Below, piece by piece: positions 1 to 33,967 of a DNA stretch of 33,967 nt. Position numbers and translations under genes: made by a program. The notes below the pieces were generated by a model, which was not told the DNA's origin, made no database searches, and saw only the letters and a program-made list of their open reading frames with translations. The stretch is from a virus. Positions within the stretch are counted from its first letter, which is position 1. The number at the start of each line of letters is the position of its first letter. The stretch lies in the IMG/VR virus record IMGVR_UViG_3300030118_004810, positions 1 through 33,967 of that record. The stretch is one strand, 5' to 3'.

Positions 1-1769
1 TCATTACCTATAGTTACATCATCTGGTAAACCAATAGTAATATCACCACCGTTACCAGTAGATGGAGTTGTAATTGCAATTTCGTTTGTTGTTCCTGAGA
101 ATTTAGCTGTAGTTGTAGAACCACCATTAGAACCAACTAAAGATAATGTAGATTCGTTTGAAGATACAGCCCCAACACTTAAAGCATAATTAGCATCAGT
201 ATTAGTTACTGTATTTGTTATTGTTACCGCCCCCGTTGAGCCACTAACACTAATTCCAGTTCCGGCTACGGCTGAAGTTACACCTGTATTGGTAAATGTT
301 ACTGCGCCAGTTGCCCCACTAACACTTATTCCTGTACTTGCTACGGCTGATGTAACCCCTGTATTTGTAATTGTAATTTCATCTGTAGCTGTTCCTGCTT
401 CTGTAGATATTCCTGTTCCTCCTGCTATATCAACTGTATTACCATTAGATATAGTTTGACTGGAACCTGAATCTCCAGATAAAGTCCAAGAATAACTTTC
501 TGCACTTGGCATTGTAATAGTTTCTACATCTACCGCTGTAACGTGACCTGTAGCGTTAGTTGTAACACTACCAATAACATCAAATGTTCCTCCATATCCA
601 GGCGAAGCTGAACTTGTGGTATCACTTCTTGATGTAGCATCGTGATTTAAAGTTACAGTTCTTGATGATTCAGCACTTGTTAAATATGTTCCTCCAGCAA
701 TATCTACTGTTTGACCATTACTTACTGTTGAACTTCCCGAATCTCCTTGAATTGTCCATGAAGACATTGATCCAGAAGAACCACTGGATGCCGCAGTAAT
801 ACGACCTTGCTGGTCAACTGTAATACTTGCTAAAGTATAAGAGCCTGGCGTAACAGCTGTATCATCCAGAGTAATAGTTAAATCGTCAGTTGCACTTGCT
901 GCTGTTGTTAAACCGGTACCCCCTACAAATGTAGCTGTGTTACCATTAGTAATACTTTGAGAACCACTGTCTCCTGCTAAAGTCCAACTATCCATAGACC
1001 CTGTACCTCCAGTATATGCAATAGTTACTGCCCCTGTAGCACTGGAAACACTAATGTTTGAACCAGCTACCGCAGAAGTAACACCCGTATTTGTAATAGT
1101 TAGTGTATTTGGGGTAGCAGACGCAACTGCTGTACTTATTCCAGTGCCTCCTGTAAAGTCTACTCTAAGTCCATCTGTTATATCAACCGCTGATCCTGAG
1201 TCAGCCTCTAAGCTCCATGAAGTATATGCTCCAGCTGGAGTTGCCCAAACATTATCCCCTCTAAGGAAGGTAGTGTTACTCGGTGTACCACTTGCTGATA
1301 AGTCAATAGTACCCATAGTAACTGCTCCAGTAGCTGCCGAGTTTGTTGTACCTGCCGAAATAAATGTTCCGTTAGCATTAGTAAACGATGTTACACCTAA
1401 TGTTGCTGTACCACTTGCAGCAGCAGTTACAACTCCTTGTGCATTAACTGTAATAGTAGCATGAGTGTATGTGTTGGCTGTAACACCAGAATTTGGCATA
1501 TCAACAGTTATTGTACCACTACTTGTAATAGGTGAACTTCCTATTGTAAAGTAGTTACTTGATATACCAACAGACGATACAGTTCCAGCCGCTAAGTCTA
1601 CCCAAGTATTACTACCCTTGTGAAGATATAATTCATTTGTGTCTGTTTTGTATATTAATTGTCCTTCACCAGATAATGATGATGGTAAAGTACCAGTAAT
1701 ATTCTGAACTTTAAAATTTTGTAGCTCAGTATTATTGAGGGATACGTTTTGTAAAAAATTGATAGCCAT
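1..1769 (-). CDS. Repeat-rich tail fibre/tail-tip protein, 3' truncated
   Basis: The reading frame starts at ATG 1769-1767 (protein begins MAINFLQNVSLNNTELQNF) and stays open to the window's left edge, giving at least 589 residues without its C-terminus. Residues about 30-60 contain GEGQLIYKTDTNELYLHKG, typical of phage tail fibres and appendages. The rest is Gly/Ser/Thr/Val-rich beta sequence. It has four copies of a W-[ST]-[LI]-x-x-DSGS motif, each followed by an NGxTxxxxGGT segment. There are also three copies of GVTSAVA-x-(x)-ISVS-x-ATGAVT and several VTxNxxGxVTA motifs. Such repeats suggest a trimeric beta-helical or beta-prism shaft. The last gene seen in the leftward late block, it follows other tail-type genes. 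Host-receptor binding is inferred; the receptor-binding tip would lie beyond the window. Confidence 0.85.
   Translation of the reverse strand, partial: MAINFLQNVSLNNTELQNFKVQNITGTLPSSLSGEGQLIYKTDTNELYLHKGSNTWVDLAAGTVSSVGISSNYFTIGSSPITSSGTITVDMPNSGVTANTYTHATITVNAQGVVTAAASGTATLGVTSFTNANGTFISAGTTNSAATGAVTMGTIDLSASGTPSNTTFLRGDNVWATPAGAYTSWSLEADSGSAVDITDGLRVDFTGGTGISTAVASATPNTLTITNTGVTSAVAGSNISVSSATGAVTIAYTGGTGSMDSWTLAGDSGSQSITNGNTATFVGGTGLTTAASATDDLTITLDDTAVTPGSYTLASITVDQQGRITAASSGSSGSMSSWTIQGDSGSSTVSNGQTVDIAGGTYLTSAESSRTVTLNHDATSRSDTTSSASPGYGGTFDVIGSVTTNATGHVTAVDVETITMPSAESYSWTLSGDSGSSQTISNGNTVDIAGGTGISTEAGTATDEITITNTGVTSAVASTGISVSGATGAVTFTNTGVTSAVAGTGISVSGSTGAVTITNTVTNTDANYALSVGAVSSNESTLSLVGSNGGSTTTAKFSGTTNEIAITTPSTGNGGDITIGLPDDVTIGN
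241..378 (-). repeat. Imperfect 75-bp tandem repeat inside the tail-fibre gene
   Basis: Units beginning CCACTAACAC recur at 241 and 316, exactly 75 bp apart, and encode successive copies of the GVTSAVA...ISVSG..GAVT module. A more diverged third copy lies near 1041-1105. The 75-bp (25-residue) period keeps the reading frame, so unequal recombination could lengthen or shorten the fibre. Confidence 0.75.
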
Positions 1770-1791
1770 ATTCTTTGTTTTTTATATATTA

Positions 1792-2187
1792 TTAAAATTT
1801 ATAGGTTAAACTAAATTTTAGTTCACCTTCTTGATCTTCGTTTTCTAAGTCTATTAAATAAGAAGGTTCTATGTATAGTTCGTTCCACACGTTTAGTGCA
1901 TACCCTACACCTAAAGAAACATTTTCCTCTTCAGTGGTTACTAATCCATAGGCAAATAATTTATCGCCAAATGCATATCTGGCAACTAAATCATAGTCCT
2001 CTCCATTCATCATTACTCCTAAACTTATTTTATCCATAGAGTACATTACCCCTATGTTATCTGTTAAGTTGTCTAAACTCATTTCTTCTCCATCCGCTGG
2101 TTCACTTAACATACTTGTTACCATAAACTGAGCAGAAGCTGTAAGTGAAAATAATGTAATTAATAGTGTTAAAATATTTTTTGTCAT
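1792..2187 (-). CDS. Small predicted outer-membrane beta-barrel protein
   Basis: The start is taken at 2187, not the longer frame from 2232. The shorter form begins with a clean signal peptide (MTKNILTLLITLFSLTASAQ, likely cleaved after SASA or TASA before Q) and avoids most of the overlap with the upstream gene. The mature part, about 110 residues, alternates short amphipathic strands. Its last residues (ELKFSLTYKF) put hydrophobic or aromatic residues at positions -1, -3, -5, -7 and -9, the pattern of a BAM recognition beta-signal ending in Phe. It is therefore probably exported and inserted in the host outer membrane. It sits between tail genes and next to the lysis cassette, so late expression is likely. 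Receptor masking or envelope modification is possible; no specific family is recognised. Confidence 0.75.
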   Translation of the reverse strand: MTKNILTLLITLFSLTASAQFMVTSMLSEPADGEEMSLDNLTDNIGVMYSMDKISLGVMMNGEDYDLVARYAFGDKLFAYGLVTTEEENVSLGVGYALNVWNELYIEPSYLIDLENEDQEGELKFSLTYKF

Positions 2188-2197
2188 GTTTTTTGTT

Positions 2198-2920
2198 TTA
2201 GTTAAAAAATGCTTTTCCTGTATGTGCAGCATTAAAAGTTATGGTTACAGAATTTAATGAATCATAATCTACATCTCCATAAACTGTAATGTTTGCACTG
2301 TTTACAACGCTTACTGAGGGGTATTTGTTTAAGTTATGTGTTACACTCCACGTTGCTGATGCTACGTCTTGAGAAAACACAAAGTTTTTGTCCCCAGAAC
2401 TCGCTGATGCATACGTCAGCAAAGATATGAAATAATCTTTGTTGTCTATTAAGCTACCTGTGCTGGCCTGATTAGTTACTCCAATATCAAAAAAATTAGT
2501 TTCTTGAGCATTTTGAGTAGCGCTATTCCAAGAATATATACCGAACTTTGAAGGGTCGTCAGCTTGTGATATTACTACAGTAGACCCAACTAAAGGAACT
2601 GTGTAATAAGAGGATACGTCTATTAAAGAAGCTAATTGAAATTTACTTAACATAAAACTACTTATAGTGTTAAAAGCAGGACCCCCTATATCAGATGTAG
2701 AAAAAGATATTGTTCCCGGCTCTCTTGTCTCTCCTGTTTTCCAGTTCTGAAAACGGTATTTTAATGCGTTTACCTCTATTTTATTAAAGGTGTTTAGAAA
2801 TATTGCAACAGCATCTGCGCTAAAATTTACTGTTTTGCCATCGTTAACCATATCAGAACCAATCCACTTATCGGTTCCAACTACTACATTTTGTAATGGA
2901 TAACTTACTATTCTGGCCAT
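2198..2920 (-). CDS. Phage tail/fibre-type structural protein
   Basis: This 240-residue protein has no signal peptide. The C-terminal 60 residues contain ATWSVTHNLNKYPSVSVVNS followed by a GDVDYDSLNSVTITF segment and end GKAFFN. This HNLNKYPSVxVVxS...G.V.Y...N.V.I.F...GKA pattern recurs at the C-termini of many phage tail fibre and baseplate-associated proteins. The N-terminal 150 residues are not recognised and contain mixed beta sequence. It lies one base from the holin gene and upstream of the outer-membrane protein. A structural role is inferred from the C-terminal motif and location. Confidence 0.7.
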   Translation of the reverse strand: MARIVSYPLQNVVVGTDKWIGSDMVNDGKTVNFSADAVAIFLNTFNKIEVNALKYRFQNWKTGETREPGTISFSTSDIGGPAFNTISSFMLSKFQLASLIDVSSYYTVPLVGSTVVISQADDPSKFGIYSWNSATQNAQETNFFDIGVTNQASTGSLIDNKDYFISLLTYASASSGDKNFVFSQDVASATWSVTHNLNKYPSVSVVNSANITVYGDVDYDSLNSVTITFNAAHTGKAFFN

Positions 2921-3325
2921 TTATTTGTTTTTTATCCTTGTTCCTTTTTCATATGAGCGCCCACCAAAGTAAGCCGCTACCGTTGTCATAAGTAAAAGTT
3001 TTAATAATTCTTTCCACTCATCGTCAACTACAAAGTTAATAAATCCTGAGTCAATAAAAATAAGCACGATTGTACTTAGAATTAAAAAAATTAATACAGC
3101 TGGCCTTACTGTTTTAGACAAACGACTATCAGAAGACATATCGCTTTTCCACCTTTCGGTTACATTTTTTTGCTCATCTGCTACGCTGTCAGCAAAAACT
3201 TGCATCATTTGTTTTTTAAATTCTTTTTTTTCGTCAGGCGTTTCAACAAACTTGTCTACCACCTCACTTACTTTATCAGCAACTTCTAATCCTGCTGATC
3301 CAAATATTTTACTCCATATATTCAT
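2921..3325 (-). CDS. Holin, GTA-type three-transmembrane family
   Basis: The 134-residue protein has a charged amphipathic N-terminal half (KVSEVVDKFVETPDEKKEFK) and then hydrophobic stretches in the second half. The first is about residues 75-92 (AVLIFLILSTIVLIFIDSG), the second about 104-120 (LLKLLLMTTVAAYFGGRS). It ends in a basic tail, EKGTRIKNK. The S-R-L-S-K-T-V-R-P-x-x-L lead-in and the YFGGRSxEK ending match the holin family named for gene-transfer-agent release. It should open the inner membrane so that the adjacent amidase reaches peptidoglycan. Its start overlaps the amidase stop by 4 bases, indicating translational coupling. Confidence 0.85.
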   Translation of the reverse strand: MNIWSKIFGSAGLEVADKVSEVVDKFVETPDEKKEFKKQMMQVFADSVADEQKNVTERWKSDMSSDSRLSKTVRPAVLIFLILSTIVLIFIDSGFINFVVDDEWKELLKLLLMTTVAAYFGGRSYEKGTRIKNK

Positions 3326-3735
3326 ATATCTTTATATTCTGTTTTTGCATCAAAACTTGGACATTCTTTACTTGAAAAATCTCTATGTCCATATATCTTT
3401 GCTTTAGGATGAAACTTTCTTAAAGTTTTTAATAAAAGTATTAAAGACTCTTTTTGCTCATCTGTTCTTGTGTCTTCCCATTTACTCATCTCTTTATCCA
3501 TACCTCCTATATAACAAATACCTAAACTGTTAAGGTTATGACTTTTAACATGAGCGCCATACCTATCTACCATTCTACCGTATTCAATAGTACCATCTAA
3601 TCGTATTACAAAATGATATCCTATATCGCTCCAGCCATTTCCTTTAACGTGCCAGTCTCTAATGTCCTCTGCTGAGAAATCTTTGTTTCGGGGGGTGGCT
3701 GAGCAATGAATTACAATTTTTTCTATTGCTCTCAT
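3322..3735 (-). CDS. Endolysin: N-acetylmuramoyl-L-alanine amidase, T7-lysozyme-like
   Basis: The 137-residue protein is an Amidase_2/PGRP-fold zinc enzyme. The strand IEKIVIHCSAT supplies zinc ligand H10. GYHFVIRLDGTIEYGR carries Y40, and YGHRDFSSKECPSFD supplies H117, K123 and C125. The spacing H-(6)-K-(2)-C equals that of the H122/K128/C130 set in T7 lysozyme, so the active site looks complete. No signal peptide is visible, so export should depend on the neighbouring holin. It cleaves the amide bond between MurNAc and L-alanine of the stem peptide. The protein is slightly shorter than T7 lysozyme at its C-terminus. Confidence 0.95.
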   Translation of the reverse strand: MRAIEKIVIHCSATPRNKDFSAEDIRDWHVKGNGWSDIGYHFVIRLDGTIEYGRMVDRYGAHVKSHNLNSLGICYIGGMDKEMSKWEDTRTDEQKESLILLLKTLRKFHPKAKIYGHRDFSSKECPSFDAKTEYKDI

Positions 3736-3738
3736 TTA

Positions 3739-4008
3739 TTACTTATTTTTAAGCGTATAAATTCTGTCGTCTAATCTGTTTAATGTTTCTTTCATTTCTA
3801 ACATTTCTGTTTTTATAAATGTTAGCTCTTTTTGGATTTGAATCATTTGTTCTACTGGAACTTGAGAAGGCTCAGGTAATTCTTTAGCTTCTTGAATATC
3901 TGCCTGTAAGCTATAATACATACCAACAAATCCAGCAATAAATACAGCTATAGTAAAAAAGTTTTTTGGACTTAAACTAAACTTTGTATCTTCTGAAAGA
4001 GTTATCAT
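3739..4008 (-). CDS. Small membrane protein with coiled-coil tail (lysis-associated)
   Basis: The 89-residue protein has one transmembrane helix at about residues 17-35 (FFTIAVFIAGFVGMYYSL). A predicted coiled coil follows in residues 52-88 (heptad-like IQIQKELTFIKTEMLEMKE). It ends three bases upstream of the amidase start in the lysis cassette. Single-span proteins with periplasmic coiled coils here are often accessory lysis factors or i-spanin-like. A second, stronger spanin candidate pair lies at 6987-7620. The function is inferred from topology and context only. Confidence 0.6.
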   Translation of the reverse strand: MITLSEDTKFSLSPKNFFTIAVFIAGFVGMYYSLQADIQEAKELPEPSQVPVEQMIQIQKELTFIKTEMLEMKETLNRLDDRIYTLKNK

Positions 4009-4009
4009 A

Positions 4010-4549
4010 TTACCAGATTGCTATACAGTTATTATCTGCTTCATCAGTGGTCCCTGTTTTAAACAGCTGAACAACTTGAACAGGTAAATATTCCCCAACA
4101 GGAAAGTTACTAAATGTTACAATGCTTCCTGCGGTAGTTTTTACTTTTACATTAACAAATGAACCTGCTACTGTCATAGTAGTCAAACTACTTCCAACGT
4201 ATAATAAACAGCCTTCTCCAGATGCTATTCTTTCATTAAATCCTACAGGTCCTGCGGTAAATATTATATAATTTTCATTACCATCAGGAAATAGATCAGT
4301 AGCAAAAGAAATTGTATCAGTTGAATCAACTGCTGTAACTGCTCCTGAAGTATTGTCAGTAGTGTTATAAACTATATCCCCTACATTTACAGTAGAAAAG
4401 TTTGCAGTAGTATCTTTTAATTTATTAGTAACATCAGTATCTGCTGTTCCTGTTATTTGTGGTAAATCTGGTGCTGGGATTGGTAAAGTATCACTGGCTA
4501 TTATGCTTAATGAAAGACCAGTATTTACGGTAATTTTTGGGTATGCCAT
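4010..4549 (-). CDS. Predicted virion structural/decoration protein
   Basis: The 179-residue protein is beta-rich, with no signal peptide or membrane segment. The central part has a TDVTNKLKDTTANFSTVNVGD...V.AVDSTDTISF segment seen in small phage spike and decoration proteins. The C-terminus (VTFSNFPVGEYLPVQVVQLF, then TGTTDEADNNCIAIW) resembles the ending V-x-x-T-G-T-T-A-x-x-I-x-A-L-W of small structural proteins in many phages. It sits next to the lysis genes in the late block. The structural role is inferred; no named family can be assigned with certainty. Confidence 0.6.
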   Translation of the reverse strand: MAYPKITVNTGLSLSIIASDTLPIPAPDLPQITGTADTDVTNKLKDTTANFSTVNVGDIVYNTTDNTSGAVTAVDSTDTISFATDLFPDGNENYIIFTAGPVGFNERIASGEGCLLYVGSSLTTMTVAGSFVNVKVKTTAGSIVTFSNFPVGEYLPVQVVQLFKTGTTDEADNNCIAIW

Positions 4550-4578
4550 GTTTTTTTATTTGAGGTTAAAAATCTCTT

Positions 4579-4755
4579 TTATCTTTTATATGGAAACGCT
4601 CTGTTAAGAGTGTCTCTTCTTTGACCGCAACCGCAGTCTTCTTTTCCCATTGCCTTTGCCATATTATTAGCAAGTTTATCTATACCTGTGGCTTTTGTAA
4701 CCTTAGCTATAGTATCTCCTAATCCTCTGGACTTGTTGTTTAGTCTATCTTGCAT
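4579..4755 (-). CDS. Small conserved Cys/Gly phage protein
   Basis: A 58-residue frame from ATG 4755 to TAA 4579 begins MQDRLNNKSRGLGDTIAKVT and ends EDCGCGQRRDTLNRAFPYKR. The ending C-G-C-x-x-R-x-x-x-L-N-x-x-F-P-Y recurs in small hypothetical phage proteins. The two close cysteines could bind metal, but there is no second pair. It is the last of the run of small genes and overlaps the frame upstream by 16 bases. Function unknown. Confidence 0.7.
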   Translation of the reverse strand: MQDRLNNKSRGLGDTIAKVTKATGIDKLANNMAKAMGKEDCGCGQRRDTLNRAFPYKR

Positions 4756-4862
4756 TTACATTCATCATATGCACACTTGTCAACCTTAATAGATAGTTTG
4801 TCAAGTAATACGTTCCAATTACATCTTAAATGATAATACAAAGATATTAATTTTTCTTTCAT
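4740..4862 (-). CDS. Possible 40-residue Cys-containing peptide
   Basis: The frame MKEKLISLYYHLRCNWNVLL... ends VDKCAYDECKCKID, placing three cysteines in the last 11 residues. It overlaps the downstream gene by 16 bases and starts four bases from the stop of the gene upstream, so it fits the packed spacing of the cluster. Its length is too small for confidence, and a promoter-like TATCTTTG (minus strand) lies inside it. Confidence 0.4.
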   Translation of the reverse strand: MKEKLISLYYHLRCNWNVLLDKLSIKVDKCAYDECKCKID

Positions 4863-4866
4863 GTTT

Positions 4867-5094
4867 TTAATTAGTTTGGTCATAACGCTTTCTCATATTA
4901 AAAGCAGTTTTTGGTCTACTTGTAACATACACCTTTGGCTTAACTTCTTCTTTAATTTCTTTTGTTGGTTTTTTTAAACCAGAAATTGTAGGGTCAGCCC
5001 CCATTTTTTGCTCGTATGAAATATTTGGTTTTTGCTCAGGGTCAGTTTTTAATAAATTCTTTCTTTTACCCTTAGCGGTTTTCTTTTTAGCCAT
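4867..5094 (-). CDS. Small Lys-rich protein
   Basis: The 75-residue protein begins MAKKKTAKGKRKNLLKTDPE and is rich in Lys, Pro and Thr, with a basic C-terminus (NMRKRYDQTN). It has no membrane segment and no predicted fold; it is probably disordered. It belongs to the run of very small basic genes between 4579 and 6961. Nucleic-acid or capsid-interior binding is a guess from charge only. Confidence 0.65.
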   Translation of the reverse strand: MAKKKTAKGKRKNLLKTDPEQKPNISYEQKMGADPTISGLKKPTKEIKEEVKPKVYVTSRPKTAFNMRKRYDQTN

Positions 5095-5117
5095 AATAAA
5101 ATATATTTAATTAGTAT

Positions 5118-5324
5118 TTAACTTCTGTTTTTACAACCAAAGTTATTAGCATAGTTAGCCATTTTAACAACGCTTTCAGAATACTTATCAGTATTTTTCA
5201 TTACAGAAGCTGCTGCACTACAAGCATCTTTAAAACCGTTGCGTTTAGCCCACGATGTAAATTTACCTTGATTGCTTTTTTTTATTTCTGGAAAAGCTCC
5301 TTTTTTCTTAGTACGACCTGGCAT
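5118..5324 (-). CDS. Small basic protein with GRTKKKG N-terminus
   Basis: The 68-residue protein begins MPGRTKKKGAFPEIKKS. It continues KFTSWAKRNGFKDACSAAAS and later MANYANNFGCKNRS. It shares layout with the 54-residue protein at 6566-6730: a basic GRTKKKG leader, an A-K/W helix, a Y-A-N-M/N segment and a late cysteine. The two are probably paralogues. It lies three bases downstream of the 66-residue protein gene. Function unknown. Confidence 0.7.
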   Translation of the reverse strand: MPGRTKKKGAFPEIKKSNQGKFTSWAKRNGFKDACSAAASVMKNTDKYSESVVKMANYANNFGCKNRS

Positions 5325-5327
5325 CTT

Positions 5328-5528
5328 TTATGATCTTAAGTGGTCGTGAGTTTTCCAAGAAGATGTGTGTCTGTATGACATTCCTTTGTCAGCTCCATAA
5401 GCATGACCATACATCTTTTTTGACATTGCTTTAGATTCATCTCTTCTGTCTTTCATAGACTGTGAGTGTTTTCCTTTGTGTCTTCCACCTAAAGACTCAT
5501 CTAATCTTGCATTATATCCTTGTTTCAT
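5328..5528 (-). CDS. Small basic protein, YNARLDESLG family
   Basis: The 66-residue protein begins MKQGYNARLDESLGGRHKGK and continues SMKDRRDESKAMSKKMYGHA. The YNARLDESLG...SMKxRRDESK pattern is recognisable from small hypothetical proteins of marine phages. It is His/Lys/Arg/Ser-rich and probably helical and disordered. It is part of the 4579-6961 small-gene run. Function unknown. Confidence 0.7.
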   Translation of the reverse strand: MKQGYNARLDESLGGRHKGKHSQSMKDRRDESKAMSKKMYGHAYGADKGMSYRHTSSWKTHDHLRS

Positions 5529-5546
5529 TTTTTTATTTTTTAATAA

Positions 5547-5717
5547 TTAATAACCTGAACTCATTTTCTTCTCATCTCCATATCCTGGATTATCCTTCTT
5601 TTTACCTCCCATAGTTTTTGCAAACTCAGCAGCTTGTGCTTTTCCTACTGCATTATATGGAAATGTTTTTTTCATGTTTTTCCCACTATCTGGGCATTTG
5701 TATGTTACTGTTGGCAT
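5547..5717 (-). CDS. Small hypothetical protein, MP..TYKCPDSGK
   Basis: The 56-residue frame from ATG 5717 begins MPTVTYKCPDSGKNMKKTFP, then YNAVGKAQAAEFAKT, and ends in a Lys/Gly-rich tail. The KxxFPYNxxGKAxAxxFAK segment is typical of small phage proteins of unknown role. The next stop upstream and this start are one base apart. The compact spacing and the protein-like composition support a real gene. Confidence 0.65.
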   Translation of the reverse strand: MPTVTYKCPDSGKNMKKTFPYNAVGKAQAAEFAKTMGGKKKDNPGYGDEKKMSSGY

Positions 5718-5719
5718 AG

Positions 5720-5887
5720 TTAAGCGTTTTTATTTTTTTTATTTCTTAATGCTGCAAAATCACTACCAGTTATTTTGTCAAATGGTGGGGTCATTGCAGC
5801 TATTTTTTTCTGTCCTGCTGACAACTTATCAATAACTTTGTTTTTAAAGTTAATACCGTTGTAGTCTTTTTTATTCATTTTAGCCAT
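5720..5887 (-). CDS. Small hypothetical Lys/Asn-rich protein
   Basis: The 55-residue frame from ATG 5887 begins MAKMNKKDYNGINFKNKVID, then KLSAGQKKIAAMTPPFDKIT and GSDFAALRNKKNKNA. The QKKIAAMxPPxDKITxxDFxxLR core reads as a conserved helical peptide. A TATATTTG promoter-like box (minus strand) lies only four bases upstream, which would give a very short or absent leader. Function unknown. Confidence 0.65.
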   Translation of the reverse strand: MAKMNKKDYNGINFKNKVIDKLSAGQKKIAAMTPPFDKITGSDFAALRNKKNKNA

Positions 5888-5891
5888 AGTG

Positions 5892-5899
5892 CAAATATA
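5892..5899 (-). promoter_or_regulatory. -7 promoter box TATATTTG
   Basis: Read on the minus strand, this matches the Bacteroidota -7 consensus TAnnTTTG. No good -33 TTTG is seen at the expected distance. The start codon at 5887 follows after four bases, so a transcript from it would be leaderless or nearly so. Confidence 0.35.
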
Positions 5900-5911
5900 A
5901 TAATTAATTTT

Positions 5912-6208
5912 TTAGCATCTCCAACGTCTCAAAGCCATAGCTTTTCTTGTTGGTCTTCCTTTTTTATCTTTTAATGGTCCCTTCATTCCTTTCATTCTTG
6001 CACAAAAAGATTTTCTTCTTGCTGCTCTTTTTCCCGTAGGGTTCTTTTCTGTTACCGCTGTTTTTAGTTTACTTCCAGGATTTGCTCTTCTATAAGCCCT
6101 TACTCCTTTTTCAGTCATTCCTGCGCCAGATTTAGTTGACCTATAGTTACCACCTTTGCCAGTAGTTCTTCTAATTTGTCCTTTTTTTGTTCTACCTTTT
6201 GTTGCCAT
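5912..6208 (-). CDS. Basic protein of the RANPGSKLKTAVT family (DUF6321-like)
   Basis: The 98-residue protein begins MATKGRTKKGQIRRTTGKGG. Its core is GMTEKGVRAYRRANPGSKLK, then TAVTEKNPTGKRAARRKSFC, and the C-terminus is KAMALRRWRC. This is the recognisable YRRANPGSKLxTAVT...KRAARRKSFCARM...ALRRWxC pattern of a small family in marine phages and large DNA viruses, named DUF6321 from memory. It is extremely basic with two conserved cysteines. It shares the GRTKKxG leader with two neighbours. Its stop shares one base with the next gene's start region. The biochemical role is unknown; DNA binding is plausible. Confidence 0.8.
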   Translation of the reverse strand: MATKGRTKKGQIRRTTGKGGNYRSTKSGAGMTEKGVRAYRRANPGSKLKTAVTEKNPTGKRAARRKSFCARMKGMKGPLKDKKGRPTRKAMALRRWRC

Positions 6209-6441
6209 TATGATCTAACTTTTGCTGCTTTAGTATTACTAACTACTGTTTTGTTTGACTTTTTCTTTTTTCTTGCTGTAGCAGCTAATTCTCTTTTAGA
6301 TAATGAACGTGCTTTAGCTAAAGGCAGACATCTGTCTGGCTTTTTTTTATTTTTTGAAGTACCGCATGGTCCTTTTATTTTTCCATCAGTTCCAATACGA
6401 ACCCATTTCTGGTCTCTCCATTTTTTTAAAGCTCCAGCCAT
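6208..6441 (-). CDS. Basic WVRIGTDGKIKGPCGTSK-family protein
   Basis: The 77-residue protein begins MAGALKKWRDQKWVRIGTDG. It continues KIKGPCGTSKNKKKPDRCLP and then LAKARSLSKRELAATARKKK. The W-V-R-I-G-x-D-G-K-I-x-G-x-C-G-x-S...RCLPxAKAxSLSxxExAATARKKK pattern is a known small-protein family of phages and large viruses. Two Cys-containing motifs (PCG, RCLP) flank a beta-like core, with a polybasic tail. Starts and stops abut the neighbours, suggesting co-translation. Function unknown. Confidence 0.8.
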   Translation of the reverse strand: MAGALKKWRDQKWVRIGTDGKIKGPCGTSKNKKKPDRCLPLAKARSLSKRELAATARKKKKSNKTVVSNTKAAKVRS

Positions 6442-6569
6442 TACTTTTTCTTTGGCTTAGATTTTATGCTTTTAAGCATTTTGTCAATTTTAGCAGCCTG
6501 ACCTTTATGCATAGCAGATGCTTTTTTTAATTCAGAAGCTATTTGTTTTAATTTATTTTTATCTATCAT
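6441..6569 (-). CDS. 42-residue basic helical peptide
   Basis: The frame from ATG 6569 begins MIDKNKLKQIASELKKASAM, then HKGQAAKIDKMLKSIKSKPK, ending in KK. The xELKKASAMHKxQAxKIxxxLK pattern is a recurrent short phage peptide. It overlaps the stop of the gene upstream by four bases (ATGA arrangement on the minus strand) and the start of the next by one. Likely one amphipathic helix; function unknown. Confidence 0.65.
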   Translation of the reverse strand: MIDKNKLKQIASELKKASAMHKGQAAKIDKMLKSIKSKPKKK

Positions 6570-6730
6570 TTTCCTTTTGATTTTTTTGCGTAATTAGGGT
6601 CTTTACAATATTTACTGGCAGCCATATTAGCATAAGCACTTGGATAAGTATCAAATGTTCTTTTTGCCCACGCTATTCCTGCTGCACATATTTTACTTCC
6701 TTTCTTTTTAGTTCTACCTTTTTTTGCCAT
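6566..6730 (-). CDS. Small basic protein with GRTKKKG leader, YPSAYANM family
   Basis: The 54-residue frame from ATG 6730 begins MAKKGRTKKKGSKICAAGIA. It continues WAKRTFDTYPSAYANMAASK and YCKDPNYAKKSKGK. The C-x-x-G-x-x-x-A-K-x-x-F-D-x-Y-P-S-A-Y-A-N-x-x-A-S-x-x-C motif is well conserved among small proteins of marine phages and algal viruses. Two cysteines flank the helix. It is a likely paralogue of the gene at 5118-5324. Function unknown. Confidence 0.75.
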   Translation of the reverse strand: MAKKGRTKKKGSKICAAGIAWAKRTFDTYPSAYANMAASKYCKDPNYAKKSKGK

Positions 6731-6739
6731 ATACTTTTT

Positions 6740-6961
6740 TTAATATAAATTTACATAACTTCTAAATTTTGGCCTTTTACCTATTTTGTTTCTCATTTTT
6801 GACTTAGTCTTAATAGAAACAGGAGGTGGTACGCTACCAGATAGAGCATTTATGGCTGCATTTTTCATAGCATCTTTTTTCTGCTTATCTTTTTTTAATT
6901 TAGATTTAACATTATCTTTTAAATCTTTTTTTTCTTCTTTTGTTAAATAATGGTCTGGCAT
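6740..6961 (-). CDS. Small Lys-rich protein
   Basis: The 73-residue protein begins MPDHYLTKEEKKDLKDNVKS and has a Lys/Asp-rich helical N-terminal half. A SGSVPPPVSIKTK linker and a basic C-terminus follow (GKRPKFRSYVNLY). First gene of the small basic run; a TATCTTTG promoter box lies 16 bases upstream. Function unknown. Confidence 0.65.
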   Translation of the reverse strand: MPDHYLTKEEKKDLKDNVKSKLKKDKQKKDAMKNAAINALSGSVPPPVSIKTKSKMRNKIGKRPKFRSYVNLY

Positions 6962-6967
6962 AATTTT

Positions 6968-6985
6968 TTTGTTTTAACAAAGATA
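6968..6985 (-). promoter_or_regulatory. Leftward promoter box with overlapping inverted repeat
   Basis: The minus strand reads TATCTTTG at 6985-6978, a full TAnnTTTG match. TTTGTT-TT-AACAAA (plus strand, about 6968-6981) forms an inverted repeat over and just downstream of the box. A -33 element at the usual distance is not evident. It could drive the small basic gene run beginning at 6961. Confidence 0.45.
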
Positions 6986-6986
6986 A

Positions 6987-7412
6987 TTAAATTTCAATAT
7001 TCTTTTGTAGCCATCTAAACGCTTTGTTTACTAAACTGTTTTCTTTTTTCTCTTGTCTGGCTAAACAAACCTTGCATAATGAATCAGAAACAGTAATTCT
7101 TACAGAGTCTACTACTTGAGTTACAACTATCTTATAATCAACAACTACACTGTCACTGGTAATTAATTTTAAATTATTTAATTCGTAAATACTGTCAGTA
7201 TATTTCTTTTCTATTTTTTTAATATCTCTTTTTTTTCTCCATAAATCTTGCTCCAGCAAGATTTTTTGTTTTTTTTGTTTATTAACCTGTTGTATTGTTA
7301 CATCTGCTAAACTATCTACGTTAATTACATTAAAATTTTCTGGCTCAGGAAGAGATTCTGGCTGAGAACAGGATATTAAAATAAAAAACAATATATATTC
7401 AAACCTAATCAT
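6987..7412 (-). CDS. Putative outer-membrane spanin-like lipoprotein
   Basis: The start is placed at 7412. The upstream in-frame ATG at 7445 would put 11 extra residues before the signal sequence. From 7412 the protein begins MIRFEYILFFILISCSQPES, a lipoprotein signal with lipobox L-I-S-C. The mature 127-residue part has a Lys/Glu-rich coiled-coil segment (VNKQKKQKILLEQDLWRKKR), a beta-rich middle and a C-K-V-C motif. Its start overlaps the stop of the single-span coiled-coil gene at 7405-7620 by 8 bases. An overlapping inner-membrane coiled-coil gene plus lipoprotein gene is the hallmark of two-component spanins, which disrupt the outer membrane at lysis. It is unusually long and lies about 3 kb from the endolysin, so a different role is possible. 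Confidence 0.6.
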   Translation of the reverse strand: MIRFEYILFFILISCSQPESLPEPENFNVINVDSLADVTIQQVNKQKKQKILLEQDLWRKKRDIKKIEKKYTDSIYELNNLKLITSDSVVVDYKIVVTQVVDSVRITVSDSLCKVCLARQEKKENSLVNKAFRWLQKNIEI

Positions 7413-7620
7413 TGATTTCTTGTAGCGTTTGTATAAATTTATCATTTAACTTTTTATAATCACTTCTTAAAGTAATTACTTCTTCCTGTAATGCTTTTAT
7501 CTGATTTGTTAAAGTTGTTTTATTATCTATATATAAATATCCAATAGCAATTAAACAAAAGAAAAGTAATCCTGTTACAGGATTAGCAGCAAAGTCTTTA
7601 AAATCTATAGGTGATTTCAT
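7405..7620 (-). CDS. Putative inner-membrane spanin-like protein
   Basis: The 71-residue protein has a short N-terminal segment (MKSPIDFKDFAANPVT), one transmembrane helix at about 17-32 (GLLFFCLIAIGYLYI), and then a coiled coil to the C-terminus (heptads in NQIKALQEEVITLRSDYKKL). This N-in, C-out single-span topology with a periplasmic coiled coil is that of i-spanins. Its 3' end overlaps the lipoprotein gene by 8 bases (ATGATTAG on the minus strand). Start follows directly after the upstream gene's stop. Confidence 0.6.
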   Translation of the reverse strand: MKSPIDFKDFAANPVTGLLFFCLIAIGYLYIDNKTTLTNQIKALQEEVITLRSDYKKLNDKFIQTLQEIND

Positions 7621-7827
7621 TTATTCTGGTATTACTAAAATATAACCATGCTCTTCCATACTTGCCTCTACATATGCGTCATCATATGATATAAAGTCTC
7701 CACTATCTAACATATCTATCATAACTAAGCCATCTAATGTAAAAATATAATCTTCAACTTCTCTGTTAGGTAAGATATATTCGTTTAAATAATCAAAATA
7801 TTCTTGAGACCCTTTTATTATTTCCAT
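7621..7827 (-). CDS. Small acidic hypothetical protein
   Basis: The 68-residue protein begins MEIIKGSQEYFDYLNEYILP and is rich in Asp, Glu and Tyr (EVEDYIFTLDGLVMIDMLDS). It contrasts with the basic proteins downstream and ends in a hydrophobic YILVIPE. It abuts the inner-membrane spanin-like gene with no gap. A promoter box lies 13 bases upstream. No family recognised. Confidence 0.6.
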   Translation of the reverse strand: MEIIKGSQEYFDYLNEYILPNREVEDYIFTLDGLVMIDMLDSGDFISYDDAYVEASMEEHGYILVIPE

Positions 7828-7828
7828 T

Positions 7829-7848
7829 TTTGTATTTTTACAAAGATA
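7829..7848 (-). promoter_or_regulatory. Leftward promoter box with TTTGTA/TACAAA inverted repeat
   Basis: The minus strand reads TATCTTTG at 7848-7841 followed by an inverted repeat, TTTGTA-N4-TACAAA (7829-7844). The site lies in the 34-bp spacer between the divergent genes ending at 7827 (leftward) and starting at 7862 (rightward). It could therefore control either or both. Confidence 0.45.
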
Positions 7849-7861
7849 ATAATTAAATTAA

Positions 7862-8302
7862 ATGAAATATTCTCACGATTACCTTAAATACTGGAGGGTA
7901 ATACGCTATTGGGTAAAGGCAAAGTATGGTATTGGCACGCCTGATATTGACATGATCTTGTTTTTATACAGCGAAGATTACTTTAATAAAACTAAATTTA
8001 AAGAATTTGAAGAGCTTATGTCTTGGAATGAAAAAAGATTTGACAATTTGCTTAGGGATGGCTTTATTCAAGTATGGAGAAAAGGATATGGTAAACATAC
8101 TACCTTATATGAACTATCACACAAAGGAAAAACAATAGCCAGAAACATATATCGTAAATTAAATGGAGAAGAAATCTCTGAAACAGCTCACTTGAACCCT
8201 TTATTTCGTAAAGATGCGTCTTATACCGACAAACTTTACAGAAATTCTATAAAGGAAATGAATAAATTTATAAAACAACAACGATATCTCTCTCAGCAAT
8301 AA
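7862..8302 (+). CDS. Winged-helix-like DNA-binding protein
   Basis: The 146-residue protein has helices around WRVIRYWVKAKYGIGTPDID. A DMILFLYSEDYFNKTKFKEF segment with MSWNEKRFDNLLRDGFIQVW follows, then an aromatic wing-like hairpin (RKGYGKHTTLYELSHKGKTI). This helix-helix-wing order, with the ...YxLSxKGKxI ending, is typical of MarR/PadR-like winged helices. The tail NPLFRKDASYTDKLYRNSIK is seen in related hypothetical phage proteins. It is the only rightward gene inside the leftward late region and its end overlaps groES by 35 bases. A regulatory role is inferred. Confidence 0.65.
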   Translation: MKYSHDYLKYWRVIRYWVKAKYGIGTPDIDMILFLYSEDYFNKTKFKEFEELMSWNEKRFDNLLRDGFIQVWRKGYGKHTTLYELSHKGKTIARNIYRKLNGEEISETAHLNPLFRKDASYTDKLYRNSIKEMNKFIKQQRYLSQQ

Positions 8303-8525
8303 CAGTATAAGTAGTATTATTGAGCATAAGGCTAAAGCCAGCAGACTTATCAAAATATATAAGGTCTTCTGATTTAATATTCTGGACATCTGTTCCTGGT
8401 TGTATTACTTTTGCTTTCTTATATCTAAACTCATCTACATCAGAAGCTGTTAATAATAGACCTGAATCCGTTTTAACCTCTTCTTCTATAGGTTGTATTA
8501 TAACATTTTTACCTATTGCTATCAT
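8268..8525 (-). CDS. groES: Co-chaperonin GroES
   Basis: The 85-residue protein shows the GroES layout. It has an N-terminal strand (MIAIGKNVIIQPIEEE) and a mobile loop (VKTDSGLLLTASDVDEF) whose G-L-L-L-T corresponds to the GroEL-binding G-I-V-L-T. A-K-V-I-Q-P-G-T, D-L-I-Y-F-D-K and the terminal strand YTVIAERDIVVVL follow. It is somewhat shorter than the usual 95-100 residues, the deficit lying in the central strands. It directly follows groEL, sharing one base, so the two form one operon with the order groEL-groES, reversed from most bacteria. It caps the chaperonin ring. Confidence 0.92.
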   Translation of the reverse strand: MIAIGKNVIIQPIEEEVKTDSGLLLTASDVDEFRYKKAKVIQPGTDVQNIKSEDLIYFDKSAGFSLMLNNTTYTVIAERDIVVVL

Positions 8526-10141
8526 TATCCTCTTTTATTAGTTACTATAGCGTTTGTACTGAGTATTGTTGTAGAAACACTAACTGCATTTATTAATGCG
8601 TTCTTAGTTACTTTAAGTGGGTCTATAACACCCATCTTAAACATATCTCCAAACTTTTCATTTTTTAAATCGTACCCAATATTGTGAGGTTTATCAAATA
8701 TATGATTTATTATTGAATCATATTCTTTACCTCCATTATCTAATATTTGTTTAAGTGGAGCTAATAATGCAGACCTTAAAATTAATAAAGCTACTTCCAT
8801 GTTATCGTCTTTACTTTTATATTTGTTTAGCATTATTCCTGCACGCAATAAAGACACTCCTCCTCCGGCTACAATTCCTTCTTCAAGTGCTGACCTGACA
8901 GCACAGACCGAGTCATCAACTCGGTCAAATTTTTCTTTTTGTTCTACATCGCTATATCCTCCAACATATATACAGCCTATTGATCCCGCCAAACTCGCTA
9001 TTCTTTCATTAATAAACTTCTTGTCTACGTTTTTTTCTACCGACTCTCTGGCTTCTACTAATTCATCTATTCTTTTTTGTAATTCATCTGATACTGTATT
9101 TTCTTTTAAAATTATTGTATTGTCTCTTGATGCAATAATTTTATCAGCATGACCTAAGTGTTCAGGTCTAATCAAACTTAAATCATCACCAGTCTTCTCA
9201 CTAAAGTATTTTGCTCCGACAGCCAAAGCTATGTCTTGCATTAACTCCTGAGTCTTATACCCAAATGATGGTGGGGCTATATTACAAAACTTTAGTCCAT
9301 TACGAACTACGTTAGCTGCAAGTGTATTTATTACATTCACAGAACATGGTGCAATAATCAATAGTTTTTCTCCGTTGTTAATTATTGGTTTTAATACATT
9401 TTCTATTTGTAATATATTATTTATCTCTCCATCACAAACTAATATCTTTACATCTTCAAGTATACACTCATCCTTTTTGTGGTCATTAATAAATAAATGA
9501 GTTGAATAACCTCTATCAACTTTTATTCCATTTGTAACCTCAGCATATGTTTCTGATGACTTAGACCTTTCTACTGTAACAATACCGTTGATACCAACCT
9601 TGTCATAAGCATCAGCTATGATTCCACCAATCTCGCTGTCATTGTTTGCAGATATGCAGGCTACATCTAACAACCTACCCTTAGTTACTTTTCTTGAATT
9701 TTTTTCTAATGATGATATTATGTCTTTACAAACTTTATTTATATTTCTTATAATCTCAGTTGTATTGTGTTCTGGTTTTATAAACTCTTGTCCTGCTTTT
9801 ACAATAGCTTCAGTTAATACAATAGCAGTAGTTGTCCCATCACCTGCTGTGTTAGCAGTTCTGTCTGCTGCTTCTTTCATCATTTGAACAGCGAGATTCT
9901 CAATTGGATCATCCAACATAATAGCTCGGGCTACAGTTACTCCGTCTTTTGTTATTGTCATTCCTGAAGTATGATTAGATGATTCTAACAATACCGTTTT
10001 ACCTAATGGCCCTAATGTGCTCTTTACTGTTTTTGCAATGGCTGTAATTCCTGAGATTAACTTAGACCTACCCTCATCATCAAAGCTCAAAGACTTTGCA
10101 GTATAGGACGTAGTAGGATTAATGAATTGTGGGTTTGACAT
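8525..10141 (-). CDS. groEL: Chaperonin GroEL
   Basis: The 538-residue protein aligns over its full length with group I chaperonins. Nucleotide-site motifs are present: T42-L-G-P, K65-D-G-V and G100-D-G-T-T-T. The aspartate equivalent to E. coli D398 appears in RVDDSVCAVR (about D410), followed by EEGIVAGGGVSLLRA. The ATPase therefore looks intact. There is a 12-residue N-terminal extension, and the C-terminus lacks the Gly-Gly-Met tail of bacterial GroEL. The apical domain is clearly diverged. It should form a folding chamber with the adjacent GroES, presumably for virion or replication proteins. A TATATTTG box lies 25 bases upstream. A phage-encoded GroEL/GroES pair is uncommon. Confidence 0.97.
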   Translation of the reverse strand: MSNPQFINPTTSYTAKSLSFDDEGRSKLISGITAIAKTVKSTLGPLGKTVLLESSNHTSGMTITKDGVTVARAIMLDDPIENLAVQMMKEAADRTANTAGDGTTTAIVLTEAIVKAGQEFIKPEHNTTEIIRNINKVCKDIISSLEKNSRKVTKGRLLDVACISANNDSEIGGIIADAYDKVGINGIVTVERSKSSETYAEVTNGIKVDRGYSTHLFINDHKKDECILEDVKILVCDGEINNILQIENVLKPIINNGEKLLIIAPCSVNVINTLAANVVRNGLKFCNIAPPSFGYKTQELMQDIALAVGAKYFSEKTGDDLSLIRPEHLGHADKIIASRDNTIILKENTVSDELQKRIDELVEARESVEKNVDKKFINERIASLAGSIGCIYVGGYSDVEQKEKFDRVDDSVCAVRSALEEGIVAGGGVSLLRAGIMLNKYKSKDDNMEVALLILRSALLAPLKQILDNGGKEYDSIINHIFDKPHNIGYDLKNEKFGDMFKMGVIDPLKVTKNALINAVSVSTTILSTNAIVTNKRG

Positions 10142-10166
10142 AGTATTTAATTTAATTAGATTAATG

Positions 10167-10174
10167 CAAATATA
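10167..10174 (-). promoter_or_regulatory. groEL promoter, -7 box TATATTTG
   Basis: The minus strand reads TATATTTG, an exact TAnnTTTG match, leaving a leader of roughly 20 bases before the groEL start. A TTTG exists 13 bases upstream (10191-10188), closer than the usual 19-20, so the -33 element is weak. An inverted copy of the CGACATA repeat (10197-10203) lies just upstream and could be an operator. Confidence 0.5.
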
Positions 10175-10295
10175 TAAAAATTAATAACAAATATTATATG
10201 TCGTCTTTCCAAATTAAGTAGGTCAAAATCAAAACAGAGGAAACTTTTGAAATACTTTTTTATATATTTTTTTTTATACTATACTAACTTAAATA

Positions 10296-10421
10296 CGACA
10301 TAAAAATATAAATAATAATATAATATATTAATAATCAATAAGTTAAGTTAAGTTATCTAAAGTTTTGAAGCCGTCATAAAAGCGACATAAAAGCGGAATA
10401 AAGCGACATAAACACGACATA
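10296..10421. repeat. CGACATA iteron array, about 11-bp phased
   Basis: CGACATA occurs at 10296, 10383, 10404 and 10415, with one-base or two-base variants CGTCATA at 10372 and CGGAATA at 10394. The five copies from 10372 are spaced 11, 11, 10 and 11 bp, so all face one side of the helix. A further inverted copy is at 10197-10203. The array lies in the 344-bp gap between groEL and the gene ending at 10486, which is otherwise AT-rich and holds a tandem AAGTT stretch near 10340-10355. Such phased arrays bind cooperative initiators or repressors. Origin or operator use is inferred. Confidence 0.65.
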
Positions 10422-10452
10422 TACAAAAGAAAAGAGGACCATACAGTCCTCT
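10421..10452 (-). terminator. Intrinsic terminator, leftward
   Basis: On the minus strand, AGAGGAC-TGTATG-GTCCTCT (10452-10433) forms a 7-bp perfect stem with a 6-base loop, immediately followed by TTTCTTTTGT. It lies 34 bases beyond the stop of the 79-residue gene and should end that transcript before groEL. Confidence 0.75.
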
Positions 10453-10485
10453 CTCCACTACTAATCAAACTAACAACGGGAAGTT

Positions 10486-10725
10486 TTAAAATTCGTAGAT
10501 ATCTTTATCACCATCCATACGCATCTTAGCTCTTTCAATTCCATCAGCGATACAATCAATCTTATATTGCTTTTTCATTTGCTGTCTATATAGAGCTGCT
10601 GTTTCAATTCCAGACTTACCCATAAAATCAGGACGACCATTTATTAGTCTACCGTCTTTTATATACAGTCCGTCTACGTTATCAGAGATAGTGCTTGCCG
10701 GTGAGATTCTTTTATCGTATGCCAT
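10486..10725 (-). CDS. Small hypothetical protein near the control region
   Basis: The 79-residue protein begins MAYDKRISPASTISDNVDGL. It contains YIKDGRLINGRPDFMGKSGI, then helical Lys/Arg/Asp-rich sequence (YRQQMKKQYKIDCIADGIER). It is a single-gene transcription unit. A TATCTTTA box is upstream at 10746-10739 (one base from the TAnnTTTG consensus), and a terminator is downstream. Its position between the two control regions suggests a regulatory or replication role, but no domain is recognised. Confidence 0.6.
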   Translation of the reverse strand: MAYDKRISPASTISDNVDGLYIKDGRLINGRPDFMGKSGIETAALYRQQMKKQYKIDCIADGIERAKMRMDGDKDIYEF

Positions 10726-10746
10726 GATCTTTTTTTTGTAAAGATA

Positions 10747-11090
10747 ATAAAAATATATTAGATAATTAGGGGTTGAGGGTACTACCCCGTTATACGCACT
10801 GCGACTGCGTTAGAAAAACGACATTTTTTGTTGGGGGGGGTTGCTGATTTTGTTTTTTTCTGCTGATTGTTTTGGCTTTTGCTTTTTGGTCTGTTCGTTT
10901 GGCTTTTGGTGTTGCTGGTGTCCGTTGCTGGTGGTGTTGTTGCTGTCCCTTTGTCCCTTTCTCCTGACGCTTTGCCGACCTTCCCCCAGTTCACGCAGTT
11001 GGTTGCTTACCTTCCCTCTGCGAGTAGCCACAGACCGAACACGAACGAACGCAAACAAAACCGACCGACAAACACCAGTATAAAATATTG
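10747..11090. other. Compositionally anomalous G/T-rich noncoding island
   Basis: This stretch is far more G+C-rich than the rest. It is strongly strand-biased: 10828-10945 is almost only G and T on the plus strand, including eight consecutive G at 10833-10840. By contrast 11030-11080 is almost only A and C. Short repeats (TTGCTG, GGCTTTTG, ACTGCG, CGAAC) pervade it. Frames on both strands exist but none has an ATG start with protein-like composition. It lies in the divergent control region beside DnaA-box-like repeats. It may be part of an origin, a packaging site, a structured RNA, or foreign/assembly-derived DNA. Confidence 0.6.
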
Positions 11091-11102
11091 ATTTTCAGAG
11101 AG

Positions 11103-11180
11103 TTATTAACAATGATATATAAATTTATCAACAATTAAAGTTTTTTATTAATTATGTTTGTTTTATTCATTTTTTTTATT
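11103..11180. other. Candidate replication origin: DnaA-box-like repeats plus AT tract
   Basis: TTATTAACAAT (11103-11113) and TTATCAACAAT (11125-11135) are direct repeats differing at one base and starting 22 bp apart, two helical turns. Each resembles the DnaA box TTATCCACA, the second with one mismatch. They are followed by a T/A-only-like tract to 11180 that could melt easily. The phage encodes a stand-alone DnaA domain IV protein at 17128-17427 that could bind here. The origin call is inferred. Confidence 0.45.
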
Positions 11181-11187
11181 ATCTTTG
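11157..11187 (+). promoter_or_regulatory. Main rightward (early) promoter
   Basis: TTTG at 11157-11160, 19 bases, then TATCTTTG at 11180-11187. This is the complete Bacteroidota -33/-7 pair with ideal spacing. It lies upstream of the first gene of the long rightward block. Confidence 0.8.
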
Positions 11188-11214
11188 TACAAAGTTTATA
11201 GACAAGCTATGAAC
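11183..11214 (+). promoter_or_regulatory. Operator-like palindrome and leader hairpin
   Basis: CTTTGTACAAAG (11183-11194) is a perfect 12-bp palindrome covering the end of the -7 box and the likely transcription start. Directly after it, GTTTATAG-ACAAG-CTATGAAC (11194-11214) forms an 8-bp stem with one G-U pair at the 5' end of the transcript. Repressor binding and transcript stabilisation are plausible. Confidence 0.5.
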
Positions 11215-11234
11215 ATAACTAAACAGACAAACAA

Positions 11235-11642
11235 ATGACAAAAAGAATCCTATCACTTGCAGAAGCTGATGCAAAACAAACTATAAAAGAGTCAAGCTTC
11301 TGGACAGAAAAAGATTTAAATAAATTAACTCAATGGAACTCAGAGGAATTAACACGAATTAAAAACGCACTTTTGCGAGGTCGTTTTTATTGTGGTGTTG
11401 ATAGTGTCAGTAAATCAGGAATGAGCAGAAAAATCCGATTAGCTTATATTTATAAAAACAAATTAAGAAAAATAACAGACCCATATATTTTAAAACTTGC
11501 AGGATGTGATAAGAATGGAAGAATTTCAGGATGTGGGATGGATATGCTATTTAAAGCTCAATACAACTTATTTCAAAATTTGCATAGAAGCTACAAAGAG
11601 GCACACTATCAAAAACGAATGCCCTCTTATAATAATTTATAG
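11235..11642 (+). CDS. Conserved phage hypothetical protein, GCGMDM type
   Basis: The 135-residue protein is the first gene of the rightward operon. It contains FYCGVDSVSKSGMSRKIRLA, then a beta region, and later GRISGCGMDMLFKAQYNLF with a basic C-terminus. The S-x-S-G-M-S-R...G-x-x-x-G-C-G-M-D-M pattern recurs in uncharacterised phage and mobile-element proteins. The leader is ACAAACAAATGA with no Shine-Dalgarno. The stop codon is immediately followed by a hammerhead ribozyme, so its mRNA should be cut right after the coding region. Function unknown. Confidence 0.75.
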   Translation: MTKRILSLAEADAKQTIKESSFWTEKDLNKLTQWNSEELTRIKNALLRGRFYCGVDSVSKSGMSRKIRLAYIYKNKLRKITDPYILKLAGCDKNGRISGCGMDMLFKAQYNLFQNLHRSYKEAHYQKRMPSYNNL

Positions 11643-11699
11643 ACATTCTGAAGAGCCTTCAGGAGGCGAAACAAGAGCAAATTTGCTCTTGTCAATGTC
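11642..11699 (+). ncRNA. Hammerhead ribozyme, type I topology
   Basis: All core positions fit the hammerhead. Stem I is GACATT (11642-11647) with AATGTC (11694-11699). The core strand CTGAAGA (11648-11654) matches CUGANGA. Stem II is GCC (11655-11657) with GGC (11665-11667) and a 7-base loop, its first pair being the preferred G-C. GAAA (11668-11671) supplies G12 A13 A14 A15.1. Stem III is CAAGAGC (11672-11678) with GCTCTTG (11685-11691) and loop AAATTT. U16.1 at 11692 pairs with A15.1, and C17 at 11693 is the cleavage site. Cleavage after 11693 would separate the first gene from the second. A small hairpin GGGA-ATAG-TCCC follows (11700-11711). The ends are in stem I, hence type I. Position 7 is A rather than U, which is tolerated. 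Confidence 0.92.
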
Positions 11700-11730
11700 G
11701 GGAATAGTCCCTTAATTAACATACTAACAA

Positions 11731-12012
11731 ATGAAAAATTTAAAATTAAATCAGAATACTAACTCTTTGTTGTACGAACAACAACAGAAAGAATTGCAAT
11801 TAAATCTTTGGAAAACGATACCAATGCAAACAATGCTAACTATTTGGGAAGAGGTAGGAATAATGCCTAATGAACAATGCAAAATAGTTATAGCAACTGC
11901 TCCTGAATGGGTGGAACTTGTCCTTAAAAATGATTATTCAGTTTTTGATGTAGTACACGACTTTACAAACTTAGCGAAGGAAGAACCATTTTTTGTCCCT
12001 CGTATTCTCTAA
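11731..12012 (+). CDS. Small hypothetical protein
   Basis: The 93-residue protein begins MKNLKLNQNTNSLLYEQQQK. It has an amphipathic segment (LWKTIPMQTMLTIWEEVGIM) and ends in PFFVPRIL. The start lies 37 bases after the predicted ribozyme cut, in an A-rich leader (CTAACAAATGA). No family is recognised. It is followed by a hairpin with a short U tract. Confidence 0.6.
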   Translation: MKNLKLNQNTNSLLYEQQQKELQLNLWKTIPMQTMLTIWEEVGIMPNEQCKIVIATAPEWVELVLKNDYSVFDVVHDFTNLAKEEPFFVPRIL

Positions 12013-12034
12013 TTTGTTTGTTTGTTTACGATTG

Positions 12035-12060
12035 CCTCACTATGCGAATAGTGGGGTTTT
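12035..12060 (+). terminator. Hairpin with U tract, possible leaky terminator or switch
   Basis: CCTCACTA (12035-12042) pairs with TAGTGGGG (12049-12056) around TGCGAA, 8 bp with one G-U, followed by TTTT. GAATAG (12046-12051) inside it can instead pair with CTATTC at 12072-12077, and GAGG with CCTC at 12068-12081. The terminator could therefore be disrupted by an alternative fold. Confidence 0.5.
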
Positions 12061-12101
12061 CGTAGTAGAGGGCTATTCCTCGCAAAATTAAAAGCAAACA
12101 A

Positions 12102-12344
12102 ATGAAACTTAAAAATTTTTATATAAAAAAATATCCTTCTGATGATTTAGGAGGAGAAATAAATAGCAAAGCTACATTTATAGGTTTATTAGATAGATTA
12201 CATAAAAGAAAAGATATATACAACTATTTAGAAGTGAGAGATAGTGTAATCAGAGAGAGATTATTTCAAGAACTTTCTGATTTAGTAGAAGAAGATTACA
12301 GTTATATTTATAACATTTGGACTTCTGGATTTAAGTCCTGTTAA
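12102..12344 (+). CDS. Small hypothetical protein
   Basis: The 80-residue protein begins MKLKNFYIKKYPSDDLGGEI and then has a helical charged region (RDSVIRERLFQELSDLVEED). The PSDxLGxxIxxxxTFxxLxxxLxxxxDxYxxLxVxDSxxRERxF pattern looks like a small conserved early phage protein, but I cannot name it. The start is in an AAACAAATGA leader like those of the two preceding genes. Confidence 0.6.
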   Translation: MKLKNFYIKKYPSDDLGGEINSKATFIGLLDRLHKRKDIYNYLEVRDSVIRERLFQELSDLVEEDYSYIYNIWTSGFKSC

Positions 12345-12356
12345 AACAAAATTAAG

Positions 12357-12614
12357 ATGAACAAACTTATAAAACAAATTATTGATTTAAGAGATAACAC
12401 ACCATGCAAAGAAAATCTACAAAGATGTGGTTGTGAACAATTTGATGATATATTAGACCAGTTAATTGATTTAGAAGAAAGACTACAAAAATGTAATAAA
12501 CTAATCAATGACCCTAAACATTCAGAAGATGAAGAATCCCCCCATTATTTTTCAGATGGAGAAACCATAGATTATATAAGCATACAATTAAATAAAATTT
12601 TAGATGATGAATAA
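12357..12614 (+). CDS. Small acidic hypothetical protein with Cys motifs
   Basis: The 85-residue protein contains CKENLQRCGCEQFDDILDQL, a cluster of three cysteines, followed by a coiled-coil-like segment (LIDLEERLQKCNKLI). It has an acidic C-terminus. It overlaps the next gene's start by 11 bases. No family recognised. Confidence 0.6.
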   Translation: MNKLIKQIIDLRDNTPCKENLQRCGCEQFDDILDQLIDLEERLQKCNKLINDPKHSEDEESPHYFSDGETIDYISIQLNKILDDE

Positions 12615-12996
12615 ATTAATAATACAATCAGAAGAGGATTACAGAAATATTTGCAACCATTTATATGATGATAATGCTCAAATTTTAGGTTATCAAATAC
12701 AACAAATTAAAGAGACAACTTGTGGAGAAAAATACAATGTTTATTATAATATGGAGATAGATTTAAGCAATGCTCCTTTATTAGAAGAAAAAGATACTGG
12801 AAAACAATTCAGGCAAGTATTTTCTGCTCCAAAAAGTGGAGTATCTTATTATATAAGAGAAGGGGAAAAATTATTTTTAGACTCTTCAGGAGTTACAAGA
12901 CCAAGCAGAACAGAAAAGCATCATATGGGAATGGGAATTTATATGTCGGATGCTATGTTTAAAAAATGTGAATACGAACAATTAACTTTATTTTAA
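12604..12996 (+). CDS. Hypothetical protein ending in a clamp-binding-like peptide
   Basis: The 130-residue protein has two possible ATG starts (12604, 12607). It is mixed alpha/beta, with a KHHMGMGIYMSDAMFKKC segment near the end. The last five residues, QLTLF, match the bacterial sliding-clamp binding motif QL[SD]LF except for T at the third position, and are placed at an exposed C-terminus. Binding to host DnaN is therefore possible. No catalytic domain is recognised. Confidence 0.6.
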   Translation: MMNKLIIQSEEDYRNICNHLYDDNAQILGYQIQQIKETTCGEKYNVYYNMEIDLSNAPLLEEKDTGKQFRQVFSAPKSGVSYYIREGEKLFLDSSGVTRPSRTEKHHMGMGIYMSDAMFKKCEYEQLTLF

Positions 12997-13014
12997 AAAC
13001 TTAAATAATTAACT

Positions 13015-13590
13015 ATGGATAAATTTGAAAAACAAATAGAAGAGATCACGACAATAGAAAAAGATAATACTGGTACAACTAAATACATTTGGGAAACGTA
13101 TTATGATGTTTCCCAGTACATACAAAACGAAATAGATTATTTTGAAAGAGACAAACAAGAGTTTCTTGTTAGTATATTAGGAGATGAAGATAGAAAACCC
13201 TCTGATGTTACTGATGAAGAAATTGAAGAGCATTTTCTTAATGATTATTATATAGGAGAAAACCATTGGGTATTTTTTACAGAAGATTTAGAAGAAGAAT
13301 TTAAAAAGCATATAGGAAAGACAATATATGTTGAAGGAAGAAATATAGGATGGATGAATAGAAGTGGACACAAAGAATTTGAATTAACTGATACAAAACA
13401 AATATTTAATGAAATTGCTCCTGAATGTGACTTATCTTATTATATAACAAAAGAAAAAGAGGGGCAATATGAAGTGAGATTACACCACCACGATAGTCCT
13501 ATGGGAGAATATTATGAAATAACAATAAAAGATAATAAAGAGAGTAAACCTCAGCCTTTATTATATTCAGAAACAAATAAAATTAAATAA
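13015..13590 (+). CDS. Conserved hypothetical protein, WMNRSGHKEF type
   Basis: The 191-residue protein is acidic. A helical N-terminal half includes an EEIEEHFLNDYYIGENHWVF region. GKTIYVEGRNIGWMNRSGHK and EFELTDTKQIFNEIAPECDL follow, then a beta C-terminal part with YEVRLHHHDSPMGEYYEI. The VxGRNxGWxNRSGxKEF...HHDSPxGE combination resembles an uncharacterised family on phages and plasmids. It may be a small-molecule or RNA-binding domain; no function can be stated. Confidence 0.65.
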   Translation: MDKFEKQIEEITTIEKDNTGTTKYIWETYYDVSQYIQNEIDYFERDKQEFLVSILGDEDRKPSDVTDEEIEEHFLNDYYIGENHWVFFTEDLEEEFKKHIGKTIYVEGRNIGWMNRSGHKEFELTDTKQIFNEIAPECDLSYYITKEKEGQYEVRLHHHDSPMGEYYEITIKDNKESKPQPLLYSETNKIK

Positions 13591-13728
13591 ATGGCTTATC
13601 AATATAAATATAGTTTTAAATTCTTGAGATTTTATAAAGAATTTTATGAGGAAGGTGGGTATGTATGGTCACTAAGAGAAGTTGAGCAAAAATTAATAGA
13701 AGACAATATAATAGAATATAAATTATGA
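13591..13728 (+). CDS. 45-residue hypothetical peptide
   Basis: The frame begins MAYQYKYSFKFLRFYKEFYE and ends LIEDNIIEYKL. The start lies directly after the upstream stop in an AAATTAAATAAATGG leader, and the stop overlaps the next ATG (TTATGA). It is aromatic-rich. Its packed arrangement supports a real small gene; function unknown. Confidence 0.5.
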   Translation: MAYQYKYSFKFLRFYKEFYEEGGYVWSLREVEQKLIEDNIIEYKL

Positions 13729-13901
13729 AAAATTACAATAAAGAAGAAATAGAGTTTTATAGAGAATGTTTAAAAAGAGAATTAAACAAACCTTTACATA
13801 AACAAGACTTTATGTATATGAGATATTTAGATGAAATTATAAATAAATTAAAATTAAATAGAAATGAAGGTAAAAATAATAAACAGAAGTGTATATCATA
13901 A
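13725..13901 (+). CDS. 58-residue hypothetical peptide
   Basis: The frame begins MKNYNKEEIEFYRECLKREL, is helical and charged, and ends KNNKQKCIS. It overlaps the upstream stop by 4 bases and the next gene by 38 bases in another frame, so the last 12 codons are shared DNA. The overlap lowers confidence in its 3' end but not its helical body. Confidence 0.5.
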   Translation: MKNYNKEEIEFYRECLKRELNKPLHKQDFMYMRYLDEIINKLKLNRNEGKNNKQKCIS

Positions 13902-14130
13902 GATAGGAGAAGTAGAAGTGGAAGTGCCTAATGGAATGGAATGTAATGATATACACGAATATATTCTTGATAATCCTGAAATATATGAAAACGAAATGGA
14001 TATTGCTGTGAGTAAAGCAAGTTATGAGTTTGGATTCGGCTTAAAGAATGATGCAGGATTAGATGAAAAAGATAGTGAAAGCGAATGGAGATTTGAGTAT
14101 GGAAAAGATAGAAGTGGAGGACACTTATAA
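13864..14130 (+). CDS. Small acidic hypothetical protein
   Basis: The 88-residue protein has an N-terminal beta strand pattern (MKVKIINRSVYHKIGEVEVE) and an acidic helical part (DIHEYILDNPEIYENEMDIA). It ends DSESEWRFEYGKDRSGGHL. The EYGFG/FGFG...ESEWRF layout looks conserved in early regions of related phages, as far as I can recall. No functional motif. Confidence 0.6.
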   Translation: MKVKIINRSVYHKIGEVEVEVPNGMECNDIHEYILDNPEIYENEMDIAVSKASYEFGFGLKNDAGLDEKDSESEWRFEYGKDRSGGHL

Positions 14131-14159
14131 AATTAAATATTAACTTAAATTAAATAATT

Positions 14160-14897
14160 ATGCCAAATTGGGTTTATAGTGGAATTAATGTTTCTTCGCC
14201 ACTTACAAAAAAACAAGAAGAAATAATTGAGAAAATAAAAAAGGTCGGAAGTATTTGTCAATATTACAAACCAAGACCAGAAGAGTACAATTTTGTTTCA
14301 GGATTTGCTAACATAAATGGAAAAAAATGTAAATACTGGAGAAGAGAGGAGATAGATGGGGTAATGACTGAAATACCTATTGATGAAAGCGAGATTGACA
14401 AATTAGTAGAAAAATATGGGTTTCGTGATTGGTACGAATGGAGTTTACACAACTGGAATACAAAATGGGGAGATTGTAGTTTAGAAATAGATCATTGTTC
14501 TATTTCTTGTGAATTAAGATTTGAGTCAGCTTGGTCTCCTATCTGTGATAGTATTTTAGAAATGTTTGCAAAAGACTTTCCTGATTTTCATTTTTGGTAT
14601 GAAGAGGAATGTGAATGGGGAGGAGAAAAGAATTATGTAGAAGGAAAGTGCGTATACGAAAGTTCTTATGATGAGCCACAATGGAGAGAGGAAGAAGAAA
14701 TAGAAATAAAAGGGCTAACTGTTTTTGCTTCATATTTAGAAGAAAACCATCCTCTTTATGATGATGGGGTAGGATATTATGAAGAATATTGTAGAGACCA
14801 ATATTTAGGCAAAAACATTGAAGAAGCTGTTAACACTTTAGAAAAATGCGTAAAAGAAGCAAATGAAAGGCAAAAAAATAAATCATTAACTTTGTAA
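14160..14897 (+). CDS. Api92/YubB-like ferredoxin-fold protein (DUF1281-like)
   Basis: The 245-residue protein starts MPNWVYSGINVSSPLTKKQE, the MPNWxxxxxxV signature of this family. It continues with YGFRDWYEWSLHNWNTKWGD and ELRFESAWSPICDSILEMFA, matching the family's WY-W-x-x-x-N-W-x-T-K-W-D and F-x-T-A-W-S-P blocks. The family occurs on plasmids, phages and integrative elements and carries a ferredoxin-like fold; its biochemical role is unknown. The protein is very acidic and Trp-rich. It is closely followed by the next gene (7-base gap). Confidence 0.8.
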   Translation: MPNWVYSGINVSSPLTKKQEEIIEKIKKVGSICQYYKPRPEEYNFVSGFANINGKKCKYWRREEIDGVMTEIPIDESEIDKLVEKYGFRDWYEWSLHNWNTKWGDCSLEIDHCSISCELRFESAWSPICDSILEMFAKDFPDFHFWYEEECEWGGEKNYVEGKCVYESSYDEPQWREEEEIEIKGLTVFASYLEENHPLYDDGVGYYEEYCRDQYLGKNIEEAVNTLEKCVKEANERQKNKSLTL

Positions 14898-14904
14898 TAA
14901 AACT

Positions 14905-15528
14905 ATGAAAAAGTTTATTGTAACTTATAATGGAAATCTATTTGGGTCTGAACAACCCAAATATGAAATATTCTTAGTTTCTGAAAAAGAAACACTTATG
15001 TCTTATTTGTATGATAATTACATAAAAGAAAAAGGTTACTGGGAATTGTCTCCGGAAAATTTTAGATCACACTATCATAGCATAGGAAAAAGGTTAGAGA
15101 CTATGGTTAATGATTATGCCTTTACAAAAAGGGAAAATGATATAGAATTATTTGATGGAGAATATACCAGTAAAATAGAGATATTTGATGTTATAGATAT
15201 AGAAAGAAGTTATGCAGTTATGACTGAAGTAGACATTTGTCAATCTTATATTGTATCAAAAAAAGTTTACGACAAAATATTAAACCAAATAGACAACCTT
15301 CGTATATTATATAATGAATTAGATGGAGATAATGTAGATTATTCAAATGAATTTGAGTGGCTATCCAATTATGAATCTGTCTTTTTTTCTAATGAACACA
15401 TGGATTATAACGACTTTGATTTTAACTCAGGAGATATAAAAGAAGTTAATATTATAGGAGGAAGTAGTAACACAGAGAGTTCGTTAGAAATAACATTAAT
15501 AGACCATTTTGTTATAAAGCAATTATAA
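14905..15528 (+). CDS. Hypothetical protein
   Basis: The 207-residue acidic protein begins MKKFIVTYNGNLFGSEQPKY. It has a mixed alpha/beta pattern with many Tyr, Asp and Asn residues (FDFNSGDIKEVNIIGGSSNT near the end). No signal peptide, membrane segment or known motif is seen. It is last in its gene cluster; a candidate promoter lies right after it. Confidence 0.6.
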   Translation: MKKFIVTYNGNLFGSEQPKYEIFLVSEKETLMSYLYDNYIKEKGYWELSPENFRSHYHSIGKRLETMVNDYAFTKRENDIELFDGEYTSKIEIFDVIDIERSYAVMTEVDICQSYIVSKKVYDKILNQIDNLRILYNELDGDNVDYSNEFEWLSNYESVFFSNEHMDYNDFDFNSGDIKEVNIIGGSSNTESSLEITLIDHFVIKQL

Positions 15529-15529
15529 A

Positions 15530-15561
15530 TTTGGTTATTAATTATTTATTTAGTATTATTG
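15530..15561 (+). promoter_or_regulatory. Candidate promoter
   Basis: TTTG (15530-15533), 20 bases, TATTATTG (15554-15561), one base from the TAnnTTTG consensus. It would give a roughly 15-base leader for the 56-residue gene. Confidence 0.4.
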
Positions 15562-15580
15562 TCACATAAATATACTACTT

Positions 15581-15751
15581 ATGAATAAATTAACTAAAAA
15601 CGAGGAAAGAGAGTTTAATCATCTGAAAAAAATTTTGTTTAACAAGAAATCTTTTTTAGATGTAGATTTTATTTCTAATCAATTATTGCTTAACCGATAT
15701 AACGAATTAGCAAATAAAAAAACACAATCAATACTAACGAAAGTTGAATAA
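15581..15751 (+). CDS. 56-residue hypothetical peptide
   Basis: The frame begins MNKLTKNEEREFNHLKKILF, continues NKKSFLDVDFISNQLLLNRY and ends SILTKVE. It is helical and charged. It is bracketed by a candidate promoter and a strong terminator, so it may form a single-gene transcript. Function unknown. Confidence 0.55.
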   Translation: MNKLTKNEEREFNHLKKILFNKKSFLDVDFISNQLLLNRYNELANKKTQSILTKVE

Positions 15752-15768
15752 TTGTTGTTGTGTAAATG

Positions 15769-15800
15769 GGGGGAAGTTGTTATCCTTCCCCCTTTTTTTT
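15769..15800 (+). terminator. Strong intrinsic terminator, rightward
   Basis: GGGGGAAG (15769-15776) pairs perfectly with CTTCCCCC (15785-15792) across TTGTTATC, followed by eight T (15793-15800). It lies 17 bases after the stop of the 56-residue gene and divides the rightward block into at least two transcription units. Confidence 0.92.
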
Positions 15801-15816
15801 AATTAAAAAATATATT

Positions 15817-16062
15817 ATGAAAAAAATTACCCCAAGAGAAACCAAATCATATAACGACTGGATGGAATACATACACGAATGTATTAGTAAAAAGAAAAAA
15901 CCGGATTGCGAACAAAGAAAGTTAAACCAGTATCATCAGCTTCGTGATCTAAAATATCAAGATTTAGTTAAAAGAGGAGTGATAGAAGATACAGATGAAA
16001 ACTATGAAAAGTTTGATGTAACTGAATATGAATACCATACATCTTCAATAATATGGGAGTAG
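15817..16062 (+). CDS. Small charged hypothetical protein
   Basis: The start is placed at 15817 (MKKITPRETKSYNDWMEYIH). An in-frame ATG at 15766 is rejected because it would be translated through the terminator hairpin. The 81-residue protein is helical and rich in Lys/Glu. A KKKKPDCEQRKLNQYHQLRD segment and an acidic C-terminus (EDTDENYEKFDVTEYEYHTS) are visible. It overlaps the next gene by 10 bases. No family recognised. Confidence 0.6.
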   Translation: MKKITPRETKSYNDWMEYIHECISKKKKPDCEQRKLNQYHQLRDLKYQDLVKRGVIEDTDENYEKFDVTEYEYHTSSIIWE

Positions 16063-16247
16063 AATTAGTAAGCAGATGTTGTGGAGCATCTTTTGAAGAG
16101 GTAGAAGAAGTGGAATCGTGGGATGAAATTTATATCTGTGATGAATGTTTAGATTTTTGTGAAGTACAAAACGACTATGATTACAGAGGGCTTAGGCTTT
16201 ACGATATAGCAGAAGCAAGAGAAGATGATAAAAGATGTGGGCTATGA
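16053..16247 (+). CDS. Small zinc-ribbon protein
   Basis: The 64-residue acidic protein has SRCCGASF near the N-terminus (C9, C10) and YICDECLDFC (C29, C32, C36). This is a treble-Cys arrangement fitting a zinc ribbon of the CC-x18-CxxC type. The rest is Glu/Asp-rich. Overlaps on both sides (10 and 4 bases) suggest translational coupling. Zinc binding is inferred; a small adaptor or nucleic-acid-related role is possible. Confidence 0.65.
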   Translation: MGVELVSRCCGASFEEVEEVESWDEIYICDECLDFCEVQNDYDYRGLRLYDIAEAREDDKRCGL

Positions 16248-16375
16248 AAGAGATACACGAACTGATCTTAAAAGAAAAGATGAAGAAAAAACCAAACCGG
16301 AAGTATATTCAATGGTTGCAAAAGTTAAATCAAGACATCTTAAAAAAAATAATAGTAGACAACTATAAAGAGTAA
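16244..16375 (+). CDS. 43-residue basic helical peptide
   Basis: The frame begins MKEIHELILKEKMKKKPNRK, continues YIQWLQKLNQDILKKIIVDN and ends YKE. Its ATG overlaps the previous stop (ATGA), typical coupling. The peptide reads as two amphipathic helices. Its stop codon lies inside the 5' strand of the structured RNA that begins at 16373. Confidence 0.55.
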   Translation: MKEIHELILKEKMKKKPNRKYIQWLQKLNQDILKKIIVDNYKE

Positions 16376-16501
16376 GAGGAGGGAATTTTCCCAATAATTA
16401 ATGGGTACTGCCCAAATATTAAATGTTGCCTCTTATATAAAGAGGGATGGTTATAAAGGCGATATTGCCAAAACACGTTAATACTATTAATCATCCCTCT
16501 T
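16373..16501 (+). ncRNA. Structured intergenic RNA with mutually exclusive stems
   Basis: Four segments pair in alternative ways. Segment 1, TAAGAGG (16373-16379), pairs with segment 2, CCTCTTA (16429-16435). Segment 2 (CCTCTT) also pairs perfectly with segment 3, AAGAGG (16440-16445), over a 5-base loop. Segment 3, extended as AAGAGGGATG (16440-16449), pairs with segment 4, CATCCCTCTT (16492-16501), for 10 bp. Inside 1:2 are hairpins GGGA-ATTT-TCCC (16381-16392) and TGGG-TACTG-CCCA. Inside 3:4 is GGC-GATATT-GCC (16458-16469). The order is that of an attenuator or riboswitch, but no U tract follows segment 4. The region occupies the gap between 16375 and 16518 upstream of a gene with an AAATTAAATG leader. 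No known RNA class is recognised. Confidence 0.6.
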
Positions 16502-16517
16502 AAATAAATTAAATTAA

Positions 16518-16766
16518 ATGAAAGAACTATCTAAAAGTTTAATCTTCCAGGAGAATCAGAAAAAGAAGATTAATAAGTATAATGTAAACAATCGTACAAA
16601 CCTTATTGAATTTGATAATTATTTTAAGTATTCTGGAATGATAGAATACAAGAAAAGATTTATTTTAGCTGAAGATAGGTACGAATACATGCCTTATGAA
16701 AGAGAAATAGTATGTAATGATATGAGTAAATATAAATTTAAAAAAAAATTAAATGAAACCAGTTAG
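16518..16766 (+). CDS. Small hypothetical protein
   Basis: The 82-residue basic protein begins MKELSKSLIFQENQKKKINK and contains YFKYSGMIEYKKRFILAEDR. It is rich in Tyr, Lys and Asn. It is preceded by the structured RNA and overlaps the next gene by 14 bases. No family recognised. Confidence 0.55.
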   Translation: MKELSKSLIFQENQKKKINKYNVNNRTNLIEFDNYFKYSGMIEYKKRFILAEDRYEYMPYEREIVCNDMSKYKFKKKLNETS

Positions 16767-17073
16767 GAAAACCCCTGAATATTATATAGGTAAAAACAAT
16801 TACCATGCCTCTGAAGTGGTGTATGGATTTTCTGCTACATATAATGTCGGTACAGCCCTCACTTATTTGATGCGTTGTGGAAAGAAAAAAGAAGAGGGTA
16901 TGTCAGATATAGCTAAGCATATAGAAGATATAGAAAAAGCAATTCATCATCTACAAATGGAGATAAAACAATTACAAATTGACAATTTAATTACTGAAGG
17001 AATGAGCTATGAAAAAGCAATAGCAACCTTAGAAAGAATCAATGATCTCCAAAATAAGTTTAATAAAAAATAA
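16753..17073 (+). CDS. DUF3310-like (SaV-type) phage protein
   Basis: The 106-residue protein has PEYYIGKNNYHASEVVYGFS, then YNVGTALTYLMRCGKKKEEG and later IEDIEKAIHHLQMEIKQL. This follows the DUF3310 pattern: YYxxxxYE..xVIxxxxxxFxxGNAxKYxxRxGKK....DxxKAxxYLxxEI. The family is frequent in phage early regions, sometimes called nucleotide kinase-like but without proven activity. The gene overlaps its predecessor by 14 bases, and a candidate promoter follows. Confidence 0.75.
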   Translation: MKPVRKTPEYYIGKNNYHASEVVYGFSATYNVGTALTYLMRCGKKKEEGMSDIAKHIEDIEKAIHHLQMEIKQLQIDNLITEGMSYEKAIATLERINDLQNKFNKK

Positions 17074-17080
17074 AAAAAAC

Positions 17081-17111
17081 TTGTATAATATTTATATAAG
17101 TTGTATAATTG
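17081..17111 (+). promoter_or_regulatory. Candidate promoter of the replication module
   Basis: TTG (17081-17083), 20 bases, TATAATTG (17104-17111), one base from TAnnTTTG. A direct repeat TTGTATAAT occurs at 17081 and 17101, a 20-bp interval, which may also bind a regulator. The start codon at 17128 follows after a short leader. Confidence 0.45.
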
Positions 17112-17127
17112 TAAAAAATAAAATTAA

Positions 17128-17427
17128 ATGAAGAAAGATATTTTTGACGCATATGCGGAGGCGGTAGCTGACAAGTTCCACCTTACATTAGGCGAAATGT
17201 ACACCAAAACTCGTAAAAGAGAAATCGTAGAGGCAAGACAAATGTTATATTTTCTGGCACAAGAAAGACCAATTAGAATATCGTACATAAAAAGATTTAT
17301 GGAAGAAAATGGTTTACCAGTTGAACATTCAACATTAGTTCATGGTTATAAAAAAGCAAAAGCATTTGTTGAAAGCGACCCAGACTACAAGCATATACTT
17401 GAAGAAATAAAGAATAAAGTGCAGTAA
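17128..17427 (+). CDS. Stand-alone DnaA domain IV-like DNA-binding protein
   Basis: The 99-residue protein matches only the C-terminal DNA-binding domain of DnaA. It has a helix with KREIVEARQMLYFLAQERPI (residues 31-50; A-R-Q at 36-38), a basic turn and helix (YIKRFMEENGL), and EHSTLVHGYKKA with the HST signature at 67-69. The DnaA family uses these for box recognition. There is no AAA+ ATPase domain, so it cannot act like full DnaA. It may mark the phage origin, compete with host DnaA, or recruit the phage helicase. It heads the replication module, and DnaA-box-like repeats lie at 11103-11135. Confidence 0.8.
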   Translation: MKKDIFDAYAEAVADKFHLTLGEMYTKTRKREIVEARQMLYFLAQERPIRISYIKRFMEENGLPVEHSTLVHGYKKAKAFVESDPDYKHILEEIKNKVQ

Positions 17428-17831
17428 TGTATTCGTTAGATCAGTTATATAATCAAGCCTTACAAAAAGACCCATTAATTTTACACAAAGAGTTAGGCAC
17501 ATCTTTAGTTAGCTATGGATTTAAACTGCAAAAGTTTGAAAGTAAAACAGAAATATTAAACTGTTCCCGAAATGGAGATTACTTTCAAGAGTTAAGCGAT
17601 AATGAATATAAATTATTTCAAGAGTATGGTTGGGAAAAAGGTTGTATTGTAATGAGCATTAATAATTGTTTGCATAAATTACAACTGATTGAAGATAAAA
17701 TGAGGTTAGAAGTAAACACCAGGAAGAACGATAAGTTTATAAAAAACTTAAAAGCAAAAAGAGAATACATACTACAAAGATATTCTTACTACACTAAAAA
17801 ACTAATTAAATATAATAAAGAAAATGGATAA
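17427..17831 (+). CDS. Hypothetical protein in replication module
   Basis: The 134-residue protein starts on the last base of the preceding stop (TAATG). It contains NGDYFQELSDNEYKLFQEYG, then WEKGCIVMSINNCLHKLQLI, and ends in a basic coiled-coil-like helix (FIKNLKAKREYILQRYSYY). No domain is recognised. Its position between the DnaA-like and annealing genes suggests a replication-linked accessory role. Confidence 0.6.
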   Translation: MYSLDQLYNQALQKDPLILHKELGTSLVSYGFKLQKFESKTEILNCSRNGDYFQELSDNEYKLFQEYGWEKGCIVMSINNCLHKLQLIEDKMRLEVNTRKNDKFIKNLKAKREYILQRYSYYTKKLIKYNKENG

Positions 17832-18354
17832 ATTAAAAACCATCAACATAAAGGGAAAGGACTACGTTGAAGTTCACACAAGATTAAAATACTTTAGAGA
17901 AGTTTATTCTGAGTATAGTTTAGATTCTATTGTTTTAGACAAAACATCAGAGTCAATAATGATTAAAGCAGAAATAAAAGATTCTACTGGTAGGCTTATT
18001 GCCTCCGGTATTGCTGAAGAATATAAAGGATCATCATACATAAACAAAACATCTTATGTAGAAAACTGCGAAACATCTGCTTGGGGTAGGGCTTTAGGTA
18101 ACTTTGGTATTGGATTAGATACATCAGTAGCTTCAGCTAATGAAGTAATAAATGCGATTGGAAATCAAAAGAAAACAACTCCAGGAGTTAAGACAAAGGC
18201 AACATTAGATATAGGAGATGAAAACTGGAAAAAGGTTTTAAGCTATGTTGTTTCTAATAAAGAATTAGGCCTGCCTACTATTGTTAAAAATTTAGAAAGC
18301 AAGTATAACATAAAAGCATCTGTTAAGAAAGAAATATCTAAGCATATAAAATGA
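17824..18354 (+). CDS. Single-strand annealing protein-like (ERF/Sak-type)
   Basis: The 176-residue protein has an N-terminal beta/alpha region with IKAEIKDSTGRLIASGIAEE. The signature SYVENCETSAWGRALGNFGI (about residues 77-96) follows; V-E-N-C-E-T-S-A-x-G-R-A-L-x-x-x-G-I-G is characteristic of phage annealing proteins in the ERF/Sak/DUF1071 group. The C-terminal part is a variable linker and a small helical domain (PTIVKNLESKYNIKASVKKE). It is followed with a 4-base overlap by a PD-(D/E)XK exonuclease, a classical annealase-exonuclease recombination pair. Confidence 0.8.
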   Translation: MDKLKTINIKGKDYVEVHTRLKYFREVYSEYSLDSIVLDKTSESIMIKAEIKDSTGRLIASGIAEEYKGSSYINKTSYVENCETSAWGRALGNFGIGLDTSVASANEVINAIGNQKKTTPGVKTKATLDIGDENWKKVLSYVVSNKELGLPTIVKNLESKYNIKASVKKEISKHIK

Positions 18355-19079
18355 TAGGTATTTTAGAAAAACTTAAAGACGATTCTTTTTATTATGGAGA
18401 GTATGGTCAGCAATGGCTATCTAATTCTGATATATATACTTTGCTTAATGACCCATTACAATTCAGAGTACCTAAGGAGCAAACAAAAGCTATGTTGGAA
18501 GGGAGATACTTTCATACTGCAATATTAGAACCTGAAAAGATACAAAATTTTATAATAGCAGATGTAAACAGTAGAAATACTAAAAAATATAAAGAATTGG
18601 TGGAGGAGCATGGGCAAATGTTACTGCTTCAAAAAGAAAAAGATGATATAGATAGGGCTATATTGACTATAAAAAGTAATATGGATATGGCAGAGGAAAT
18701 ATACCATCCATCAAATGAATTTGAAGTTCCGGCAGTTAAAAATATTATGGGCTTAGATTGGAAGGGAAAGGCAGATATAATATGTGAAGATAAAATTATA
18801 GATTTAAAAACTACATCAGATATTTTAAAGTTTAGATCATCAGCATATAGATACAACTATGATAGTCAAGCATATATATATCAGAAGTTATTTAATAAGC
18901 CAGTTCATTTTTACGTTGTAGATAAAAATACTTTACAATTAGGATTGTACATTCCCTCTGAAGATTTTTTAAAAAATGGTAAAGAAAAGGTAGAAAACGC
19001 AATATTTATTTACAATACTTTTTTTAGCGAAAATTCAACTGAGGATATAAATCAACATATTATATATGAAACATTATAG
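18351..19079 (+). CDS. PD-(D/E)XK exonuclease, phage recombination
   Basis: The 242-residue protein has an N-terminal helix region (WLSNSDIYTLLNDPLQFRVP, then AMLEGRYFHTAILEPEKI) typical of PDDEXK exonucleases related to RecE/Cas4. The catalytic segment is GKADIICEDKIIDLKTT, giving D142 and D151-L-K153. An Y-D-S-Q-A-Y-I-Y-Q helix after it fits the RecB-type motif. It should resect DNA ends for the annealing protein encoded immediately upstream. The gene overlaps the annealase by 4 bases and the next gene by 14 bases. Confidence 0.85.
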   Translation: MIGILEKLKDDSFYYGEYGQQWLSNSDIYTLLNDPLQFRVPKEQTKAMLEGRYFHTAILEPEKIQNFIIADVNSRNTKKYKELVEEHGQMLLLQKEKDDIDRAILTIKSNMDMAEEIYHPSNEFEVPAVKNIMGLDWKGKADIICEDKIIDLKTTSDILKFRSSAYRYNYDSQAYIYQKLFNKPVHFYVVDKNTLQLGLYIPSEDFLKNGKEKVENAIFIYNTFFSENSTEDINQHIIYETL

Positions 19080-19278
19080 AAATATTATATGGCATAGAAA
19101 AATTTTTTACGTTGTAAAAGTTGTTTTTAAGGTAATAAAATATTATCTTTCTAAGCTATCTTGGAAACGAGAAATATTTATAGTAGAAGTTCCAACTACT
19201 ATGAAAAGCGAACAGGAAAAGCAAAAGCTAATGACTGACGTTTTAGAAATTTTGGAACACCAAATTAAAATACATTAA
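19066..19278 (+). CDS. Small basic hypothetical protein
   Basis: The 70-residue protein begins MKHYRNIIWHRKIFYVVKVV, an unusually aromatic and basic N-terminal half, and ends in a helical segment (SEQEKQKLMTDVLEILEHQ). It overlaps the exonuclease by 14 bases. It may be a peripheral membrane or DNA-binding peptide. No family recognised. Confidence 0.5.
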   Translation: MKHYRNIIWHRKIFYVVKVVFKVIKYYLSKLSWKREIFIVEVPTTMKSEQEKQKLMTDVLEILEHQIKIH

Positions 19279-19281
19279 AAT

Positions 19282-19542
19282 ATGGAAGATAAAATATATG
19301 TAGGAAGTGGTACTGAAAAGTTTGATGGTAACCTTGTTTCTTGCAGTTTATGTTTAAGCGACTTACCTAAAGAGCACGTCTTTGAGTATAGTGGTAAAAA
19401 ATATATAAAACTAAACGTACAAAAGAAGAAACAAGCTGATGAGTATGGGAAGACTCATTATGTAGCTGTTGACACCTGGAAACCTGAGCCAAAAGCTGAG
19501 CCAGTTTCAGCTAATGAGGGCGACCCAGACTTACCCTTTTAA
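19282..19542 (+). CDS. SSB-like small protein with DLPF tail
   Basis: The 86-residue protein has a beta-rich body (YVGSGTEKFDGNLVSCSLCL, then KKYIKLNVQKKKQADEYGKT and HYVAVDTWKPEPK). A Pro/Ala/Glu linker leads to the last residues DPDLPF. That end mirrors the acidic SSB C-terminal peptide (DDDIPF) that recruits replication and repair proteins. The body could be a minimal OB-fold, but this is not evident from motifs. It lies between the exonuclease and the primase-helicase, the expected place for an ssDNA-binding protein. Confidence 0.65.
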   Translation: MEDKIYVGSGTEKFDGNLVSCSLCLSDLPKEHVFEYSGKKYIKLNVQKKKQADEYGKTHYVAVDTWKPEPKAEPVSANEGDPDLPF

Positions 19543-19547
19543 TAATT

Positions 19548-19656
19548 AGGCACTATGAAAGTGGCCCACAACGGGCAAATAATTTTATTAACCTTATTAA
19601 ATTTTAATTTGTGTTTCATAAATTTTAAATGTTAAACTTTTGTAGTGCCTTTTTTT
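19548..19656 (+). ncRNA. Structured intergenic RNA closed by a terminator-like stem
   Basis: AGGCACTA (19548-19555) pairs perfectly with TAGTGCCT (19643-19650), followed by a run of T to 19656, like an intrinsic terminator with a large branched loop. Inside are GCCC-ACAAC-GGGC (19564-19576) and TATGAAA (19555-19561) complementary to TTTCATA (19614-19620). It fills the gap between the SSB-like and primase-helicase genes. It may be a stable small RNA, an attenuator, or a processed spacer. Confidence 0.5.
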
Positions 19657-19667
19657 AACTAACAACA

Positions 19668-22058
19668 ATGGAGATAACTATTTTTAAAGATATTAAAGAC
19701 ACATCACAGCCTTTTTACAGAACTGTAGAGGTGGTTTTAAAAAGAATTGAAGAAGGAGCATCAAAAGATGCTGTTAAAAAAATACGTTCTGAAAAAGATA
19801 AAGAAGAAAGAAATAAACTAAAAAAGACTTTACCGGCTGTTTGTTTTAGTGGTAAATTCAAGAAAAGAAATGATGCCTCTTTAATAGAGCATAGCGGCTT
19901 AATTTGTTTAGACTTTGATGGGTATAAATCAAATAAAGACTTGCTCCAGGAGAAAGAAAGACTAACAAAAATTAAATACGTTTATTCTGTATTTATATCG
20001 CCAAGTGGCAAAGGTCTAAAGGTATTAGTTAAGATACCTAAAGACGTAGATAATCATAAAAATTATTTTAATTCTCTTAAAAAATTTTTTAAATCTGACT
20101 ACTTTGATGTAACATCAAAAAATGTATCACGAGTTTGTTACGAGTCTTATGATCCATTAATTTACATTGCAAAAAACTCAAGTATATGGGACAAGATTGA
20201 GGAACAAGAGTATGTAGAAAAAATTAAATATAAAGACAAACCAACCATACCATTAACAGATGAAAACAAAATTGTAGACATACTTGTTAAATGGTGGGAA
20301 AAAAAGTATGGATTGAACAGTGGGGAAAGAAACAACAATGTGTTTATATTGGCAGCCGCATTTAATGATTTTGGTATTCCTCAGAACGTAGCTATAATGG
20401 TAATGAGTAATTTTGAGTCAAGAGATTTTAGTAGAGCTGAAATTCTAAGAACGATAAGTTCTGCTTACAGCAATACTCAAAACTTTGGAACAAAGTATTA
20501 TGAAGATGAGGATAAAGTAAACCTAATAAAACAACAATTAAGAAGAGGTGTAAATAAAACAGAAATAAAATGTCATATACAAAATGATAAAATTGATGAT
20601 AAAAATATAGAGGAAGTTATAAATAAATTAGAAGAAGAACAAACAGAAAATAAATTTTGGGAAAAAAGTGATAAAGGTAAAATTAAAATAATACATTATT
20701 ATTTTAAAAATTTTTTAGAAGATAATGGTTTTTATAAATTTAATCCAGAGGGTAGTAAAAACTATGTTTTTGTTAGGGTAATTAACAACCTCATAGACCA
20801 TACAAGCGAAAAAGAAATTAAAGATTTTGTTTTAGATTATCTTTTAAATTTAGATGATATTAGCGTATATAACTATTTTGCTGAAAACACCAGGTATTTT
20901 AGAGAAGACTTTTTAACTCTCCTTTCATCTATAGATGTGTTTTTTATTGAAGACACTAAAGACACAGCGTACTTATACTTTATGAATTGTGCTGTAAAAA
21001 TTACTCACAATGAAATAAACTTAATAGATTACTTAGACTTAGGTGGGTATGTTTGGAAAGACCACGTTATAGATAGAGAGTTTACTTTATGTCACGTTCA
21101 GAAATGTGATTACAAAACTTTTATAAGCAACATATGTGGGGAAGATGAAAGCAGAGTTAGATCAATGGAATCTACTATAGGTTTTTTAATGCATGGTTAT
21201 AAAAATTTATCTTATTGTCCGGCTACTATTTTAAATGATGAAGTAATTTCTGATAACCCTGAAGGAGGTACTGGTAAGGGTTTGTTTATGAATGGTTTGG
21301 CAAAAATGAAAAAATTAGTAGTAATAGATGGAAAGTCTTTTACTTTTGAAAGGTCGTTTGCTTATCAGTTAGTATCGGCTGACACACAAATATTATGTTT
21401 TGATGACGTAAAAAAATCTTTTGATTTTGAAAGATTGTTTAGTGTAGTAACTGAAGGATTAACTCTTGAAAAGAAAAACAAAGATGCAATTAAAATACCC
21501 TTTTCTAAATCTCCTAAAGTTGCAATTACTACTAATTATGCTATTAAAGGTAAAGGAACAAGTTTTGAAAGAAGAAAATGGGAGTTAGAATTGTCTCAAC
21601 ATTATACTAAAGACTTTACTCCATTAGTGGAGTTTGGTAGACTTATGTTTGGAGACTGGGATGATGAAGAATGGTGCCAGTTTGACAACTATATGATTAA
21701 TTGTTTACAAGGATATCTATTAAGCGGCTTATTAAAAAGTGAGTTTGTTAATTTAAAAATTAGAAAACTATCAGCAGAAACAGCTCATGAATTTGTAGAA
21801 TGGTGCGGGCTCCTGGCTTCATCAACACCAAACGAAAAATTAAAATCTAATCAACGTATATATAAATTAGATTTATATAGTGATTTTATAGAAGAAAATC
21901 CAGACTTTGCTCCCAAATCAAAGTATACCATATCTCGTATTGCTTTTAATAAATGGTTATCCTCATATTGTTTATACAAATACAATACAATTCCTGAGGA
22001 AGGTAGGGACTTAGGTGGAAGGTGGATTATATTTCCTGAAATAGATGATGAAGTTTAG
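19668..22058 (+). CDS. Primase-helicase (BT4734-like N-terminus, SF3/D5-like helicase)
   Basis: This is a 796-residue protein. The N-terminal part (residues about 1-180) contains SLIEHSGLICLDFDGYKSNK and VFISPSGKGLKVLVKIP. This resembles the BT4734/VirE-type primase-like domain, with D-F-D in a metal-site-like position and S-P-S-G-K-G-L-K. A middle helical region has SGERNNNVFILAAAFNDFGI, a PriCT-like arrangement. The helicase part has Walker A EGGTGKG (532-538), Walker B ILCFDDV (D579-D580), and sensor-like VAITTNY followed by a FERRKWELEL arginine-finger region. It should prime and unwind phage DNA. The gene starts after a structured RNA and overlaps the SNF2 helicase by 14 bases. Confidence 0.85.
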   Translation: MEITIFKDIKDTSQPFYRTVEVVLKRIEEGASKDAVKKIRSEKDKEERNKLKKTLPAVCFSGKFKKRNDASLIEHSGLICLDFDGYKSNKDLLQEKERLTKIKYVYSVFISPSGKGLKVLVKIPKDVDNHKNYFNSLKKFFKSDYFDVTSKNVSRVCYESYDPLIYIAKNSSIWDKIEEQEYVEKIKYKDKPTIPLTDENKIVDILVKWWEKKYGLNSGERNNNVFILAAAFNDFGIPQNVAIMVMSNFESRDFSRAEILRTISSAYSNTQNFGTKYYEDEDKVNLIKQQLRRGVNKTEIKCHIQNDKIDDKNIEEVINKLEEEQTENKFWEKSDKGKIKIIHYYFKNFLEDNGFYKFNPEGSKNYVFVRVINNLIDHTSEKEIKDFVLDYLLNLDDISVYNYFAENTRYFREDFLTLLSSIDVFFIEDTKDTAYLYFMNCAVKITHNEINLIDYLDLGGYVWKDHVIDREFTLCHVQKCDYKTFISNICGEDESRVRSMESTIGFLMHGYKNLSYCPATILNDEVISDNPEGGTGKGLFMNGLAKMKKLVVIDGKSFTFERSFAYQLVSADTQILCFDDVKKSFDFERLFSVVTEGLTLEKKNKDAIKIPFSKSPKVAITTNYAIKGKGTSFERRKWELELSQHYTKDFTPLVEFGRLMFGDWDDEEWCQFDNYMINCLQGYLLSGLLKSEFVNLKIRKLSAETAHEFVEWCGLLASSTPNEKLKSNQRIYKLDLYSDFIEENPDFAPKSKYTISRIAFNKWLSSYCLYKYNTIPEEGRDLGGRWIIFPEIDDEV

Positions 22059-23277
22059 AGATTATCAGTTAGATATTATATCTAAAGGGGTAAATATAAT
22101 TAGATCAAGTGGCTTTTTATATTTAGCTATGGAAGTTAGAACTGGTAAAACTTTAACCAGTTTAGGTATAGCAAGTTTAATAAAAGCACAAGAGGTTTTG
22201 TTTATAACTAAAAAGAAAGCCATCAGTAGTATCGTAGATGATTATTATAAGCTAAGCCCTGAGTTTTCTATAGAAGTAATTAATTATGAATCCTTACATA
22301 AAATTAAACAGACCGGATGGGATGTAATTGTTTGTGATGAAGCCCATACCTTAGGAGCATTTCCAAAACCTAACAAAAGAGCAAAGCAAGTTAAAGAGAT
22401 TATACGAAGGTCTAATCCTTTTGTAATACTTTTAAGTGGTACACCTACACCAGAGTCTTACAGTCAAATGTATCATCAGGTTTATGGTATTCCAAACAAC
22501 CCATTTAAACACTGTAAAAACTTTTATTCTTTTAGTAGACAATATGTAAATGTAAAACAAAAGTATATTAATAGTATTTATATTAGGGACTATAGTCATG
22601 GGTTGAAAAGTATTATAGACGATATGTCTCCTTACAAACTTAATTACTCTCAAAAAATGGCAGGATTCAAAACTACTATTGATGAAAAAGTGCTGTATGT
22701 AAAGCTAAGTTCAGTATGTAAAAATTTAATTAAAAAAATAAAAAAAGATAGAATTATTCAAGGGGATGATGAATTAATACTTGCAGACACAGGAGTAAAA
22801 CTTATGTCAAAAGTTCATCAGTTATGTTCTGGAACTGTAAAGTTTGAAAGTGGTAACTCTATGGTGGTAGATAATTCAAAAGCAAAATTTATAAAAAAGT
22901 ATTTTAAGAAAAAAAAGATCGGTATATTTTATAAATTTAAAGAAGAGTATAACGCAATCAAGTCTGTTTATAAAGACATGATAACCAATGATTTAGAAGA
23001 ATTTAATTCTACAAATAAGTCAATCGCCTTACAAATTGTTAGTGGTAGAGAGGGCATAAGTTTAAAGAAAGCTGAGGCATTAATATATTACAATATAGAT
23101 TTTAGCGCAACCTCTTATTGGCAAAGTAGAGACCGTATGACCACTAAGGATAGACTGTCTAATAAAATATTTTGGATATTCAGCGAGGATGGAATTGAAA
23201 AAGATATTTACAAAACAGTTGTTAAAAAGAAAGATTACACCCTTACACATTTTAAAAGAGATTTGTTAGATTTGTAG
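22045..23277 (+). CDS. SNF2-type DEAD/DEAH-box helicase
   Basis: The 410-residue protein shows ordered SF2 motifs: Q-like FRDYQLDII at the N-terminus, motif I MEVRTGKT (R32-T36), and motif II DEAH (98-101). Motif III is LLSGTPTP (129-136). The second RecA domain has IALQIVSGREGISLKKAEAL and motif VI YWQSRDRM (Q360, R364). Short SNF2-like helicases like this are common in phages beside VRR-NUC genes, as here. They are thought to act in replication or recombination by translocating on DNA. The start could be either of two adjacent ATG codons. Confidence 0.88.
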   Translation: MMKFRDYQLDIISKGVNIIRSSGFLYLAMEVRTGKTLTSLGIASLIKAQEVLFITKKKAISSIVDDYYKLSPEFSIEVINYESLHKIKQTGWDVIVCDEAHTLGAFPKPNKRAKQVKEIIRRSNPFVILLSGTPTPESYSQMYHQVYGIPNNPFKHCKNFYSFSRQYVNVKQKYINSIYIRDYSHGLKSIIDDMSPYKLNYSQKMAGFKTTIDEKVLYVKLSSVCKNLIKKIKKDRIIQGDDELILADTGVKLMSKVHQLCSGTVKFESGNSMVVDNSKAKFIKKYFKKKKIGIFYKFKEEYNAIKSVYKDMITNDLEEFNSTNKSIALQIVSGREGISLKKAEALIYYNIDFSATSYWQSRDRMTTKDRLSNKIFWIFSEDGIEKDIYKTVVKKKDYTLTHFKRDLLDL

Positions 23278-23278
23278 T

Positions 23279-23518
23279 ATGACCGAACAACAAATTCAGA
23301 ATAAAAGAATAGCTGAATTAGAAGAAGAAGGGTACTACGTTATAAAACTTACTGTTACAAATAAAAATGGTATACCAGATTTGATAGCCATACCTCAAGG
23401 GTGTGATGTGTTGTTCTCAGAAATAAAAAAACCCAACGGGAAACTTTCGGAATTGCAAAAATTTAGAATTGAACAATTACAAAAGCATGGGGTTAAAACA
23501 GAAGTATACAGGGGCTAA
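23279..23518 (+). CDS. VRR-NUC domain nuclease
   Basis: The 79-residue protein is a minimal VRR-NUC (PD-(D/E)XK) nuclease. It has an N-terminal helix (QNKRIAELEEEGYYVIKL), NGIPDLIAI with D34, VLFSEIKKPNGKLSELQ with E48 and K50, and Q60 of the following helix. All catalytic positions are present. VRR-NUC proteins cleave branched or flap DNA. It lies one base after the SNF2 helicase gene, a frequent partnership in phages, suggesting joint action on replication or recombination intermediates. Confidence 0.88.
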   Translation: MTEQQIQNKRIAELEEEGYYVIKLTVTNKNGIPDLIAIPQGCDVLFSEIKKPNGKLSELQKFRIEQLQKHGVKTEVYRG

Positions 23519-23810
23519 GTATGAGGTTGAAGATTTTTTTATTGACAGCCTCCAGGAGTTAGACTTATACACAGGATTAAAAATAGCGAGATATATAGAG
23601 CGAAATGTAGATTCATTTCCGCCTAACGATCTATGCTCATACATTTTAGGCGGTGTTATTGTTGAAACTATTGGCGACCCAATAACTTTTGCATTAGAAT
23701 TAGTAAGCAATAATGATGGTTCTACTACCTTAACCGACATCAGTTTAATTACTATGGATGAGTACCTTGATTTAATTAATTTAAATTGTTATATAAAAAA
23801 TCCTAAATGA
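23487..23810 (+). CDS. Hypothetical protein overlapping VRR-NUC
   Basis: The start is placed at ATG 23487 (MGLKQKYTGAKYEVEDFFID), overlapping the nuclease gene's last 32 bases. A non-ATG start further upstream would only lengthen the overlap. The 107-residue protein is acidic (ARYIERNVDSFPPNDLCSYI, then a beta-like LELVSNNDGSTTLTDISLIT). No domain recognised. It ends in a hairpin-forming sequence. Confidence 0.6.
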   Translation: MGLKQKYTGAKYEVEDFFIDSLQELDLYTGLKIARYIERNVDSFPPNDLCSYILGGVIVETIGDPITFALELVSNNDGSTTLTDISLITMDEYLDLINLNCYIKNPK

Positions 23811-23816
23811 TTAGGA
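23801..23816. terminator. Hairpin, possible bidirectional terminator
   Basis: TCCTAA-ATGA-TTAGGA forms a 6-bp stem containing the stop codon of the preceding gene. On the minus strand it is directly followed by TTTTTTATATAAC, a good U tract. On the plus strand seven T occur about 11 bases later. It may end stray leftward transcripts, or weakly end the replication operon. Confidence 0.4.
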
Positions 23817-23833
23817 TAAGTTAGTTATTTTTT

Positions 23834-23841
23834 TATATTTG
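23834..23841 (+). promoter_or_regulatory. -7 promoter box TATATTTG
   Basis: Exact TAnnTTTG match 17 bases before the start of the 63-residue gene. No clear -33 TTTG is found at the usual distance. Confidence 0.45.
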
Positions 23842-23858
23842 GTACAAACAAAACATAG

Positions 23859-24050
23859 ATGCCAAGAGTAGCGCCTGAAGACACATCAACCATAAGTCAT
23901 ATTAATTATGTTACAGACAGTGTTCATAAGTTTGGAGACGAACTTTATGAAAACTTAATGGACAGAAATCATGACCAAGCAAAAGAAGATGCGCAAGAAC
24001 TTATAAAAATTTTGGCAGACCTAATACAGTCTTTGACTGACGAAATATGA
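23859..24050 (+). CDS. Small helical acidic protein
   Basis: The 63-residue protein begins MPRVAPEDTSTISHINYVTD. It continues with a long amphipathic helix (DRNHDQAKEDAQELIKILAD). It has its own promoter box and overlaps the next ATG by 4 bases (ATGA). It may form helical bundles; function unknown. Confidence 0.55.
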   Translation: MPRVAPEDTSTISHINYVTDSVHKFGDELYENLMDRNHDQAKEDAQELIKILADLIQSLTDEI

Positions 24051-24214
24051 AGAAACGTAAACTTAACTCTCTAAATCCAAAATACATGACAAAACAAGAA
24101 ACCACTACTAAGGTAAGGCGCAAACTTATTTGTGAAGTACCTACCAGAAACATTAATGGTAAAATATCTAAAAATTCTACAAAGGCAAAAATATACGAAC
24201 TGCGTTATGAATAA
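24047..24214 (+). CDS. 55-residue basic hypothetical protein
   Basis: The frame begins MKKRKLNSLNPKYMTKQETT and ends KNSTKAKIYELRYE. It is strongly Lys/Arg/Thr-rich. The start overlaps the upstream stop, and the stop overlaps the next start by 8 bases. The tight coupling supports expression; function unknown. Confidence 0.5.
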   Translation: MKKRKLNSLNPKYMTKQETTTKVRRKLICEVPTRNINGKISKNSTKAKIYELRYE

Positions 24215-24605
24215 AGAAAGAGCCAAAGAACTTAATGAATTTTGTCAGACGGTAGCTGAGCGATTTTCAAACACATCAAGACAAGGTAATATTAATAACG
24301 AAACATTTTCTGTTGAAGAAATTATACCAACATCAGATGATTCTGCTGTAGTAAACTTTGTAAAAAATACTGGTAAGTTAGCTGTGGCCTATATGTATTA
24401 TATAAATAGAGGAAGATCAAAAGGGTGGAAATATTATTTTCCAACAGACTCTCATGTCGTAGGTATGCAGGCTTTTTCATTTTATAAATTAGAGGCTGAA
24501 AGAAAAAACTACAAAAGAAATTTTGAAAGAGTAGAACAATACAATCGTAATCGTTCTTATGAAGATCAAGTAAGTGATGTTTCTGAAATTAATTTAGAGC
24601 TATAA
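24207..24605 (+). CDS. Hypothetical protein, end of rightward block
   Basis: The start is ATG 24207 (MNKERAKELNEFCQTVAERF). The frame extends further upstream, but only with a non-ATG start inside the previous gene. The 132-residue protein has a helical N-terminus, then AVVNFVKNTGKLAVAYMYYI and RGRSKGWKYYFPTDSHVVGM, and a basic/aromatic helix (YKLEAERKNYKRNFERVEQY). A similar layout occurs in other small uncharacterised phage proteins. Its 3' end overlaps the convergent gene by 17 bases. Confidence 0.6.
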   Translation: MNKERAKELNEFCQTVAERFSNTSRQGNINNETFSVEEIIPTSDDSAVVNFVKNTGKLAVAYMYYINRGRSKGWKYYFPTDSHVVGMQAFSFYKLEAERKNYKRNFERVEQYNRNRSYEDQVSDVSEINLEL

Positions 24606-24840
24606 GTTTAGCTAATTCTTTAGCTGCTAATATATCATTGCACTTTTCATAGTCTTCTACATGAATAAAGTAATCTAATAAAGCATCATAGACGCTATCG
24701 TCTATTTCTTCCATCGGTCTGTCTGGGTTGTAAAGAAGGTATAAAGTATCCACATTTTCTAATAAGTTTTCGTAAGTATCTTTTCCTGTTAATAAAGAAT
24801 AAGTATAATGCATACAAAGATTCTCATCAAAGTTTTCCAT
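24589..24840 (-). CDS. Small acidic hypothetical protein
   Basis: The 83-residue protein begins MENFDENLCMHYTYSLLTGK. It contains LYLLYNPDRPMEEIDDSVYD and YEKCNDILAAKELAKL. It is acidic and helical. It lies two bases after the stop of the giant gene, so it is the last gene of that leftward operon, and it converges with the rightward block. No family recognised. Confidence 0.6.
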   Translation of the reverse strand: MENFDENLCMHYTYSLLTGKDTYENLLENVDTLYLLYNPDRPMEEIDDSVYDALLDYFIHVEDYEKCNDILAAKELAKLIALN

Positions 24841-24842
24841 AG

Positions 24843-27800
24843 CTAAGGTCTTTTAGGTATAGGCTTTCCTGGATTCTTTTGTTTCCAAAGTCTTGGGTTT
24901 CTAATATATGTATCGTACTCACTCTTCTTTTTATTTGTTTTTGAAACCTCAGGATTATTTTGCATAATTTGTTTGTATAATCTTGGGTTTGTTTTTTTAA
25001 TCTTTTCTAATTCTTCTTTGCTTCGTTTTTTAAATTTAGACTTCTTAGCTTTTCTTAAATCTTTATATATCTCTTGTATTGCTACCTTTCTTACATCTTT
25101 ATATATAGGTATCAACCCTAAGTTACCAGCCACTTCTAAAGGCATCCTTATCAACTGCTCATTGAGCTGACGCTCTCGTGCCTCTGGAGTTTTACGAGCT
25201 GGCTCACTTACCTTGCGAACAATTAAATCTGCTGTAGATAGTGCAGGTCCAAAAGAACCTCCAAACCTTAAAAGCAAATCACCCATTGTTATACCCTGAC
25301 CTTGCTGCTTCTTTGGTAAAACAGAATATTGTAATGAGTCTTTATAAGGGTCATACTCACCATCACGCAAAAACTCTAAGTGAGATTCATTAAACTTTTC
25401 TACTCCTATATTTAGTATTGCTTTTACTGCATTACCAAAATCTCTTCCTATTAGTAAAGAAGTAAATGTTTGTCCTAATGCTTGACCAAATTGTTTTTCC
25501 AGGCTTTTATCTTCTTCATCATCCTCAAAGAATAATCCTAATAAGCCAGCGCCTAACATTGATGAAAGAAGCGAGTATGTTACCATTCGTGTTGTAACAC
25601 CTGCTAATATCTTAGCTCCTTGCTCTTGTGTTAGCCTACTTTCATTTCCAGTTATTGCTTGCAAAGCTGATCGTGCAGTAACAAATTCAAATATTAAGAA
25701 CCTCGTCATAAAGTTATTAAAATTATTGAAAGCCTTTTTAGATACACTATCATTAGGTTTTGAGGTTCCTTTTAGTATACCCATATATGGATTGTCAGCC
25801 GCACCTATATATGTAGTAACTTCATCTGCTTGTTGAGTTGCAGCATCTATAGCTTCTTGGTTTGCCTGAATATATTCCTGGTCTCCTTCAGCTATTTTAT
25901 TAAAATCAACATCTTGCCCTGTAATGCTTTTAAACTCTTTTGCAAAACTTCCAAACCACATAGGTCTCATAACTACCTTATCAGGTGTTGATATTAAATA
26001 GTCAGCTATTCGTTCCACATTACCCAACCATTTCTGGTCTGCAAAACTCCATATTTGTTTTACTTTATTTTGTATATCACTATTGATTTGGTTTCCAGCT
26101 CCGCCTTCTGCTCTTTCAACAACATTAGGGTCAACAAATCTACCAGCTAAACCTTCAGCAAATACTCTGTCTTTTTGTGCGCTACCTACATTATCCATAA
26201 TTTTAGCACCAACATCACTAAATATAAACTCTTGATAGTTCATGCCATTTTGAAAAGCATCTTGATCTACAAACAATGCCATACCAATATTTGATAATAA
26301 TTCTGCAACAAACCTTCCTGTTCCGGCTAATACAGTTCTGTAACCCTGACGAGACATAAAATCGGCAGCTCTATCAGCCAAAGTAGTTTCTCCAAAGTCA
26401 TTGGTTAATACGTTTTTATTTACTTCTTCGTAAGCTCTTTCCAAAGCATTAATCATTTCTCTTTGCTCTGATGGTATACGACCTTCTGCTTCTAAAATTT
26501 TTTTAGTTTCATTTATAGTTTTTCTTGCTAATCGGATAGGCTCTGTCATATGATAATCTAACATAACATATTCTGCTCCTTTTCTGGTAGATGAATAAAC
26601 ATCAAAGTTTAAAGGGTTTACATCTCCTGTTCTTTTAATTAAAGACTGTCCCTTTGTTGATGGTTTTAAGCCTTTCATGTAATTACCGACAAAGTCAGGA
26701 GCTGTTGCATCACTATCAGCATCTGCGGTAAACAATACGTTATGATGAACATAGTTGTTTAAAGCATTAAAAGAATTACCCCTAATAGTTGACGCAGTAA
26801 ATACAGCCGCAGGTTCATTTGCAGCATTTATTTCATCTACTGTTTTAATACTGGCCTTTTCTGCATCATTAAATGAATTAAATAATTTTTCATTATCAAT
26901 ACTTTTGCCATCTTCAGTTTGAAACTTCTCTAATATATCCTGTAATGCTGCGGCATCTTTCTCTGTTAAATTAGTTTTTTGCTCATCTATAGCTTTTATG
27001 GTCGCTTTCAATACATCAATAGCTGGGTTTACAAATTTATTATCAGGATTAGATTCAAACTCTCTTTGTAATAAATATAATTGCTGCTTATAAGCTGATA
27101 GTGTTGTTTTATTAGGGTCATTACCAAAAGACTTAAACACATCATTCTTAGCTTTGTTTAATTTATTTCTAATTTCTTTTGTAGCTGTTGCATATCTTGA
27201 TTGCGCTTTAGCTGTTGGCTCAAATATAGCTTCGTATAAGTTTTTAGTTTTAAAGTCTCCAAAAATTTGATCTATATATGCTAATGGGTTCCTTCTGATT
27301 GCCTCAAGTACAGCGCCTTTTTTTGTAAATAAATTTTTAAAGTTAGCATACATTTTAGTGAAAGGCAACATCTTTCCTTTTTTAATACTTGGCGATGCCT
27401 TTTCCATCGCAGCAAGTTTTGCTTGCATAGATGTAGTATATAGCTGTAATAGGTGAGGAACATAGCCATTATTTACATTGTCTAATAATCCAACCATATT
27501 TTTTAATTCATATGGCTCCATCATCATTAACACTTCTTTATTTCTTAATAGTTTTCTAAATTTTCTAACTAAACCTTTTTGGTCAGAGCTTAAATTTTCT
27601 GGGACTTTAGTTGTGTTGTCAGCCTTTTCAATGTTTTTGATAGCACCTTCTTTTTCTTCTTGAATTGCTTCTGGAGTTTTTTCAACTCTTTCTTTTGGAG
27701 CTATTTGGTTTTTATATTTCTCCATTAATTTCTTTTCATCCTGAGTAATCTCTCCTTGCTCAAGCATTTTATCTAACACAGCTTCATATGATGTGTTTTC

Positions 27801-30800
27801 TGTAACACTAAAATCTATTCTTTTAAAATACTCAAACCTTTCAGCTAATTCACCAGCTATTGAATATTCTTCATCTAATACTTTATTTATTTCAGCTACC
27901 TCGTTTTTTAATTTATTTATGTCCTGAAGATTTAAAGTTCCTTTTCTTTTACCTAACATTTCTACAATAGACTGGTATCTATCTATTACACTTGCTGGTA
28001 CTATTTTAGGATTCACAGCTAACATTCTTTCCAGTAATATATTTAAAGTTTGGTCTGCTCCTATCTTTCCTTTTATATTTTTTCTTGCTGTTCTTCTTAA
28101 TTTATTTATATTACTATCTATCTTTTCTTTTTTCTTAGCAGCTCTATCTGCTTCTTTTGCTGCCTTACCTTCTAATTTTATCTGGTCTTTCAGAGCCTCT
28201 GCTTCATCCACAGTAACTTCTTTCTTTTTCTTAGTTCCCTCTACTATTTTTTTAGCAGGAACACCTCTGCCTTTTTTACTTACAGGAGCAATACCGCCTT
28301 TATCCAGCATCTCTTTTTGCTGAACCTCATCTTTTAATCTTATATCTTGTAACGACTCTCTGTCTGGGTCAACAGCTAATACAGCTTCTATATTTTTTTG
28401 TGTAGCTTTTAATCCTGTTAGCTCTTCAAACCGAGCTTCTAAGTTATTTAATTTTAAGGTACGAGCTTGCTTAGCACGTGATATTTTAGGTAGAGTGGGA
28501 TTGTTTATAGCATATTCAAAAAACTTTTCCATAACTAAATCATAATCCTGATTTGTCCTATCTGCTACTTCTTGTATTTTAGTATCAAACCCTTCAACTT
28601 TTCCTTTAGTTATAAATCTTCTTCTTATTTGTGGCGTTAAGTTTTCTTTATCATTAAATTCACTCCACTCTTGTTCAGTTAAACTAACACCCTCAAATTC
28701 ATTAGTGGCGTCAATTTCTATTTCTTCCTGCCTTTTCTCATTAGCTACTTTTTTTTCTGTTTCTATAGCCTCAGCTACCTCTCTAACATTTTCACTTTCT
28801 AATATTATATTATCAGCTTGTTCAGGATTTACTTCGCTTATATCTGTATTAGGATTGTTTTCTTTAAAAATTTGCTCTGATGTTCTCCCTTCATTTACAT
28901 CAATACCCTCTTGCAGTAAGGCGTTTCTTACCGCTTGACTTTTAATTGAGTTTACATCTTTTACAGGTCTTCCTGTTTTAGCTTCTACCACTTGAGCCTT
29001 ACCTTCAGCATCTACCTCTATTTCATATTTTTTACTGCCTTTTATTTTCTTTCTTTCAGGCTGTGCTTGTCTTTTTGTTTCAGGTCTTTTTTCAGTTACA
29101 TCTGTGTCTTGATCTGCCATAAATTCAGCAACAGATTTATATATTTTTCCTATCTTTCCCTCTACTAATCCCGCCTTAACTAATTTTTCATAAGCCCTTC
29201 TAACAGAGATTAAATCATCTTGTATACCATAACTTTCATAAGAAACACCAGCTTCTGAATCCTTCTTTGCTTTTTCTATATATGCCTCTACTGTTCTCTC
29301 TGATTTAAAACTACCATCAGCTGTTGCCATAGCGGCTATTAACTCATTCTCAGTCTTACCTTCTGGATTTGCTAAAACATCTTCTGCTTTAAATTTAGAG
29401 GTTAGTCCCTGTCCTTTTCCGTTTTTTGTTGCTTCTCTTTTAATATAATTATTAATCATCTCTTGGTTAGGGTTTTCCTTATCCCTCATCATTGCAAGAG
29501 TTCTTTTTTGTTTTTCAGTAAGAGTTTCTTCCAGTTGTGATAATCTGTTTTCTTCTGGAGTTATTATTATTTCCGTCTTCTCTGTTTCTGTCTCTTCGGT
29601 GGTTTCGGTGATTTGTTGCTCCTCTCTTGTAGATTCTTCGGTGGTCTGCCCTCGCTCATCCACCTCTTGAACATCTGTGGCTTGAACTTCGCCATCCACC
29701 GCATCTGTGCTTTGCTCTTGAACGGCATCTTGTCTTTGTATTATATCATTAATTTGTTGTTTTATCTCACTTCTTTTTAGCTTTGATGCTTCCCCTGTAT
29801 CTTCAGCTAATTCGTTTAACTTTTTTTGGAGTGGTAGTATTTCATCTATCTTTGCTTGGTCAGTTACTCCGGCTCTTTTTAGCTGCCCTTCTATTACCGC
29901 TTTCTCATGTAAATCATCTTTTCTTTTTTTTGCTTTTGCTTCAAGCTCAGGATTATTTTTTATTGTTAACTCAGCTTTAGCAAAATCTTCATCAGGTGCA
30001 TTTTCTACAAAGTCTTCCATAGTGGATGCAGTAGTCTGAGACATTTCTTCACCACCATTCTTTTTATTTATATAATACTTTGGGGATTTGTATATACCAT
30101 ACCCTACACTAAGCGGTGCGGTAGCCATACCAGCTATACCTTCAAACCCAATCTCTGCTACATCCATTTCTTGGCCAGCCACTAATCTACCAGCAACTTC
30201 TCCTGTTGACCCTCCAACTGCCTCAACTCCAAATCCAGCTCCTAAAGCCCCTAACTTTCTTGTTTTAGTTAAAGGACCTCCTCTGTAAACTTTTGCCCCT
30301 ACAGAGCTTGCTAAACGAGCAGTAGCTCCCTCTATAATACCAATAGCCAAACCTCTTCCTGCTGCTTTATATCTAATAGAGCTAAGTGCTTCTTCGTCTT
30401 CTAATACTGTTCTTACATTGTCAGTAGTAAAATCTAACTCTCTTTCCTCTAATTCTTTTTGTAATAATTCTGCAAAAGTAATCCCCGTTTCTAATGTAGC
30501 TCCTGCCGCTCCCATTGCGCCCCCTAAAGTTCCTATTATAGGAAGAACAAATGATCCAGCTGCACCACCGGCAATACCAGCTCCTATGGTAGATGCGTTT
30601 AATAATTGTGTAGTAGATGAAACAAAAATCTGAGGAACTACAGATGGGTTAGCTACAACTCCTTTAATAAAACCCCAAAGACTTCCTCCTTCACTTTGAT
30701 AAATACGATTAAAGTCTTTCATTTCATCAGACTCTCCTCTTGATTGTAAAGATTGTTGAGCTTGTATAAACTCTTGTATATCTTGGTCAGTTACATTTTG

Positions 30801-31415
30801 ACCTTTTGCAAATAATTCTAAAGACTCATCAAGAGTAGCTCCTTGAGCAATACCTGCCGCACCTGACCTATATAAGTCTCCAAAAAAATCTGTTAAAAAA
30901 TTTTTTCCAAATGCCCTTTCTATAGCTGTATCTTTTTCTTTTACTTGTAAGTCTTGTGGTGTACGGTATGGATTGTAACGTGGAGTTTCTGCAACAGTAG
31001 GAACTTCAACACTTTCAATTTCAGAAACATCTGTAGGTGTTCCTACTTCTATTTCCTCTACTTCTACTCCCTGACCTCCTTCTGGAACTTGTACTTCAAG
31101 AGAATCTTCTACCTCAACTGTTTGTTCTGGTAAAGCCGATGAACCATCCACCTCCTGAATTGTAGTATCTGATTCCATAGTCTCCTGTTGATTTTGACCA
31201 GATAAGTCTGAATCGTCTTTTTTTTTTACAGGCTCTTCCCATAACGAGGTAAATTGTTCTAATTGAACTTTTTGAAATAAACCTTTGTTTTTACCTATAT
31301 TATAAATTTCCTTCTGCTGTCTCGGAGACATTGTGTTCCACATCTTTAAAGTTACCTTATCTGTTATAAGGTTATTTTTAAGATAAAGATTATATAACTG
31401 TTCTTTTTGATCCAT
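24843..31415 (-). CDS. Giant 2190-residue virion-type protein
   Basis: The N-terminus (YLKNNLITDKVTLKMWNTMS, PRQQKEIYNIGKNKGL) resembles the short N-terminal segment of very long proteins in marine Bacteroidetes phages. An acidic Val/Glu/Gln linker follows. Around residues 250-330 lies a Gly/Ala-rich hydrophobic region (IGAGIAGGAAGSFVLPIIGT) that may cross membranes. Residues about 500-1250 are mostly charged coiled coils, including long Glu/Gln/Thr and Lys/Glu/Ala tracts. The last 700 residues have hydrophobic stretches (LLSSMLGAGLLGLFF) and DRAADFMSRQGYRTVLAGTG, recalling internal virion or polyvalent proteins. A role in DNA ejection is inferred. It lies two bases after the 703-residue gene. 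Confidence 0.75.
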   Translation of the reverse strand: MDQKEQLYNLYLKNNLITDKVTLKMWNTMSPRQQKEIYNIGKNKGLFQKVQLEQFTSLWEEPVKKKDDSDLSGQNQQETMESDTTIQEVDGSSALPEQTVEVEDSLEVQVPEGGQGVEVEEIEVGTPTDVSEIESVEVPTVAETPRYNPYRTPQDLQVKEKDTAIERAFGKNFLTDFFGDLYRSGAAGIAQGATLDESLELFAKGQNVTDQDIQEFIQAQQSLQSRGESDEMKDFNRIYQSEGGSLWGFIKGVVANPSVVPQIFVSSTTQLLNASTIGAGIAGGAAGSFVLPIIGTLGGAMGAAGATLETGITFAELLQKELEERELDFTTDNVRTVLEDEEALSSIRYKAAGRGLAIGIIEGATARLASSVGAKVYRGGPLTKTRKLGALGAGFGVEAVGGSTGEVAGRLVAGQEMDVAEIGFEGIAGMATAPLSVGYGIYKSPKYYINKKNGGEEMSQTTASTMEDFVENAPDEDFAKAELTIKNNPELEAKAKKRKDDLHEKAVIEGQLKRAGVTDQAKIDEILPLQKKLNELAEDTGEASKLKRSEIKQQINDIIQRQDAVQEQSTDAVDGEVQATDVQEVDERGQTTEESTREEQQITETTEETETEKTEIIITPEENRLSQLEETLTEKQKRTLAMMRDKENPNQEMINNYIKREATKNGKGQGLTSKFKAEDVLANPEGKTENELIAAMATADGSFKSERTVEAYIEKAKKDSEAGVSYESYGIQDDLISVRRAYEKLVKAGLVEGKIGKIYKSVAEFMADQDTDVTEKRPETKRQAQPERKKIKGSKKYEIEVDAEGKAQVVEAKTGRPVKDVNSIKSQAVRNALLQEGIDVNEGRTSEQIFKENNPNTDISEVNPEQADNIILESENVREVAEAIETEKKVANEKRQEEIEIDATNEFEGVSLTEQEWSEFNDKENLTPQIRRRFITKGKVEGFDTKIQEVADRTNQDYDLVMEKFFEYAINNPTLPKISRAKQARTLKLNNLEARFEELTGLKATQKNIEAVLAVDPDRESLQDIRLKDEVQQKEMLDKGGIAPVSKKGRGVPAKKIVEGTKKKKEVTVDEAEALKDQIKLEGKAAKEADRAAKKKEKIDSNINKLRRTARKNIKGKIGADQTLNILLERMLAVNPKIVPASVIDRYQSIVEMLGKRKGTLNLQDINKLKNEVAEINKVLDEEYSIAGELAERFEYFKRIDFSVTENTSYEAVLDKMLEQGEITQDEKKLMEKYKNQIAPKERVEKTPEAIQEEKEGAIKNIEKADNTTKVPENLSSDQKGLVRKFRKLLRNKEVLMMMEPYELKNMVGLLDNVNNGYVPHLLQLYTTSMQAKLAAMEKASPSIKKGKMLPFTKMYANFKNLFTKKGAVLEAIRRNPLAYIDQIFGDFKTKNLYEAIFEPTAKAQSRYATATKEIRNKLNKAKNDVFKSFGNDPNKTTLSAYKQQLYLLQREFESNPDNKFVNPAIDVLKATIKAIDEQKTNLTEKDAAALQDILEKFQTEDGKSIDNEKLFNSFNDAEKASIKTVDEINAANEPAAVFTASTIRGNSFNALNNYVHHNVLFTADADSDATAPDFVGNYMKGLKPSTKGQSLIKRTGDVNPLNFDVYSSTRKGAEYVMLDYHMTEPIRLARKTINETKKILEAEGRIPSEQREMINALERAYEEVNKNVLTNDFGETTLADRAADFMSRQGYRTVLAGTGRFVAELLSNIGMALFVDQDAFQNGMNYQEFIFSDVGAKIMDNVGSAQKDRVFAEGLAGRFVDPNVVERAEGGAGNQINSDIQNKVKQIWSFADQKWLGNVERIADYLISTPDKVVMRPMWFGSFAKEFKSITGQDVDFNKIAEGDQEYIQANQEAIDAATQQADEVTTYIGAADNPYMGILKGTSKPNDSVSKKAFNNFNNFMTRFLIFEFVTARSALQAITGNESRLTQEQGAKILAGVTTRMVTYSLLSSMLGAGLLGLFFEDDEEDKSLEKQFGQALGQTFTSLLIGRDFGNAVKAILNIGVEKFNESHLEFLRDGEYDPYKDSLQYSVLPKKQQGQGITMGDLLLRFGGSFGPALSTADLIVRKVSEPARKTPEARERQLNEQLIRMPLEVAGNLGLIPIYKDVRKVAIQEIYKDLRKAKKSKFKKRSKEELEKIKKTNPRLYKQIMQNNPEVSKTNKKKSEYDTYIRNPRLWKQKNPGKPIPKRP

Positions 31416-31417
31416 TA

Positions 31418-33529
31418 TTACTGTTGAAATACATTATCTCCTTCAACCACTTCTTCCTCTTCTGTTTCTCTGGCTCCTGGAGGTACATAGTTGGCAGGGT
31501 CTTCTTGATACTTTCTATACTCTTCTTGGTTTGCAGCCATGTCACCAAACTTAACAACAAATTCAGTATAAGAAATTGCTTCTTGTCCTTCTATCTCTTC
31601 TTTTTCTGCAATTTGATTTGCAATACCAGCTAATGTCATTGGGTCAATAATAAATTTATCCATCCATTGCTTCATTGCAGATGTTTTTATACCATTTGAT
31701 GACATAATTTTTAACGCTGCATCTCTTGCAGCGCCCTCTTCTGTTGGAGGGAACTCAAATTCTTGTCCTCCCACATCAAATATTAACTTACTTGCGTCTA
31801 TTTTTCCATCATTTGTTAGCCCAAATCTTGCGTCAATAGGCCCCGACTCTAACAATTTGTTTTTTAAGTTAGGGTCCATAGTCCCGCTGATATAGGTTCC
31901 TAAAGCATTTGTTACTTCATCTACTGCATCTTTAGTTACATATTCACCAATAGTAAAGCCTAATCCAACTGCTAAAGCTGCTGGTGGACCACCAATCATC
32001 AAGGCTCCTGCCATAGGGACTGCGGCAAAGTTTGCGGTATTTCCACGCATATGTGTTCTAATATTATCTCCAAGCTCTTCTTTTAAATATGCAGTTCCTG
32101 TACCCTCATAATCTCCATACATTGCGGTAGCGCTACCATCTCTATATTGATAAGGAATTATTTTTGCGGTTTCAGCTTCTTTATTTATTTTTTCTTTTAA
32201 CTCTAAAGTTCTGTTTTGTATGTCAGCATTAATTAACATTTGCTGTGTTCTTTGCAGTCCTGATAACTCTCTATCATCTATTAAAGAATTAATATTTGCT
32301 ATGTTAGCATTTACTTGTTTTTCTTTTATAGCTGTATTTAATTTATCATTTAAAATTTTAGCTTGAGTTGCATCAATAGTATTGTCTTTTAATGCTTCTG
32401 ATACTGCAACTTTTCTTTCATTTAACTCTCTTTCGCTAATTGAGCTTAGTATTTCTTCGTCTACTAATCGGTCTACATCAGATGAAAGTTTTTCAAATCC
32501 TTTTCTTACCTCATACTTTTCATCTAACTGTAACATAGCCTGACCATATAATAAATCCTCTACTTTTTTCTTTATCTTATCATTATTAACAGCATCAGTA
32601 TCTAATACTGGACGTCCATTAACTATTTTCATTACCACTACATCTTCAGTATTTTCATTTACTTCTGCTGCTTCAGGAGTACCTGCATAAACATACTCCG
32701 CCCCAATACTTGGTGAACCTGCTAATGTAGCTACTGCTTTATCAGTTAACAAACCTCTGACCTGCTCTCTCATTTGTTCTTGAAAACCTTCCTCATTTCT
32801 TAATGTACCATAACCTTCTCTTGAATTTACCTGTTGTCTATCTCCTAATGTTTCTTTAACTAATACCCCTAATTCAGTTACTGTTCCTTTTACATATTGT
32901 ATTGGGTCAATCTTAGTGTACTGAGTTTTAAACCTGGTATTAATTGTGTTCATAGAAACGTGCTTACCTGGATCATCTGAGGGCTTTCCTGTAGCTGGGT
33001 CAACCTCTACTAAAGACAATCTTCCTGTTTGCGGGTTTACATAGCCCTGAATATTTTCTAAGTTACCGAAGGCAACATTTTGTTCGTTAAGCCACTGTTC
33101 TAAATTAGAGGCTTCACCATCATCAATTCTTTTTACATATTCTGCATAATCATCATTCCATTGTTTTGAAACATTTGAAAATTGTTTCCAGTCAGCTAAG
33201 ACTCTTTGCTTTGCTTGAGCAAACTCTGTTTGAGATATCAAACCTCTTTTAAACAAATCGTTTTGTACTCTTAAAAATTCTGCTGATTCTTTACTCATTC
33301 CTAAAGCTAATGAACCTAAATCAGCATTGTCATATTGCTCTAACGTATTTAAAATAGTATCAGCCTCAATAGTGTTTTGTTCTATCTCAGCTTTTTTGGC
33401 TTCACGATCTTCTTTTAACTTTATTAAATCGTCTGATAATGTTTTTGATATAGTGCTCCAGTCTATTACCGACTTAGTTAAGTCTCTCTCTACATATGTG
33501 CTAAAATCTATTTGTTGTTTTGTTGCCAT
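31418..33529 (-). CDS. Large coiled-coil virion-associated protein
   Basis: The 703-residue protein begins MATKQQIDFSTYVERDLTKS. It has a long N-terminal coiled coil (DDLIKLKEDREAKKAEIEQN and more), then a central region with VNPQTGRLSLVEVDPATGKP. A second coiled-coil section with many Glu/Lys residues comes next. A hydrophobic Gly/Ala segment lies near residues 500-535 (FAAVPMAGALMIGGPPAALA, VGLGFTIGEYV), and the C-terminus is acidic. Paired with the giant protein two bases downstream, it resembles podovirus-type internal virion protein sets. No enzymatic motif is seen. Confidence 0.7.
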   Translation of the reverse strand: MATKQQIDFSTYVERDLTKSVIDWSTISKTLSDDLIKLKEDREAKKAEIEQNTIEADTILNTLEQYDNADLGSLALGMSKESAEFLRVQNDLFKRGLISQTEFAQAKQRVLADWKQFSNVSKQWNDDYAEYVKRIDDGEASNLEQWLNEQNVAFGNLENIQGYVNPQTGRLSLVEVDPATGKPSDDPGKHVSMNTINTRFKTQYTKIDPIQYVKGTVTELGVLVKETLGDRQQVNSREGYGTLRNEEGFQEQMREQVRGLLTDKAVATLAGSPSIGAEYVYAGTPEAAEVNENTEDVVVMKIVNGRPVLDTDAVNNDKIKKKVEDLLYGQAMLQLDEKYEVRKGFEKLSSDVDRLVDEEILSSISERELNERKVAVSEALKDNTIDATQAKILNDKLNTAIKEKQVNANIANINSLIDDRELSGLQRTQQMLINADIQNRTLELKEKINKEAETAKIIPYQYRDGSATAMYGDYEGTGTAYLKEELGDNIRTHMRGNTANFAAVPMAGALMIGGPPAALAVGLGFTIGEYVTKDAVDEVTNALGTYISGTMDPNLKNKLLESGPIDARFGLTNDGKIDASKLIFDVGGQEFEFPPTEEGAARDAALKIMSSNGIKTSAMKQWMDKFIIDPMTLAGIANQIAEKEEIEGQEAISYTEFVVKFGDMAANQEEYRKYQEDPANYVPPGARETEEEEVVEGDNVFQQ

Positions 33530-33532
33530 AAT

Positions 33533-33967
33533 CTATGAATTTGGTGTGCTTATTCCATATTTAGCCATTGTCTCTTCAAATGTTGGAAAAATACTCTGTA
33601 ATAATGGAGAAGTACCTACACCGATTTGACCAGCCATTGGAGGTGTTAATGAACCAATAGCCGCTTGTTCTTCTAAAAACACTCTCTCTCTTGTCTTAGG
33701 GTCTGTTTGAAGAAGTCTTTGCCCTTCTTCAGTAGCGTAAAACCCTTCTTTACCCACGCCTTCTGGCGTTATACTAAAGTCTTGTTGTTGGGCATCTAAA
33801 CTTGCCTCCACATCTGCATCAAACTCTTTGTCTGACATTTTAAAAAATCTAAAATCTTCAGCGTATTTTGAAGGGTCTGCGGCATATTGCTGAGGAGTTA
33901 TATTGTTTTCTTTTAAAAACTTATCCAACTGCCTGTCATCTTTATTTTTTTGATATAAGTTTGTTTG
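33533..33967 (-). CDS. Hypothetical structural-region protein, 5' truncated
   Basis: The frame ends at 33533 and stays open to the right edge of the window (residues QTNLYQKNKDDRQLDKFLKE at the edge), so its true start lies outside. The first in-window TTG at 33928 is not a convincing start. At least 144 residues are present. They contain ITPQQYAADPSKYAEDFRFF, then EVDAEFDADVEASLDAQ-like acidic helices, and a GYPLLQSIFP-type hydrophobic end near ATFEETMAKYGIST. It is upstream of the 703-residue gene by three bases, hence co-transcribed. No domain recognised. Confidence 0.65.
   Translation of the reverse strand, partial: QTNLYQKNKDDRQLDKFLKENNITPQQYAADPSKYAEDFRFFKMSDKEFDADVEASLDAQQQDFSITPEGVGKEGFYATEEGQRLLQTDPKTRERVFLEEQAAIGSLTPPMAGQIGVGTSPLLQSIFPTFEETMAKYGISTPNS

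Follow-up and report, generated by a model that had tools for sequence, protein, structure and literature searches.

A type I hammerhead ribozyme at the stop codon of the first early gene of a Bacteroidota-type phage, and its relatives between viral genes

Hammerhead ribozymes situated between phage genes have been described before. Hundreds of bacterial hammerheads, with clusters flanking prophage genes, are documented by Perreault et al. 2011 (PMC3088659); three tandem arrays were cleaved in vitro, an Agrobacterium prophage array was cleaved in E. coli, and the authors proposed that long phage transcripts are cut into mRNAs of single-gene or operon length. Phage hammerheads of types I-III are covered in a 2020 review (PMC7761336). 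An engineered counterpart, RiboJ, raised transcript abundance in E. coli about twofold (PMC6206723).

We analyzed a stretch of viral DNA of 33,967 nucleotides (IMG/VR record IMGVR_UViG_3300030118_004810), here called the window, which almost certainly contains a hammerhead ribozyme at 11642-11699 (Table 1). This ribozyme belongs to the already known intercistronic hammerheads of phages and prophages: like those of Perreault et al. (PMC3088659), it lies between two genes of a phage operon, on the coding strand. The clusters described there often hold several copies, whereas the window has a single one, a related locus (L007) two and other phages up to at least seven per locus. In further contrast to that account, the window copy belongs to an early operon, the phage lineage being Bacteroidota-type and unclassified; its first base lies in a stop codon, and a covarying hairpin comes after it. 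The preliminary description had considered such a ribozyme notable; the Bacteroidota-type early operon is indeed supported, but intercistronic phage and prophage hammerheads, both singly and clustered, were described in 2011 (PMC3088659) and are common in viral contigs.

Table 1. Features at the junction of gene 1 and gene 2, in window coordinates.
Feature	Position	Strand	Basis or remark
Promoter-like site TTTG-N19-TATCTTTG, Bacteroidota-type	11157..11187	+	47 bp before gene 1; pattern match
Gene 1, 135 aa, weak phrog_12365	11235..11642	+	First gene of the rightward early block
Type I hammerhead ribozyme	11642..11699	+	Direct reading, shuffles, covariance model
Stem I, 5' strand, GACATT	11642..11647	+	Direct reading; pairs covary among relatives
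Competing hairpin, 11646-11653 with 11657-11664, would sequester the core	11646..11664	+	Folding energies
Core C3-A9, CTGAAGA	11648..11654	+	Direct reading
Stem II and loop II (GCCTTCAGGAGGC)	11655..11667	+	Direct reading
Core G12 A13 A14 and A15.1	11668..11671	+	Direct reading
Stem III, 9 bp, loop AATT, last base U16.1	11671..11692	+	Direct reading, folding
Predicted cleavage site, 3' of C17 (11693)	11693..11694	+	Hammerhead family knowledge applied to the sequence
Stem I, 3' strand, AATGTC, at the start of the leader left by predicted cleavage	11694..11699	+	Direct reading
Gene 2 leader after predicted cleavage, 37 nt, predicted 5'-OH	11694..11730	+	Reading and inference
Post-cleavage hairpin GGGA(ATAG)TCCC	11700..11711	+	Compensatory changes in same-junction relatives
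Gene 2, 93 aa	11731..12012	+	ATG at 11731

All positions of the type I core are present (C3 U4 G5 A6 N7 G8 A9, G12 A13 A14, A15.1-U16.1, H17), with the core GAA at 11668-11670 and A15.1 (11671) paired with U16.1 (11692). Three helices surround this core, of which stem I is the open one. Stem I comprises 6 bp, stem II (GCC..GGC) 3 G/C pairs, or 5 if a U-A and a U-G pair are added, and stem III 9 bp including A15.1-U16.1 (11671-11679/11684-11692). The G of the gene 1 TAG stop (11640-11642) doubles as the first base of stem I. Read against the sequence, the preliminary description holds: it had claimed a complete core (CUGANGA with N=A, GAAA, U16.1/A15.1 and C17), in which every position matches; stems I, II and III of 6, 3 and at least 7 bp, which we read as 6, 3-5 and 9 bp; an overlap with the last base of the stop codon; and a cut at 11693/11694 leaving a 37-base leader, for which the coordinates of the predicted site agree. 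The cut site and end groups presumably follow established hammerhead chemistry. Loop II of the window copy is UCAGG, while in the wider phage set it is often UNANU-like; no contact partner for it was identified in stem I.

Searches of viral contigs with gene 1 and gene 2 recovered relatives of the same gene junction. One of them (L003/L013, contig IMGVR_UViG_3300030406_004056) has a ribozyme identical to that of the window, and two (L004 and L009) share its stems I and III with an altered stem II. In L014, L016 and L017, a hammerhead precedes the same gene 2 and the upstream gene is different; here stem I is GTTGTA/TACAAC (GACATT/AATGTC in the window) and stem III ATACTGG/CCAGTAT. The core is kept in the junction relatives with stems I and III almost wholly exchanged. 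Gene 2 DNA is 95% identical between L004 and L014 (271/285), and the adjoining ribozyme stems differ. The preliminary description had named covarying stems in homologous phages as a check on an intergenic hammerhead, and the constant core together with the compensatory replacement of stems I and III upholds both its identity and its type.

Hammerheads also occur one or two genes further downstream: a single copy in L006, which has an additional base ahead of stem II, and a pair in L007. All three lie after a stop codon and before the following ATG. The L007 pair (L007:5602-5858) flanks a small lipoprotein-like gene (MKKSILVAVVLTFLLSSC), so that cutting would free its message as a short mRNA. 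When 32 related records were searched in full with a covariance model, no additional hammerheads emerged; 8 of the 32 carry one or two, so gain or loss of the element takes place on a short evolutionary timescale. It also appears dispensable, since most gene 1 relatives, compared as fragments, are without it.

Covariation extends to the wider set. We aligned 86 copies (82 distinct) by fitting them to the structural model, which makes the alignment lean towards structure, and set aside MAFFT alignments, in which stem III was misplaced. Each of the 12 modelled pairs is preserved across the 82 distinct hammerheads from phages, and 10 of the 12 change on both sides; pairing was found in 100% of 981 cells, compared with 26-35% when the partners were slid.

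The earlier assignment of the window to a Bacteroidota-type phage is supported by its primase, by relatives in Flavobacteriia phages and by the TTTG-N19-TATCTTTG site. The primase has a BT4734-like domain and shares 68% identity with its counterpart in podovirus ctfjg026 (MW202828.1), a phage of similar layout (GroEL, divergent early genes, primase); further primase relatives occur in Flavobacterium, Polaribacter, Cellulophaga and other Bacteroidota phages. A GroEL/Cpn60 gene (PF00118, E 1.8e-59) occupies 8525-10141 on the minus strand, divergent from the early operon, and gene 1 is the first rightward gene beyond it. The stretch from the GroEL side towards gene 1 (10780-11080) is of odd composition, G/T-rich then C-rich, with no obvious plus-strand gene. 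The early transcript likely starts at the promoter-like site before gene 1; this pattern occurs 5 times over the window against 2.4 expected, so its count by itself lacks significance. The pattern has no match in the interval separating the two genes, and transcription of gene 2 therefore probably passes through the ribozyme. Among deposited phages, neither a DNA match to the gene 1-gene 2 region nor a tblastn match to gene 1 was found.

Based on this arrangement, we propose that RNA polymerase would initiate upstream of gene 1 and continue through the ribozyme on a polycistronic early transcript, and that the hammerhead would act in cis, the RNA cutting itself after C17. The gene 1 mRNA would then end in the stem II and stem III hairpins with a 2',3'-cyclic phosphate, and the gene 2 mRNA would have a 5'-OH and, as its leader, a constant 37 nt carrying the small hairpin. 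The likely effect would be to uncouple the two messages, each end being defined and relatively nuclease-resistant, as with engineered RiboJ. Cleavage in vivo, effects on stability and a benefit to the phage are inferred; we assign a probability of roughly 0.78 to the reading that the ribozyme cleaves this transcript during infection, dividing it into a gene 1 message and a gene 2 message.

The folding energies count against this reading and also bear on an alternative that we regard as unlikely, namely that the ribozyme is real, cuts weakly here and serves mainly as a structured spacer or 3'-end hairpin, or as a switch between folds. The best fold of the region (-28.7 kcal/mol) is favored in isolation by 1.3 kcal/mol over the best hammerhead-enforced fold (-27.4 kcal/mol) and contains the competing hairpin, which is able to form first during transcription and, on this modelling, may slow cleavage in the window allele; in both folds, no structure is stronger than the 9-bp hairpin of stem III. 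Against this alternative, L004, L014 and L017 fold directly into the hammerhead without a competing fold, and a spacer would not need the core to be kept where the stems are replaced. Fast hammerhead cleavage also needs tertiary contacts between loop II and stem I, which nearest-neighbour energy models omit.

Similar ribozymes are common in viral contigs, numbering well over 100. Over all loci we counted at least 183 distinct hammerheads, most of them from a pattern scan of viral contigs: at least 158 of type I (4 with an extra base), at least 21 of type III and at least 4 of type II. None of the 41 multi-copy loci among the matches listed has hammerheads on both strands. The same-strand arrays reach seven copies in L187 (the most per locus among the matches listed), six in L092 and five each in L087 and L165, and in these four a hammerhead stands before most genes. 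In L187 a leader of about 38 nt, almost the same each time, comes after every copy; the L092 copies precede genes with AGGAGG-like leaders. Tandem copies separate successive genes in L007, L187 and L092. Type II hammerheads at L186:686-744 and L191:2489-2551 share arrays with types I and III, so all three topologies can be mixed in one operon. The hammerhead regions of L187, L092, L087, L165 and L077 gave no DNA match in deposited phages.

Another alternative is that the hammerheads release small circular or linear RNAs, or move as elements, and do not process mRNA. Hammerheads do yield circular RNAs in retrozymes and viroid-like RNAs, and the two copies around one small gene in L007 would suit this reading, but we consider it very improbable: the window has one hammerhead, which is unable to excise a monomer, and the arrays separate ordinary genes at varied spacings. 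Perreault et al. (PMC3088659) reported that spliced or circular products could not be detected.

Chance was assessed with a structural descriptor and with covariance models. The descriptor has a single match in the 34-kb window, with 20 pairs; 200 dinucleotide shuffles, searched on both strands, gave 2 matches in total, neither of which reached 17 pairs. In an unfiltered search with covariance model R2, which was built from 86 sequences with the window ribozyme among them, the window ribozyme scored 48.9 bits (E 4e-13) and the next-best place in the window 10.9 bits, making 11642-11699 the sole hammerhead in the 34 kb. Where CTGANGA occurs elsewhere in the window (e.g. at 12139), stems are absent. 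Two weak matches of model R1, in G006 and G014, were dismissed because they lie in coding-looking sequence. That the site is a chance look-alike, or a terminator or protein-binding palindrome at stem III, is hardly credible: the genome is AT-rich and stem III forms a strong inverted repeat, but no shuffle equalled the match and the 48.9-bit score likewise excludes a look-alike, no U-tract follows the repeat and no terminator is called there, and the core and stem I are conserved in relatives whose stem III differs.

The Rfam covariance-model search that had been proposed earlier found no match at the gathering threshold anywhere in the window. At relaxed cut-offs, the best Rfam match was RAGATH-1-hammerhead (RF03152), with 30.6 bits (E 0.0018) against a gathering score of 56.3. 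This family has the same type I core and stem order; however, of its conserved 5' hairpin the window has only weak A/U pairing in the last codons of gene 1, and the hairpin of the window lineage lies 3' of stem I. Hammerhead_1 (RF00163) and Hammerhead_HH9 (RF02275), which represent the same ribozyme class as the window copy, gave no reported window match even at a relaxed E-value; in arrays of related phages, some copies give sub-threshold matches to these two families. No hammerhead in L004, L006, L007, L014, L087, L092, L165 or L187 reached an Rfam gathering threshold. As Rfam misses these hammerhead-rich loci, absence from Rfam annotation is not evidence of absence.

The placement of the ribozymes relative to genes is regular. 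We took the 152 pattern-found type I copies among the matches listed and considered upstream open reading frames of at least 30 codons. A stop codon falls within -10 to +6 of stem I in 124 of these 152 copies, compared with 604 of 7600 random same-strand places (8%), and coding extends right into the ribozyme. In 28 of the 152 the stop is a TAG sharing its G with stem I (TA/G), in 22 the register is TAA/G, and in others the stop lies inside stem I (12 at -4 and 25 at -6); the UGA of the catalytic core is itself the stop in 26. Because the core UGA is invariant, these registers partly reflect the letters of the ribozyme itself. Downstream, an ATG-started reading frame begins 8-70 nt past stem I in 127 of the 152 listed copies (median 23 nt), with a Shine-Dalgarno-like string in 90 of those 127. 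Given this recurrent placement, the stop-codon overlap in the window is an instance of a common design.

The window lineage also carries the hairpin 3' of the cut. Its four-pair stem changes in a compensatory way among the same-junction relatives, to GGCA/TGCC, GGAA/TTCC and GGTA/TACC, with the loop ATAG or ATAA, and comparable hairpins occur in L087 and L097. We rejected the 3' hairpin as a general trait of phage hammerheads, as the 26 nt after stem I show only a mild excess over shuffled sequences (32 versus 16.5 at a score of at least 10; 13 versus 9 at a score of at least 11); it is a trait of the window lineage and a few others. After cleavage the hairpin would stand at or near the 5' end, in a RiboJ-like layout; alternatively, its loop might dock on loop II. 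As in RiboJ (PMC6206723), a hammerhead is followed by a hairpin upstream of the ribosome-binding region, and cleavage would fix the downstream 5' end. RiboJ, by contrast, is synthetic, derives from sTRSV, has a 23-nt hairpin and is placed after a promoter, while the window element is natural and lies between operon genes. The resemblance is an analogy; plausibly, the ends of the cleavage products, together with the hairpin, would make the messages more stable or shield gene 2 as an insulator. The stop-codon registers and the covarying hairpin are possibly new: the registers are not discussed in the accessible text of Perreault et al. (PMC3088659), and we did not find quantified stop placement, a lineage-specific 3' hairpin or failure at Rfam thresholds stated in the literature compared, in the parts available.

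A cultured phage carries related elements. Flavobacterium phage vB_FspP_elemoE_10-3D (MT497078.1), which we compared with the window by primase alone (41% identity over 38%), has an unannotated type III hammerhead before early genes (L197:18914-18968, minus strand) and, between early genes, a type I motif that starts on TAG (L197:17096-17153, minus strand). In the latter, two pairs of stem II are mismatched, and this copy may be decayed.

Tentatively, and with some doubt, we suggest that phages possess a natural, modular 'cut-and-insulate' cassette, consisting of a stop codon in stem I or the core, the ribozyme, a fixed leader (in some cases with a hairpin) and a start codon. Several such cassettes along one operon would yield monocistronic mRNAs with protected ends, cleavage possibly being gated by ribosomes terminating at the stop. 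Since copies are missed at Rfam gathering thresholds, routine phage annotation would overlook a common layer of RNA processing. The regular placement of these ribozymes, on the coding strand, at a stop codon, about 23 nt before a start and in arrays, makes the mRNA-processing idea directly testable, also in a cultured Flavobacterium phage.
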